From Dermabacteraceae bacterium TAE3-ERU5 (GTDB lineage Bacteria; Actinomycetota; Actinomycetes; Actinomycetales; Dermabacteraceae), in NCBI GenBank assembly GCA_019218375.1, contig JAHUUK010000004.1:1-64000 (forward strand): a stretch of 64,000 nucleotides of DNA, in the 5' to 3' direction. Positions 1 to 64,000 of this stretch are shown here, in pieces. A model generated the notes under the pieces. The model searched no databases. It saw nothing but the letters and a program-made list of their open reading frames with translations, and was not told where the DNA came from. The position numbers and the translations under genes were made by a program. Position 1 is the stretch's first letter. Each line of letters opens with the position of its first letter.

Positions 1-174
1 GTTGCCTACTGGCATCGCGGTTACGCCTTCCCCGGCGCACCCTGGCGCGGCTGTTTGGGCTATTCGGGTGAGCAGGGCTCGCACGGTTGCGTGAATCTGC
101 CGGTTTCCGAAGCCAAGTGGATTTACGACTGGGCACCCATCGGCACCCCGGTGGTTTCCCACGCGGGACGCTAA
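1..174 (+). CDS. L,D-transpeptidase (YkuD domain), C-terminal fragment
   Basis: The window opens inside this gene; 57 residues and the stop remain. They contain the catalytic SHGCVNLP motif of YkuD-type L,D-transpeptidases, whose Cys attacks the peptidoglycan tetrapeptide to make 3-3 crosslinks, followed by the usual W-I-Y-D-W-A-P-I-G-T-P-V ending. Family members are exported and act in the cell wall; the signal sequence and any repeat or Ig-like domains lie outside the window. A strong hairpin follows 31 bases later. The family call is secure from the active-site motif, but the subclass cannot be judged. Confidence 0.88.
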   Translation, partial: VAYWHRGYAFPGAPWRGCLGYSGEQGSHGCVNLPVSEAKWIYDWAPIGTPVVSHAGR

Positions 175-204
175 AGCGTAAGGCCTTAAAACCGCTACGC
201 ACAT

Positions 205-248
205 AAAGCAGTGGCCCGGCCCCCATGCGGGGGCCGGGCCACTGCTTT
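205..248. terminator. Bidirectional rho-independent terminator
   Basis: A near-perfect GC-rich hairpin (stem about 20 bp, ATGC loop) is flanked by AAA on the left and TTT on the right. It therefore serves both the rightward L,D-transpeptidase gene and the leftward aspS gene, which converge here. Confidence 0.85.
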
Positions 249-258
249 TAGCTTGCCG

Positions 259-2055
259 CTACTTCTTTTCGGCCTGCTTACCTTCCGCCTTCTTGGCGTC
301 GGTATCGGGCCTGAAGTCCACTCCGGCTTCCTTACGCTGCGCGGCCGTGATCGGCGCGGGCGCGGCGGTCAGCGGGTCGTAGCCGCCGCCCGACTTCGGG
401 AAGGCGATTACCTCGCGGATCGAGTCGGCGTGGGCCAGCAGGGAAACGATACGGTCCCAGCCGAAGGCGATGCCGCCGTGCGGCGGGGCGCCGAACTGGA
501 ACGCATCGAGCAGGAAGCCGAACTTCTCCTGTGCGTCCTCTTCGCTGATCCCCATCACCTTGAATACGCGCTCCTGCACGTCGCGCTGGTGGATACGGAT
601 GGATCCGCCGCCGATCTCGTTGCCGTTGCAGACGATGTCATAGGCGTAAGCCAGGGCGTTGCCCGGATCGGATTCGAAGTTTTCCAGCCATTCCGGCTTC
701 GGGGAGGTGAAGGCGTGGTGCACAGCGGTCCATGCGCCCTCGCCCACGGCCACGTCCCCGGCGGCCACCGCGTCACCGGCAGGCTCGAACATGGGGGCGT
801 CCACAACCCACACGAACGCCCAGGCGTCCTCGTCGATCAGGCCCAGGCGGGAGGCGATCTCGTTACGGGCCGCGCCCAGCAGGGCGCGGGAGGCCTTGAC
901 CTCGCCCGCGGCGAAGAACACGCAGTCTCCGGGCTTCGCGCCGGTGGCCTCGGCCAGGCCCGCGCGTTCCTCTTCGGAAAGGTTCTTCGCGACGGGGCCG
1001 CCGACGGTGCCGTCCTCCTGGAACAGCACGTAGGCCAGGCCCTTCGCGCCGCGCTGCTTGGCCCATTCCTGCCAGCCGTCGAGAGTACGGCGCGGCTGGG
1101 AGGCACCACCGGCCATGACCACGGCGCCCACATAGGGTGCCTGGAACACGCGGAACGGGGTGTTCTTGAAGTAATCGGTCATTTCGACTAGTTCCAGATC
1201 GAAACGCAGATCCGGCTTGTCGGAACCGTAGCGGCGCATCGCTTCCGCGTAGGTCATGCGCGGGATCGGCAGGCTGACCTCGTAGCCAGCGGTCTGCCAA
1301 ACGGCGGCCAGCACCTTTTCGGCCAGGGAGATGACGTCTTCCTGGTCCACGAACGCCATCTCGATGTCGAGCTGGGTGAATTCGGGCTGGCGGTCCGCGC
1401 GGAAGTCCTCATCGCGGTAGCAGCGGGCCAGCTGGAAGTACTTTTCTACGCCCGCCACCATGAGCAGCTGCTTAAACAGCTGCGGCGACTGCGGCAGCGC
1501 GTACCAGGAACCGGGGGCCAGGCGCGCGGGCACAAGGAAGTCGCGGGCACCCTCGGGGGTGGAACGGGTCAGGGTCGGGGTCTCTACCTCGGTGAAGCCG
1601 TCGCCCACCAGCACGTTGCGGGCGGCCTGGCTGACCGCGGAACGTAGGCGCAGCGCCTTCGCGGGTGCGCTGCGGCGCAGGTCCAGGTAGCGGTAGCGCA
1701 GGCGCACTTCGTCGCCTACCTCGGTGTGGTCGTCCAGCTGGAACGGCAGCGGTGCCGACGGGTTGAGCACCTTTACCTCGCTCGCGATGACCTCGATGTC
1801 GCCGGTGGCGAGGGCCGGGTTTTCGTTACCTTCCGGGCGCTGTTCGACCTTGCCGACGACCTGGAGCACGTATTCGTTACGCAGGTGGGTGGCCTCGTCT
1901 TCTCGCACCACGATCTGGGCAACCCCGGATTCGTCGCGCAGATCGAGGAAGGTCACACCGCCGTGGTCGCGGCGGCGGCCGATCCAGCCTGCCAGGGTGA
2001 CGGTCTGTCCGATGTGTGCGGGGCGCAGCTCGCCCGCGTGGTGTGTGCGCAGCAC
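259..2055 (-). CDS. aspS: Aspartyl-tRNA synthetase, probably non-discriminating (Asp/Asn)
   Basis: 598 aa, full length for bacterial AspRS. It charges tRNA-Asp and, in the non-discriminating form, tRNA-Asn. Order of parts: OB-fold anticodon-binding domain (about 1-105), class II catalytic core with motif 2 ([13 protein letters not shown]), the bacterial GAD insertion, and motif 3 (GIAFGWDRI). The anticodon domain reads RRRDHGG with His at residue 31, the residue typical of non-discriminating enzymes; discriminating E. coli-type enzymes have Leu in this loop. The Lys/Glu-rich tail is normal variation. The start is GTG, preceded by AAAGGAC. GatCAB, which would complete Asn-tRNA synthesis, is encoded at about 35-38 kb. 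Confidence 0.95.
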
Positions 2056-2092
2056 AGCACGTCCTTTATCTAGTCGGTTGGCTATCGCCCCT

Positions 2093-2098
2093 ATCCTA
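2093..2098 (-). promoter_or_regulatory. Possible -10 element for aspS
   Basis: On the minus strand TAGGAT fits the actinobacterial TANNAT -10 and would give a leader of about 30 bases before the GTG of aspS. No convincing -35 was seen, so this is tentative. Confidence 0.3.
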
Positions 2099-2220
2099 CT
2101 CGTGTCCGCAACGGTGATACACCTCGCGGGCGTCTTCCCGTTTCGCGCCGCCTTTTCCCCGTAGACTGGGGTTTCCAGACCGCCCCCGTGGCGTTCCCCA
2201 AAGAAAGGGACTTTTCCCGC

Positions 2221-3990
2221 ATGAATTCCTCCGCGAACGGCGCCTTAGAAGAAAAGATTGGGCGCCCGAGCGAGTCCGAGCTTACTTTCGCCGAACTAGA
2301 CCTCCCCGCCCACCTGGTGCAGGCGGTTTCGGCCCTTGGCTTTACCTCTCCCTCGCCCATCCAGGCCCGCGCTATCCCCGTCCTCCTTTCCGGACGTGAC
2401 CTGATCGGCGTGGCCCAGACCGGCACCGGCAAGACCGCCGCCTTCGGGCTGCCCCTGCTGGCGAACATCAATCCGAACGACCGCGCCACGCAGGCTCTCG
2501 TGCTGGCCCCGACCCGTGAGCTCGCGCTCCAGGTTGCAGGCGCCCTAGAGACTTTCGCCTCCGAGATGCCGAATGTGCGCGTCACCGCCCTCTACGGCGG
2601 CGCTCCCTACATGCCCCAGGAGAAGGCGCTTTCGCGCGGCTCCCAGGTGGTTGTGGGCACCCCCGGCCGCGTCATCGACCACCTCAAGCGCGGCAACCTG
2701 CGCCTAGAGGACCTCTCTTACATGGTGCTCGATGAGGCCGACGAGATGCTGCGTATGGGCTTTGCCGAAGACGTAGACGAAATCCTCTCGTTCTCCCCCA
2801 GCCAGAAGCAGGTCGCCCTGTTCTCGGCCACCATGCCGCCCGCCATTCAGCGTGTTGCGGCGGAGCACATGACCAATCCGGAATCCATCGCGGTGGCGCG
2901 CCAGTCCACCACGGTTGAATCCGTGACGCAGGAATACGCCGTGGTGCCGTTCAGGCACAAGGTCGGCGCGCTTTCCCGCGTGCTCGCCACCTCCGATACC
3001 GACGCCGCTATCGTCTTCGTGCGCACCCGCGCCGCGGCGGAAGAGGTCGGCGCCGCCCTGGTTGAGCGTGGCATTATTGCCGCCACCATCTCGGGCGATG
3101 TAGCGCAGAAGGATCGCGAAAGGATCGTGGCGCGCCTGCGCGACGGTTCGCTCGACGTGCTGGTGGCGACCGACGTCGCCGCCCGTGGCCTCGACGTGGA
3201 ACGCATCGGCCTGGTCGTTAACTTCGACGTACCGGGAGAGCCGGAAGCGTACGTGCACCGCATCGGCCGCACCGGTCGCGCGGGCCGCACCGGCCGCGCG
3301 CTCACCTTCCTGACCCCGCACGAGCGCGGCAAGCTGCGCGCGATCGAGCGCACCACCAGGCAGAAGCTGGTTGAGGTAGAGATCCCCTCCCCCGCCGACG
3401 TTTCCCGCATGAAGACCCGCAACCTGCTGCGTTCCATTCCGGCCCGCATCGAAAAGGGCCGTCTGGGCATGTACCGGGAACTGGTCAGCGAACTACTGGC
3501 CGACGGCGCAGACCCGACAGAACTGGCCGCCGCGCTGTGCGCCATCGCCGTGGGCGATAACGGCCCTCAGCCGCGCGATGCCGAGGAAGAGTTCACCGGC
3601 GCCAGCCTGAAGGGCGATGACCGTGGCGGACGCGGCAACGACCGTGGCGGCAACGATAGGGAACGCCGCCGCAACGTGCGCCCCTCCTCGAAGGGCTTCA
3701 CCACCTATAAGGTTTCCGTCGGTCATTCGCACGGCGCCAAGCCGCCGGCCATCGTCGGCGCTATCACCGGCGAGGCTGGCCTGCACGGCAAGGACATCGG
3801 CAAGATCGATATCTTCGGCAACTTCAGCCTGGTCGAGATCCAGGGCGAACTTTCGCCCGCCGCCATCGAAAAAATTTCCAAGGCGCGTATCGGCGGTCGC
3901 ATGCTGCGTATCGCGAAAGATACCGGCCCTAAGCCCCGTACCGAGCCGAAGAAGGACTTTTCCCGTCGGCGCAAGAACGATCGCTACTGA
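2221..3990 (+). CDS. DEAD-box ATP-dependent RNA helicase with DbpA-type RNA-binding domain
   Basis: 589 aa from ATG 2221, chosen because AAAGGGA lies 10 bases upstream; an upstream GTG at 2188 has no such site. It unwinds structured RNA, with roles known for CsdA/DeaD in ribosome assembly and mRNA turnover. Helicase motifs appear in order: Q motif ([11 protein letters not shown]), [25 protein letters not shown] and [13 protein letters not shown]. An RGG-like linker ([19 protein letters not shown]) is followed by a C-terminal DbpA/CsdA RNA-binding fold ending RIGGRMLRI and a basic tail. It is a stand-alone gene converging on trx. DeaD/CsdA is the nearest name, but paralogs share this architecture. 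Confidence 0.93.
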
Positions 3991-4018
3991 TCGCCACGCT
4001 TAATCTGACGGCATAGCG

Positions 4019-4058
4019 AAAGGGCCGCCCCACCGAAGATTCGGTGGGGCGGCCCTTT
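4019..4058. terminator. Bidirectional terminator between helicase and thioredoxin genes
   Basis: A perfect 16-bp stem with an AGAT loop carries A residues on the left and TTT on the right, positioned between convergent genes. Confidence 0.85.
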
Positions 4059-4098
4059 GCTTACGGGCGGCTACTGCGCCCGCCAGCGTTACGCGTTA

Positions 4099-4461
4099 TC
4101 AGCCGTTGTTTTCGGCTACGCGGGCACGCACCTCGTCCATGTCGAGGCCCTTGATCTGGGTGATCAGATCTTCCAGATCGGCCTCGCGCAGAGCACCGGG
4201 CTGCCCGAATACGGGCACGCCGTCACGGTAGGCAGCGATCATCGGGATCGAGGTGATGCCGTACTGCATCGACAGTTCCTGCTGATCCTCGGTGTCAACC
4301 TTCGCGAAGGTGACGTCGGTGTGCTTTTCGGAAGCCTTTTCGAACACGGGGGCGAACCGCTGGCAGGGGCCGCACCAGCCGGCCCAGAAGTCGATCAGCA
4401 CGATGCCGTCCTTCTGGGTCAGTTCGTCGTGGTTTTCCTTGGTCATTTCGACAGTGGCCAT
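4099..4461 (-). CDS. Thioredoxin
   Basis: 120 aa single-domain thioredoxin with the canonical WCGPC active site (Cys30, Cys33) and the cis-Pro segment TSIPM. It reduces protein disulfides in the cytoplasm, normally recharged by thioredoxin reductase, which is not in this window. Start ATG 4461 overlaps the hisS stop by one base (TAATG), indicating translational coupling; longer in-frame extensions run back into hisS and have unthioredoxin-like Arg-rich sequence. Being cotranscribed behind hisS is unusual, since many thioredoxins are paired with trxB. The last 10-15 residues extend slightly beyond the fold. Confidence 0.95.
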   Translation of the reverse strand: MATVEMTKENHDELTQKDGIVLIDFWAGWCGPCQRFAPVFEKASEKHTDVTFAKVDTEDQQELSMQYGITSIPMIAAYRDGVPVFGQPGALREADLEDLITQIKGLDMDEVRARVAENNG

Positions 4462-5825
4462 TACTGGTCGCCTTTCTGCGGCTGGTCGTCGTCGCGCACG
4501 ATGCGTACGCGCAGGTCCTGCATGGGAGGTTCCCATGTTTCCGCATCGATAGCATACTGCTCACCGGTGCGAATATCTTTCACTTCGTGCTGGCCAGAGT
4601 CCGTATCAGTGAACAGAACGAAGGGAATTCCCCGCCTGTCAGCGTAACGGATCTGCTTGCCAAACTTCGCCGCGCTGGGGGCAACTTCGGTGGCAATTCC
4701 CCGTTTACGCAGGGAAGTTGCCACTGAGGTGGAGGCGTCGCGGTTGTCTTCGTCGGTCACGGCCACGAGCACGCAGGTGGGCACCTCGCGCGTGGCGCGC
4801 GCCATGTTCGCCGATAGCAGACGTGACACGAGGCGGGACAAACCGATGGATAGACCGACGCCCGGATAGGTGCGCTTGCCGTCCGAAGCGAGGGTGTCGT
4901 AGCGACCGCCGGAACAGATGGAACCGAGGTTTTCGTGCCCGTGCACAAAGGTTTCGTAGACGGTCGCGGTGTAGTAGTCGAGGCCGCGCGCGATCGAAAG
5001 GTCGGCCACGCAGGTGCCGGGGGCCTGGGTATTAACCCCGGTGACTACGTTCGCGAGGGCGGTCAGGCCCTCCTCCAGCTCCGGGCTGGTGACGCCGAGC
5101 GCGCGCACCTGCGCCACGAACGAATCATCCGGGGTGCAGATGGCGGCGAAGTCGAGGCAGGCCTGCGCCTGTTTTTCATCGGCCCCGGCCTCCTTGCCGA
5201 GCAGTTCCTTGACTGCCTCCGGGCCGATCTTGCGCAGCTTATCCAGGCAGCGCAGCACGGCAGGCACGTCGGACAGCCCCAGCGCCTCAAAGAAGCTCTG
5301 GGAAAGCTTGCGGTTGTTGATGTGGATGGTGAATCCGGGTAGCGGCAGCCGGGAGAGGATGTCGGCCATCACCAGGGCCACCTCGGTCTCGACGTGCGCG
5401 GGCAGGGTGTCCAGACCCACCACGTCCAGATCGGCCTGGTAGAACTCGCGGAAGCGGCCGTCCTGGGGGCGTTCCCCGCGCCAGACCTTCTGGATCTGGA
5501 AGCGGCGCAGAGGGAAGGCCAGCTTGCCCTGGTTTTCGAGCACGTAACGGGCCAGCGGCACGGTCAGGTCGAAGTGCAGGCCCAGCTGCTTATCGGGGTT
5601 TACGTCCTCCCCCTCTTCTGCGTGCAGGCGGCGCAGCACGTAAACCTCTTTGTCGATCTCTCCCTTGCGCAGCAGCTGCGAAAGCGGCTCCACGGCGCGG
5701 GTTTCGATACCGACGAAGCCGTGCAGCTGCGCAACCTCGCGGAAGGTGTCAATTACGTGCTGTTCCACCATGCGCTGCGCGGGCAGCCATTCGGGGAATC
5801 CCGACAGTGGGGCGATCTTCGCCAA
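4461..5825 (-). CDS. hisS: Histidyl-tRNA synthetase
   Basis: 454 aa class II synthetase charging tRNA-His. Visible signatures include motif 2 (FRRFQIQKVWRGERPQDGRFREFYQADLD, abbreviated to key residues R-x-E-x-P..GRFREF), the histidine-A motif region (ARGLDYYTATVYETF), a glycine-rich motif 3 (YPGVGLSIGLSRL) and a C-terminal anticodon-binding domain from about residue 345. The start is TTG, supported by AAGGAG six bases upstream. The neighbour order MBL-hydrolase - hisS on the same strand matches that of Mycobacterium, and thioredoxin follows with a one-base overlap. Confidence 0.96.
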   Translation of the reverse strand: MAKIAPLSGFPEWLPAQRMVEQHVIDTFREVAQLHGFVGIETRAVEPLSQLLRKGEIDKEVYVLRRLHAEEGEDVNPDKQLGLHFDLTVPLARYVLENQGKLAFPLRRFQIQKVWRGERPQDGRFREFYQADLDVVGLDTLPAHVETEVALVMADILSRLPLPGFTIHINNRKLSQSFFEALGLSDVPAVLRCLDKLRKIGPEAVKELLGKEAGADEKQAQACLDFAAICTPDDSFVAQVRALGVTSPELEEGLTALANVVTGVNTQAPGTCVADLSIARGLDYYTATVYETFVHGHENLGSICSGGRYDTLASDGKRTYPGVGLSIGLSRLVSRLLSANMARATREVPTCVLVAVTDEDNRDASTSVATSLRKRGIATEVAPSAAKFGKQIRYADRRGIPFVLFTDTDSGQHEVKDIRTGEQYAIDAETWEPPMQDLRVRIVRDDDQPQKGDQ

Positions 5826-5856
5826 CGGTGTCTCCTTAGAGTGATTTAGCGCTGCC

Positions 5857-6558
5857 CTAGGCCAGGGCCGCGCGAAGGTAGGGGTTGCTCTGGCGCTCGG
5901 CGCCGACGGTGGTGAGGGGGCCGTGCCCCGGCAGGACGGTTAGGTTGATCGGCATTTCCGCAAACACCGTGAGGCTTTCCTGCATCGTTTCCTGGTTGCC
6001 TCCGAGCAGGTCGGTGCGGCCGACGGAACCGGCAAAGAGGACGTCCCCGGTAAACAGCACCGCCGGTACGCTAACGCTGGTTTCGCCGCTGAAGCAGACA
6101 GCGAAGTCGCACAGCCACAGGGTCGAACCTTCCGTGTGCCCGGGGGCCGAAATCGCCCTGATTTCGTATTCGCCGAGCCTCACCACGTCGCCGTCAGTGA
6201 CGCGTTCGATGCGCGAGGGGCGCTGCCAGCCGTGGCGCAGCCACTGCTGCTGGATCGGCGCGATGAACGCCATCGGCAGCTGCTTGCTGGGTTCTTCCAG
6301 TCGGTATTCATCCCCCGCACCGATGTAGACGGGAACGTCGCTCGTGGGGGCCAGACGGCTGACGTCGGCCACATGATCTAGGTGACCGTGGGTGAGCAGG
6401 ATCCCGGTCAGGGTAGCTTCGTTCTCCCGCAGGAACTCTTTTACCCGGTCTGCTACATCCAGCCCCGGATCGACCACGAGAGCCTGCTTGCTTTCTTCGT
6501 CCAGCAGGATCGTGCAGTTCGCCGCGAAGAGCGGGGACGTTAAAAGGTGTGCACGCAT
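5857..6558 (-). CDS. Metallo-beta-lactamase-fold hydrolase, glyoxalase II-like
   Basis: 233 aa. Metal-binding signatures are complete: THGHLDHV (HxHxDH), SAPGHTEGS, FTGDVLF and LPGHGPLTT. The compact form resembles the YcbL/glyoxalase II group, which hydrolyses thioesters such as S-lactoyl conjugates; the true substrate in an actinobacterium lacking glutathione is unknown. The protein is cytoplasmic, with no signal peptide. It lies 31 bases upstream of hisS on the same strand and is probably its cotranscribed partner, an association conserved in Actinobacteria (Rv2581c-hisS in M. tuberculosis). Confidence 0.9.
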   Translation of the reverse strand: MRAHLLTSPLFAANCTILLDEESKQALVVDPGLDVADRVKEFLRENEATLTGILLTHGHLDHVADVSRLAPTSDVPVYIGAGDEYRLEEPSKQLPMAFIAPIQQQWLRHGWQRPSRIERVTDGDVVRLGEYEIRAISAPGHTEGSTLWLCDFAVCFSGETSVSVPAVLFTGDVLFAGSVGRTDLLGGNQETMQESLTVFAEMPINLTVLPGHGPLTTVGAERQSNPYLRAALA

Positions 6559-6591
6559 ACACCCAGCCTAGCGCCCTCTAATCCTCCTGAG

Positions 6592-6621
6592 TTAGTACCC
6601 GGCGGCGAGGCACGGTACAGT
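6592..6621 (+). promoter_or_regulatory. Possible promoter of the DUF349 gene
   Basis: TTAGTA (6592-6597), an 18-base spacer and TACAGT (6616-6621) on the plus strand resemble a housekeeping sigma promoter about 100 bases upstream of the GTG at 6726. Small inverted repeats lie between them. This is a weak prediction. Confidence 0.3.
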
Positions 6622-6725
6622 GATAAGGGGCATATTTTGCCCTGACACGAAATGTTACGTAGAGGTACGTCGCTTTGGCGGCGGTGAACCGCTTTCTAAG
6701 CGGTAGAACAATAAGGAGTGTTGGC

Positions 6726-8099
6726 GTGAGCGATCAGCCTGACAAGACGAGCTCCCCCCGTCCCGCAGTTCCGTCGCCCGCCGCGCTGGCTGGCCGCGCC
6801 CCGCAGGCTCCGCTGGTGCCGGTGGCGCCGCCCGTGGTGCAGTACGACGAGGAAGCTGCGAAGGCAGCGATGGCGTTCGGGAACGTGGCCGAGGACGGCA
6901 CCGTGACCGTGCAGGACGGCACCCAGGTGCGCACCATCGGCCAGGCAGAACCGGGCAGCGAAAGCGAGAAAGCGCTCCTGCCGTTCGCACACGCCTACCT
7001 CGACATCGTGGCGTTCCTGGACCTTCTGGAGCAGAAGCTGCAGGTGCCTAACCTGACCCAGCTTGAGCTGAACCGGCTGCTGGAGCAGCTGAAGAAGAAC
7101 CTGAAGGAACCGAAGGCAGTCGGCGACATTCCGGCCCTGCGCCAGCGCGGCGCGGCCCTGCGCGAGACGGCCAAGGCCGCTATCGCCGCCCTGGACGCCG
7201 AGCGGGCAAAGCTGCGCGAAGCCGCCAAGGCGCGCCGCGAAGAGTTCGTTTCCGAAATCGAAAAGATGGTTTCGACCCCGCCGGAGCGCATGCAGTGGCG
7301 CACCGCTGGCGAAAAGATGCGTTCGATGGTTTCCGACTGGCAGGCCATGCAGAAGGCCGAACCGATCGATCGCGCCAGTGAGGACTCGCTCTGGAAGCGT
7401 CTTTCCGCTGCCCGCAGCGAATTCGACCGCGCCCGCCGCAGCCACTTTGCCCAGCTCGATCAGCAGCACGCCGAGGCAAAGCGCGTGAAGGAAGCCCTGA
7501 TCGCCCGCGCCGAGGAAATGAAGGACTCCACCGACTGGGGCCCGACGGTACGGGCTTTCCGTGCGCTGATGGACGATTGGCGCAACGCTCCCCGCGCGCA
7601 GCGCAAGACCGACGATCAGCTCTGGAAGCGTTTCAAGGCCGCGCAGGACGAATTCTTCGCCGCCCGTAACGCCGACCTGCAGGCTTCCGAGGCCGAGCAG
7701 AAGGAGAACCTGACCGCGAAGCTGGCGCTGCTGGACGAGGCCGAGAAGATCGTCCCGGTTGAGGACATCGAGGCCGCCAAGAAGTCTCTGCGCGCGGTGC
7801 AGGATCGCTGGGAAGAGATCGGCAAGGTGCCCAGGGCCGATCTGCGCAGCGTCGAGGATCGTCTACGCGCAGTCGAGCGGGCGGTGAAGGACGCCGAGGA
7901 GCAGGAGTGGCGTCGGACCGACCCGCGCACCAAGGCGCGTGTAGAGGGTGCTTCTTCGCAGCTGCAGGCAGCCATCCAGTCCTACCAGGACGAGCTGGAC
8001 AAGGCACGCGAATCGGGCGATCCCGCACGCATCAAGAAGGCCGAGGCCGCTCTGGAGGCGCGCAAGCAGTGGCTGGAGGCCATCGAAAAGCTGCGTTAA
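6726..8099 (+). CDS. DUF349-domain protein
   Basis: 457 aa from GTG 6726, which follows AAGGAG by eight bases. The N-terminal 60 residues are Pro/Ala-rich and disordered. The rest is helical and charged, with at least three DUF349-type repeats, each with a conserved Trp (DWQAMQK...LWKRLSAARSEFDRAR; DWRNAPR...LWKRFKAAQDEFFAAR; DRWEEIGKVPRADLRSVEDRLR), and a coiled-coil ending. DUF349 proteins are widespread in Actinobacteria and Bacteroidetes, but their biochemical role is not established. The gene is monocistronic and divergent from the hisS group, with a hairpin terminator downstream. Confidence 0.92.
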   Translation: MSDQPDKTSSPRPAVPSPAALAGRAPQAPLVPVAPPVVQYDEEAAKAAMAFGNVAEDGTVTVQDGTQVRTIGQAEPGSESEKALLPFAHAYLDIVAFLDLLEQKLQVPNLTQLELNRLLEQLKKNLKEPKAVGDIPALRQRGAALRETAKAAIAALDAERAKLREAAKARREEFVSEIEKMVSTPPERMQWRTAGEKMRSMVSDWQAMQKAEPIDRASEDSLWKRLSAARSEFDRARRSHFAQLDQQHAEAKRVKEALIARAEEMKDSTDWGPTVRAFRALMDDWRNAPRAQRKTDDQLWKRFKAAQDEFFAARNADLQASEAEQKENLTAKLALLDEAEKIVPVEDIEAAKKSLRAVQDRWEEIGKVPRADLRSVEDRLRAVERAVKDAEEQEWRRTDPRTKARVEGASSQLQAAIQSYQDELDKARESGDPARIKKAEAALEARKQWLEAIEKLR

Positions 8100-8164
8100 A
8101 ACCAGCACGGTTTTCCACAGCCCGGCGGGAGGGGTGTTTCCTCCCCCGCCTGGGCGACAGACTT

Positions 8165-8188
8165 GGGGCATGCAAAGCATGCCCCTTT
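8165..8188 (+). terminator. Perfect inverted repeat with T tract downstream of the DUF349 gene
   Basis: A perfect 9-bp stem (GGGGCATGC / GCATGCCCC) with an AAA loop is followed by TTTCTGTT. It fits a terminator for the DUF349 gene. It also overlaps the first possible ATG of the next gene and could instead be an operator. A second, imperfect GC hairpin lies just upstream at about 8121-8154. Confidence 0.6.
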
Positions 8189-8898
8189 CTGTTGCACCAA
8201 AACAATCCGTGCCCGGTTCCGCAGGGGGCTCAGGGACAAATACGCGGCCAAGCGCACGGCCAAGCACGCGGCGCAGGCGCTTCGCGCCCCAGCTTTCCGG
8301 CTTAGCGGGCGATATGGCGCAGCTGCTGGTGCATTTGCCGGATCCGATCGCGCGTCAGTCCTGGCTTCGTGACGGCCTGGTGCGAGAGTGCGTTGCCGAC
8401 TGGTATCTACCCGCGGGGGCGTGCCTGGGTGCGGCGGGTAGGGCCGCAGCATTGCAGGTGGCTTTGCCGGGTATCGACATGGCGGAGAGGGCAGTCGTGA
8501 CGGCAGAAAGCGCCGCCTGGGTGTATGCGGGCAGCGGCCCCGCGCCGCTCCCCCTGCAGGTCTCAGATCCGCAGCACCGTTATCGCAGCGTAGGCGCGTT
8601 GATAGTGCATCATTTCGCCGCGCCGGAACAGGTTCTGCTGGTGGGCGGGTACAGAATCAGCACGCCCGCACGCACGGCGCGGGAGTGTCTGCTGCGGGCT
8701 AGTAGCGCTTCGCAGTATCCGCTTGTGCAGCAGCAGGCGCGAGAGTGCGCATACCGCCTGTTTTTCACCGGTTTCGCCTCCCCCGCGGAGGCCGAGCGTG
8801 AGCTACGCGCAGCCTGCCGGGGCAGGCGGCTAACCAAAGCGCTACAGCTCTTGGGTGAAGTAACCGCCGAATTGCCGCGCTCTCACGTCACTATCTGA
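8170..8898 (+). CDS. Unknown protein, distantly AbiEi antitoxin-like
   Basis: 242 aa if read from ATG 8170. That ATG lies in a terminator-like repeat, so GTG or ATG codons further in (for example 8314, giving 194 aa) may be the real start. The first 45 residues are low complexity. The core has SAAWVYAG, then RYRSVGALIVHH, then GYRISTPARTARECL, and ends in a helical part. This spacing resembles AbiEi-type antitoxin/DUF proteins of actinobacteria (a 'SHxSAAxLWG' segment, then 'RxTTPARTAxD'). The N-terminal wing helix is unclear and no AbiEii nucleotidyltransferase toxin is adjacent. The assignment is by pattern only; the gene itself is supported by coding continuity. Confidence 0.55.
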   Translation: MQSMPLSVAPKQSVPGSAGGSGTNTRPSARPSTRRRRFAPQLSGLAGDMAQLLVHLPDPIARQSWLRDGLVRECVADWYLPAGACLGAAGRAAALQVALPGIDMAERAVVTAESAAWVYAGSGPAPLPLQVSDPQHRYRSVGALIVHHFAAPEQVLLVGGYRISTPARTARECLLRASSASQYPLVQQQARECAYRLFFTGFASPAEAERELRAACRGRRLTKALQLLGEVTAELPRSHVTI

Positions 8899-8907
8899 GT
8901 ACGCCGG

Positions 8908-11274
8908 TCAGGCGGTTGCTTTAGGTAGCGGCGTGTTCATGGATACCGGCTGCCCGTCGGCGGTCACTCGGTAGGCGTCGAACACGCCCTCCACTCGCCG
9001 TACCTGGGCTAGGACGTGGCGCAGGTGCAGCGGGTCGGCCAGTTCAAACGAGAAGTAGGCCGAGGCCAAACGGTCCTTGTGCAGCTGGCAGGATGCCGAT
9101 TGCATGTCTACCTGCTGGTCCGCGATAACCTGCGCCAGGTCGGTAAGCAGTCGCTGCCTATCCAGCGCCTCCACCTTGATGTGCACCAGGTAGCTGGCGT
9201 TATGGCTGCCGGACCATTTCACGTCCATCATGCGTTCCGGCTGGTCGCGCAGCTGTTCCACGTTACGGCAGTCCATGTGATGCACGGAAATGCCGCTGCC
9301 GCGCGTCACGAAGCCCACGATCGGATCGCCGGGCACGGGTGTGCAGCAGCGCGCGAGCTTAACCCACACGTCACTTTCCCCGCCGACTATCACGCCGGGA
9401 TCGTTGCCGCCGCGCTTACGTCGCGAATCGCGCACCTTGGAGGGCATTACCGATTCGGTGATGTCCTCTTCCATGCTTGCCGCGCCACCGAGTTCGGTGG
9501 TTAGCCGGGCGGCCACGTTCTTGGCGCTTACGTGGCTTTCCCCGATGGCGGAATAGAGCGCATCGACGTCGGCATAGTGCAGATCCTGCGCTACGGCGGT
9601 CAGCATGTCGTGGGTGAGCAGGCGGCGCAGCGGCAGGTTTTGCTTGCGCAGCTCCCTGCCCAGCGCCTCCTTGCCGCGTTCCAAGGCCTCTTCGCGGCGC
9701 TCCTTGGTGAACCACTGCCTGATCTTTGTGCGGGCGCGCTGCGACTTAACGAAGTTCAGCCAGTCCTTGCTCGGCCCGGCCCCCTCCGCCTTGGAGGTGA
9801 ACACCTCCACCACGTCGCCCGTCTTTAGCTCCGATTCCAGGGACGCCAACCTGCCGTTGATCTTCGCCCCCATCGTGCGGTGCCCGACCTCCGTGTGCAC
9901 CGAATAGGCGAAGTCCACCGGGGTCGCCCCCTGCGGGAGCGCCAGCACGTCTCCCTTTGGGGTGAACACGTAAACTTCCTGGCTGCCCATCTCGAACCGC
10001 AGCGAATCCAAGAATTCGCCGGAATCGGTGGTCTCCTGCTGCCAGTCCATGAGCTGCTTGAGCCACTGCATGTCGCCGCCCGCAGCGCTCGGCTGCGGAT
10101 CGGCCTGTCCCGCGCGTGCCTTGTATTTCCAGTGCGCGGCCACGCCGTATTCCGCGCGGCGGTGCATTTCGTAGGTGCGGATCTGGATTTCCACCGGCTT
10201 TCCGGTGGGGCCGATCACCGTGGTGTGCAGCGACTGGTAAAGGTTGAACTTGGGCAGGGCGATGTAGTCCTTGAAACGGCCCGGCACCGGGGACCAGCGC
10301 GCGTGCAGGATACCCAGCACGGCGTAGCAGTCGCGCACCGAATCCACCAGCACCCGGATGCCGACCAGGTCGTAGATGTCGGCGAAGTCGCGGCCGCGCA
10401 CGATCATTTTTTGGTAGATCGAATAGTAGTGCTTGGGCCGACCGGAAACGGTCGCCTTAATCTTTGCCTGGCGCAGATCCTCGTTGATGTTCCCGGAAAC
10501 GGTAGCCAAATACTTTTCACGGGCCGGTGCGTGTTCGGATACGAGCGAAACGATTTCGTCGTACACCTTCGGATACAGCACCTGGAAGGAGCGATCCTCC
10601 AGTTCCCACTTGATTGCGTTTAGGCCCAGCCGATGCGCGAGCGGGGCATAGATCTCCAGGGTTTCTTTCGCCTTTTTCTCGGCGGAACTGGAGGGAACGT
10701 ATTTCCAGGTGCGGGCGTTGTGTAGCCGGTCCGCCAGCTTGATCATCAGCACGCGAATGTCGCGGCTCATCGCCACGATCATCTTGCGTACCGTTTCCGC
10801 CTGCGCGGCCGCACCGTAGGTGACCTTGTCCAGCTTGGTCACGCCGTCCACGAGCACCGCGATTTCCTCGCCATACTCTTCCCGCAGCATGTCCAGGGTG
10901 TAGTCGGTATCCTCCACCGTGTCGTGCAGCAGTGCGGCGGCAAGTACCGGCAGGGGCGAGCCCAGTTCCGCGAGGATAGTCGCAACCGATACCGGGTGGG
11001 TGATGTACGGGTCACCGCTCTTGCGCATCTGCCCCCGGTGCGCTTTTTCGGCGGTGGCGTAGGCGCGTTGCAGGAGGGTGAAGTCGTCCTTGGGGTGGCT
11101 GACCCGCGCAGCCTGAATCAGCGGCTCCAGGATGGGATCTACCGCGCTCGCGGAACGCCCCACTAGGAATGACAGGCGCGAGCGTCTGGCCCATCCCGGT
11201 GCCGCGTTAGCGGACGTGGGAGACGAGGGCGTGCGCGGCGTTGCCACGACTGGCTGATCTTCTTGCGGGTTCAT
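8908..11274 (-). CDS. relA: Bifunctional (p)ppGpp synthetase/hydrolase Rel
   Basis: 788 aa from ATG 11274, preceded by GGAGGGGG; an upstream in-frame GTG lacks such a site. It makes ppGpp from ATP and GDP/GTP on amino-acid starvation and degrades it when starvation ends. Domains: HD hydrolase (about 70-220) with intact HDTVED at 117-122; synthetase with the RFKD loop at about 333-336 and the [11 protein letters not shown] region; TGS ([14 protein letters not shown]); zinc-finger-like segment with CCTPVPGD; C-terminal ACT. Both catalytic centres look functional, as in the single Rel of Mycobacterium. It is preceded by apt, as in M. tuberculosis. Confidence 0.96.
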
Positions 11275-11309
11275 ATCGGCCCCCTCCGAACGTGTGTCGT
11301 TCAGTCTAC

Positions 11310-11348
11310 CCGTTGCGGGCACGCCCGATAGGCAGGTGCCCGCAACGG
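11310..11348. repeat. Perfect inverted repeat between apt and relA
   Basis: A 13-bp perfect stem (CCGTTGCGGGCAC at 11310-11322, complement at 11336-11348) surrounds a 13-base loop. Neither strand has a run of T after the stem, so it is not a textbook terminator. It sits immediately downstream of the apt stop, in the likely 5' leader of relA. Confidence 0.7.
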
Positions 11349-11358
11349 TTTGGTAACG

Positions 11359-11913
11359 CTAGTTGGGGATGCTGCAGACAGCGGAGAACGGCAGATCGCC
11401 GAGCTTTTCCTTGCCGCCAAGCCCCTGCAGTTCGATCAGGAAGGAGACGCCCAGTAGGTCGCCGCCGCAGGCCTTTACCAGGTCGCATGTCGCTACCGCG
11501 GTGCCGCCGGTGGCCAGCAGATCGTCAACCACCAGGGTGCGGGTTCCCGCCACGATGGCGCCCTCCTGGATTTCCAGGCTGGCGGTGCCGTATTCCAGAT
11601 CGTAGGTTTCGCGGTGCGGGTTGCCGGGAAGTTTGCCGGCCTTGCGCGCCGGTACGAAGCCCGCCCCGATCTCGTGCGCCAGCGGGGCACCCAGCATGAA
11701 GCCGCGTGCCTCGGTGCCGACGATTACCTCGACGTCCTGCGGGATGATGCTGGCCCAGTAGCGGATAACGCTACGGAACGCCTCCCCGTCGCGCAGCAGC
11801 GGGGTGATGTCGCGGAACAGAATGCCGGGCTTCGGGAAGTCCGGGTATTCGGCTATGTGCGACTCCATCAGGCTGTCAATCAGCGCACGGTCGGTCGTTG
11901 CGGGGTTGTTCAT
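11359..11913 (-). CDS. apt: Adenine phosphoribosyltransferase
   Basis: 184 aa, the usual length. It salvages adenine to AMP using PRPP. The PRPP-binding signature LVVDDLLATGGTA and the PDFPKPGILFRDITPLL segment typical of APRT are present, as is the EARGFMLGAPLA region. It overlaps the secF stop by four bases (ATGA), so it is translated with the sec genes, and relA follows; secDF-apt-relA is a conserved actinobacterial order linking purine supply and ppGpp metabolism. It is a cytoplasmic enzyme with no odd features. Confidence 0.95.
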   Translation of the reverse strand: MNNPATTDRALIDSLMESHIAEYPDFPKPGILFRDITPLLRDGEAFRSVIRYWASIIPQDVEVIVGTEARGFMLGAPLAHEIGAGFVPARKAGKLPGNPHRETYDLEYGTASLEIQEGAIVAGTRTLVVDDLLATGGTAVATCDLVKACGGDLLGVSFLIELQGLGGKEKLGDLPFSAVCSIPN

Positions 11914-13016
11914 CGCTGGCCCTTCTTGCGGTTTGCCTTGGTTTTGCGCCGGGGCTGCACCCTGGTCGCGCTTTCCGCTGCTGCGGGATTTTCTTTCTCT
12001 TCTTCCGGGGAAGTTGCGGCTGCCGCGCTCCCCTTTTCCTTGCGCCCGGCGATTACCCGCGCGGTGTGTTCGGCAATCGCAGCCTCGCGCTGACGCAGCC
12101 CCACCAGGAAGCAGGGAGCCAGGAAGATCGAGGAGTAGGTGCCGACCAGGATGCCCACGAAGAGGGCCAGAGAAATGTCTTTCAGGGTGCCCGCGCCGAG
12201 CAGGAACGCGCCGATGAAGAGGATCGCGCCGACCGGGAGCAGGGCCACTACGGAGGTGTTGATGGAACGTACCAGGGTCTGATTGACCGCCCGGTTTACC
12301 GCCTCCGCGTAGGTGAAGGTGCCCTGTTCGGTAATGCCTTCGGTATTTTCGCGCACCTTATCGAACACCACCACGGTGTCGTAGAGGGAATAACCGAGGA
12401 TGGTTAGGAACCCGATCACCGCTGCCGGGGTGACCTCGAAACCGACGCTGCCGTAGGTGAACGCCGTCAGCAGCAGATCGTGCATGAGTGCCATCACGGC
12501 AGCCAGGGAAGACTTGATGTTGCGGAAGTAGAGCGCCATGACCGCGCCCACCAGCAGTAGGAACACCACGACCGCGCGCAGTGCCTTGGAGGTGACGTCC
12601 TTCCCCCAGCTGGGGCCGATGAAGGAGCTGGTTACCTGTTTGCTGCTGACCCCGTAGGCGCTCGCCAGCTTGCCGCGCAGGGCTTCCGTTTCCGGGGCGC
12701 TGAGCTGCTCGGTCTGGATCCGCAGGGAGGAGCCGCCGACCACCGTCACCTTGGGTTCGTTGGTGGCGACCACGCTCTTTACTTCCTTGCGCGCGGGTGC
12801 CGGATCAAGGCTCTTGGGTGAGCTGATCTGGAACTCGGAACCGCCGGTGAATTCGATGCCCAGGTTTACCCCGCGCAGGGCGGTGATGCCGGCCAGCACG
12901 ATCAGCACGATTGCGCTGATCGTGTACCAGAGCTTGCGCCTACCGACGATGTCGTAGGATTTCGCGCCGCTGTGGAGGGCGTTACCGAAGTCGGCGAACT
13001 TCTTAGCTAGCTGCAT
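11910..13016 (-). CDS. secF: Protein translocase subunit SecF
   Basis: 368 aa RND-type membrane protein that, with SecD, uses the proton motive force to aid late steps of Sec export. It has one N-terminal membrane helix (about 29-48) followed by the hallmark GIEFTGGSEFQI, a periplasm-facing P4 domain, then five helices including the SLYDTVVVFDKVREN segment with functional Asp/Arg residues. A Lys/Arg/Glu-rich cytoplasmic tail of about 60 residues follows the last helix and is longer than in E. coli. The start overlaps the end of secD by 14 bases. Confidence 0.95.
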   Translation of the reverse strand: MQLAKKFADFGNALHSGAKSYDIVGRRKLWYTISAIVLIVLAGITALRGVNLGIEFTGGSEFQISSPKSLDPAPARKEVKSVVATNEPKVTVVGGSSLRIQTEQLSAPETEALRGKLASAYGVSSKQVTSSFIGPSWGKDVTSKALRAVVVFLLLVGAVMALYFRNIKSSLAAVMALMHDLLLTAFTYGSVGFEVTPAAVIGFLTILGYSLYDTVVVFDKVRENTEGITEQGTFTYAEAVNRAVNQTLVRSINTSVVALLPVGAILFIGAFLLGAGTLKDISLALFVGILVGTYSSIFLAPCFLVGLRQREAAIAEHTARVIAGRKEKGSAAAATSPEEEKENPAAAESATRVQPRRKTKANRKKGQR

Positions 13017-14706
13017 TGTCGTCTCCCTTCGCTTCCCTCTGCTTGCGGGCAGCCAGGGACTCGCCTTTGCTACGGATCCTGCCGCGACCGGCGTAACGCG
13101 GAGCCTTTGCCCCCAGCATGCGCGGATCCATGCCGCTCATGGGGTGGCCACCGCCGAAGAAGGAGGTGTGCGAAAGCATCTGCAGCATGGGGTGGGTGAA
13201 GAAGAAGACCACGAACAGGTCGATCACGGTGGTCAGGCCCAGGGTGAAGGCGAAACCGCGCACGCCACCAACGCTGAGCAGGTAGAGCACGCTGGCCGCG
13301 ATCACGTTCACGGCGTCGGAAGCGATGATCGTGCGGCGGGCCCGCAGCCAGGCGTGGTCTACGGCGCTGATCATGCCGCGCCCGTCACGGATTTCGTCGC
13401 GTACGCGCTCGAAGTAGACGATGAACGAGTCTGCCGTGAAGCCGATCGCTACGATCAGGCCCGTTACGCCCGCCAGCGAGAGCCTGAAGCCGATGTCGGA
13501 AACGTTCGAGAAAACGGTGATTACGCCGTAGGTGAGCACACCCGCCACCAGCAGCGAAAGCGTGGTCACCAGCGCCAGTGCACGGTACTGGAACACCGAG
13601 TAAAGCACCACGATCAGCAGGCCGATCAGACCCGCCAGAAGGCCTTTCTGGAGCTGATCGCTACCCAGGGTGGCCGAAATCTGCTGTTCGCTTTCCACGG
13701 TGAACTTCAGCGGCAGGGCACCGAACTTGAGCTGCTGCGCCAGCGAGGTGGCGCTATCGCGGTTGAAACCGCCGGTGATCTGCGCGCTGCCGTCGGTAAT
13801 CGGAGTGTTGATGCGCGGGGCCGAAATAACCAGGCCGTCCAGCACCATGGCGAAGCGGTCGCTCAGCGCCTTCTGCTGGTACAGGTAGGTGGAAAGCACC
13901 GCGAATTCCTGCGCGCCCCGGCTGTTCAGTTTCAGGTTTACCGCGTAGGTGTTGAGGATCTGGCCGGTGGGAGTCGTCTCGTTACTAGCGGAGGCGTCCT
14001 CTACCTCGTCGCCGTGAATCGCGACCGGACCGAGCACGTACTTTTCCGAGCCGTCGTCGGAGCAGGTGACGAGCGCCCCCTTCGGGTTCGCGTCACGTTC
14101 CTTGTTCCGCTGGGCCGGATCAGCGCAGTTAAGCGTGTAGTACTGCTTCAGCACCTCGGGGGTGAGCAGCTTCGCAGAGGTGGCCTCCTGCGGAGTCACG
14201 CCTCCCTCCGGCACCTTCAGGTTGCTATCCGGGGCCGACGCTGCCGGTAGGCCGGAAATGTATTCCTGCGCCTGTTTCATCTGCGAATCCAGGGCGCTGC
14301 CCGCGATGGGCTGGCCGGGACCCGCCAGCAGCAGCGCGCGAAACTCCATCAGCGCCGTGCGCTTGAGGGCCTCCGAGGTGGAGGCGTCCAGGGTGCCGGG
14401 AACATCCACCACGATGTTGTTTCCGCCCTGCACCGTGATTTCGGTTTCTGCCACGCCAAGCGCGTTCACGCGCTGGCCCATGATGGCACTGGCCCGCTCA
14501 AGCTGTTCCTGGGTAACGGGCGAACCGTCCGGGGTGGCGGCGTTCAGGATTACCTGCGTGCCGCCTTCCAGGTCGAGCGCCAGCTTCGGGGTCGGCTGCC
14601 AGCCTTTCGCGACTACGCCGTAGCCGATGCCGCCTGCCAATATTGCTATTACCGCGAGCAGCACCCAGAAGGGACGCCGCCAGGGACGCTTATAGAGCGG
14701 TGCCAT
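13003..14706 (-). CDS. secD: Protein translocase subunit SecD
   Basis: 567 aa. N-terminal helix (about 13-32), the conserved [13 protein letters not shown] segment, a large extracytoplasmic P1 domain with a Pro/Ala/Ser-rich insertion, then a membrane bundle from about residue 350 with [26 protein letters not shown] (key residues D-S-F-I-V-Y-F-E-R). It forms the SecDF complex with SecF and the SecYEG channel. The C-terminal tail after about residue 520 is basic. The gene lies 12 bases after yajC and overlaps secF, forming the classical yajC-secD-secF unit. Confidence 0.95.
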   Translation of the reverse strand: [567 protein letters not shown]

Positions 14707-14718
14707 GTTTAGAGCCGC

Positions 14719-15051
14719 TTACCTCTCTACGGTTACGCCGGGGGTGGAGCCGTTTTCGCCCTTGTCCTCGGATTCCTCGGTTTCTGCAAGGTTTTCTTCG
14801 GGGGCCTCAACCTTGCCCGCGATTGCCTTGCGGTCCCACTTAAGCTGAGCGCCAGACTCGGATTCGAGAACCACGACGTCTTCGTAGCTTTCCACGATCA
14901 GGCCGTAGAAGCCCGAGTAGGTGCGCACTTCGTCGCCCACTTCGAGCGAAGCGACCAGAGCATCGTGCTCTGCCTGCATCTTCTTCTGCTTACGCGACAT
15001 AAGCAGCATCGGGATCATCATTGCCAGAATCAGCAAGAGAAGAAATTCCAT
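14719..15051 (-). CDS. yajC: Preprotein translocase subunit YajC
   Basis: 110 aa from ATG 15051, with GGGGGCGTG immediately upstream; longer in-frame starts add non-family sequence. One N-terminal membrane helix (MEFLLLLILAMMIPML) is followed by the SRKQKK motif and the LEVGDEVRTYSGFYGLI domain characteristic of YajC, then an acidic disordered tail. It is an accessory of SecDF. Its place directly upstream of secD supports the call. Confidence 0.94.
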   Translation of the reverse strand: MEFLLLLILAMMIPMLLMSRKQKKMQAEHDALVASLEVGDEVRTYSGFYGLIVESYEDVVVLESESGAQLKWDRKAIAGKVEAPEENLAETEESEDKGENGSTPGVTVER

Positions 15052-15147
15052 CACGCCCCCGTTTTCATTGTTGTTCCTGCACAGACTGCACCACTCTACC
15101 GGCTGGCGGGTGAACGCGGCTAGCGCTCCCCGCACTCGTGTTCCGGC

Positions 15148-16197
15148 TTAGAAGCGTCCGTTTCCCTCCGGCGCGTCCCCGCCGAGCACTCCCCCGTCGG
15201 GAATCGGCAGCCCCAGGTGGCTGTATGCCTGTTCCAGGGCTACGCGCCCGCGCGGTGTGCGTCCCAGGAATCCCTCACGCACCAGGAACGGTTCCACCAC
15301 GGTTTCCACGGTTTCGCTTTCTTCCCCGACGGCCACGGCCAGCGTGGACAGCCCCACCGGGCCGCCGCCGAAGCGGGTACACAGCACGTTCAGCACCGCC
15401 CTGTCCAGGCGGTCCAGCCCGCGCGCGTCCACCTCGTAGAGGCGCAGCGCCGCGTCGGCCGCCTGCGGGGTGATGCGGCCGTCGCCGTGCACCTGCGCAT
15501 AGTCGCGCACCCGCCTGACCAGACGGTTTGCGATACGCGGTGTGCCGCGCGAGCGGCGGGCAATGTTTTCCGACGCCTCCGGGTCGATTTCTACCCCGAG
15601 CCGCGCGGCGGAACGGCTCACCACTACGTCCAGTTCTCCCGGACCGTAGTAATCCAGGTGGGCGGTGAAGCCAAAACGGTCACGCAGCGGGGCGGGAAGC
15701 AGGCCCGCGCGGGTGGTGGCGCCGACGGCGGTGAAGGGCGGCAGTTCGAGCGGGATGGAGGTGGCCCCGACTCCCTTGCCCACCACGACGTCCACGCGGA
15801 AGTCTTCCATCGCCATGTAGAGCATTTCTTCGGCGGGGCGTGCCAGGCGGTGAATTTCGTCGATGAAAAGTACCTCTCCCTCTTCCAGCGCCGACAGGAT
15901 CGCCGCCAGATCGCCCGCGTGTTGGATCGCCGGGCCGGAGGTGATGCGCAGCGGCACCCCCATCTCGTGCGCGATGATCATTGCGAGGGTGGTTTTTCCG
16001 AGCCCCGGCGGGCCCGAGAGCAGCACGTGTTCGGGGCTGCCGCCACGGGCGGAGGCGGCGCTGAGCACCAGTTGCAGCTGTTCGCGCACCACCTGCTGGC
16101 CCACAAAATCGGCCAGGCTGCGGGGGCGCAGCGCGGCCTCTGCCGCCCTATCTAACGCGCCTGCTTCGGGGACAACCACGCGTTCGGCATCGTTCAT
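15148..16197 (-). CDS. ruvB: Holliday junction branch migration ATPase RuvB
   Basis: 349 aa AAA+ motor. Walker [13 protein letters not shown], Walker [11 protein letters not shown], sensor 1 [19 protein letters not shown] with the arginine finger, and a C-terminal winged helix (about 260-335) are all present. With RuvA it drives branch migration of recombination intermediates in the cytoplasm. The start overlaps the ruvA stop by four bases. The RuvC-RuvA-RuvB order is complete and intact. Confidence 0.97.
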
Positions 16198-16805
16198 CGG
16201 GTGCCACCCAGGCTCTTCAGCGCGGTGCGCAGCAGGGCGGAGCGTTCAGCGCCGTCCCCCAGGTATTCGGCGGCGCGCTGCACCGCCTCGCTAGCGGCCT
16301 TTTCCTGCCAGCCCAGGCCGATGAGCGCGTTCACGACGTCGGCGCTATCCGGCTGTAGCTGCGGCTGCGGCGCGGGAATCTCTACCTGAGCGGATGCCTC
16401 TGCGGGCGCGCTCACCTTGTCTTTTAGTTCGAGGATCATGCGGTTTGCGACCTTCGGGCCGATCCCCGGCGTTTTCGTAATCGCCTTGGTATCGCCCGCC
16501 AGGACTGCGCGGCGCAGATCGTCCGGGCTAAGCACAGAAAGCAGCGCCAGCGCCGTGCGCGCGCCGACCCCGGTGACGGACTGCACCAGCGTAAAGACGT
16601 CGGCATCGTCTCGTTCCAGGAAACCGAACAGCGTGAGGGAGTCTTCGCGCACCACCAGTTCGGTAAATAACCGCACGCGCTGGCCGTGACGCACCGCGTT
16701 CAGGGTCGGGTGGGTCGTGCGCACGTCGTAGCCGACGCCGCCAACCTCTAACACCAGGCGGTCAAGACCGATCCAGGCGACCTCGCCCGTTAATGTTGCG
16801 ATCAC
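16194..16805 (-). CDS. ruvA: Holliday junction DNA helicase subunit RuvA
   Basis: 203 aa. N-terminal OB fold ([13 protein letters not shown]...), helix-hairpin-helix pair ([39 protein letters not shown]) and the C-terminal UBA-like domain III that contacts RuvB, joined by a Pro/Gln/Ala linker. It binds four-way junctions as a tetramer. It is 59 bases downstream of ruvC and overlaps ruvB by four bases. Confidence 0.96.
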
Positions 16806-16864
16806 GCGAAATTTTCCTCACTGCCCAGGGCTAACCGTACGAGAATAATAGAACAAGTGTACGA

Positions 16865-17449
16865 CTACCAGACGGTGTTTGACCTATCTCGTTTTCGGCG
16901 CGCCGCGCGTTCCGCCTCCGCCCAGACCGACTGCGCCGAGGTGCGGGCCGCCCCGCTCGCGTCGAGGCGCACCGGGCCGCGCCCCCGCCAAAGGTGCGTG
17001 AGCGCGATAGCGAGGGCGTCGGCGGCGTCGGCGGGCTGCGGCAGTGCCGACATGCCAAGCACCTTCATCATGACCCGCTGGATCTGCGCCTTGTCGGCGC
17101 GGCCACTGCCGGTCACGGCCGCCTTAACCTCGCTCGGGGTGTGCAGGGCCACGGGTATCCCCCGTTCCGCCGCTATCACGATGGCTACCCCGGTGACCTG
17201 CGCGGTGCCCATCACCGTGGGCAGGTTGTTCTGCGCGAAGACGCGTTCTATGGCCACCGCGTCGGGAGCGTGCCGTTCCACGACCTCGCTCAGGCCGCGC
17301 GAAATAGCGAGCAGGCGCGTGTCTATCGCGCCGCCCGCCTCGCTACGGATTACCCCGACATCGACCAGGCTGGCGCTGCGGCCGGTCCCGGCGTCAATGA
17401 CGCCGTAACCGCACCTGGTCAGGCCCGGATCGATGCCGAGTACCCGCAC
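16865..17449 (-). CDS. ruvC: Holliday junction resolvase RuvC
   Basis: 194 aa, GTG start. Catalytic acidic residues are visible at Asp7 (GIDPGLTRCGYG) and Glu68 (AIERVF), with the C-terminal DAADALAIALTH pair near residue 140. It cuts Holliday junctions symmetrically as a dimer. The extra 30-residue basic tail (RAARRKRDRS) is common in actinobacteria. It starts 6 bases after the yebC stop, so the two are probably cotranscribed, again as in Mycobacterium. Confidence 0.95.
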   Translation of the reverse strand: MRVLGIDPGLTRCGYGVIDAGTGRSASLVDVGVIRSEAGGAIDTRLLAISRGLSEVVERHAPDAVAIERVFAQNNLPTVMGTAQVTGVAIVIAAERGIPVALHTPSEVKAAVTGSGRADKAQIQRVMMKVLGMSALPQPADAADALAIALTHLWRGRGPVRLDASGAARTSAQSVWAEAERAARRKRDRSNTVW

Positions 17450-17455
17450 GCCTGT

Positions 17456-18214
17456 TTAGCCTTCGGCTTCGAGCTGCGCCGCTACGTCGTCCGGAATGTC
17501 CAGGTTCGAGTAAACGTTCTGCACGTCGTCGCTGTCTTCGAGCGCTTCGAGCAGGCGCAGCACCTTGCGTGCACCGTCCAAATCAACCGCGACCTTCATG
17601 CTGGGCACGAACTGGGCCTCGGCCGAGTCGTAGTCGATACCGGCTTCCTGCAGCGCGGTACGTACCGCCACGAAGTCGCTGGCCTCGGAGTAAATCTCGA
17701 AGGTATCGCCCTCGTCTACGATCTCCTCCGCGCCCGCATCGAGCACTACCTCAAGGATGTCGTCCTCGGTGCGATCGCCCTTGGGGAGGGTTACTACGCC
17801 CTTGCGGTCGAATAGGTAGGAAACGGAGCCGGAATCGGCCATGTTGCCGCCGTTGCGGGAGAACGCGACGCGTACCTCGGAAACCGCGCGGTTCTTGTTG
17901 TCGGTCAGGCATTCGACCAGCACGGCCACGCCGCCGGGTGCGTAGCCTTCGTACATCAGGTTCAGGTAGTCGACGCCGCCGCCGTCCAGACCGCCACCGC
18001 GCTTAACGGCGCGATCGATGTTGTCGTTAGGAACGGAAGACTTCTTTGCCTTCTGGATCGCATCGAACAGGGTGGGGTTGCCTGCGGGATCGGGGCCGCC
18101 CACGCGCGCAGCGACTTCGATGTTCTTGATCAGCTTGGCGAACAGCTTGCCGCGCTTAGCATCGATGGCGGCCTTCTTGTGTTTCGTGGTTGCCCATTTA
18201 GAGTGACCCGACAT
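17456..18214 (-). CDS. YebC/PmpR family regulator (TACO1 family)
   Basis: 252 aa from ATG 18214, giving the universal start [20 protein letters not shown] (key residues S-G-H-S-K-W); an in-frame GTG three codons earlier is a weaker choice. Domain features include the [16 protein letters not shown] stretch and the acidic [19 protein letters not shown] segment. YebC proteins were long called transcriptional regulators; recent work on family members points to help for ribosomes at proline stretches. The genetic link to ruvCAB is conserved across bacteria. Confidence 0.94.
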
Positions 18215-18303
18215 GGTCTCCACCCTTTCTACGAATATTTCCCCGCTTAGTGCGGGCTAGGTTTACGCCTTTAGGCGTGGTTTGAGGATCGCGCCCTGAC
18301 ATT

Positions 18304-19527
18304 CTACGAGGTATGCGGCGGCGGCGTTGCCACCACCGGGTAGCTGAGGGCGCTCAGCTTCCTGCGAGCCGCGGTGACTCGCTCCAAAAGAGACATCTCC
18401 GTGCGCCGCGCTTTTTCGCCGAATTTTCCGTTTATCGCGGCGTTTCGCTGCACGGCAAGCTCCCCTGCCGCGAGCTGGAATTCGCGCATCGCCGCGAGCG
18501 GCAAAGCGCCCGAACGTGCCGCCCAGCGGCGCGCCCGGCGGCGTTTGCGCAGCGAAACCATCATCTCCACTTCCTGCGGGCTGAACCAGCCCGCCCGGCC
18601 GTAGACGGTGAGTTGCCTGCGCAGAATCTTCTTTTCCCGCCAGCGCAACCAAATCACTACCGAGCCCAGGAACAGGAAGATCGGCACCTGCAGGGCCAGA
18701 TACCAGACCAGGATGGCCGACGCGTTCTGGCCAAACCCGAGCGCGGGCAGGTAGAAACCGGAGCCGTTCCAGAGCGCGTGCAGCAACATGCCAAACCCGA
18801 TCATGCCGGGCAGCAGCGTGAAATAGAGCGGTAGGTAGCGGCGTTCGGCGGCCACGCCCGCGCCGAAACCTGCCAGCGAGGTAAAGCAGACGTGCGCGAA
18901 CGGGCTGAATACGCCGCGCATAACGAATACGGCCCAAAAGTTGCTGGAATCGCCGCTGATGCCGCTTTCCTGCAGGGCGCGCCCGAAGTAAAGAATGTTT
19001 TCCGTGAAGGCGAAACCGGCGGCTATCAGGGCGGCATACACGATGCCGTCGATCGGCCCGGCGATGTAGCGCCGACCGAAGATGAGCAGTATCAGGATGC
19101 CCGCGCTCTTGGCGCCCTCTTCCACCAGCGGGGCCTGAATCACCGGCCCGATGAAGTTAGCGGCTTCTCGTGTGGCACCGTTGAAGGCGAGCGCCACCTC
19201 GATCACCCCGCCGAGCACCAAAGCGGCGAATACAGAGGCGATGGCTCCCCAGGCGAACGCGAAGAAAAGCGCGCCGCGCGGTTCGGGGGTGAAACGGTCG
19301 ATCCAGCGGATCACCAGGAACAGCATCCCGAACGGGATCAGGGCCGCCCCGCCCGCCGCCAGGGTGAGCCCGAAACCGAGCTGCATCCCCATGAAAATGC
19401 CGATGGCAAGCAGCATCAGGGCGAAGATTCCCCAGGTGAGTCCTTTACCGATGTACCTCCGCCAGCGGCGGGGTTTGCGCGGCGCGGGGGCCGCCTGCTG
19501 AATGGGGGTAAAAAGCGGCGCGCTCAC
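18304..19527 (-). CDS. PrsW family intramembrane protease
   Basis: 407 aa with about eight predicted membrane helices between residues 30 and 300. PrsW hallmarks are in order: RFTPEPRG (about 78-85), PLVEEGAK with the catalytic Glu pair at 136-137, AAGFAFTENILYF, FSPFAHVCFTS and LLHALWNGSG. Family members cut membrane substrates; in Bacillus PrsW cuts anti-sigma factor RsiW. Substrates here are unknown. A 100-residue basic cytoplasmic tail follows. It overlaps pgsA by four bases, so it belongs to the thrS-HIT-pgsA unit, where other actinobacteria encode mannosyl/acyl-transferases of PIM synthesis. Confidence 0.9.
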   Translation of the reverse strand: MSAPLFTPIQQAAPAPRKPRRWRRYIGKGLTWGIFALMLLAIGIFMGMQLGFGLTLAAGGAALIPFGMLFLVIRWIDRFTPEPRGALFFAFAWGAIASVFAALVLGGVIEVALAFNGATREAANFIGPVIQAPLVEEGAKSAGILILLIFGRRYIAGPIDGIVYAALIAAGFAFTENILYFGRALQESGISGDSSNFWAVFVMRGVFSPFAHVCFTSLAGFGAGVAAERRYLPLYFTLLPGMIGFGMLLHALWNGSGFYLPALGFGQNASAILVWYLALQVPIFLFLGSVVIWLRWREKKILRRQLTVYGRAGWFSPQEVEMMVSLRKRRRARRWAARSGALPLAAMREFQLAAGELAVQRNAAINGKFGEKARRTEMSLLERVTAARRKLSALSYPVVATPPPHTS

Positions 19528-20141
19528 CGGCTACCCTCCGCCCGGTAAACCACCGTCATGCGCTGCCCGACTGTCCACAGCGAGGTCACGGTGAGCAGCG
19601 CCATCGCCGACATCAGCAGCCAGTAGCCAAACAGTGCGCTCAGGAAGGTGCCGAGCAGCACCACCACGAGCCTGTCGGAGCGTTCCATCAGGCCGACGTT
19701 GCAGGCGATGCCGAGCGATTCCGCGCGTGCCTTGGCGTAGCTGACCAGCATGCCGCCGACCAGGCTAACCAGGCAGAACACAACCAGCACACCGGCGTAG
19801 GGGGCCTCCGGATCGACCAGGGCGAAGTGCAGCAAAAGCGCGCCGATTACGGCGGCATCCGCCACCCTGTCCAGGGTGGAGTCTAGGAACCCGCCCCAGA
19901 CCGTGACTTTGCCGGTGGCGCGCGCCACGAGGCCGTCCAGGCTATCCAGCAGCACCACCGCGGTGACCAGCCAGGGACCGATCAGGAAGTAACCGGGAAT
20001 CAGCGTGCCGCAGGCAACGGCAACGGTGAGCGCGGTGCCTGCCCAGGTGATCGCGTCCGGGCTGATGTTCCAGCGGATCATGAGGTCCGCCAGCGGTTTG
20101 AATGCCGCCCCCACGGGCTTGCGTGCGTTACGTCCTAACAT
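19524..20141 (-). CDS. pgsA: CDP-alcohol phosphatidyltransferase, probable phosphatidylinositol phosphate synthase
   Basis: 205 aa integral membrane enzyme. The full CDP-alcohol phosphotransferase motif is present: D66-x2-D69-G70-x2-A73-R74-x8-G83-x3-D87-x3-D91, in DSLDGLVARATG...GGFLDSTLDRVAD. About six membrane helices are predicted. In actinobacteria the pgsA copy encoded beside a HIT protein and thrS (Rv2612c) makes phosphatidylinositol phosphate from CDP-DAG and inositol phosphate, the base of inositol lipids; this assignment here is from gene context. It overlaps the HIT gene by seven bases and prsW by four. Confidence 0.85.
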   Translation of the reverse strand: MLGRNARKPVGAAFKPLADLMIRWNISPDAITWAGTALTVAVACGTLIPGYFLIGPWLVTAVVLLDSLDGLVARATGKVTVWGGFLDSTLDRVADAAVIGALLLHFALVDPEAPYAGVLVVFCLVSLVGGMLVSYAKARAESLGIACNVGLMERSDRLVVVLLGTFLSALFGYWLLMSAMALLTVTSLWTVGQRMTVVYRAEGSR

Positions 20142-20695
20142 TCCCGCGCCTCAGTTTCGGGCCAGGCTTCGGCGAACATGCGCCGGGTGTCGGCCAACAG
20201 GATCGGCAGTGCCTTGGTTTGGCCGACAATCGGCAGGAAGTTTGCGTCTCCCTGCCAGCGCGGCACCACGTGCTGGTGCAGGTGGGCGGCGATTCCCGCC
20301 CCGGCGACCTCTCCCTGGTTCATGCCCAGGTTGAAGCCCGCCGGGTTGGAGACGCGCCGCACCACCCGCATAGCGGTTTGGGTCAGTTCCGCGACCTCGC
20401 GCGTTTCTGCCGCGTTCAGATCCGTATAGTCCGCGACGTGCCGGTACGGGCACACCAGCAGATGCCCCGAATTGTAGGGGAACAGGTTGAGCACCACGAA
20501 GGCGTGCTCTCCCCGGTGCACGATGAGCGATTCCTCGTCTTCGTGCCGGGGTGCCCGGCAAAACGGGCACTGCTCCCCCGCCCCGGCGTCCTTCGGCTTG
20601 CCCTCACCGTTGATGTAGACCATTCGGTGAGGGGTCCAGAGCCGCTGGTAGCCGTCGGGAACCCCGGTCAGGCGGGACGGATCTTCGTGCGACAT
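20135..20695 (-). CDS. HIT domain nucleotide phosphorylase/hydrolase (AP4A phosphorylase-like)
   Basis: 186 aa. The histidine triad HLHQHVVPRW has His138, His140 and His142; a CPFC pair (Cys43, Cys46) suggests a structural metal site. The fold is that of Rv2613c, a diadenosine tetraphosphate phosphorylase in M. tuberculosis, which lies in the same thrS-HIT-pgsA order. It probably removes Ap4A made by aminoacyl-tRNA synthetases such as the upstream ThrRS. ATG start; it lies 8 bases after thrS and overlaps pgsA. Confidence 0.9.
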   Translation of the reverse strand: MSHEDPSRLTGVPDGYQRLWTPHRMVYINGEGKPKDAGAGEQCPFCRAPRHEDEESLIVHRGEHAFVVLNLFPYNSGHLLVCPYRHVADYTDLNAAETREVAELTQTAMRVVRRVSNPAGFNLGMNQGEVAGAGIAAHLHQHVVPRWQGDANFLPIVGQTKALPILLADTRRMFAEAWPETEAREC

Positions 20696-20703
20696 GTCGC
20701 TCC

Positions 20704-22704
20704 TCAGACCTGCTGTTTGTTTGCGATGGCGGAAACGATGCGCTCCACGGCCTCATCGACGGCGATGCCGTTGTCCTGGCTGCCGTCACGCATACGGAAG
20801 GAAACCGCACCCTTTTCCTGGTCCTCGCTACCCGCGATAAGCAGGTAGGGCACCTTTTCCTTGGTGTGGTTGCGAATCTTCTTCTGCATGCGGTCGTCGG
20901 AGGCGTCTACCTCTACGCGCACGCCGCGCTCGCGCAGCTTGGCAGCTACCTCGTTCAGGTAGGGTACGTGGTCGGCTGCTACCGGGATGCAGACCACCTG
21001 GACGGGGGCCAGCCAGACCGGGAACGCACCTGCGTAGTGTTCGAGCAGCACGCCGAAGAAGCGTTCGATGGAGCCAAACAGTGCGCGGTGGATCATCACC
21101 GGGCGCTGGCGGCTGCCGTCGGAAGCGGTGTATTCGAGGCCGAAGCGCTCCGGCAGGTTGAAGTCCAGCTGGATGGTGGACATCTGCCAGGTACGGCCGA
21201 TGGCGTCCTTCGCCTGCACCGAGATCTTCGGGCCGTAGAACGCCGCGCCGCCCGGGTCCGGCACTAGGTCCAGGCCGGAGGCGGTGGCTACCTCTTCCAG
21301 GACGCGGGTGGCTTCTTCCCAGGTGTCGTCGTCGCCGACGAACTTTTCGGGGTTCTTGGTGGAAAGCTCCAGGTAGAAGTCGTCCAGGCCGTAGTCCTTG
21401 AGCAGGTCAAGCACGAAGGTGAGCAGGGTGGTCAGTTCCTCGCGCATCTGTTCGCGGGTGCAGTAGATGTGGGCATCGTCCTGCGTGAAGCCACGGGCGC
21501 GGGTCAGGCCGTGCACCACGCCCGACTTTTCGTTGCGGTAGACCGTGCCGAACTCGAACAGGCGCAGGGGCAGTTCGCGGTAGGAACGGCCGCGCGAACG
21601 GAAGATCAGGTTGTGCATCGGGCAGTTCATGGGCTTGAGGTAGTAGTCCTGGCCCTGCTTGGTGATGTTGCCCTCGGCGTCGCGCTCCTCGTCCATGTGC
21701 ATGGCCGGGTACATGCCGTCCCGGTACCAGTCCAGGTGACCGGAGGTTTCGAAAAGCTGCCCCTTGGTGATGTGCGGGGTGTTGACGAACGAATACCCGG
21801 AGGCCACGTGCTGGCGGCGCGAGTAGTCCTCCATCTCCATGCGGATCATCGCGCCCTTGGGGTGGAATACCGCGAGGCCGGAGCCGATTTCGTCGGGGAA
21901 GGAGAACAGGTCGAGTTCGCTGCCCAGGCGGCGGTGGTCGCGGCGTTCCGCCTCCGCGATGCGTTCCTGGTATGCCTTCAGATCGTCCTTGGTCGGCCAG
22001 GCCGTGCCGTAGACGCGCTGCAGCATCGGGTTCTTTTCGCTGCCGCGCCAGTAGGCGGCGGCGGAGCGGGTCAGAGCGAAGCCGTTGCCGATGTATTTGG
22101 TGGAGGGCAGGTGGGGGCCGCGGCAGAGGTCGGTCCAGGCCACTTCGCCGTTGCGACGCACGTTGTCGTACATGGTCAGGCCGCCGTCGCACACCTCGAC
22201 GCTGGCTCCCTCCCCCGCGTCGGCGGCGGTGGATTTGAGGCCGATCAGTTCGAGCTTGTACGGTTCGTTCGCTTCTTCCCCGCGCGCGTCATCATCGCTG
22301 ATTTCGCGGCGTACGAAGCGCTGGCCTTCCTTGACGATGCGCGACATCGCCTTTTCCAGCTTCTTGAGGTCTTCGGGCGTGAAGGGGTCCGCTACGTCGA
22401 AGTCGTAATAGAAACCGTCCTTGATGGGCGGGCCGATGCCGAGCTTCGCGTCCGGGTTCACCTGCTGCACCGCCTGCGCGAGCACGTGGGCGGTCGAGTG
22501 GCGCAGGATTTGCAGGCCGTCCTCGCTGGTGATGGTTACCGACTCAACCACGTCGCCGGGGGTGAGTTTGGTATCGAGGTCGCGCAGTTCGCCGTTGACG
22601 CGTAGCGCCACGACGTCCTTGCTGCCGGGGAATAGGTCAAGCCCACTCACCCCGTCGGCGATCTCGGTTTGCGCGCCGTCGAGGGTGATTTCTGGTGCTG
22701 CCAC
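20704..22704 (-). CDS. thrS: Threonyl-tRNA synthetase
   Basis: 666 aa, full length. N-terminal TGS domain (1-62), editing domain with HSTAH (His69, His73) that removes mischarged Ser, class II catalytic core with the zinc-binding region MNCPMH...[18 protein letters not shown]-type motif 2 (here [10 protein letters not shown]), and a C-terminal anticodon-binding domain from about residue 555. It charges tRNA-Thr. It heads the unit thrS-HIT-pgsA-prsW. No T-box or other riboswitch is visible in the short leader. Confidence 0.96.
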
Positions 22705-22769
22705 AGGTGTTCTCCTTGTAGTGAAAATGGTCCGGCCTACGATGCCGGCTCATCCCCCATGTTAGCCGC

Positions 22770-23129
22770 TCAGGATACGTGTACCAGGATCGCCACCAGC
22801 ATGAGTAGCGCGGCAAAGCTCACGGCCGCAGCCGCGAAAGCGAGGATGCGGGCCGACGGCATCGGCACGCGGTCGGTGTCGCTGTTGAGCAGCACCCTCT
22901 GGATCGCCGCGTAGCGCCGTTCGGCAAAGAACACGATCGCCACGGAGGCCGTTAATCCCAGGGCGCAAACCAGGAGCGAATAGGCGCCGAAAACGTGGGG
23001 CAGGACTTTCAGGGCAATAAGGGAACCGACGCCGAGCGCCAGCCCGGTGCGCCGCCAGGAAAGCGCCGTGCGCTCGGGTTGCAGGCCCGGATCGAAAATC
23101 ACCCTGCCCTCCGGTTCCGGATGGCTCAC
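22770..23129 (-). CDS. DUF202 membrane protein (second of a pair)
   Basis: 119 aa with three membrane helices (about 30-50, 53-70, 92-115). The DUF202 signature is DPGLQPERTALSWRRTGLAL. Function is not established; the family includes YidH/YidG of E. coli and a domain of yeast VTC complexes. The ATG overlaps the preceding DUF202 gene by four bases (ATGA), so the two proteins are probably made together and may pair in the membrane. It converges on nothing and ends 65 bases before thrS starts. Confidence 0.85.
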   Translation of the reverse strand: MSHPEPEGRVIFDPGLQPERTALSWRRTGLALGVGSLIALKVLPHVFGAYSLLVCALGLTASVAIVFFAERRYAAIQRVLLNSDTDRVPMPSARILAFAAAAVSFAALLMLVAILVHVS

Positions 23130-23494
23130 GCCGTCAGCACCCCGATGAACAGCAGGACACCCACCGCGAGGACCGCGACGGCGAGCGGTAGGGCTAGCAG
23201 GGCGTGCGGCAGGGGCTTATTCAGGCGCAGGCTGCGTTCGGTAGCTACCCAGCCGAGCCACGCTTGCAGGGGTGCCAAAATGCCGCACACGATCAGGATG
23301 AGGGAGGCCGCGAGGCGGTGGGGCGGGTTGATCCCCAGGCCGAGCGTTTCTAGCGCCACGCCGCCCGCGATTAGCGCGAGGGAGGTGCGTAGCCAGGCGA
23401 GGAAGGTGCGTTCGTTAGCGAGGCTGAAGCGCGCGTCCGGCTCACTGCCATGCCGGTAGACCCGCGCCGGAAAACGGGAATCTTGCTTCTCCAT
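23126..23494 (-). CDS. DUF202 membrane protein (first of a pair)
   Basis: 122 aa from ATG 23494, which has GGAG five bases upstream and is preferred over ATG 23509. A polar N-terminus is followed by RFSLANERTFLAWLRTSLALIAGGVAL, the DUF202/YidH motif (key residues NERTFLAWLRT), and three membrane helices. It probably forms a hetero-oligomer with the overlapping downstream DUF202 protein; that is inference from coupling only. It starts 63 bases past the second tRNA-Glu gene. Confidence 0.85.
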   Translation of the reverse strand: MEKQDSRFPARVYRHGSEPDARFSLANERTFLAWLRTSLALIAGGVALETLGLGINPPHRLAASLILIVCGILAPLQAWLGWVATERSLRLNKPLPHALLALPLAVAVLAVGVLLFIGVLTA

Positions 23495-23556
23495 CGCAGC
23501 TCCATTCATACATACAGGAAAAGTCCCGACGCTTACGCATCAGGACTCTTCAGCTG

Positions 23557-23629
23557 TACCCCGTACCGGATTTGAACCGGTGTTACCGCCGTGAGAGGGC
23601 GGCGTCCTAGGCCGCTAGACGAACGGGGC
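23557..23629 (-). tRNA. tRNA-Glu (anticodon CTC), copy 2
   Basis: The minus strand folds into a full cloverleaf of 73 nt: acceptor GCCCCGT pairing ACGGGGT (G1-U72 wobble, discriminator A73), D arm with TAGCGGCCTAGGA, anticodon stem CCGCC/GGCGG with loop CTCTCAC, and a T arm with GGTTCGAATCC. CCA is not encoded. It differs from the neighbouring copy by one anticodon-stem base pair. Confidence 0.95.
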
Positions 23630-23658
23630 CTAAAACACTATCCGTAAATAATGTTTCG

Positions 23659-23731
23659 TACCCCGTACCGGATTTGAACCGGTGTTACTGCCGTGAGAGG
23701 GCAGCGTCCTAGGCCGCTAGACGAACGGGGC
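23659..23731 (-). tRNA. tRNA-Glu (anticodon CTC), copy 1
   Basis: A 73-nt cloverleaf nearly identical to the copy 29 bases downstream. The anticodon stem is CTGCC/GGCAG, with loop CTCTCAC and anticodon CTC. It is a substrate of the GluRS encoded just upstream on the same strand. Confidence 0.95.
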
Positions 23732-23763
23732 GCGGACTCTAACAGGTGGAACCTGTTTAAGCG

Positions 23764-23835
23764 CTGGGGTACCAGGACTCGAACCTAGAACAACTGAACC
23801 AGAATCAGCCGTGTTGCCAATTACACCATACCCCA
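23764..23835 (-). tRNA. tRNA-Gln (anticodon CTG)
   Basis: A 72-nt cloverleaf: acceptor TGGGGTA/TACCCCA with discriminator G, anticodon stem GCTGA/TCAGT around loop TTCTGGT (anticodon CTG, reading CAG), T arm with GGTTCGAGTCC. CCA is not encoded. It sits between gltX and the two tRNA-Glu genes. In organisms using GatCAB this tRNA is first charged with Glu. Confidence 0.94.
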
Positions 23836-23954
23836 TGGTGGGAGCTTTCCAGCGGTTAATCCGCTTTCCTGCAACGAGATAAAACTTTATCCGAAGCAGG
23901 CAGGTTTACGCAAACCAAAGCCCCCAAAGTGGCTGTGAGGTCAGCCACCCAAGG

Positions 23955-25445
23955 TTACTGCTGTGCCAGCAGCTGGGACATGGCGCGCAGACGCTTCAGG
24001 GAGGATTCCCGGCCCAGCAGCTCCATGGACTCAAACAGCGGCGGGGAGACGCGGCGGCCGGAAATCGCGCTGCGTAGCGGACCGAAGGCCAGGCGCGGCT
24101 TGATACCCATATCGTCCACGATCGCGGCGCGCAGTACCTCTTCCAGGCGGGCGGCCGTGAATTCATCCAGCCCCTCAACCTCCGCGATGGCGCGTTCCAC
24201 GACGGCGCGCGGGTCATCGCCCAGCTTCTTGAGTGCGTCCTCGGCCACGGTCAGTTCCTCGTCTGGGGTGAAGAGGAAGCGCAGCATTTCGGGGGCCTCG
24301 CCCAGCAGGTTCATGCGGGGCTGCACCAGCGGCGTGACCGCGGTCAGCAGATCGGCCTGGGCGGGCGTCACCGGATCGGAGATCAGGCCCGCCTCCTGCA
24401 GGTAGGGCACCATGCGGGAGGTGAACTCGGCCGGTTCCAGCATGCGCATGTGGTCGGCGTTGATCGCGGTCGCCTTCTTGATGTCCACGCGCGCCGGGTT
24501 CGGGTTTACGTCGTGCACATCGAAGCGCTCCACCATCTGTTCGCGGGTGAAGATGTCCTGATCGGCGCTGAAGCCCCAACCCAGCAGGGCCAGGTAGTTG
24601 ACCATACCCTCGGGCAGGAAGCCCTGTTCGCGGTAGAGGAACAGGTTCGATTCCGGGTCGCGCTTGGAAAGCTTCTTATTGCCCTCCCCCATCACATAGG
24701 GCAGGTGGCCGAACTCGGGGATGCGTTCCGCAACGCCGATCTCCACGAGCGCGCGGTAGAGCACGATCTGGCGCGGGGTGGAGGAAAGCAGGTCCTCGCC
24801 GCGCAGCACGTGGCTTACCTGCATGAGCGCGTCGTCTACCGGATTTACCAGCGTGTAGAGCGGGGCGCCGTTGGCGCGCACCACCACGTAGTCGGGAACG
24901 CTGCCCGCGCGGAAGGTGATTTCGCCGCGAATCATGTCGGTGAAAGTGATGTCTTCGTCGGGCATGCGCACGCGCCAGACGGGCTCGCGGCCCTCGGCGC
25001 GGTAGGCGGCCTTCTGTTCTTCGCTCAGGTCACGGTCGAAGCCGTCGTAGCCGAGCTGCGGATCGCGGCCCGCGGCCTCGTGACGGGCGCGGATTTCCTC
25101 GTTGGTGGAGAAGGATTCGTAGATGTGGCCGGATGCCTTCAGCTTCTCAATCACATCGGCGTAGATCTCGCCGCGCTGGGACTGGCGGTAGGGGCCGTGC
25201 GGGCCGCCCTTTTCCACGCCCTCGTCCCAGTCGATGCCGAGCCAGCGCATGGCGTCGAGCAGCTGGTTGTAGCTTTCCTCGCTGTCGCGCGCCGCGTCGG
25301 TGTCTTCGATGCGGAAGATCAGCTTGCCGCCCATGTGCCGGGCGTAGGCCCAGTTATAGAGGGCGGTGCGCACCATACCGACGTGCGGCGTGCCGGTGGG
25401 AGACGGGCAGAAACGAAGCCGCACATCGGTGTTTTGCGTGGTCAC
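23955..25445 (-). CDS. gltX: Glutamyl-tRNA synthetase, probably non-discriminating
   Basis: 496 aa class I synthetase. The HIGH-type motif is HVGM (His21, after CPSPTGTP) and the KMSKS-type motif is KKLSKRD. The C-terminal half is the helical anticodon-binding domain of bacterial GluRS. No GlnRS gene is seen in this window, and GatCAB is encoded 11 kb away, so the enzyme probably charges both tRNA-Glu and tRNA-Gln; this is inference. The three tRNA genes for Gln and Glu follow directly on the same strand. ATG start, 39 bases after the FAH-family gene. Confidence 0.95.
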
Positions 25446-25484
25446 AGTAAAACCTTTCGGTTGGGTAGCAAGTTTTGGCGGCGC

Positions 25485-26261
25485 CTAGCGGCGCACCACC
25501 GGGTTTTCGAGGGTGCCGATTCCGGCAATGCTGAGTGCAGCGCGCTGCCCCTCGCGCAGGGGCGCGGCGGGTGCCGGGGTGCCGGTGAGCACCACGTCCC
25601 CCGGCAGCAGGGTCATGACGGCGCTGATTTCGCTGATCAGGTTTTCTACGCTGCGCAGGGCGCTCGCGGTGCTGCCCTGCTGCGCAAGCTGATCGTCTAC
25701 CAGGCAGCGCATCGCGTTATCTTCTGCGGGCGCGAAGTCGGTTTCGATCCAGGGGCCGAGGGGGCAGGAGGTGTCGAACGCCTTGGCGCGCACCCACTGC
25801 GACTCCCCCGCCTGCGCATCGCACGCGGTCAGATCGCCAGCGACGGTGTAGCCGAGCACGTAATCGCTCACCTGTTCGGGCGCGAGGTTCTTAGCGAGGC
25901 GCTTAATCACGACCGCCAGTTCGACCTCCGCCCGCACGTCCTGGCTGTAGGCGGGAAGCTGAATCGGGTCCTGAGGGCCAATCACGGCGGTGTTCGGCTT
26001 CAGGAAGAAGAGCGGCGCGCCGGGTTCGGCGGGCTTTTCTTCCCCGGCCGGGGCGTAGTTATCGCCCACGCAGACCACCTTGGAGCGCGGGATTACCGGC
26101 GCGAGCAGGCGCACGTCCTCTAGCGGCAGGATCTTTCCGGAGGGGCGGATCTCCGTGTAGAGGGGATCGCCCACCAGCCCCATGATGACCTGCTGGCCGT
26201 CTTTTTCCGCTACTACGCCGAATGCCGGCTCGTCTCCCGTGGTGAATCTGGCGATGCGCAT
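25485..26261 (-). CDS. Fumarylacetoacetate hydrolase family protein
   Basis: 258 aa from ATG 26261; longer readings add an unrelated Arg-rich leader. The FAH fold shows VVCVGDNYAPAGEE (usually GLNYxxHxxE), FFLKPNTAVIG, AEVELAVVI with the metal-ligand Glu pair, and LTGTPAPAAPL near the end. Such enzymes hydrolyse or decarboxylate 2-oxo acids using Mg2+; the substrate cannot be told. The pairing upstream of gltX is conserved (Rv2993c-gltS). The gene appears leaderless. Confidence 0.88.
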   Translation of the reverse strand: MRIARFTTGDEPAFGVVAEKDGQQVIMGLVGDPLYTEIRPSGKILPLEDVRLLAPVIPRSKVVCVGDNYAPAGEEKPAEPGAPLFFLKPNTAVIGPQDPIQLPAYSQDVRAEVELAVVIKRLAKNLAPEQVSDYVLGYTVAGDLTACDAQAGESQWVRAKAFDTSCPLGPWIETDFAPAEDNAMRCLVDDQLAQQGSTASALRSVENLISEISAVMTLLPGDVVLTGTPAPAAPLREGQRAALSIAGIGTLENPVVRR

Positions 26262-26268
26262 GTGTACC

Positions 26269-26274
26269 AGTTTA
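26269..26274 (-). promoter_or_regulatory. -10 element giving a leaderless FAH-gltX transcript
   Basis: TAAACT on the minus strand matches TANNNT and ends 7 bases before ATG 26261, so transcription would start at or next to the start codon. No Shine-Dalgarno sequence lies in between. Confidence 0.45.
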
Positions 26275-26480
26275 GTGGTTTGCCTGGGCCAGCGCCCCGT
26301 GTCCCACCGTGTCGGTCTAGACACTCCTCCCCGCCTCGGCAACACCGTGCGCCCCACCCACGGGTCGTTTTATTGGCCCGAAGCCTACTTTGGTCGGTTG
26401 GCAGGCAGGGCGGGTTTTCCGTAGCGTTGGTTGCAAGTAGTAATCGCCCGCCTTTTATGTGCAGCCTCGAAGGAGACGTT

Positions 26481-26810
26481 GTGAAGAAGCGAAATCCCGG
26501 TCTGATTGCCGTTTATCTGATTCTGGCCGCCGCCTCGGTTTACTTCCTGTTCCAGCCGAACAGCAGCTGGATGTGGATGGTGGCGGGGGTGATCTCCCTC
26601 TCGGCACTGGCAGCCCAGCTGCTACCGCAACCGAAAGAGACCGACATTTCCGCGTTGCGGGAACTGAGCCACATCGAGAACCCTACCTCGCAGGAAATCA
26701 AGGAATACCGCAAGGCGAACCCCGGCACGTCGTTTTCCGAGGCGCTGATCGCGCTTAAGCGCGAACGTGCGGCTGCGCTGGGCGAGCATCCGGAAAATCC
26801 CCAGCAGTAG
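26481..26810 (+). CDS. Small membrane protein of unknown function
   Basis: 109 aa from GTG 26481, which follows AAGGAG by five bases. Two membrane helices (about 9-24 and 30-47) are separated by a short FQPNSSW turn; the C-terminal 60 residues are soluble and charged, with a helical RKANPGTSFSEALIALKRERAA segment. No family was recognised. It is monocistronic, between the leftward FAH gene and a rightward gene, with its own terminator. TTGCAA and TTTATG upstream could form a weak promoter. Confidence 0.8.
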   Translation: MKKRNPGLIAVYLILAAASVYFLFQPNSSWMWMVAGVISLSALAAQLLPQPKETDISALRELSHIENPTSQEIKEYRKANPGTSFSEALIALKRERAAALGEHPENPQQ

Positions 26811-26827
26811 TTGCGCTAACACTCACC

Positions 26828-26864
26828 GGCCCGCGAAAACGCATGAGTTTTCGCGGGCCTTTTA
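26828..26864 (+). terminator. Rho-independent terminator
   Basis: A perfect 13-bp stem (GGCCCGCGAAAAC and complement), 6-base loop and TTTTA follow the small membrane protein gene. Confidence 0.85.
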
Positions 26865-26886
26865 CGTTGCATACCCTAGTGGGGTG

Positions 26887-27882
26887 ATGCTCAGCGACTC
26901 TGCCGTTTCCGCCCCGTCCCCTTCCGTGCGGGGCAGCGCCTGGCTGCCGTCAGTGCTGCTGGGTGCCGACGAGGCGGCGGCAGCGGCGCGGGAGCACGCG
27001 CGGCGCGCGGATGAATTAACGGCCGGTCACCGGGAGCGTAAACAGCGCGGCGAGAAGCACGCGGTGGAGGATTTCCTTTACACCTACTATCCGTTTCCCC
27101 CGGCTAAGCTGCGCCGCTACCATCCGGGGTGGCGGGCGGCGATGCCCGCGCGGGGCGATTGCCCGGCCTGGTATCGCGTGCTCGGTGCCACGGAACTGGG
27201 CGCGGCCCGCGCAGCATCCTGCGATGCTGCCGCCGTTGACGGCGAGTTTTTCCAGGCCGACGTGGCGCTGTTTTTGCAGCGGCGCGGCGACGCCCTCCAC
27301 TACATTTACCGCCTGCTGACCGCCACGCGGGAACGGCGCAGTTCGTTCGACTGCTTTGGCCTGCACGAGTGGGCGATGGTTTATCGGCAGCAGCCGCGCC
27401 ACGATGCGCTGCCGCTGCGGATCGGGCGGGAGGCGACCGACGCTTTCGTGGAGCGCGAGAACCTGCGCTGCACCCACTTTGATGCGTTCCGTTTCTTCAC
27501 GCCCCCGGCGGTGCCGCTGAACGCCTATACGCCGACCAGGGAGCGGCAGCTGGAGCTGGATAATCCGGCCTGCCTGCACGCGAACATGGATCTGTATAAG
27601 TGGGCGATGAAGCTCAGCCCGCTGCTGCCGTCGGCCCTGGTGCTGGACTGTTTCGAGCTGGCGCGTGACGTGCGCGTGCTGGACATGGAGGCCTCCCCGT
27701 ACGATGTGCGCGGCCTGGGCTACGGGGTGGTGCCGATCGAGACCAGCGAGGGCAAGGCGGAATACGTGCGCAGGCAGCGTGGCCTGGCGGCCCGCGCCGA
27801 CGCTCTGCGCAAACGCATGGCGGAGGAGATCGCTTTGCCGGCGAAAGCCGCAGAGAAACTGATGCGCAGAGCGGAAGGCTAA
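26887..27882 (+). CDS. Actinobacterial conserved protein, often labelled '3-methyladenine DNA glycosylase'
   Basis: 331 aa from ATG 26887; the sequence upstream is the terminator of the previous gene. The soluble protein has HAVEDFLYTYYPF, LTATRERRSSFDCFGLHEWAMVY and a long run including HFDAFRFFTPPA, NPACLHANMDLYKWAMKLSPLLPS. It belongs to a conserved actinobacterial family that databases frequently name 3-methyladenine DNA glycosylase, but I see no helix-hairpin-helix or known glycosylase active site, so that name should not be taken as function. Conserved His, Asp and Arg residues suggest an enzyme. TACCCT at 26872-26877 may be its -10. Confidence 0.8.
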   Translation: MLSDSAVSAPSPSVRGSAWLPSVLLGADEAAAAAREHARRADELTAGHRERKQRGEKHAVEDFLYTYYPFPPAKLRRYHPGWRAAMPARGDCPAWYRVLGATELGAARAASCDAAAVDGEFFQADVALFLQRRGDALHYIYRLLTATRERRSSFDCFGLHEWAMVYRQQPRHDALPLRIGREATDAFVERENLRCTHFDAFRFFTPPAVPLNAYTPTRERQLELDNPACLHANMDLYKWAMKLSPLLPSALVLDCFELARDVRVLDMEASPYDVRGLGYGVVPIETSEGKAEYVRRQRGLAARADALRKRMAEEIALPAKAAEKLMRRAEG

Positions 27883-28057
27883 GCAGCCGATTTATTCGTT
27901 TAGCGGGGAGCTTGCTCCGGCTTCGTTTGCTGACTCCCTTAATTGACTGCCCCCGTCACCGCTCGGGATAATCGTTTCTATAGGCTGACCCGTATGGCGC
28001 GGGTTCCCCTGTTACCCGCGAATCCACTTCGGCGGTGCTATTCATTTCATTCCCCGT

Positions 28058-30610
28058 TTGCCGCGAAAGGACGTGAGCGTCATCGCGCTGCTCGCCGACC
28101 ACCTGCCCAAGACCGCCGATGCCGATGCCATCGTGGCGGCGTTCACCGCTGCCCAGGCCGAGGCCGGGCGCGTGCTCTACCCGCACCAGGAGGAGGCGCT
28201 GCTGGCGGTTGCCGCAGGCGATCACGTCATCGCCGCCACTCCAACCGGCTCCGGTAAGTCCACCATCGGCTATGCCTCCCTGTTCGCGGCCCTCGCGCGC
28301 GGCGAGCGCGCCTTCTACACGGCCCCCATCAAGGCATTGGTGAGCGAAAAGTTCTTCGAGCTGATCGAACTGTTCGGGGCCGAGAACGTGGGTATGTCCA
28401 CCGGCGATTCGAGCGTGAACGCAGACGCCCCGATCATCGTCTGCACCGCCGAGATCCTGGCCAATCAGGCCCTGCGCGACGGGGAGACGAGCGACGTCGG
28501 CCTGGCGGTAATGGACGAATTCCACTTCTACGGCGATAGCCAGCGCGGTTGGGCCTGGCAGGTGCCGCTGATCGAACTGCCCCGCACCCAGTTCGTGCTG
28601 ATGTCGGCCACCCTGGGGGACGTTTCCTTCTTCGAAAACGATCTGCGTCGGCGCACGGGACGCGCGGTTAGCACCATTTCCGATGCGCAGCGGCCGGTGC
28701 CGCTCGACTACCTCTGGTCCGAGGACCCCCTCGAGGAAACCATCGACAGGCTGCTCGTGGAGCGTAACGCCCCCGTCTACATCGTGCACTTCACGCAGGC
28801 GCAGGCGCTCGATCAGGCGCGGGCTCTGCTCGGCAAGGACGTGCTCAGCAAGGAAGAAAAGGAAAAGGTTCGCCTGCTGATCGGTGATTTCCGCTTCTCT
28901 AAGGGGTTCGGGCAGGTACTGAGCAAGCTGGTGCGCAGCGGCATCGGCATCCACCATGCCGGGATGCTGCCGAAATATCGCCGCCTGGTGGAAAAACTCG
29001 CCCAGTCGGGCCTGCTGAAACTCATCTGTGGCACCGACACGCTCGGGGTCGGCATTAACGTGCCTATCCGCACCGTGCTGCTGACCGGGCTCGCCAAATA
29101 CGACGGGCGCAGGCAGCGGGTGCTGAACGCCCGCGAGTTCCATCAGATCGCGGGCCGGGCCGGACGCGCCGGATACGACACCGTCGGTCACGTGGTGGTG
29201 CAGGCCCCCGAATGGGCTATCGAAGCGAAAAAGGAACGCGAAAAGCAAGCGGCGCGCAGCACCACCCCGAACAACGCGAAGAAAAAGAAGCGCCCGGTTA
29301 AGGAGAAGGTTCCCGAGGGGAAAACCAACTGGACGGAAGATACCTTCACGAAACTGATCTCCCGTGAACCGGAGGCGCTACGCCCCCACATGCAGGTCAG
29401 CTACTCCCTGCTGCTACAGGTGATCGCGCGGCCGGGCAACGCCGTGCAGGCGATGCGCCACCTGCTACGGGAAAACCATCTGCCGGGCAGCGCGCAGGTG
29501 AAACTCGTGAAGCAGGCGTGCGAGCTGTTCCGCTCGCTGCGCGATGCGGGGATCGTGAAGCTGCTGGACGCGCCGGATCACCTGGGGCGCAGCATCGTGC
29601 TGGAAAATGAGTTGCAGCTCGATTTCGCGATGAATCAGCCGCTCGCGCCGTTCGCGATTGCCGCCATCGACGTACTGGACGAATCCTCCCCCACGCTCAC
29701 GCTCGATACCGTTTCCATCATCGAAGCGATCTTGGAAGACCCGATGGCGATCCTGTTCGCCCAGCAGAACGCCGCGCGCGCCAGCCTGCTGGCCGAGCTG
29801 AAAGCCGACGGCGTGGACTATCACGAGCGCAAGGCGATGCTGGAGGAAGTGACCTGGCCCCGCCCGCTCGAGGAAGAACTCACCGCCCAGCTAGAGATCT
29901 TCAAACAGAGCAACCCGTGGGTGCGTGATGACAGCCTCTCCCCCAAATCGATCGTGCGGGAAATGTACGAGACGGGGCAGACGTTTAGCGAATTCATCGC
30001 CCGCTATCAGCTCGCCCGCAGCGAGGGCATTCTGCTGCGCTACCTTTCCGACGTCTACCGGACGCTGCGCCGCACGGTGCCGATGGAGCTACGCACCCAG
30101 GAGCTAGACGATCTGATCGAATGGCTCGGTGTACTGGTGCGCGGCATCGACTCGTCCCTGCTGGATGAGTGGGAAATGCTCATCAACCCGGAGGACGACG
30201 ACGTCGCCTCCACGCTGCGTCCCGACAGCCCGCGCGCGCTTTCCGGCCAGACCAAGGTGCTAGAGACGATGGTGCGCCAGGCCATGTGGCAGCGCGTGGA
30301 GCACTTCGCTTTCGAGCGCGAGGAACGCCTGGGCGAACTGGACGGCTGGTGCGGTTTCGACCGTGATGCCTGGGCCGAGGCCATGGACGATTTCTATGAC
30401 GCCTACGATCACGTGGTGCTGGAGGGCGATGCGCGCTCCAAGCAGATGCTGAATATTCGCCCGGAAAACGGTTTCTGGTTTATCCGCCAAACCATCGACG
30501 ATCCCGACCATAACCGGGACTTCGTGATGGAGGCCGAGCTGGACCTCGCCGCGACCGACGAGGCCGGGGAGATCGTGCTGCGCATGATGCACGTCGGCGA
30601 AATCCGTTAA
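28058..30610 (+). CDS. Ski2-like DEAD/DEAH helicase with DUF3516
   Basis: 850 aa. RecA domains: Walker A AATPTGSGKST, motif II VMDEFHFYGD, motif III MSATLGD, and HQIAGRAGRAGYD as motif VI. A Lys-rich insertion (KKKKRPVKEK) follows near residue 410, then the large C-terminal DUF3516 domain. This family is typical of Actinobacteria and resembles Ski2/Mtr4 RNA helicases; the substrate is undefined. The start is uncertain: TTG 28058 gives the listed length, while GTG 28073 is close behind AAAGGAC but with too short a spacer. The gene stands alone. Confidence 0.9.
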   Translation: MPRKDVSVIALLADHLPKTADADAIVAAFTAAQAEAGRVLYPHQEEALLAVAAGDHVIAATPTGSGKSTIGYASLFAALARGERAFYTAPIKALVSEKFFELIELFGAENVGMSTGDSSVNADAPIIVCTAEILANQALRDGETSDVGLAVMDEFHFYGDSQRGWAWQVPLIELPRTQFVLMSATLGDVSFFENDLRRRTGRAVSTISDAQRPVPLDYLWSEDPLEETIDRLLVERNAPVYIVHFTQAQALDQARALLGKDVLSKEEKEKVRLLIGDFRFSKGFGQVLSKLVRSGIGIHHAGMLPKYRRLVEKLAQSGLLKLICGTDTLGVGINVPIRTVLLTGLAKYDGRRQRVLNAREFHQIAGRAGRAGYDTVGHVVVQAPEWAIEAKKEREKQAARSTTPNNAKKKKRPVKEKVPEGKTNWTEDTFTKLISREPEALRPHMQVSYSLLLQVIARPGNAVQAMRHLLRENHLPGSAQVKLVKQACELFRSLRDAGIVKLLDAPDHLGRSIVLENELQLDFAMNQPLAPFAIAAIDVLDESSPTLTLDTVSIIEAILEDPMAILFAQQNAARASLLAELKADGVDYHERKAMLEEVTWPRPLEEELTAQLEIFKQSNPWVRDDSLSPKSIVREMYETGQTFSEFIARYQLARSEGILLRYLSDVYRTLRRTVPMELRTQELDDLIEWLGVLVRGIDSSLLDEWEMLINPEDDDVASTLRPDSPRALSGQTKVLETMVRQAMWQRVEHFAFEREERLGELDGWCGFDRDAWAEAMDDFYDAYDHVVLEGDARSKQMLNIRPENGFWFIRQTIDDPDHNRDFVMEAELDLAATDEAGEIVLRMMHVGEIR

Positions 30611-30648
30611 GCGCGACACCACGTCTGCCCCCTGCGGTCAATGAAAAT

Positions 30649-30690
30649 GGCGGGTGCCTGGGAATATGTCCCTGGGCACCCGCCGTTTTC
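30649..30690. terminator. Bidirectional terminator between helicase and ilvE
   Basis: A long hairpin, GGCGGGTGCC...GGCACCCGCC with one irregularity, has AAAA on its left and TTTT on its right. It lies between convergent genes. Confidence 0.8.
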
Positions 30691-30740
30691 CTGCGCGCGC
30701 TTAGCACTCACGCTTAGCGCTGGCGGTAAATGCTTTCAGC

Positions 30741-31829
30741 TCAGCTCACGAACTTGGTCATCCAGCCGTATTCGTCGGCGCTGCGGCCGTACTGGATGTT
30801 GAGCAGGCGCTCGCGGATCGCGAAGGTCTTTTCGGTCTGGGCGCCGTCACCGATCACGGTCTTGCCCTCACCGGTCAGGAACGCGCCGATGGGGGTGACT
30901 ACCGCTGCGGTCCCGCAGGCGAACATCTCCAGGATGTCGCCGGATTCGATGTCGGCCAGCACCTGCTTGAAGTTGAGGCGTTCCTCGCGCGGGGTCAGCC
31001 CCAGTTCTTCACCGATCTTGAGGATGGAAGCGCGGGTCACGCCCTCCAGGATCGAACCGGTCAGGGCCGGGGTGCAGAGCGAGCCGTCAGCGCGCACCGC
31101 GAACACGTTCATGCCGGAAAGTTCATCGATGAACGTGCGCGTTTCGGAATCGAGGAACATGACCTCATCGGCCCCGTTCTCCACGGCCTCCGCCTTCCCC
31201 AGCATGGAGGAGGCGTAGTTGCCGCCGCACTTGGCCGCACCGGTGCCGCCCGCTCCCGCGCGGGAGAACTTCTCGCTCGCCCAAACGGTGAGGGGCTTGA
31301 TGCCGCTCTTGAAGTAGGAGGCAGCGGGAGAGGCGATGCAGTAGTACTCAACCTGCTTGGAGGGGCGCACGCCCAGGAACGCTTCGCTGCCGAACATGAA
31401 CGGGCGCAGGTAGAGGGAGGATTCGCCGCCGCTAGGCACCCAATCCTTATCGATCTCAAGCAGCTGGCGCACCGATTCCAGGTACAGTTCAACGGGCAGT
31501 TCCGGCAGCGCCAGGCGGCGTGCGGAAGCCTGCAGGCGCTGGGCGTTGCGTTCCGGGCGGAACGACCACACAGAACCGTCAGCGTGGCGGTATGCCTTCA
31601 TGCCCTCGAAGATTTCCTGCGCGTAGTGGAGGACCCCCGCCGCGGGCGAAATGGTGATCGGGCCAAACGGCATAACCTGCGCGTCGTGCCACCCGTTTTC
31701 CGGGTTCCAAGAAATCCGCACCATGTGATCGGTGAAGTTGTCCCCGAAGCCGGGGTTAGCGAGGATGGCCTCGCGTTCCTCCTGCGTGGCGGGGTTTTCG
31801 TTCCGGGTCACCTTGAAAGTCAGGGACAT
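30741..31829 (-). CDS. ilvE: Branched-chain amino acid aminotransferase
   Basis: 362 aa fold-type IV PLP enzyme of the long BCAT group. The PLP Lys is in AAKCGGNYASS; other signatures are GVLHYAQEIFEGMKAYR and LDSETRTFIDELSGMNVF. It carries out the last step of Leu, Ile and Val synthesis, or the first of their breakdown. ATG 31829 follows GGAGG. The gene lies 91 bases downstream of a KARI-like gene on the same strand, suggesting an ilv-type transcription unit. No leader-peptide attenuator was seen. Confidence 0.95.
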   Translation of the reverse strand: MSLTFKVTRNENPATQEEREAILANPGFGDNFTDHMVRISWNPENGWHDAQVMPFGPITISPAAGVLHYAQEIFEGMKAYRHADGSVWSFRPERNAQRLQASARRLALPELPVELYLESVRQLLEIDKDWVPSGGESSLYLRPFMFGSEAFLGVRPSKQVEYYCIASPAASYFKSGIKPLTVWASEKFSRAGAGGTGAAKCGGNYASSMLGKAEAVENGADEVMFLDSETRTFIDELSGMNVFAVRADGSLCTPALTGSILEGVTRASILKIGEELGLTPREERLNFKQVLADIESGDILEMFACGTAAVVTPIGAFLTGEGKTVIGDGAQTEKTFAIRERLLNIQYGRSADEYGWMTKFVS

Positions 31830-31920
31830 TTTTCCTCCATTAATTGCACGCGAGTATTGTTCCTCGCGATTCAGCTAGCGAATGCTCTAAGGCGGCGTAT
31901 CTGCCGTTCAGCGCGGGTTT

Positions 31921-32805
31921 TTAGCGGCCGCCGCGCAGGGCAAACTTTTGCCGCAGCTCAGCCTGCTGCTTACCGTTTTCGTCCTGCTCCTCCTGCTTTT
32001 GCGACGGGGCAACCTTCCCCTCGCGGATTTCGGCCAGGATTCCGCTCAGCCTTTCCAGCGCGGCGTCATCCAGCACCTGCGCGCCGTAGCCGTGGGCCGG
32101 GGCAGAGCCTTCCGCGAGTTTCGCGGCGGCGGTCACGAGCTGGCGGTTAAGCAGCAGATGTGCAGTTTCGGGAGAATACCCCGCCGCGGTCAGGACTGCG
32201 AAACCGGCCTCCACGGTGCGGGCCATTACGCCCTGCAGCACGGCGCGCTCACAGAAAACGGACGCGGCGGCGGTATCGCGCACGCTGCCGCGCACCGCTC
32301 CCGCGCGCAGCACGCCGAGCGCTTTCGCGTAGGAAAGCACCAGATCGAAGTCGTCACCGGCAACCAGCGCGGGCACTCCCCTGCCCGCGGCGTACTCGCT
32401 ACGCATGCCGGGCTCCGCGCAGATCAGGGCCGACCCTACGCCTTCGGGGAGCTGTAGCGCGCCCGTCAGCAGCGCCTCAGCATCGGTGAGTAGCAGCGTT
32501 TTTCCGGGGCGCAGCGCCTCCCGCAGCGCGCCCTGGAAGAGCGCCACCTGTTCCTGGCCCGGCACCAGCAGGGCGATTAGGTCGGCCCAGCCAGCGGCGT
32601 CGGCCGGGTCGGTCACCTTAAAGCCCTCGTCTGCGGCATCTTCGCGGTGGGAAGAATCTTCCGGCAGTGCCACTTTCACCGCCACGCCGCTATCGCGCAG
32701 GTTCAGCGCGTGCTGGCGCGCAACTTTACCGAAGCCGATGATCGCTACCTTGGCGGCCTGTACCAGGCTCAGGTCAGCATCGTCGTCGTAAAACACTTCT
32801 GCCAC
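31921..32805 (-). CDS. Degenerate ketol-acid reductoisomerase-like protein (ilvC paralogue, probable pseudoenzyme)
   Basis: 294 aa, GTG start after AAGGAGC. The N-terminus (AEVFYDDDADLSLVQ...KVAIIGFG...HALNLRDSGV) and GRGVPALVAG, LSYAKALG match class I KARI well. But the usual GYGSQGHAH is GFGKVARQHA (third Gly lost), the AHGFNIHF region is TDAEALLTGA (catalytic His lost), APKGPGH is reduced to AEPG (catalytic Lys lost), and of the DxxxE metal site only Glu remains (SVFCERAVL). The C-terminal domain is short and lacks the ExxxE ligands (LLLNRQLV), ending in a Gln/Glu-rich tail. It probably cannot catalyse the KARI reaction. The reading frame is intact and clean, so it is not a recent pseudogene. 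Confidence 0.88.
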   Translation of the reverse strand: MAEVFYDDDADLSLVQAAKVAIIGFGKVARQHALNLRDSGVAVKVALPEDSSHREDAADEGFKVTDPADAAGWADLIALLVPGQEQVALFQGALREALRPGKTLLLTDAEALLTGALQLPEGVGSALICAEPGMRSEYAAGRGVPALVAGDDFDLVLSYAKALGVLRAGAVRGSVRDTAAASVFCERAVLQGVMARTVEAGFAVLTAAGYSPETAHLLLNRQLVTAAAKLAEGSAPAHGYGAQVLDDAALERLSGILAEIREGKVAPSQKQEEQDENGKQQAELRQKFALRGGR

Positions 32806-32870
32806 GGGTGCTCCTTAAAAGATTACCGACAAAATGCGCAGCTAGCACCATATTAGAACCGCGGGCACGA

Positions 32871-32906
32871 AAAAGACCCGTCCGTGTGTTCACGGACGGG
32901 TCTTTT
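32871..32906. terminator. Terminator of the AGCS transporter gene
   Basis: A perfect 16-bp stem (AAAAGACCCGTCCGTG and complement) with a TGTT loop lies just past the stop of the leftward transporter gene; the minus strand ends the hairpin in TTTT. Confidence 0.85.
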
Positions 32907-32918
32907 CACTAAAAGGCG

Positions 32919-34571
32919 TTACTTAACCTGCGGTATTTCACCGGTTTCGGTGGATGCCTCCACGCCGCTGCCCGGTTCTACCGGGTAGTCGGGGTCGGCT
33001 TCCAGCAGGGCACGCACAGATTCGATCTGCCCGGTGGCGGTGTCCTCTTCCGCCTGCGCCGCACGGATCTGTTCCTTGGTCGGTTCATGATCGCCCATGC
33101 CTACGGCAAGCTCGGGATCGTCCACCGGCTCGATTACGCCAACATCAACACGGGTCTTGTGGCGCAGGATCTCCATGCGCAGGATCTTGCTGAGCACGTA
33201 CAGGCCAACCAGGTTAGGAATGGTCATCAGGAAGAACGTGGAGTCGGAGAACGCGATCACGGAATCCAGCGAGATAGCGGAGCCGACCACTACCGCCAGG
33301 ATCCAAACCACCTGGTAAACCTTGGTCACGACCTGGCTGCGGCCGAACAGGAACTCGGCGGCCAGCTGACCGTAGTAGGAGTAGGACAGCACGGTGGAGA
33401 ACGCGAACAGCGCAACCGCAACCATCAGCACGTAGGGGAACCAGGCAGTGACGGTGGAGAACGCGGAGGCGGTCATCGTAATACCGTCGATGTCCTCGCC
33501 GTTCGTCTTGTAAACACCGGTCACGGTGATCGCCAGCGCGGTCAGCGAGCAGATGATGACGGAGTCCACGAGCGGCTCCCACATCGCGGTGTAACCCTCG
33601 GTAGCGGGCTCCTTGGTCTTGGCGGCGGAGTGCGCGATGCCTGCGGTGCCGACGCCTGCCGCGTTGGAGAACAGGGCACGCTGAATACCGATGATGGCCA
33701 CGCCAACCACGCCGCCCTGCACGCCCTCGGGGTTAATCGCGGACGAGAAGATGGTGCCGATTGCGGCGGGGATTTCGGCCGCGTGTACAACCAGAATGGC
33801 GATAACGCACAGGAAGTAGATGATCGCCATGAGCGGGGTGATCTTCGCGGTCCAGCGGGCGATGGAAGAAATGCCACCCAGGATCACGATGGCGGCCAGA
33901 ACCGCCATGATGACGCCGATAACCCACTTGTTATCTACCAGGAAGTCGCTACCGAGCTGGGTCGAAAGGATCGAAGCCGCCTGGTTTGCCTGGAACAGGT
34001 TACCCGCGCCGAACACGCCGATCAGGGTGAAGATCGAGTAAGCGATGGCCAGGCCCATACCGGTTTTCTTCCACCCGATTTCGGCAAAACCGTTCTTCAG
34101 GTAGTACATGGGGCCACCGGCGGTGGTGCCGTCCTCGGAAATTTCGCGGTACTTAACGCCCATCGTCGCTTCGGCCATCTTCACGCTCATCGCGAGGAAA
34201 CCGAAGAGGATGATCCACAGCGCAGCACCGGGGCCGCCCATCGAAATAGCGACGGCCACACCGGCGATGTTGCCGAGACCGACGGTGCCCGACAGTTCCG
34301 TAGCGAGCGCCTGGAACGAGCTAACCTCGCCCGGGTCGGTCTTGCGGGTGAAGCGACCGCGAATCACGTCTAGCGAATGCGCCATGCCGGTGATCGGCTG
34401 GAAACGCAGCCACACCGTCAAGAAGATAGCGCCCGCCATCAGCCAGAGCACGATGAGGGGAATCTGCACCCCACCGATCTGTGGCGAATAGAAAACGATG
34501 CTAGATAGCTTGTCCGCAATCGGCGCGAACCACTCAGCCAAGAAAGCGTCGATACTGCCGTTGTCAGGCAA
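32919..34571 (-). CDS. Sodium:alanine symporter (AGCS) family transporter
   Basis: 550 aa. About ten membrane helices and the AGCS hallmark GLGNIAGVAVAISMGGPGAALWII (key residues G-x-G-N-I-x-G-V). It imports Ala/Gly-type amino acids with Na+ across the cytoplasmic membrane; exact substrates are not predictable. The C-terminal 80 residues are acidic and cytoplasmic. Start TTG 34571 follows GGAGAGGA by six bases. The gene is monocistronic with its own terminator and a good promoter about 190 bases upstream. Confidence 0.92.
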   Translation of the reverse strand: MPDNGSIDAFLAEWFAPIADKLSSIVFYSPQIGGVQIPLIVLWLMAGAIFLTVWLRFQPITGMAHSLDVIRGRFTRKTDPGEVSSFQALATELSGTVGLGNIAGVAVAISMGGPGAALWIILFGFLAMSVKMAEATMGVKYREISEDGTTAGGPMYYLKNGFAEIGWKKTGMGLAIAYSIFTLIGVFGAGNLFQANQAASILSTQLGSDFLVDNKWVIGVIMAVLAAIVILGGISSIARWTAKITPLMAIIYFLCVIAILVVHAAEIPAAIGTIFSSAINPEGVQGGVVGVAIIGIQRALFSNAAGVGTAGIAHSAAKTKEPATEGYTAMWEPLVDSVIICSLTALAITVTGVYKTNGEDIDGITMTASAFSTVTAWFPYVLMVAVALFAFSTVLSYSYYGQLAAEFLFGRSQVVTKVYQVVWILAVVVGSAISLDSVIAFSDSTFFLMTIPNLVGLYVLSKILRMEILRHKTRVDVGVIEPVDDPELAVGMGDHEPTKEQIRAAQAEEDTATGQIESVRALLEADPDYPVEPGSGVEASTETGEIPQVK

Positions 34572-34759
34572 AACAATTCCTCTCCGTTAGGTTCCTAAGA
34601 AAGTGCCCTAGGAAAAGTCACCTTCGCCACGTTACCGACCGGGACAGCCTCGTGCAGCGCCATGGCCTGCACTGATACCTTTTCCACGATTTTTATAGCG
34701 GTGGAAATAAACCGGGAAATGAACGCCGAGTGAACTAAGAAAGCGCAGGTCAGGGCCGA
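34572..34759 (-). other. Long 5' leader of the AGCS gene / non-coding stretch
   Basis: The 34572-34927 gap is the only stretch over 300 bases without a gene. From the predicted start near 34753 to TTG 34571 is about 180 bases of leader. It has a small TCCTA/TAGGA hairpin just before the ribosome site and a second AT-rich TATAAA block. I looked for glycine-riboswitch consensus parts and did not find them. The remaining part, 34789-34927, holds the gatB terminator and nothing else recognised. Confidence 0.5.
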
Positions 34760-34788
34760 CGCATAGCAGTGCTTGCGGAAAGCGTCAA
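34760..34788 (-). promoter_or_regulatory. Promoter of the AGCS transporter gene
   Basis: On the minus strand TTGACG (34783-34788), a 17-base spacer and TATGCG (34760-34765) make a good match to the housekeeping consensus. Confidence 0.6.
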
Positions 34789-34856
34789 GAAAAGTGCCTC
34801 TTTGACGGAGTAGGCGCTACGGCCCGTTGCTGCTATCTTGCCCGCGCACAAAACGC

Positions 34857-34896
34857 GAACGGGGGCGGGGAAGCAGCCGCTCCCCCGCCCCCGTTC
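34857..34896. terminator. Terminator downstream of the gatCAB operon
   Basis: A perfect 14-bp GC stem (GAACGGGGGCGGGG and complement) with a 12-base loop follows gatB on the minus strand; a TTTT run comes three to four bases after the stem. Confidence 0.7.
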
Positions 34897-34927
34897 AGTG
34901 GCGTTTTAACGCGTTAGTTATCGTTAC

Positions 34928-36424
34928 TCAGCCGTTGATCTTTTCCAGGATGATCTCGCGGACGCGGCCCGCGTCTGCCTGGCCGCGCGTGGCCTTCATG
35001 ATCGGCCCCATCAGCGCGCCGATGGCCTGCATCTTGCCGCCCTTGATCTTTTCGACCACGTCGGGGTTGTCGGCGATAGCCTGTTCCACGGCGCCGGTCA
35101 GCACCGAATCGTCGGAAACTACGGCTAGGCCTTCGGCCTCCACGATCTTGGCGGGATCGCCCTCTCCGGCAACGACCTTCGCCAGCACGCGCTTAGCGAT
35201 CTTGTCGTTGATCTTGCCTTCGTCAACCAGCTTCTGCAGCTCGGCCACCTGGCCGCCGGTCACGCCCAGCGCTTCCAGCTCCAGCTCGCGTTCCTTGGCG
35301 GTGCGGGCCAGTTCGCCCATCCACCACTTGCGGGCCGCCTGCGCGCTCGCGCCCTCAGCCACGGTCGCCTCGATCAGATCGAGAGCGCCCGCGTTGATGA
35401 CGTCGCGCATCTCCAGGTCGCTGAAGCCCCACTCGCCGATCAGCCTGCGGCGGCGCTGCGCGGGCAGCTCCGGCAGGGAGGCGCGGATTTCCTCCACCCA
35501 TTCGCGGCTCGGCGCCACCGGCACCAGATCCGGCTCCGGGAAGTAGCGGTAGTCCTCGGCATCCGACTTTTCGCGGCCCGACGAGGTCTGGCCGTCTTCC
35601 TCGTGGAAGTGGCGGGTTTCCTGGATGACCTTTTCCCCGGCGTCCAGGATCGCGGCCTGGCGGCGCATCTCGAACGTCACGGCACGCTCGATGGAACGGA
35701 ACGAGTTCACGTTCTTCGTTTCGGTGCGGGTGCCCAGCGGGGACTCGGGCGTCTCGCGCAGCGAGACGTTGATGTCGGCACGCACGTTGCCGCGCTCCAT
35801 GCGGGCCTCGGAAACCCCGAGCGCACGGAAAATATCGCGCAGGGTGCGCACGTAGGCTGCCGCAACCTCGGGGGCACGCTCACCGGCACCCGGAATGGGG
35901 CGGGTCACGATCTCAACCAGCGGCACGCCCGCACGGTTGTAATCGACCAGCGAATGCGTTGCGCCCTGGATGCGTCCGGTAGCGCCACCGATGTGGGTGT
36001 TCTTGCCGGCGTCCTCTTCCATGTGGGCGCGTTCGATCTCTACGCGGAAGATCTCGCCGTCCTCCAGCTCCACGTCGAGGTAGCCGTCGTAAGCGATCGG
36101 CTCGTCGTACTGGGAGGTCTGGAAGTTCTTCGTCAGATCCGGGTAGAAGTACTGCTTGCGGGCGAAACGGCACTTTTCTGCGATCTTGCAGTTCAGCGCG
36201 AGGCCGATCTTGATCGCGTACTCAACCGCCTTGCCGTTCACTACCGGCAGGCTGCCGGGCAAGCCCAGCGAAACCGGAGTGATGGCGGTGTTCGGTTCCG
36301 CGGCGAAAATATTGGGTGCACCGTCGAACATCTTGGTGGCGGTGCCCAGCTCAACGTGGACCTCGATGCCGAGTACCGGGTCGTAGCGCTTCGCGGCGTC
36401 CGCGAAATCAACCAGTTCAGTCAT
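34928..36424 (-). CDS. gatB: Asp-tRNA(Asn)/Glu-tRNA(Gln) amidotransferase subunit B
   Basis: 498 aa. GatB kinase-like core with [20 protein letters not shown] at the start, the [31 protein letters not shown] region, and the C-terminal helical YqeY-like tail (about 350-498). GatB phosphorylates misacylated Glu/Asp on tRNA and receives ammonia from GatA. The usual N-terminal zinc Cys motif is not evident here ([17 protein letters not shown]-like region reads [14 protein letters not shown]). It starts 2 bases after the gatA stop, within one operon. Confidence 0.96.
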
Positions 36425-36426
36425 GC

Positions 36427-37932
36427 TCAGTTAGTCCCTTCCTCAAGCGCGGGCGCTTTCGCCAGCAGCGGGCCGCCCCAGTTCTCTTCCAGCAGCGCTT
36501 CCAGCGCACCGGCCACGCCGTAAAGGCGGCGGTCCTGCATCGCGGGGGCGAGGAACTGGATACCGACGGGCAGGCCGTCGGAGGCCAGGCCTGCGGGAAG
36601 CGAAATGCCGGGGATGCCGGACAGGTTCGCGGGAATCGTGGCGACGTCGTTCATGTACATCGCGAGCGGATCGTCCATCTTTTCCCCGAACTTGAACGCC
36701 GTGGTGGGCGCGGTCGGGGAAGCCAGAACGTCTACCTGCGCGAAGGCGCGCGCAAAATCGGCCTGGATCAGCGTGCGCACCTTGAGGGCCGCACCGTAGT
36801 GCTCCTCGTACTGGCCCGAGCTGAGCGCGTAGGTGCCCAGCATGATGCGGCGCTTCACCTCGTGGCCGAAACCGGCCCCGCGGGTAGCGGCCATCACGCG
36901 CTCTGCGGTCGCGCCGCCCTCGGGGATCACCCGCAGGCCGTAGCGCATGCCGTCGAACTTCGCCAGGTTAGAGGAAGCCTCGGCGGGCATGATCAGGTAG
37001 TAGGCACCCAGCGCGTACTCGAAGCTGGGGCAGGAAACCTCGACGATCTCGGCACCGGCGGCCTCGAGCGCCGCCAGCGATTCGTTGAAGCGAGCGGTGA
37101 CGTCGGCCTGGAAGCCTTCGCCCTGCAGCTCCTTGATGACGCCGATCTTCATGCCCTTCACGTCGCGCTGCTTAGCGGCGGCCACGAAGTCGGTGGGCAT
37201 CTCCCGGATCGAGGTCGAATCGCGCGGATCGTAGCCGCCGATCAATTCGTGCAGCGCCGCCGCGTCGAGGACGCTGCGGGTGCAGGGGCCCGCCTGGTCG
37301 AGCGAGGAAGCCATCGCGATCAGGCCGTAACGGGAAACGGAGCCGTAGGTCGGCTTAACGCCCACGGTGCCGGTGACCGCTGCGGGCTGGCGGATAGAGC
37401 CGCCTGTGTCGGTGCCGATCGCGAGCGGGGCCTCGAAGGCGGCCAGGGCAGCCGCGCTACCACCGCCGCTACCGCCGGGGATGCAATCCAGGTTCCAGGG
37501 GTTGCGGGTAATACCGAAGGCGCTGGTCTCGGTGGAGGAGCCCATCGCGAACTCGTCCATGTTGGTCTTGCCGAGCACGGGCAGCCCGGCGGCGTTGATG
37601 CGCTCTACCAGGGTCGCGTCATACGGCGGCACCCAGCCTTCCAGCATCTTGGAGCCTGCGGTGGTGGGCATGCCCTTAGTAACCACGACGTCCTTGACGG
37701 CGATGGGCACACCCGCGAGCGGGTGCAGGGTTTCGCCTGCCTGACGGCGGGCGTCAACGTCGCGCGCCACCTGGCGGGCACCGTCCGCGTTTACGTGCAG
37801 GTAGGAATGGACGGCGGCGTCCACGGCCTCCATGCGCTCGAGGTGGGCATCCACCAGCTCTACCGAGCTGGTTTCGCCCGCGGCTAGCTTCGCCGCCATT
37901 TCGCTCGCGCTCAGGCGAATCAGGTCACTCAT
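36427..37932 (-). CDS. gatA: Asp-tRNA(Asn)/Glu-tRNA(Gln) amidotransferase subunit A
   Basis: 501 aa amidase-signature enzyme. The signature [29 protein letters not shown] (key residues: Ser of GTDTGGSIR as nucleophile and the preceding cis-Ser) and catalytic Lys in PIAVKDVV are present. It frees ammonia from Gln for GatB. ATG 37932 is preferred because GGGGGAGGAG lies five bases upstream; GTG 37938, overlapping the gatC stop, is the alternative. It forms the GatCAB complex. Confidence 0.96.
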
Positions 37933-37934
37933 GT

Positions 37935-38231
37935 TCACTCCTCCCCCAGAATCTGCGGTACACCGAACCGGCCCTCGATAGCCTGGGGCGCGCCCGCGAG
38001 GGCGTCCTCCTGGCTCAGGGTCTCGGTCACCACGTCTTCCCGGAAGACGTTAGTCATCGGGATGGGGTGGGAGGTGGGCTCAATATCCTGACGCGCGACC
38101 TCTGCTACGGAATGAACGGCGTCCATAATGGCGTCGAACTCGCCCGCGAAACGGGTCAGTTCTTCTTCGCTTAGTTCAATTCGTGCAAGGCCGGCCAGGC
38201 GTGCAACTTCGTCTCGTCCAATCGCTGGCAT
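37935..38231 (-). CDS. gatC: Asp-tRNA(Asn)/Glu-tRNA(Gln) amidotransferase subunit C
   Basis: 98 aa, the usual length. It has the GatC pattern [32 protein letters not shown] (key residues VxxLAxLARIxLxxEE) and the C-terminal LREDVVTE-like segment. It wraps around and stabilises GatA. First gene of gatC-gatA-gatB; the start lies about 38 bases from a rightward mini-ORF, so promoters for the two directions must overlap in this short space. Confidence 0.95.
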
Positions 38232-38257
38232 GGGGCCATTCTACGCACCGCCCTAGG

Positions 38258-38263
38258 TAGGCT
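38258..38263 (+). promoter_or_regulatory. -10 element for a leaderless mini-ORF/DUF808 transcript
   Basis: TAGGCT ends six bases before ATG 38270, placing the transcription start at or next to that A. No ribosome-binding site separates them. Confidence 0.45.
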
Positions 38264-38269
38264 TAAACC

Positions 38270-38299
38270 ATGACTTCTAACTGGGCGGTAAAACTGTGA
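38270..38299 (+). CDS. Possible 9-codon leaderless leader ORF
   Basis: ATG 38270 opens a nine-codon frame (MTSNWAVKL) whose TGA overlaps the GTG start of the DUF808 gene (GTGA). A -10 element lies six bases upstream, so a ribosome could load on a leaderless mRNA, read this ORF and restart at the GTG. No amino-acid run suggests attenuation; coupling is the likelier role. The ORF is too short to call from sequence alone. Confidence 0.4.
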   Translation: MTSNWAVKL

Positions 38300-39186
38300 G
38301 CGGCGGCCTGGCCGCGCTGCTGGACGACATCGCGCTGCTCGCCAAAATGGCGGCGGCAAGCGTGGACGATGTAGCAGCCGCATCGGCCCGCGCCAGCGTG
38401 AAAGCGGCGGGCGTGGTGGTGGACGATACCGCCGTCACCCCGCAGTACGTGCACGGCGTGTCCCCGGCGCGGGAGCTACCGATCATCAAGAAAATCGCGC
38501 TCGGTTCCCTGCGCAATAAACTGCTGTTCATCCTGCCCGGCGCGCTGGCATTAAGCCAGTTCCTGCCCTGGCTGCTTACCCCGCTGCTGATGCTGGGCGG
38601 GGCCTATCTGTGCTTCGAGGGCGCTGAGAAAATACTCGCCCTGCTGCGGCCAGCCCACGATGCTCCCGCCGTGGAAACGGGAGACGAGGATTCCCTAGTG
38701 GCGGGCGCGGTGCGCACAGATTTTATTTTGAGCGCCGAAATCATGGTGATCGCGCTCGGTGAGGTAGCTAGCGAACCGTTCCTGACCCGCGCAGTCACCC
38801 TGGCGGTGGTGGCCGTATTTATTACGCTGCTGGTTTACGGTGTGGTCGCGGTAATCGTGAAGATGGACGACGTCGGCCTGCACCTGGCTACCAAGCCCCG
38901 CACCCGCCGTACCGGGCGCGCACTGGTCCAGGCCATGCCCTACGTACTAAAGGCGCTTTCCGGAGTCGGCATGGTGGCGATGCTCTGGGTGGGCGGGCAT
39001 ATCCTGCTCGACGGGCTGCACAAGCTCGGCTGGCACGCCCCGCTCAGCCTGGCGCACGAGGCCGCCCACGCGGTGCCGCACCTGCTTTCCTGGCCTGTCG
39101 AAACCCTGCTGTCGGCGCTGGCCGGGCTGCTGGCCGGAGCCCTGATAGTTGGCGCGGCCCACCTGGCCGGGCACGGCAAGCACTAA
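38296..39186 (+). CDS. DUF808 family membrane protein (YedI-like)
   Basis: 296 aa, GTG start with only a weak GGGCGG site upstream. The opening SGGLAALLDDIALLAKMAAASVDDVAAA and DDTAVTPQYVHGVSPARELPIIKKIALGSLRNKL (key residues L-D-D-I-A and PIIKKIALGS) are DUF808 signatures. Five to six membrane helices follow. The family's function is unknown. The gene is transcribed away from gatC and ends at a strong terminator facing ligA. Low similarity to known transport folds prevents a better call. Confidence 0.88.
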   Translation: MSGGLAALLDDIALLAKMAAASVDDVAAASARASVKAAGVVVDDTAVTPQYVHGVSPARELPIIKKIALGSLRNKLLFILPGALALSQFLPWLLTPLLMLGGAYLCFEGAEKILALLRPAHDAPAVETGDEDSLVAGAVRTDFILSAEIMVIALGEVASEPFLTRAVTLAVVAVFITLLVYGVVAVIVKMDDVGLHLATKPRTRRTGRALVQAMPYVLKALSGVGMVAMLWVGGHILLDGLHKLGWHAPLSLAHEAAHAVPHLLSWPVETLLSALAGLLAGALIVGAAHLAGHGKH

Positions 39187-39202
39187 CCAAGCAGAAAAAA
39201 AA

Positions 39203-39245
39203 AAGGGGGCGTGCCTACCTGTTCGGGTAGGCACGCCCCTTTCTT
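39203..39245. terminator. Bidirectional terminator between DUF808 and ligA
   Basis: A 14-bp stem (GGGGCGTGCCTACC and complement) is preceded by a ten-base A run (from 39195) and followed by TTTCTTTT, between convergent genes. Confidence 0.85.
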
Positions 39246-39282
39246 TTAAGCGCGGACCTTTTTAAGCCCGGGCCATAATCGG

Positions 39283-41430
<2,148 letters not shown>

Positions 41431-41450
41431 CTATCTAGCGCCTAGCGGTT

Positions 41451-41846
41451 TTACTTGATCTTGCTGAAATCTACGCCGACTTCCTTGCACTGCTGGGTCA
41501 CGCTTTCCATCTGGAAGCCGAGCGAGAGCACCTTTTCGGGGTTCTTCGCGAAGTCCGCGCTGAGTGATTCGGAAAGCCCCTCGAATGCCTTTGCCAGATC
41601 GTCGCTAGAGGCCTCCCCGGCCGCGCGGCGGGCGGGTTCTGCCAGCTGAGAAAGCATTTCCGTGGCTTCTTTCAGGCTGTTCGGGCGCTTATCGCCGTAC
41701 TTTTTCGCCTCTTCCTTAATCTGGTTCGCGAAACTCTCGCAGGCGCGCGCGTCGCTCTTGGGAGACATTATGCTGCAGCCCCCGGCAGCGAAGGGAAAAC
41801 TTAGGCAGAGGGCGAGGGCGGCGGCCCGCACGAGTTTGTTTTTCAT
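41451..41846 (-). CDS. Small lipoprotein of unknown function
   Basis: 131 aa. A type II signal peptide ends in AAGGC with lipidated Cys24. The mature part is helical and Lys/Glu/Ser-rich, with two further Cys (in ARACESF and TQQCKEV) that could form a disulfide outside the membrane. No domain was recognised. It follows 72 bases after the MetE-like gene and precedes ligA on the same strand. Confidence 0.8.
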   Translation of the reverse strand: MKNKLVRAAALALCLSFPFAAGGCSIMSPKSDARACESFANQIKEEAKKYGDKRPNSLKEATEMLSQLAEPARRAAGEASSDDLAKAFEGLSESLSADFAKNPEKVLSLGFQMESVTQQCKEVGVDFSKIK

Positions 41847-41918
41847 AGCCCCCAGATTACCCCCTGGCAGTTTCGTGACGGCTAACCAAACAGGCTGTGC
41901 CCGGCGTTTGGGAGGCCC

Positions 41919-42896
41919 CTATCCGCTCAGTTCCTCGGCGGCGTAGGGAACGGCGCGCAGCAGCGCCGCCAGGTCCGCCTCGCGCAGTTCGCGTTCCGTA
42001 AGCGGGGGCCGGTTCAGCGCGCGGGAGTGCGCTCCCTTGCTGGCCATTAGCGTCAGGCCCGACATTTCCTTGATCGCGAAGCCCAGTTCGCGCCAGGCCG
42101 CGCAGGCAGATCGCCAGGCCGGGCCGGGGTTTTGTGGATCTACCAGCAGGGTCGGAAAACGCTCTGCATCGCGCAGGCTCGCCACCAGCTCCCAGTCGTT
42201 GCGGGAGGCCGGGGTTTCCAGCCTGCCGAGCCGCAGCGGGTCTATGCCGACGGTGCAATTCACCGGCAGCGGGCGCGGGGCGCACACGGTCGGCTCTACC
42301 AGGGAATCGGTCAGGCTGCGCAGCAGGTGCAGCGCTTCCTCCCGAGGGATCGCCTGATAGCGGCGATACCCGGAGGCGGTCGGAATAGCCCCGGCGCAAA
42401 CGGTCTCGAAGGCAGGCTCCCACACGGTGTAGGTGATACGCGCACCGGGCAGGCGGGTAGCGAGATCTTCGCGCAGCCGCGCCGCGCCCTCGGCAAGCAT
42501 CGCGGGAAGCTCCCGCACCGCGCCGCTATCGGCGAGCAGCCGCTCCCCCGTGCTCAGGTGGGTGGCGGTGGCCAGACTGAGCGGGCCGAGCAGCGAGATG
42601 CGCAGCTCCCCCTCGTATCCGAAGAACTCGATTTGCGCGTTTTCGTGCGCCCTGCGGCGCTCGTCCCGCGCGGCACGCCAGAAATGATCCTCGCCCACGC
42701 CTATGCGCCAACCGTAGGGGGCAAGGTCGCCGCCTATCGGCAGGTATGCCAGGGTTGCGGCCACGATGTCGGCAAACGGCAGGTAGGGGGCGGCGGCTAT
42801 CGCATCGTCTACGTCGCTGCCCAGGCAGCGATATACGGTGCCGACGGGGTTTTCGGCCCGCAGCGTGCCGTCACCGGTTACCGTGAGCAGGCTCAT
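41919..42896 (-). CDS. MetE/UROD-superfamily-like conserved protein
   Basis: 325 aa. The TIM-barrel pattern of the cobalamin-independent methionine synthase C-terminal domain can be seen: LPIGGDLAPYGWR, SLLGPLSLATATHL, TYTVWEPAFETVCAGAIPTASGYRRYQ. It corresponds in position to Rv3015c, which lies between mnmA and ligA in M. tuberculosis. No HxC zinc-binding pair is present anywhere, so it is unlikely to transfer methyl groups to homocysteine. It overlaps the mnmA stop by four bases. Its link to tRNA thiolation or ligA is unknown. Confidence 0.75.
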   Translation of the reverse strand: MSLLTVTGDGTLRAENPVGTVYRCLGSDVDDAIAAAPYLPFADIVAATLAYLPIGGDLAPYGWRIGVGEDHFWRAARDERRRAHENAQIEFFGYEGELRISLLGPLSLATATHLSTGERLLADSGAVRELPAMLAEGAARLREDLATRLPGARITYTVWEPAFETVCAGAIPTASGYRRYQAIPREEALHLLRSLTDSLVEPTVCAPRPLPVNCTVGIDPLRLGRLETPASRNDWELVASLRDAERFPTLLVDPQNPGPAWRSACAAWRELGFAIKEMSGLTLMASKGAHSRALNRPPLTERELREADLAALLRAVPYAAEELSG

Positions 42897-43972
42897 CGGA
42901 TCGTGCCGCAGGCTACGACGCGCTCGCCCTCCGGGTCGGGCACGTAAAGCACGATGGTTTGCCCGGCGGCGACGCCGCGCAGCGGCTCGGTAAGCCGTAC
43001 CTTGAAGCCGTCCTCCGTGTTCTCCGCGCGGGCGGGTGTGCAGGCCCCGTGCGCCCGGATCTGCACCAGCACCTCCATGCCGTCCCTTACCGGCTCGAAA
43101 AATACCGGGTTAGCGGCGGCGATCTCGGCCCGGCGCAGCAGCGTCTCCGCGCCAACCACCACCTGGCGGCTCTCGGGGCGAATCTCTACCACGTAGCGCG
43201 GCTTGCCGTCTGGCGCGGGGCGCTCCAGGCCCAGGCCCTTACGCTGCCCGATGGTGAACTCGTGGGTGCCGCGATGGGTGCCGAGCACCTCACCGTCGGG
43301 CGTGACCAGTTCGCCCTCGTTCTCACCCAGCCTGCTGCGCAGGAACCCCTGGGTGTCGCCGTCGGGAATGAAGCAGATGTCGTAGCTGTCTGGCTTGCGG
43401 GATACCCCGAGTCGGCGCTGATAGGCCTCCTGGCGCACCTGCTCCTTGTCGGCCACGTCCCCCAGCGGGAAGATCGCGTGCGCCAGGTTCTCCTGCCCCA
43501 TAACGGCCAGCACGTAGCTTTGATCCTTGGGGATGTTTGCGGCGCGGTGCAGCGAGCGACTGCCGTCGGGGCCGCGGTTAGCGAGGTGCGCGTAGTGGCC
43601 GGTAGCCACAGCATCGAAGCCGAGGATGCGGGCGCGCTCCAGCAGGGAAGAAAACTTAATGCGCTCGTTACAGCGCACGCACGGGTTAGGGGTGCGCCCG
43701 GCGCGGTATTCGCTGAGGAAGTCATCGATTACGGCTTCCTCGAAGTCGTCGGAAAGGTCCCACACGTAGTAGGGGATGCCGAGCTTGTCGCAGACCCGGC
43801 GCGCATCCACCGCGTCCTCTACCGTGCAGCAGCCGCGCGATCCGGTGCGGCGGGCCTCACGGCTTTTGGACAGCGCCATGTGTACGCCGACCACCTCGTG
43901 CCCCATGTCTACCGCACGTGCCGCCGCTACCGCGGAGTCCACTCCGCCGCTCATCGCTGCCAAAACCTTCAC
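42893..43972 (-). CDS. mnmA: tRNA-specific 2-thiouridylase MnmA
   Basis: 359 aa. PP-loop SGGVDS (8-13), first catalytic Cys101 in NPCVRCN and the second Cys200 in YDICFIPDG form the pair that moves sulfur to U34 of tRNA-Glu, -Gln and -Lys. The C-terminal beta-barrel domains are complete. The next gene upstream on the strand encodes a cysteine desulfurase, its probable sulfur donor. ATG start. Confidence 0.96.
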   Translation of the reverse strand: MKVLAAMSGGVDSAVAAARAVDMGHEVVGVHMALSKSREARRTGSRGCCTVEDAVDARRVCDKLGIPYYVWDLSDDFEEAVIDDFLSEYRAGRTPNPCVRCNERIKFSSLLERARILGFDAVATGHYAHLANRGPDGSRSLHRAANIPKDQSYVLAVMGQENLAHAIFPLGDVADKEQVRQEAYQRRLGVSRKPDSYDICFIPDGDTQGFLRSRLGENEGELVTPDGEVLGTHRGTHEFTIGQRKGLGLERPAPDGKPRYVVEIRPESRQVVVGAETLLRRAEIAAANPVFFEPVRDGMEVLVQIRAHGACTPARAENTEDGFKVRLTEPLRGVAAGQTIVLYVPDPEGERVVACGTIR

Positions 43973-43983
43973 GAGGCACGAGT

Positions 43984-45108
43984 CTAGAGCGATTCGATGC
44001 GCCTGGCCGCCCTTATCGCTTCTGGCAGACAGTTAGCGACCCGGCTCACGTCCTCTTCCCCGCTGGTATGGCCGAACGAGAAACGAATCGCGCCCCGCCG
44101 CACATTCACCGGATAGCCCATCGCGCGTAGCACGTGGCTGTCCTCGGTGACGCCCGCCTGGCAGGCAGAACCGCCGGAGGCGTCTATGCCCTGGCTATCC
44201 AGGACGAACAGCAGCGCGTCTTGGTTACAGTCGGGAACACAGGAGTGCACGATATGCGGCGCGTGCGGGGCATCCGCGGCGGTCAGCACGGCCCTATCGT
44301 CGGCTTCGCAAATTACCCGGCGCAGTTCCCGCGCTAACTTTTCGTAGCGGGCGGCGTTTTCTGCCAGGGAACCGACGGCCACGCGCAGCGCGGCGGCGAG
44401 CGCCACCGCGCCCGGCGCATCCAGGGTGCCGGAACGCACCTGGCGCTGCTGCCCGCCCCCGGTCATGTGCGGGGTGAGGGGCAAGTCAGGGTCGCACAGC
44501 AGGGCGCCGACGCCGACGGGGGCGCCGATTTTGTGGCCGGAGAGGCTAACCAGGTCCAGTTGGCGCTGCGTACCGACGCCGATGTCGAGCGGGATGTGGC
44601 CGATGGCTTGCACCGCGTCGGTGTGGAAGCGGGCCCCGTAGCTGTGCGCTACTTCCGCGAGCGCAGATACGTCCTGTACCACGCCGGTTTCGTTGTTTAC
44701 CGCGTGCACGCTTACCAGGCTGGCGGGGCGCGCGGCCAGCTCCTGGGCAAGCGCGTCAGGGGTGAGGGTGCCGTCGGCGCTAACGGGAAGGATTCTGCCC
44801 CCTAGCGCCTGCGCCGTTTCGAGTACCGCGGGGTGTTCCGTTGCGGTGGTAACTACCTCCCCGTTCACGCCGCGCAGGGCAAGGTTATCCGCCTCCGTGC
44901 CAGAGCAGGTGAGGATCACCCAGGAGGAGGGGACCCCGAGCAGCTGCGCGATCTCGTCTATCGCGTCGGCAAAGAGGGTGCGGGCGCGGCGCCCGGAAGA
45001 GTGCAGCGCCGACGGGTTGCCGACGCTTTCGAGTGCCTGCAGGTAGGGTTCGCGCACCTGCGGGTGCAGGGGCGAGGTGGCGGCGTGGTCCAGGTAGTGC
45101 CTCACCAC
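43984..45108 (-). CDS. Cysteine desulfurase (NifS/IscS-like)
   Basis: 374 aa PLP enzyme. PLP-binding Lys193 is in SGHKIGAP, the catalytic Cys316 in GGSACQAG, and YLDHAATSPLHP opens the fold. It takes sulfur from Cys as a persulfide. Its adjacency to mnmA (12-base gap) suggests tRNA thiolation as its main job; IscU is not in this window. The start overlaps the stop of the preceding Bat-operon gene by seven bases, so it may also be expressed from the MoxR operon. Confidence 0.93.
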   Translation of the reverse strand: MVRHYLDHAATSPLHPQVREPYLQALESVGNPSALHSSGRRARTLFADAIDEIAQLLGVPSSWVILTCSGTEADNLALRGVNGEVVTTATEHPAVLETAQALGGRILPVSADGTLTPDALAQELAARPASLVSVHAVNNETGVVQDVSALAEVAHSYGARFHTDAVQAIGHIPLDIGVGTQRQLDLVSLSGHKIGAPVGVGALLCDPDLPLTPHMTGGGQQRQVRSGTLDAPGAVALAAALRVAVGSLAENAARYEKLARELRRVICEADDRAVLTAADAPHAPHIVHSCVPDCNQDALLFVLDSQGIDASGGSACQAGVTEDSHVLRAMGYPVNVRRGAIRFSFGHTSGEEDVSRVANCLPEAIRAARRIESL

Positions 45109-46007
45109 GGTTTGCTCCCGCCGTTACCGCTTTCGCGCCCCTTTTGGCGTTCCTCTACGCGGTCTTCTTTGCGCTGGTCACCGCGCTGTTCGGCGGGGCT
45201 TTGGCGCTCGTTGCCCTGGGAGTTTTCGTCGCGGCGGCGCTGGTCGCCCGCTTCGCGCGGGCCGCCCTGGCCGGGCTGTTCTCCCCGGTCACCGTCCTGC
45301 CCGTCTTTTTCGTCCTTGTTTTTGCCCTTATCGGTACCCGGCTTTTCTTCGGGGTTGCCCGCTTCGCGGTCGGCCTGGCGTTTCTTTTCCTCGATGCGTT
45401 TCTTGGCAGATTCGCCCTCACGCTGGTTTTCGTTGCCCTGGCCTGCGCCCTTTTGCTTGCCGTCCTTGCCGTCCTTGCCGCCGTCGTTACCTTTGCCGTC
45501 GCGCTGCCCGTCCCCTTCGCCGCCGGAATTACCGCAGGGGGCGATCAGTTTTTTGGCTTCACCCAGCACGTTGGCGCGCTGCTTCGCGTCGGTGATGTCG
45601 GCGCTCTGCTTTTCCAGGGTGAGCGCCAGGTTAATTTTGATCTTGCATTCCGCGTGCGGGGGCCGATTCAGGTCGTGTGAGGACTCCCAGTTTTGCAGGG
45701 CGGTGCGTAGGGAAGATTCGGCCTGTTCCAGCTTGCCTTCGCGAAGCAGGATGGTGCCCCGGTTGTAGTCGGCCAGGTAAGGCTCGAACCAGTTCGCGAA
45801 AAAGAGCGAATCGTTGCGTTCCTGCGCCGCCGGGAGTTCCTTTTGCGCGTAGTCGTCCACCACCAGGTGCGCGATCACGAACATGCTAAAGAACTTGAGC
45901 GCCAGCGCCGACAGCAGCAGTAGCGGTACGGCCAAGATCGCGGCCCAAATTAACCGGGCTTTACGCAACCATGCCCGGTCGAGTCCGTACAGGGCGGGTC
46001 TGCTCAT
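45102..46007 (-). CDS. Membrane-anchored protein with charged low-complexity tail, last gene of MoxR/Bat operon
   Basis: 301 aa from ATG 46007, which overlaps the VWA stop (ATGA) and follows GGGAGGAAG. One membrane helix lies at about 19-45, then a helical TPR-like segment (DYNRGTILLREGKLEQAESSLRTALQNW, key residues N-x-G-x-x-L-x-x-x-K), and from about 160 to the end a hydrophilic tail of G, K, E, D, Q and N. BatC/BatE-type TPR proteins occupy this place in other Bat operons. The tail's role is unknown; its antisense reads like a membrane protein by composition. Confidence 0.8.
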   Translation of the reverse strand: MSRPALYGLDRAWLRKARLIWAAILAVPLLLLSALALKFFSMFVIAHLVVDDYAQKELPAAQERNDSLFFANWFEPYLADYNRGTILLREGKLEQAESSLRTALQNWESSHDLNRPPHAECKIKINLALTLEKQSADITDAKQRANVLGEAKKLIAPCGNSGGEGDGQRDGKGNDGGKDGKDGKQKGAGQGNENQREGESAKKRIEEKKRQADREAGNPEEKPGTDKGKNKDEKDGQDGDRGEQPGQGGPREAGDQRRRDENSQGNERQSPAEQRGDQRKEDRVEERQKGRESGNGGSKPW

Positions 46008-46984
46008 TTCTTCCTCCCGGTGGTTAGCGCGGGCATCGTGAGGGTGAGGTGAGCGCACTCCCATAGCAGCAGCAGCGCCGCGCCTAGCGCGGGTAGCCAG
46101 TAGTAGTCGCTGCGGGAAGCGACCGACTCTTCCTCGGCCAGTTTGATGCTGCGCAGCTTCACCGTGGGCAGTTTCTCCAGGGCATCGCCGGAAGCGTTTG
46201 CCTGTATGTAGGGCAGGGACATGTCCCGCGCTATCCGCACCAGATTGTTGCGGTCCAGACGCGAGATAGCGTCCGCTCCGGTGTCGGGATCCTTAATGTA
46301 TCCCTTGGGGGCATCCAGCCCGGAGGCGCGCATCTTGCCGCCCTTTTCCGTGCCGTACCCGATCACCGCGCCGCCGTTAAGCAGCCTGGCTAGCGGTTTG
46401 AAATCGCGCGATTCCCGCTCGTCCGTGTTTTCGCCGTCGGAGAAGAAGAAAAGCAGCCGGGAATCGTCCGGGAACTGCGTCTTTACGTCCGTCAGTTCTT
46501 CGTAGATCCGGCTCAGGGGACGATCCACGTTAGAGCCGCGCGAAGTGGCCGTGGATTCCACCCGCATGGTGTCTACCCAGGCCAGTACCGCGCTCGTATC
46601 CGTCGTGTAAGGCAGGCCGACGGTGGCCGACGAATCAAACGCGATAATGCCAAAACGTGCCCCCTGGTATTTCTCTACCAGGGCGCGGATGTCTTTACGC
46701 ACCTGTTCCAGGCGCGGTTTACCGCCGGGGCCGTCCTCTGCCGCCATGGAACCGGTCGTATCCACCACGAAGAGGATGTCGCCGTTTAAGCGTGAATCGC
46801 TGGTGCTCTGCGTGTAGCTGCCGGGGCGTGCCGCGATCAGGATCAGCATCGCCACCAGCAGGAGCCTGCGCACCCAGCTGAGCCTCTGCCCGGGTCGTTT
46901 CCAAATCAGCCACAGGCAAAGCAGCAGCGGCGGCAGGGAACCCGCCACAAGAGCTGGCCAGGACAGTAACGGTTGCCAGTTCAT
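46004..46984 (-). CDS. VWA domain membrane protein (BatA/BatB-like)
   Basis: 326 aa. Two N-terminal membrane helices (about 9-27, 37-47), an external VWA domain with MIDAS FVVDTTGSM and the downstream FFFSDGENTD, and a helix at about 295-315. The MIDAS has Thr where DxSxS usually has the first Ser. These proteins assemble or chaperone targets with a MoxR ATPase at the membrane. It starts four bases before the end of the upstream VWA gene (ATGA). Confidence 0.88.
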   Translation of the reverse strand: MNWQPLLSWPALVAGSLPPLLLCLWLIWKRPGQRLSWVRRLLLVAMLILIAARPGSYTQSTSDSRLNGDILFVVDTTGSMAAEDGPGGKPRLEQVRKDIRALVEKYQGARFGIIAFDSSATVGLPYTTDTSAVLAWVDTMRVESTATSRGSNVDRPLSRIYEELTDVKTQFPDDSRLLFFFSDGENTDERESRDFKPLARLLNGGAVIGYGTEKGGKMRASGLDAPKGYIKDPDTGADAISRLDRNNLVRIARDMSLPYIQANASGDALEKLPTVKLRSIKLAEEESVASRSDYYWLPALGAALLLLWECAHLTLTMPALTTGRKK

Positions 46985-48009
46985 CGCCTGCTCCTCCAGC
47001 CTGCGAGCAGCATTAGCAAAACGCTAAGCGTGCTCATCACCCAAAGCGGATACGGGTAATCCGTGTATTGGCTCCGGGTCACTCCCCCGCTTTCCTGCGC
47101 CGTGCTGCGTTGGATGTCATGCACGATAGCGGCCGCTGATTCCGGGCCGCGCAGCGAATAGAAAGTACCGTCGGCGCTTTCGGTGGCCTGCTGCAGCTGC
47201 CGGGCGCAAATACCGTCGGGGCAAACGAACGCGCCGGGATAGAGCGTGTAAAGGTGAATCTTGCGTGCGGTCACGCTCTTCATCGCCTCCGGCAGGGAGA
47301 ACACAGTTTTCCCGCCAACCTCGTTGTCGGTCACGAAAATGATGGAACGGTTACGTTCCTGGTCGGCCCTATCGAACTGACGCGAACAGGAAACCAGCCC
47401 GTCCGGAATCAACGAAGCACCCTCTTCGCGAACGCGGGTGCCGCGCATGAAGCGCAGGAATTCTTCCTTTTGTTCCCTGCTGTAGGCCGACGGGTCTTCC
47501 CGCGCCTTCAATTCGTCCAGCTCCAGCACCTTCGCGCCTAGCTCCAGTTGCCGCCGCGCCATCGCGTAATCCGTGGTGAGAGGGAATACGGTGCGGGCAC
47601 CGGAGTTAAAGATAGTGAGGCCGATGCGTTCCCCGTGAAAACTTTTCAGCGCCTCGGCGAACTGCAGCATTATCGCCCGGTCGCTCTTAGCCATAGAGCT
47701 GGAAACATCCAGGCACAGCACGATATCGCGCTGCTGCCCTCCCGTAACGGCGCTGTGCTGCGTGACCGGCCTGCCCGCCAGCAGCGCCACGCTAACCAGG
47801 GAAAAGGCGCAGGATACGACCAGCAGCCACCGCCAGATACGGGCGCGGCGCTGCGCGCGCACAAACTTCGGCAGCTGCCACAGGTAGTCGGAGCCGGAAA
47901 CCGGGATAGCGTCGCTCCCCCGGTCGCGCCTGCGGCGCACCATCGCCGCCACCAGTCCTACCGCGAGGAGCAGCAGCACCAGGGGCAGCCACCAGAAAGC
48001 TAGTGCCAT
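46981..48009 (-). CDS. VWA domain membrane protein (BatA/BatB-like)
   Basis: 342 aa. N-terminal helix (about 3-25), second at about 58-80, VWA domain with a complete MIDAS in LCLDVSSSM, and a C-terminal helix (about 320-340). It is the second of two VWA proteins in tandem, probable partners of the MoxR ATPase in a membrane complex. It overlaps the genes on both sides (10 and 4 bases), which shows tight coupling. The cluster's substrate is unknown. Confidence 0.88.
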   Translation of the reverse strand: MALAFWWLPLVLLLLAVGLVAAMVRRRRDRGSDAIPVSGSDYLWQLPKFVRAQRRARIWRWLLVVSCAFSLVSVALLAGRPVTQHSAVTGGQQRDIVLCLDVSSSMAKSDRAIMLQFAEALKSFHGERIGLTIFNSGARTVFPLTTDYAMARRQLELGAKVLELDELKAREDPSAYSREQKEEFLRFMRGTRVREEGASLIPDGLVSCSRQFDRADQERNRSIIFVTDNEVGGKTVFSLPEAMKSVTARKIHLYTLYPGAFVCPDGICARQLQQATESADGTFYSLRGPESAAAIVHDIQRSTAQESGGVTRSQYTDYPYPLWVMSTLSVLLMLLAGWRSRR

Positions 48010-48473
48010 TGCCTGATCACCTCCCGCACCCGCCGCAGCGAATCCTCTATCTGCCTATCGGAATCGGCCGCGAAGTCCGGTTCATAAAGCCAGGCGATCG
48101 CTTCCCCCACCGGGCGGTTTCGCGGGTCGGCCAAAACCTGGGCCAGCGAACCGCTGGAAACATCCACCCCGGTAGCGCGCAACAAAAACATGCGCAGTAT
48201 CCCGGTCAGTTCCTGGTGCGCCCGACGGGCGGTGCACTCACCCCCGGCAACGCGCGCGGAAACATCCGCGGTGGCACGCAAAAACTCCGCCTTCAGCGCC
48301 TCCAGGTCGCTCACCGTACCGGCGAGCGCTCGCCGCAGGGCGTAGCGGTAGGTGAGGCTTTTTACCAGCAGGATGCTGGCGATTACGACGGCCAGCAGCA
48401 GGAAGGAAAGGATCAGCCAGGCCGGTGAATAGGCCACGGGGGCGATTATTCCGTCGCCTTCGCTATACAGCAC
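48000..48473 (-). CDS. Small membrane protein of MoxR/Bat operon
   Basis: 157 aa with one membrane helix (about 18-37) and a soluble helical domain. It stands where DUF4381-type proteins are found in Bat operons (between DUF58 and VWA genes), but I cannot confirm that family from motifs. It overlaps the DUF58 gene by 11 bases and the next VWA gene by 10. Confidence 0.75.
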   Translation of the reverse strand: MLYSEGDGIIAPVAYSPAWLILSFLLLAVVIASILLVKSLTYRYALRRALAGTVSDLEALKAEFLRATADVSARVAGGECTARRAHQELTGILRMFLLRATGVDVSSGSLAQVLADPRNRPVGEAIAWLYEPDFAADSDRQIEDSLRRVREVIRQWH

Positions 48474-49353
48474 TGCCCTGCCTCCTTCTTAGCGCCGCCA
48501 CCATGTCGTTTACTACCGTGCTATCGCCGTCGGTAATGATCTGCAGGATGCGTAGCGAGGTCAGCATTTCCTGCACCTGCCGTTCCCGTGCGTCCCGTAC
48601 CTGCGCGGCCTGCGCCGCGATGTCGCGGCGGGAGCGGACCGCGGTTTCGATTACGCGCGAGTGTTCTACGTCCCGCACTTCGCGGGTTGGTTTATCGGGC
48701 TGTAGCGGGTCCGCGTCTCGCACCCTGACTATGAGCATGTCGTGGCGAACGGTCAGTTTACGCAGCGCCTGGTAGTCGGTGGGGTGCGGGTGGGCTTCGT
48801 CCGTCAGGTAAACGATGAGCGACGGGCGCGCGATGACTTTGCTGGCCCGCTCCAGCAGCCAGGCGGAATCGCTCGCGTGCGCATCCAGGGTGGTGCTGCG
48901 TTGGATGGTGCGTAGCAACAGTTCCAGGTGGCCGTCAGAGGCACGGGCGGGCAGCTGAATATGGTTGCTGGCGGTGCCCGCTACCAGGCTCACCGGGTCG
49001 CCGTTTTGTTGCGCTAGGTAGCAGATCAGCCCGGCGGCGGTGAGCATCGCCTCGCTTTTACTGCTGCCGTCGCGGGCGGTGGCGGCCATGGCTCGCGAGG
49101 TGTCTGCCAGGATGGCGATGTGGCGTACGCGCTCCTCGTTAAAGCGCCTCACCAGGGGTTCGTTGGTGCGGGCGCTCGCTTTCCAGTCGATGTCGCTAAT
49201 GCGGTCACCGGACTGGTAGGTGCGCAGATCGTCGAAGTCTTCTCCGCTGCCCTTGAACTGTGACCGGCCGCGCCCCTGAATCAGCCCGCTGGTTTTCTTC
49301 AGCGTGCGTAGCTCTAGCCGCGCTTTTACGCGGGTGAGGAGGGAGGTCGCCAT
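48463..49353 (-). CDS. DUF58 domain protein
   Basis: 296 aa. The DUF58 core is clear: [29 protein letters not shown] (key residues F-x-D-x-R-x-Y-x-x-G-D, I-D-W-x-A-x-A-R) followed by a VWA-like part with ILADTSRAM. It sits directly after the MoxR gene (3-base gap), the conserved pairing of this system. It may deliver targets to the ATPase; no membrane helix is seen. Confidence 0.92.
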
Positions 49354-49356
49354 CTG

Positions 49357-50391
49357 TTACGGAACCGGCACTGCCTGGAATACGGCGTCGATGATGGTTT
49401 CGGGTTTCATGCCGCTGGCGAGCGCGTCGAAGGTGAGCACGAGGCGGTGACGCAGCACGGCGTAACGCATGGCCTGCACGTCCTCCGGGATGACGTAGTT
49501 TCTTCCGCTGAGCAGCGCGTAGGCCTGGGCAACCCGCATCAGTGCGAGGGAGCCGCGGGGGCTGGCCCCGACCCGCACCGACTGCGACAGGTTCTGCACC
49601 GGGCGCGGCCCGCTGCCGCGGGTGGTGAACACCAGGTCGATGATGTAACGCTTGATCGCGGCGTCTACGTAGACCCGATCCACGCAGGACTGCAGGAAGC
49701 GCACGTCGTCCAGGGTGACGGCGCTTTGCTGTCCGCTGGGTGCGCTCAGGGTGCCTGCGGTGGAACGATCGAGGATGCCGTGCTCGTCCTGCGGGGAGGG
49801 GTAGGTGAGCACTTCCTTCATGAGGAAGCGGTCCATCTGCGCCTCGGGCAGCACGTAGGTGCCCTCTTCTTCGATCGGGTTCTGGGTGGCCAGCACCATG
49901 AACGGCTGGGGCAGCCGGTACAGTTCACCGCCGATGGAGGTCTGCTTTTCCTGCATCGCCTCCAGCATGGCCGACTGGGTTTTGGCGCTGGAGCGGTTGA
50001 TTTCGTCCAGCAGCACGATGTTGGCGTGCACCGGGCCGAGCTGGGTCGTGAAAGTGCCGGAAGAATAGTTGAAGATCTGGGTGCCGATGATGTCGTTCGG
50101 CATCAGGTCGGGCGTGCACTGGATGCGGTGGAAGCTACCGTCGATGGCGGAGGCGAGCGCCTGCGCGGCGGTGGTCTTGGCCAGGCCGGGCACGGATTCC
50201 AGCAGCACGTGCCCACCGGCTGCGAGCGCGGTCAGTAGCGAGGTGCGCAGCCCCTGCTGGCCGACGATGCGCTCCCCCACATGGTTGTTGATCGCCGTGG
50301 TTATCTCTGCGCAGCGGGACATTTCTTCCGCACTGATGGCACCCTGCTGGGGTGCGAAAGCGAGCGGACGTTCGCCTGCTGGCTGGCTCAT
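49357..50391 (-). CDS. MoxR family AAA ATPase
   Basis: 344 aa from ATG 50391, preceded by GTGGAGG. Walker [13 protein letters not shown], Walker [24 protein letters not shown] (key residues LLDEINR), and [22 protein letters not shown] of the MoxR class. These act as chaperones assembling protein complexes with VWA partners; four downstream overlapping genes supply such partners. Divergent from glgX. Confidence 0.95.
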
Positions 50392-50494
50392 CGAGGCCTC
50401 CACTGGGTAAGCAATAACTGTACGGATCCTACGCATAGTTACTTTACAGGGGTTAAATATGCGTCAGCCGTAATGTTTTTGAGACAATCTAGCG

Positions 50495-52660
<2,166 letters not shown>

Positions 52661-52705
52661 GAAGCAAACGGCAAAGAGCCACCCCGATGCCACGGAGGCA
52701 GACGA

Positions 52706-54709
52706 ATGAGTAAAGCTGACGCAAAAGGCCTGTCCGCCGGGATCGGCCGCATCCCGATCGTTTCGGTTTCTCCCTGCGTGGACGGCGGCCGCTTTCCCGC
52801 CAAGTGCGTGAGCGGGGAGGCCGTTACCGTCACGGCGAACACCTTCCGCGAGGGGCACGACGCGATGGGGGCGCAGGTGGTCTTGACCGACCCCGAAGGC
52901 CGGGAAGTTTCCCGCACCCCGCTTTCCTGCGTGAACCCAGGGCTGGATCTTTGGCAGGGCACGGTGGTGCCGACCGCCGAGGGCATGTGGAGCTTCCACG
53001 TAGAGGCGTTCTCTGACCCGTATGCGACCTGGCTGCACCAGGCCGAGGCGAAGATTCCCGCCGGGGTGGACGTAGACCTCGTGTTCCTGGAGGGCGTGCG
53101 GGTCTGCGATCGCGCGCTGGCGGAGGTTTCCGCGGGGCTACGCGACAAGGCCGACGAGGGCCTGCTGCTTTCGGTGCGTGATTCCCTGCGCAGCCACAGC
53201 CTGCAGCCCAGCGCGCGCCTCGCGCCGGCGGCGTCGGCCGAGGTGCGCGAGATGATGCGCCAGAATCCGCTCCGCGACGGGGTGACGCTGTCGGCTCCCC
53301 TGCCGCTAAAGGTAGAACGCAAGCGCGCTCTCTACGGTTCCTGGTACGAAATCTTCCCGCGCTCTTACGGCGCGCACTTTGATCGCGAAAGCGGCCGCTG
53401 GGTGTCGGGCACCCTGCAGGGCGCGCGCAAGGAACTGCCACGCATCGCCCGCATGGGCTTCGACGTGGTTTACCTGACGCCGATCCACCCGATCGGGCAG
53501 GCTTTCAAGAAGGGCCGCAACAACACCCTCGACGCGCGCCCGGAGGATCCGGGTTCGCCGTACGCGATCGGCTCCGCCGACGGCGGCATGGAAGCGATCC
53601 ATCCCGACCTGGGCAGCGTCGCCGATTTCGCGGATTTCGTCGCGGAAGCCAAACGCCTAGATCTGGAAGTGGCGATGGACATAGCCCTACAGTGCTCCCC
53701 CGACCATCCCTGGGTGGAGGAACACCCGGAATGGTTTAGCAAGCGCCCCGACGGTTCCATCGCCTACGCCGAGAACCCGCCGAAGAAATACCAGGACATC
53801 TACCCCCTGAGCTTCGATACCGACTATCGCGGCCTCTACAACGCGATCAGGGACATTCTGGAACTTTGGGTTTCGCGCGGCGTGACCCTGTTCCGGGTGG
53901 ACAACCCGCACACCAAACCCGTGCGTTTTTGGGAGGAACTGCTGGCGGAGTTTGCCGAAAAGCATCCTCAGGTCATCTTCCTGGCGGAGGCGTTCACGCG
54001 CCCGACCATGATGCACACGCTCGGCAAGGTTGGTTTCCATCAGTCCTACACCTATTACACGTGGCGCCACACGCCCAAGGAACTGAAAGAGTACCTGCTG
54101 GAGCTGGTGGAGGCCGCGCCCTACATGCGGCCTAGTTTCTGGCCGACCACGCACGACATCCTGACCCCGTTCATGAGTCAGGGAGGCCGTAACGCGTTCA
54201 CGCTGCGCGCCATCCTCGCTGCCACGCTGGTGCCCACCTGGGGCATCTACAGCGGCTACGAACTGGTGGAGGACGTGCCGCGTCCGGGCGCAGAGGAACA
54301 GATCGACAACGAAAAGTACGAGTACAAGCCCCGTGATTTCGCCCTGGCGTTGCAGGAGGGCCGTTCCCTGGAGCCGCTGCTCAGCAGGCTTAACCGGATT
54401 CGCCGTGAACACCCGGCGCTGCAGCAGCTCACCGCGATAGATTTCCATCGCGCCGACGATGAGCGCCTGCTCGTCTTCTCTAAGCGTGACCCGCTGAGCG
54501 ACGACACCATTTTGGTGGTGGCGCTCACGGAACATCAGGGAGACAGCTACGGTCACATCACCCTGGACTTGGAGGCCCTCGGTGTGAGCGGCGCCCAGTT
54601 CCAGGTAGAAGACCTGCTCACCGGCGAACGCTTCACCTTCGATGAGCGTCCCTACATCATCCTGACGGCGAACCACCGTCCCGCCCACATCCTGCGCATA
54701 GTGCGCTGA
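52706..54709 (+). CDS. glgE: Alpha-1,4-glucan:maltose-1-phosphate maltosyltransferase GlgE
   Basis: 667 aa. N-terminal DUF3416 domain (about 15-200), GH13 barrel with nucleophile Asp399 in LFRVDNPHTKP and acid/base Glu428 in FLAEAFTRP, both diagnostic of GlgE. It extends glucan chains by two glucose units using maltose 1-phosphate. Maltose 1-phosphate suppliers (TreS-Pep2 or GlgM) are not in the window. ATG start, 45 bases after glgX and 11 before glgB. Confidence 0.95.
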   Translation: MSKADAKGLSAGIGRIPIVSVSPCVDGGRFPAKCVSGEAVTVTANTFREGHDAMGAQVVLTDPEGREVSRTPLSCVNPGLDLWQGTVVPTAEGMWSFHVEAFSDPYATWLHQAEAKIPAGVDVDLVFLEGVRVCDRALAEVSAGLRDKADEGLLLSVRDSLRSHSLQPSARLAPAASAEVREMMRQNPLRDGVTLSAPLPLKVERKRALYGSWYEIFPRSYGAHFDRESGRWVSGTLQGARKELPRIARMGFDVVYLTPIHPIGQAFKKGRNNTLDARPEDPGSPYAIGSADGGMEAIHPDLGSVADFADFVAEAKRLDLEVAMDIALQCSPDHPWVEEHPEWFSKRPDGSIAYAENPPKKYQDIYPLSFDTDYRGLYNAIRDILELWVSRGVTLFRVDNPHTKPVRFWEELLAEFAEKHPQVIFLAEAFTRPTMMHTLGKVGFHQSYTYYTWRHTPKELKEYLLELVEAAPYMRPSFWPTTHDILTPFMSQGGRNAFTLRAILAATLVPTWGIYSGYELVEDVPRPGAEEQIDNEKYEYKPRDFALALQEGRSLEPLLSRLNRIRREHPALQQLTAIDFHRADDERLLVFSKRDPLSDDTILVVALTEHQGDSYGHITLDLEALGVSGAQFQVEDLLTGERFTFDERPYIILTANHRPAHILRIVR

Positions 54710-54720
54710 AGGAGAGCGTC

Positions 54721-56913
54721 ATGACCGCTTCACTTCCGGTAATGCCCACCGATCACCTGGCCGCGGTGGCCAGCGGCAGCTACCATTCCCCGCACGATGT
54801 GCTGGGGGCGCACCCGCACGGCGGAGCCGTGACGCTGCGCGCCCTGGCGCCGTTCGCTGTTTCCGTGGCGGCAGTGGTGGAGGGGAAGGAATACCCGCTC
54901 AGCCACGAACGCGACGGCATCTGGTGCGCGGCCCTGCCTTTCGCGGAGGTTCCCGCCTACCGCCTGGCAATCGTCTGGAGCAGTGACAGCGACAAACAGT
55001 TGCTGGATGATCCCTACCGTTTCCTGCCCACCCTGGGCGAACTGGATCAGTACCTGATCGGTGAGGGCCGACACGAGGAGCTGTGGCGCGCGCTCGGCTC
55101 GCACTGCCGCGAGGTGGCGGGGGTGGGCGGCACTTCCTTCGCGGTTTGGGCACCGAACGCCCGCGCCGTGCAGGTGGTGGGCGACTTCAACGGCTGGGAC
55201 GGCCGCCGCCACGCGATGCGCCCCCTGGGCGGAAACGGTGTTTGGGAAATCTTCATCCCCGCCGTCAGCGAGGGCACGATCTATAAGTACCGGATCCTCG
55301 GTCATGACGGGGTTTGGCGCGACAAGGCCGACCCCATGGCGCGCGCTACCGAGGTTCCGCCCCGCACCGGTTCGATCGTGACCGCCTCCCACTACGAATG
55401 GCGCGATCACAAATTCCTTGCCGAACGGGCAGCGCGTGACCCCCACACCGGCAAGATGTCGATCTACGAGGTACACCTGGGTTCCTGGCGGCCCGGCCTG
55501 AGCTACCGAGAGTTGGCCGTCGAACTGGTTGCCTACGTAAAGGAAATGGGCTTTAGCCACGTAGAGTTCTTGCCGGTCAGCGAACACCCCTACGGCCCCT
55601 CCTGGGGCTATCAGGTATCCGGCTACTACGCCCCAACCTCCCGTTTCGGCAGCCCCGACGATTTCCGTTACCTGGTGGACGAACTGCACCGGGCCGGCAT
55701 TTACGTGCTGCTGGACTGGGTTCCCGCGCACTTCCCCAAGGACGAGTGGGCGCTGGGGCGTTTCGACGGCACCCCGCTCTACGAACACGGCGATCCGCGC
55801 AAGGGCGAACACCCCGACTGGGGCACCTACATCTTCAACCTGGAACGCCCCGCGGTGCGCAACTTCCTGGTGGCTAACGCCTGCTACTGGCTGGAAGAGT
55901 TCCACATTGACGGCCTGCGGGTGGACGCCGTGGCTTCGATGCTCTACCTCGACTACTCCCGCAAGGAGGGCGAGTGGATCCCGAACATTCACGGCGGCAG
56001 GGAAAACCTGGAGGCAATTTCCTTCCTACAGGAAGTGAACGCCACCGTTTACAAGCGCGTACCCGGCGTGGTGATGATCGCGGAAGAATCCACCTCTTTC
56101 CCCGGCGTTACCCGCCCCACCGATTCCGGTGGGCTGGGCTTCGGCCTGAAATGGAACATGGGCTGGATGCACGACACCCTGCAATACATTGCGGAGGAGC
56201 CGATCTACCGCCAGTACCATCACAACGACCTCACGTTCTCGATGGTCTACCAGTACTCGGAGAATTTCGTGCTGCCGATCTCTCACGACGAGGTAGTGCA
56301 CGGTAAGGGCTCACTGCTGCGAAAGATTCCGGGCGACGACTGGCAGCAGGCCGCCACGCTACGCGCCTACCTGTCGTTCATGTGGGCACACCCCGGTAAG
56401 CAGCTGCTGTTCATGGGCAGCGAGTTCGCGCAGGGCAGCGAGTGGTCCGACGAAAAGGGCCTCCAGTGGTGGCTGCTCGACTACCCCCTGCACCGCGGCG
56501 CGCAGTCCCTGGTGAAGGACCTCAACCGGGTACAGGCTAAGCATCCGGCGCTGTGGGCGCTGGATAGTGACCCGGCAGGGTTTGAATGGCTGATCTCGGA
56601 CGATGCCGTGCACAACATGATCGTCTTCCTGCGGCGCGCGCCAGGTGAAAACGGTGACGATCTGGTCGTGTTCGCCGTCAATTTCTCCCCGGTCCCCCTG
56701 TACGACATGCACGTGCCGCTCCCCCGCGCGGGCCGCTGGCGCGAGGTGCTGAACAGCGACTCCGAGGCATACGGCGGTAGCGGAGTAGGCAACATGGGCA
56801 TGGTCGAGGCCGACTGCGGTCCGCTTTACGGCCGCGAAGCGAGCGCCCGTATGACCCTGCCCCCGCTGGGCGCGGTGATGCTGACCCCGGCTGACGATAC
56901 GGACGAAGCCTAA
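54721..56913 (+). CDS. glgB: 1,4-alpha-glucan branching enzyme GlgB
   Basis: 730 aa GH13_9 enzyme. It has N-terminal N1 (about 10-110) and CBM48 N2 (about 125-225) domains, then the barrel with nucleophile Asp402 in GLRVDAVASMLYLDY and Glu455 in MIAEESTSFPGV, and a C-terminal beta domain. It adds alpha-1,6 branches. It follows glgE by 11 bases with GGAGAGC as ribosome site; the glgE-glgB pair is conserved in actinobacteria. A strong terminator follows. Confidence 0.97.
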   Translation: MTASLPVMPTDHLAAVASGSYHSPHDVLGAHPHGGAVTLRALAPFAVSVAAVVEGKEYPLSHERDGIWCAALPFAEVPAYRLAIVWSSDSDKQLLDDPYRFLPTLGELDQYLIGEGRHEELWRALGSHCREVAGVGGTSFAVWAPNARAVQVVGDFNGWDGRRHAMRPLGGNGVWEIFIPAVSEGTIYKYRILGHDGVWRDKADPMARATEVPPRTGSIVTASHYEWRDHKFLAERAARDPHTGKMSIYEVHLGSWRPGLSYRELAVELVAYVKEMGFSHVEFLPVSEHPYGPSWGYQVSGYYAPTSRFGSPDDFRYLVDELHRAGIYVLLDWVPAHFPKDEWALGRFDGTPLYEHGDPRKGEHPDWGTYIFNLERPAVRNFLVANACYWLEEFHIDGLRVDAVASMLYLDYSRKEGEWIPNIHGGRENLEAISFLQEVNATVYKRVPGVVMIAEESTSFPGVTRPTDSGGLGFGLKWNMGWMHDTLQYIAEEPIYRQYHHNDLTFSMVYQYSENFVLPISHDEVVHGKGSLLRKIPGDDWQQAATLRAYLSFMWAHPGKQLLFMGSEFAQGSEWSDEKGLQWWLLDYPLHRGAQSLVKDLNRVQAKHPALWALDSDPAGFEWLISDDAVHNMIVFLRRAPGENGDDLVVFAVNFSPVPLYDMHVPLPRAGRWREVLNSDSEAYGGSGVGNMGMVEADCGPLYGREASARMTLPPLGAVMLTPADDTDEA

Positions 56914-56932
56914 ACGGGTAAAACTTAAGACA

Positions 56933-56973
56933 AAGGGGCGGGGCGCGAAGCAAAAGTTCGCACCCCGCCCCTT
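56933..56973. terminator. Terminator downstream of glgB
   Basis: A 17-bp stem with one mismatch (AAGGGGCGGGGCGCGAA against TTCGCACCCCGCCCCTT), 7-base loop, lies between convergent glgB and the CnoX-like gene. T tracts are short on either side. Confidence 0.7.
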
Positions 56974-57035
56974 CCGCGTGGCTTTTCGGCTTTACCGGCA
57001 TAGATTTACCGGCGCAGGCGGTTTAGCAGATGCAG

Positions 57036-57863
57036 TTAATAGAGCAGCGCGGCCAGCCGCTGTCGGGCCCTGCTGACGCGAGGATCAGAGGCTCCCACCA
57101 GGTCGAAGAACTCGAGCAGGCGCGCGCGCACCGGCTCGCGCTGATCGGAGGGCAGCTCGCGCAGGATGCCGAGCAGGCGCGCGAAGGCGTCGTCCACGTG
57201 CCCGCCCGCCATGTCGAGGTCGGCCACCGCCATCTGCGCGGCGAGCGACTGCGGGGCGTTAGCGGCGGTCTCGCGCACCTCCTGCAGCTGCGCTCCCCTG
57301 GTGCGGCGCATCAGGTTTACGGTGGCGCGCCCCGCCTTGGCGGCATCGTCCGCCGGATTGTCGCTAAGCATCTTTTCGTACTGCGCCGCAGCCGCATCCA
57401 GGTCACCGCGTTCCAGGGCGGCGTAAGCCTCCTGTTCGCGCGGATCCAGCTGCTTGGGCTGACCGGTTTCCAGGCCTTCCTCGCCCGCAATGCGCACAAC
57501 CTCATCCAGCACCTGCACCAGCTGCTGCTCAGCGTGCACACCATCAAACAGCGGCTGCGGCTGCCCCTTGATGAGCAGGAAGGTGGTGGGCAGCTGCTGC
57601 ACGCGCAGGGCCTGCGCAACCCGCCCCTGGGCGTCGGCGTCAAGAACCGCCAGGGAAAGCGAATCCGCGCGTTCCCCGACCAGCTTCGCCAGGGTCGCTA
57701 CGAACTGCTTGCCTTCGGGCACCCGCGTGGAGGTGACCGTCAGCAGGGTGGCCTTCTTCAGACTGCCCTGCAAAATGTCCTGCAGGTTGGCTTCGGTTAC
57801 CGCGGCTACACCCGCGGGCAGATCGGAGCCGCCGGTATTTTTCAGGCTGGAAAGATCAATCAT
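57036..57863 (-). CDS. CnoX-like thioredoxin-TPR protein lacking the CXXC active site
   Basis: 275 aa. N-terminal thioredoxin-like fold (about 20-125) with LAVLDADAQGRVAQALRVQQLPTTFLLIKG, including cis-Pro, but the active-site loop reads TSTRVPEG with no Cys. The C-terminal half is TPR-like (AYAALERGDLDAAAAQYEKMLSDNPADDAAKAGRATVNLM and repeats). CnoX/YbbN proteins are holdases that pass substrates to GroEL. M. tuberculosis has a comparable gene (Rv1324) near glgB. It is last of a three-gene run with two envelope proteins. Confidence 0.88.
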   Translation of the reverse strand: MIDLSSLKNTGGSDLPAGVAAVTEANLQDILQGSLKKATLLTVTSTRVPEGKQFVATLAKLVGERADSLSLAVLDADAQGRVAQALRVQQLPTTFLLIKGQPQPLFDGVHAEQQLVQVLDEVVRIAGEEGLETGQPKQLDPREQEAYAALERGDLDAAAAQYEKMLSDNPADDAAKAGRATVNLMRRTRGAQLQEVRETAANAPQSLAAQMAVADLDMAGGHVDDAFARLLGILRELPSDQREPVRARLLEFFDLVGASDPRVSRARQRLAALLY

Positions 57864-57881
57864 CTGATTCTCCTTGCGCGT

Positions 57882-58907
57882 TTATTCGCCGTTTGCGCCC
57901 AGCAGCGGCTTGTAAGCCGCAACCAGGGAAATCTTGCCGCCCTTGGCCTTCGCCGGGATGTGCAGCACGATAATTTCGCCGGAGTCGATGGTCAGGTGCT
58001 TGGTGTAGGAATCCTTGCCGATCAGCTTCGTAAAGACGCTCTCGGAAAGCTTCACGGAGCCCTTCTTCACGGTAACGGTGCGGCTCGAACGCAGCGAAGC
58101 GAACACCAAAGCGCCGCCCTCCGCTGTGCGGAACCCTGCGTATTCGCCATCGTGGCGGGTGAACTTTTCCTCCACGGTGGCAATCGAATCCGGTTCCACC
58201 CCCTGGTTGAGCTGATCCCTGGTGCGCTTAATCAGGTCGTGCACCGAAGTCATGAAGGCGTCCTCGGCAATGCTCTTTTCCAGGCCGTCCTTGAGGCCGC
58301 CGTTAAGCGCATCCACGTACTTGGCGATGGCTTCGTTCGGCTGCATCAGCAGGTTCGCATCGTCGGCCTTAACCGGCTGCGCACCTACCGCCGCCGCCGG
58401 AATAGCGGGGGCGCTGGCAGCCTGCTTGGCCCAGCCCCAGCAGGAGTAAGGCTCGCGGGGGCCGTTCTGCTGTAGCACCATGAAGTAGGGCAGCCCGTCC
58501 TTCTTTTCCGCGCGGATGACCGCGAGGATGGTGCGCGGGTAGGCCTCTTCCGAGGTGGCCACGGAAGCCACGATCTCCGCCGACGGGCGTTCCATCGCCC
58601 CCAGGTAGAGCGGGTCCTTCTTGATGATTCCGTAAAGGTCCGTGCGGAACTCGCGCAGAGAACCGCTGATGCGCGGCGGCAGCAGGTTCGCGTCCAGCGC
58701 CTTGTCTGCGGCAACGATGCTTGCGACTACATCCTTAACGACGCGTCCGGTCTGTTCCGCACCCGCAACGGGGGTTGCGCCGTCCACGGTCGGGCCGGGA
58801 TCTGCTGCGGGCGGCAGGGTTTCTTCCGCGCAACCGGTGAAGGCCAGCAGGGAGGCTCCGAGTCCGGTCGCGTAAAGGAAGCTGCGGCGGGAGGTCTGCT
58901 TACTCAT
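57882..58907 (-). CDS. Tat-exported lipoprotein of unknown function
   Basis: 341 aa. The signal has the twin-arginine motif SRRSFL at 6-11 and a lipobox ending in Cys26 (LAFTGC), so it should be folded before export and then lipid-anchored. The mature part has no recognised domain; it holds EKFTRHDGEYAGFRTAEGGALVFASLRSSRTVTV (a beta-rich segment) and a single PYSCWGW Cys. Overlaps the upstream membrane-protein gene by four bases and is 18 bases from the CnoX-like gene. Confidence 0.82.
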   Translation of the reverse strand: MSKQTSRRSFLYATGLGASLLAFTGCAEETLPPAADPGPTVDGATPVAGAEQTGRVVKDVVASIVAADKALDANLLPPRISGSLREFRTDLYGIIKKDPLYLGAMERPSAEIVASVATSEEAYPRTILAVIRAEKKDGLPYFMVLQQNGPREPYSCWGWAKQAASAPAIPAAAVGAQPVKADDANLLMQPNEAIAKYVDALNGGLKDGLEKSIAEDAFMTSVHDLIKRTRDQLNQGVEPDSIATVEEKFTRHDGEYAGFRTAEGGALVFASLRSSRTVTVKKGSVKLSESVFTKLIGKDSYTKHLTIDSGEIIVLHIPAKAKGGKISLVAAYKPLLGANGE

Positions 58908-59719
58908 GCGCGGGGCTCCTCGTTTTCGTTGGCGTTCAGATCGGTTTCCGTGATGTCGCTTTCCGCTAACGCGGGGATTTCTCCGGTTTCTGCACCGTCT
59001 GCTTCTGCGTCGTCTTCTGCGATTGCAACCGCTACCGCTCCTGCGGAAGCGGCCTGCTCGCTATGTTCGCTCGCTTCTTCCTCGCGCGCATCTTCCTGGT
59101 GCGAATTCTTCTGCATGCCGATAAGCAGCATTACCGCACCGATCAGCGCTGCTGCGGCACCCGCGCCATAGGCCCAGGGAACCCAGGGGTTGCTGGCTTC
59201 GTGCGGCCAGGTGATCTGGATGCTTTCGGGTGCGGCGCTCTTGCCGTCGCCCATCAGCAGAATCTCGCGGCGCATCTGGCCGCTTTCGTCTGCCGCGAAT
59301 CCTTCTACCGTGAAGTTGAGCGGCGAATCAGCGGTGTTTTCCGTGCGCCAAAGATCGCTTCCCTTGGGGCTGGGCAGTTCCTTGCCGCCCTCCGGGTTGA
59401 TCACCTTGGTGGTGAAGGTGTGCCAGTCTTTCAGGCCCGTTACGCGTACGTAACGCTCCTTGCCCAGCCAGCCGTCAATGTCAGAGTTCGCTGCGGTAAT
59501 CATCGTGATTTTGCCGCTCTTCGAACTGATCTTGACCTTGCCGGAGGTGCCACCGACGTAGAGCACGCCAGGGTTAATCACCACGGCAGCTCCCGGGTCG
59601 GGGATCGTGATACTCGCGGTACGCGAGGTCGGGGGCGCCCAGGTGGTCTCTCCCATTCGGGCTACGCCCAGGCCAACCAGGCCCAGAATCAGCAAAAATA
59701 CCGCTATCAGCTTGCGCAC
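58904..59719 (-). CDS. Bitopic membrane protein of unknown function
   Basis: 271 aa. GTG start after AAGGAG. Helix or signal at 1-20 (MRKLIAVFLLILGLVGLGVA), a beta-rich outside domain up to about 180, a membrane helix at about 180-200 (ending in VMLLIGMQ), then an acidic Glu/Ala-rich cytoplasmic tail. It lacks known motifs. First gene of the run with the Tat lipoprotein and the CnoX-like protein, divergent from nucS. Confidence 0.8.
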   Translation of the reverse strand: MRKLIAVFLLILGLVGLGVARMGETTWAPPTSRTASITIPDPGAAVVINPGVLYVGGTSGKVKISSKSGKITMITAANSDIDGWLGKERYVRVTGLKDWHTFTTKVINPEGGKELPSPKGSDLWRTENTADSPLNFTVEGFAADESGQMRREILLMGDGKSAAPESIQITWPHEASNPWVPWAYGAGAAAALIGAVMLLIGMQKNSHQEDAREEEASEHSEQAASAGAVAVAIAEDDAEADGAETGEIPALAESDITETDLNANENEEPRA

Positions 59720-59822
59720 TAAAGTCTCCTTAGCTAGTGCCCAATCGGCACCACAGCATAGTCTCTACCAGACTACGCGCCGAGATCCCGCTATTGCAGG
59801 CCGTTGCGTCACTTCTCACCGT

Positions 59823-59828
59823 TAGGAT
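59823..59828 (+). promoter_or_regulatory. -10 element for leaderless nucS-nagA
   Basis: TAGGAT ends six bases before GTG 59835, where transcription would begin. The GGAGGG in between is too close to the GTG to be a normal Shine-Dalgarno. Confidence 0.5.
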
Positions 59829-59834
59829 GGAGGG

Positions 59835-60524
59835 GTGCGATTAGTTGTAGCCCAGTGCGCCGTTGATTATTCCGGCCGCCTCACGGCCCACCTTCCCAGT
59901 GCCCGCCGCCTACTCATGATTAAGGCCGACGGGAGCGTGCTCGTACATTCGGACGGGGGCAGTTACAAGCCCCTGAACTGGATGAGCCCTCCCTGTTCCG
60001 TAACGGTGGAGCAGCCGGGGGAAGAAGAGTGCGAATACGTTGAACAGTGGCAGGTGAAGCACGCCAAGACCGGGGATACCCTGCGCGTCACCCTGTTCGA
60101 GATCCTTTCCGATCAGTCGATCGATATGGGGATAGATCCGGGCCTGATTAAGGACGGCGTGGAGGCACACCTGCAGGAACTGCTCGCCGACAACATAACC
60201 ACCCTGGGCGAGGGGTGGACGCTGATCCGCCGCGAATACGCGACCGCCATCGGGCCGGTAGACATCCTGGCGCGTGATGCGGACGGCGCTACCGTGGCTA
60301 TTGAGATTAAACGCCGGGGTGAGATCGACGGCGTGGAGCAGCTCACCCGCTACCTGGAACTGCTTAACCGGGACCCGCAGCTGGCCCCGGTGAAGGGTGT
60401 TTTCGCCGCCCAGCTAATTAAGCCACAGGCCAAAGTTTTGGCGAATGATCGCGGCATAGACTGCGTAACACTGGATTACGATGCCCTGCGCGGCATCGAC
60501 GACATCGAATCGAGGCTGTTCTAA
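59835..60524 (+). CDS. nucS: Mismatch-specific endonuclease NucS (EndoMS)
   Basis: 229 aa, full length. It is the non-canonical mismatch-repair nuclease of archaea and actinobacteria. N-terminal dimerisation domain (1-115), then a RecB-like nuclease with catalytic Asp143, Glu157 and Lys159 in PVDILARD...AIEIKRRG. The protein ends in ESRLF, which fits the C-terminal sliding-clamp-binding motif described for actinobacterial NucS. GTG start, probably leaderless. The stop overlaps the nagA ATG by one base. Confidence 0.95.
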
Positions 60525-61711
60525 TGTCTGTCACTATCCACCTGGGCACCGCCGTACTGCCCGACCGAGTACTACCCGCAGCCGCTATCGCGGTGCGTGA
60601 CGGTAGCATCATCTACGCTGGCCCGGCTTCTGCGCTGCCCGTTTACGAGGATGCGCGGGAAGTGGCGCACGAGGGCCTCATCCTGCCCGGCCTGGTAGAT
60701 ATTCACTGCCACGGTGGCGGCGGGGTATCTTTCCCCGACAGCACCGACGGCGATGACGCCCTGGTGGCCGTGAAAGAGCACCTGCGTTACGGCACCACCT
60801 CTCTAGTAGCCTCTCTAGTCACGGCCTCCCCCGAAACCCTGCGCGAACGCATCGCCATGCTGGCACCGCTGGTGGCCGATGAAACACTGGCGGGCGTGCA
60901 CATGGAGGGCCCCTACATTTCCCCGCATCGCTGCGGGGCACAGAACCCGGCCCACGTGCAGCTTCCCGACGCCGATTTCGTGGATGCCCTCTGCACCGAG
61001 TTCCCCGGCGTGGTTAAGACCATGACTATCGCCCCGGAACTGCCCGGCGCGAATGAAACCATCACCGCGCTCGCCAAGCACGGCGCGATTGCCTCGCTCG
61101 GCCACACCGATTCTGCGGCGGCCGAAATGGAGGCCGGTATCGCCCACACCTGCCAGGCGCTGCAAGGCTCCCCCGCGGGCGTGCAGGTGCCCACGGCGAC
61201 GCACCTGTTCAACGGTATGCGGCCCATTCACCATCGCAACGCCGGGCCGGCTTTCGCCTGCCTCGACGCCGCCGCCCAGGGACGCATGATCGTAGAGCTG
61301 GTAGGCGATGGCGTACACACCAGCCCCGACACGATCCGCTACGTCTTCTCCGTGGCACGCCCCGGTCACGTCATGCTGATTACCGACGCCATGGCTGCCG
61401 CAGGCATGCCCGACGGCGCGTACACGCTCGGCTCGCTCGATGTCGAGGTGAAAGATGGTGTGGCTACCCTGGCGGGCGGTGACGCTATCGCCGGTGGCAC
61501 CGCGCACCTGCTCGATGTTGTGCGCTGCGCCGTGAACGTGGCGGGCGTGGAGCTTGCGAGCGCCGTGCGCGCCGCCAGCGAAACCCCGGCGCGTGTTCTC
61601 GGGCTTGCCAATCGCGTCGGCTCCCTACGTGCCGGGCTGCGGGCTGACCTGGTGTTTACCGACGATTCCCTGCACGTTAAAGAGGTACTGCGCGCGGGAG
61701 AACCCGTCTAA
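60524..61711 (+). CDS. nagA: N-acetylglucosamine-6-phosphate deacetylase
   Basis: 395 aa amidohydrolase. It removes acetyl from GlcNAc-6-P in amino-sugar recycling. Metal and active-site motifs: GLVDIHCHGGGG, HMEGPYISP with metal-ligand Glu, ASLGHTDS and catalytic Asp in LITDAMAAAGMPDG. Starts inside the nucS stop (TAATG), so the mismatch nuclease and this enzyme are translated as a unit; nagB is not adjacent. A long terminator follows. Confidence 0.94.
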   Translation: MSVTIHLGTAVLPDRVLPAAAIAVRDGSIIYAGPASALPVYEDAREVAHEGLILPGLVDIHCHGGGGVSFPDSTDGDDALVAVKEHLRYGTTSLVASLVTASPETLRERIAMLAPLVADETLAGVHMEGPYISPHRCGAQNPAHVQLPDADFVDALCTEFPGVVKTMTIAPELPGANETITALAKHGAIASLGHTDSAAAEMEAGIAHTCQALQGSPAGVQVPTATHLFNGMRPIHHRNAGPAFACLDAAAQGRMIVELVGDGVHTSPDTIRYVFSVARPGHVMLITDAMAAAGMPDGAYTLGSLDVEVKDGVATLAGGDAIAGGTAHLLDVVRCAVNVAGVELASAVRAASETPARVLGLANRVGSLRAGLRADLVFTDDSLHVKEVLRAGEPV

Positions 61712-61743
61712 ACGGTATCGCTTAGCCCGGAAACTATCCGGCA

Positions 61744-61792
61744 AAAAGCGGGGGCTGCGGCAACAGTAAAAGTTGCCGCAGCCCCCGCTTTT
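61744..61792. terminator. Strong bidirectional terminator after nagA
   Basis: A perfect 21-bp stem (AAAAGCGGGGGCTGCGGCAAC and complement) with a 7-base loop lies between convergent nagA and the DUF2550 gene. Confidence 0.9.
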
Positions 61793-61827
61793 GTTTTCTG
61801 GTTACAAGCACCCGGAAAGTTTTCGCC

Positions 61828-62280
61828 CTATAGTTCGGAACCTGCCGGGGCTGCCTCCAACCAAGCCGAAAACCCGTGGTAAGCGGCCAGGTCCATCAGC
61901 AGATATTCCGTTTGCTGGCCGCCGTTAGCGGTCTTTACGGTAAGGGTCACCATGCAGTCGAACTCACGCACGGGTTTGATTGCCCCGGTGGCTTTCTGCA
62001 TGACTTCGCGGTTTACCGAAAGGATGTCCCGGCGCGCAAACGTTCTGGCCGACGCGGGCCAGAGCGACATCGCGCGATACCAGCGCAGGCAGGTGCGTTC
62101 GTAGCGCAGCACACCGTAATTCCACTTCTGGTAGCGAAACATGCCCGGCCCCCAATAGGCCGTTTCGATGATGCTACCGAGCCGCGAAATATAGGCCGCC
62201 CTGGCGAGGAACAGCAGACCCAGGCAAACAAAACAGAGCGCCCCGACAAGGGCTATGGTGCTCGTCGAGGCGCTTTGCAT
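61828..62280 (-). CDS. DUF2550 protein
   Basis: 150 aa with an N-terminal membrane helix (about 8-28) and a cytoplasmic domain rich in Trp, Tyr and Arg (GMFRYQKWNYGVLRYERTCLRWYRAMSLWPA, key residues W-N-Y-G-x-x-R-Y). DUF2550 is actinobacterial and always found downstream of atpC (Rv1312 in M. tuberculosis); function is unknown, though a role at the ATP synthase or membrane is suggested by position. 11 bases after atpC. Confidence 0.88.
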   Translation of the reverse strand: MQSASTSTIALVGALCFVCLGLLFLARAAYISRLGSIIETAYWGPGMFRYQKWNYGVLRYERTCLRWYRAMSLWPASARTFARRDILSVNREVMQKATGAIKPVREFDCMVTLTVKTANGGQQTEYLLMDLAAYHGFSAWLEAAPAGSEL

Positions 62281-62291
62281 GGGTGGCTGCC

Positions 62292-64000
<1,709 letters not shown>

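Follow-up and report, generated by a model that had tools for sequence, protein, structure and literature searches.

Known relatives of the KARI family

Class I ketol-acid reductoisomerase (KARI; IlvC, EC 1.1.1.86; structures 4ypo and 6jx2) is the described enzyme that the protein reported here resembles most. The two share a homologous Rossmann domain and part of the C-terminal domain, KARIs are the best fold matches, and a normal ilvC occupies the same chromosomal slot in related genomes. Class I KARIs are about 335-343 amino acids long, whereas the KARI-like protein has 294, lacks His108, Lys131, Asp191, Glu227, Glu231 and the Ser252 loop, has a variable Glu195, scores below all equivalog cut-offs and no longer has the pathway encoded around it.

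IlvC can also act as a ketopantoate reductase. This has been shown for C. glutamicum (Merkamm 2003, cited in PMC4353338); IlvC reduces ketopantoate in Buchnera (PMC4306246), and in B. subtilis it is one of three enzymes that do so (PMC11487621). An ilvC kept for pantothenate would fit the set of genes retained here, with panB and panC present. So far as dual function has been reported, however, those enzymes have retained the active site of KARI, and the genus studied here has a PanE-family protein as well.

BurG, a cyclopropanol synthase of the KARI family in which Asn48 and Asp51 exclude the NADP phosphate (PMC9359912), is an example of the KARI fold redirected to a new job, and like the KARI-like protein it has an acidic residue in the cofactor phosphate loop. 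It differs in having both Mg2+ ions and catalysis, and in belonging to a secondary-metabolite cluster (PMC9359912). PanE/ApbA and relatives of the D-mandelate dehydrogenase type belong to the same wide Rossmann reductase superfamily and may overlap in substrate, but the KARI-like protein has no PanE/ApbA match and a separate PanE-family gene is present in the genome.

The KARI-like gene and its domain matches

The window, meaning the whole stretch of 64,000 nucleotides that was analyzed, belongs to a genome of 1.92 Mb (96% complete) from a genus of Dermabacteraceae with two known species, the sister species being Dermabacteraceae bacterium TAE3-ERU27 (G001; contig JAHUUL010000002, 582,797 bases). 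The KARI-like gene, called ilvC* below, lies at 31921-32805 on the minus strand and has 294 codons, a GTG start and a TAA stop; across the same interval the plus strand contains stops. A Shine-Dalgarno sequence, AAGGAG, is found upstream of the GTG (32811-32816, minus strand) and is identical in the sister species. The assignment of the gene as derived from ilvC is based on the open reading frame, Pfam and structure matches, the orthologue in the sister species (G001/L007) and its position, which is that of ilvC.

Three segments can be distinguished. Codons 1-170 (32296-32805, minus strand) encode the Rossmann (KARI_N) domain with its GFGKVA loop, modeled with pLDDT values mostly of 80-95 and showing a pN/pS of 0.04-0.08. 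Codons 171-258 (32032-32295, minus strand) encode what alignment and model indicate is a shortened remnant of the KARI C-terminal domain with the SxSDTAE loop deleted (pN/pS 0.105), and codons 259-294 (31924-32031, minus strand) a Gln/Glu-rich tail of low model confidence that is unconserved between the two species.

In Pfam, KARI_N (PF07991) matched residues 16-169 with an E value of 2.7e-30 (105.6 bits, cut-off 20.6). A complete KARI_C domain is missing, PF01450 covering only residues 183-217, or model positions 9-43 of 144. The protein lies far under the NCBIfam KARI equivalog cut-offs (NF004017, 173.1 versus 336 bits; TIGR00465, 123.1 versus 226.15 bits), and it matched neither ApbA (PF02558) nor ApbA_C (PF08546) in Pfam at E values up to 0.1, nor any PanE/ApbA model in NCBIfam. 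Among solved structures, the KARI of M. tuberculosis (4ypo, 1.6e-44) and that of C. glutamicum (6jx2) come closest by sequence. The E values, the 95% identical orthologue in a second species and the gene position exclude chance as the source of the relationship to KARI. The initial annotation had proposed an intact frame related to class I KARI with a shortened C-terminal domain; the KARI_N and KARI_C matches bear this out, and the frame lies on the minus strand.

Active site residues

Residues were mapped on an alignment with 30 KARIs of other actinobacteria obtained by a database scan, and part of the 45 KARIs from other Dermabacteraceae genomes was also covered. Relative to the 30 actinobacterial enzymes, the catalytic His108 is replaced by Asp and Lys131 by Glu, Gly132 and His135 are deleted, the Mg2+ ligands Asp191, Glu227 and Glu231 are replaced by Ser, Leu and Gln, and the SxSDT loop is gone (S250, S252, D253 and T254 deleted). 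The one remaining metal ligand, Glu195, corresponds to codon 186 (32248-32250, minus strand), which encodes Glu in the window and Ala in the sister species. Both species show the active-site losses. The alignment thus agrees with the losses listed in the initial annotation, namely the His, the Lys, one Asp ligand and both C-terminal Glu ligands, and adds that the E195 ligand survives in the window protein. The acid/base residues are missing, as are the Mg2+ ligands apart from a single one that is itself variable, and we therefore infer that the KARI-like protein cannot carry out ketol-acid isomeroreduction.

Conservation outside the active site is considerable: 77 of the 159 near-invariant columns (the same residue in 28 or more of the 30 KARIs) are kept, including 11 of 11 near-invariant positions within the first 15 residues. 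The nucleotide-binding loop GxGxxG reads GFGKVA, the third Gly being replaced by Ala (G29A) as had been noted at the outset. GxGxxA is a common variant of the dinucleotide-binding loop, so the absence of this Gly is not decisive. Three phosphate-loop residues (G50D, K52S and S53H) are unusual among actinobacterial KARIs, and Asp83, invariant in the 30 KARIs, is Gly. Together these four changes may mean that dinucleotide binding is altered or even lost. An Arg-to-Pro change in the phosphate loop was considered as a marker of NADH use and dropped, Pro48 being common among actinobacterial KARIs.

Predicted structure

An AlphaFold2 model of the KARI-like protein was built on a 32-sequence alignment. 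The Rossmann domain was predicted with confidence and the C-terminal domain was weak and shortened (pTM 0.66), while a normal KARI placed first in the same alignment gave a complete C-terminal domain and a pTM of 0.86; the C-terminal helices of this control are missing from the KARI-like model. Foldseek searches with the model returned the same KARI structures as best matches, in a setting where the KARI-rich alignment pulls the predicted model toward the KARI fold. The Rossmann domain is the best conserved as well as the best predicted portion of the protein.

This conservation of the Rossmann domain would suit a catalyst whose substrate is new and unrelated; an NAD-dependent enzyme, reductase or dehydrogenase, from the wider 6-phosphogluconate dehydrogenase superfamily would be one example. 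The Asp at position 50, a phosphate-loop residue, is reminiscent of BurG and its preference for NAD (PMC9359912), and KARIs are promiscuous reductases, some of which reduce pyrroline-5-carboxylate (PMC4353338). BurG, however, retains both Mg2+ ions, which the KARI-like protein cannot do, and no biosynthetic cluster is evident around ilvC*; we regard such a catalyst as quite improbable.

Distribution, gene order and pathway loss

The KARI-like gene is present in both species of the genus, and neither has a further KARI. The initial annotation had asked whether a normal ilvC exists elsewhere; none was found in the window genome, where the search returned two weak Rossmann matches, one of them like D-lactate dehydrogenase and the other weakly like unrelated NAD(P)-binding dehydrogenases. 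Each of the other 45 Dermabacteraceae genomes has a KARI, about 40% identical to the KARI-like protein. Pairwise identity among the KARIs of ten sampled relatives is 66-94%, but drops to 38-42% against the KARI-like protein, while the distances of ilvE, gatB and agcS in the genus are ordinary. A KARI above the family cut-off is present in 285 of the 297 genomes of the order; ten genomes have none, and two, the window genome and G049, have one below the cut-off. The suggestion of a conserved, non-catalytic IlvC relative adjoining ilvE therefore holds for one other known species, but not as a widespread family.

Two observations were made on KARI genes in other genomes. In G049 (an order genome of 1.8 Mb) the KARI appears as two half matches, probably owing to a frameshift, and panB was not found. 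A KARI in a Nocardioidaceae metagenome-assembled genome (L028:2252-3268; JACCUS010000168.1) has Asp191 changed to Ala, His135 to Trp and His230 to Thr, with the SxSDTAE loop partly deleted; it is followed by serA, ilvE, an FAH hydrolase gene and gltX, with no ilvBN directly upstream, and is possibly a separate, less extreme instance of an ilvC that was altered yet retained next to ilvE.

In the relatives, the gene order is gatA-gatB-agcS-ilvD-ilvB-ilvN-ilvC-serA-leuB-ilvE (complete in L146; agcS, KARI and ilvE follow the same order in the others where seen). The order in the window is gatC-gatA-gatB-agcS-ilvC*-ilvE. The amino-acid/sodium symporter gene agcS (32919-34571, minus strand), identified by Pfam/NCBIfam and gene order, is the upstream neighbor in the relatives as well and marks the ancestral slot, and ilvE (30741-31829, minus strand), which encodes a branched-chain aminotransferase (468 bits, cut-off 307) and has an ordinary rate of change, lies 91 nt downstream of ilvC*. 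Comparison of the two orders indicates that ilvD, ilvB and ilvN on one side and serA and leuB on the other were removed while ilvC stayed. In a phylogenetic tree the KARI-like protein fell among the Dermabacteraceae KARIs with support of 95/94. The stem branch of the KARI-like proteins is very long and saturated, so that its length is not meaningful as a number; the distance between the proteins of the two species is 0.06 changes per site. Gene order and tree identify ilvC* as the native ilvC of the genus, altered where it stood; a horizontal origin was rejected because the protein groups with Dermabacteraceae KARIs and the gene occupies the ilvC slot.

The genus has lost the pathway for valine, leucine and isoleucine synthesis. 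No ilvD was found in the two genomes of the genus; ilvD, ilvB and leuC are all present in seven relatives. Candidates for a residual pathway were rejected, the ilvB-like match being a pyruvate oxidase and the leuC match scoring far below the cut-off, in a frame whose 917 aa correspond to an aconitase in size. In one relative (G044:C1:768046-769811), ilvD appears as two matches in different frames, possibly because of a frameshift. The genes of a lost pathway usually go too; ilvC* was kept in place, stripped of its chemistry and placed under new constraint.

Selection on ilvC*

Selection was measured between two close species only, hence over a short time. Over the whole gene this comparison gave 37 synonymous and 21 non-synonymous changes, or a pN/pS of 0.21, against about 100 non-synonymous changes expected under neutrality (P 5e-9). 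Residues 1-258 contain 34 synonymous and 7 non-synonymous changes (pN/pS 0.078) and the tail (residues 259-294) 3 and 14 (pN/pS 1.44); the boundary at 258 was picked after the data had been seen, and the whole-gene value is independent of that choice. Neighboring genes have dN/dS values of 0.02-0.06, several times lower than the pN/pS of ilvC*, which is therefore less constrained than housekeeping genes, yet clearly constrained. Residues 1-258 differ by six substitutions, three of which (F90C, S174D and E186A) affect sites that are invariant or nearly invariant in other KARIs, so the constraint itself has shifted.

The initial annotation had named a decaying copy as the alternative to a conserved protein, and the long stem branch, the pN/pS several-fold above that of the neighbors and a freely evolving tail are features one could expect of a functionless gene that became fixed at some point before or after pathway loss and now awaits deletion; pathway and active site are, after all, both gone. 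Free decay is contradicted by the whole-gene pN/pS of 0.21 and the value of 0.08 over residues 1-258. The frame is unbroken by stop or frameshift in both species, and start, Shine-Dalgarno and 5' flank are conserved between two independent assemblies; moreover, the flanking genes were cleanly deleted while ilvC* stayed. The gene as a dying relic is thus already disfavored, and we consider it improbable. A protein with these changes is maintained for a purpose other than KARI catalysis, and has probably taken on another job.

Our preferred reading, held tentatively and at somewhat less than even odds, is that the protein is an exapted Rossmann-fold protein without KARI chemistry, which would serve as a sensor, regulator or scaffold of the pseudoenzyme type in branched-chain 2-ketoacid metabolism. 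The catalytic residues are lost, the fold is kept and the gene is under selection, the features by which pseudoenzymes are recognized. After the pathway was lost, ilvC stayed between agcS and ilvE; a burst of change removed the KARI active site, and purifying selection now acts on the gene as one that encodes a protein. Such a protein would work by binding a dinucleotide and a partner, for which IlvE, encoded adjacently, would be the most obvious candidate. Counting against this are the possible loss of dinucleotide binding through the phosphate-loop changes and D83G, and the lack of an evident reason to keep a mere scaffold. A full-text literature search for KARI together with 'pseudoenzyme' returned no paper; if the protein is one, it would be the KARI family's first described pseudoenzyme as far as we know.

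Possible relation to pantothenate synthesis

Exactly two genes of the ilv/leu cluster were kept, ilvC* and ilvE, and panB and panC are present in the genus and strongly conserved (pN/pS 0.013 and 0.044). Since KARIs can double as ketopantoate reductase, this set of retained genes points to a possible connection with the synthesis of pantothenate from valine. The main rival to an exapted binding protein is that the protein has dropped the isomerase half of the reaction and become a metal-free reductase of ketopantoate or another branched 2-ketoacid, which we think rather unlikely. Imported valine would be converted to 2-ketoisovalerate by IlvE, to ketopantoate by PanB, to pantoate by the KARI-like protein and to pantothenate by PanC. 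New Arg residues at positions 187 and 221, beside the lost Mg ligands, would then take over from Mg2+ in holding the substrate carboxylate. The strongest point in favor of a reductase is that the two genes retained from the cluster are those useful for the conversion of valine to pantoate, and reduction and isomerization by KARI are separable in vitro (PMC4353338). Against it, each polar residue of the KARI active site is lost or variable, all metal ligands included; there is no evident acid catalyst, and the SxSDTAE loop has been deleted; once-invariant sites, the last Glu among them, are free to vary; and the proposal for the Arg residues is built on sequence positions.

The family background bears on the same question. 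Of the 45 other Dermabacteraceae, 43 lack the PanE-type C-terminal domain, and panB and panC were present in the sampled ones; their IlvC therefore probably serves in both pathways, a point in favor of the reductase. The genus itself has a further candidate for this step, a PanE-family protein (L168:7113-8051; G000:C1, about 255-256 kb) that is intact by alignment and, within the Dermabacteraceae, is found only in this genus apart from weak matches in G002 and G020. By its sequence it could relieve the KARI-like protein of ketopantoate reduction, and its presence argues against the reductase. Its closest structures are 3wfi and 2ew2, which we take to be of the Enterococcus D-mandelate/D-2-hydroxyacid dehydrogenase branch. 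Members of that branch were misannotated as ketopantoate reductases. The protein is 81% identical between the two species with a pS of 0.50, and lies in a patch of raised divergence (nicotinate phosphoribosyltransferase-PanE-MFS transporter) that looks as after recombination and was probably exchanged between strains. The nearest structures and the patchy divergence weaken the case that the PanE-family protein settles ketopantoate reduction, and to that extent speak for the reductase.

Stated most specifically, a KARI that lost both Mg2+ ions and the isomerase chemistry, once its host had given up making branched-chain amino acids, would have become a metal-free reductase of 2-ketoacids, most likely one dedicated to ketopantoate, kept beside ilvE for pantothenate from imported valine; we hold this to be unlikely. 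It would be a case of a two-step, two-metal enzyme reduced to one step without metal. C. glutamicum also matches ApbA_C, though ilvC is reported to be the sole source of its ketopantoate reductase activity (PMC4353338). Whether panB occurs only together with a KARI or a PanE was considered across the order: four of the ten order genomes without a KARI have kept panB (G118, G131, G160 and G236), and within 14-19 kb around panB these four gave no match to the PanE-family protein of the window genus.

Upstream region and neighboring genes

A 17-bp hairpin followed by a T run (32870-32907, minus strand; z -3.9) lies between agcS and ilvC* and is a probable terminator, which suggests that ilvC* begins a new transcription unit. 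A simple scan found no sigma-70 consensus promoter, and no Rfam element was found near the gene. The octamer GCTAGCTG, common to both upstream regions, was considered as an operator and rejected, as it occurs 3 times in the window versus 2 expected by chance.

Elsewhere in the window, an open reading frame at 26767-27882 encodes 371 amino acids with no Pfam match. Its counterpart in the sister species appears as two overlapping matches (split), and in the relatives it sits between an FAH hydrolase gene and a DEAD/DUF3516 helicase gene, at about 56-59% identity.
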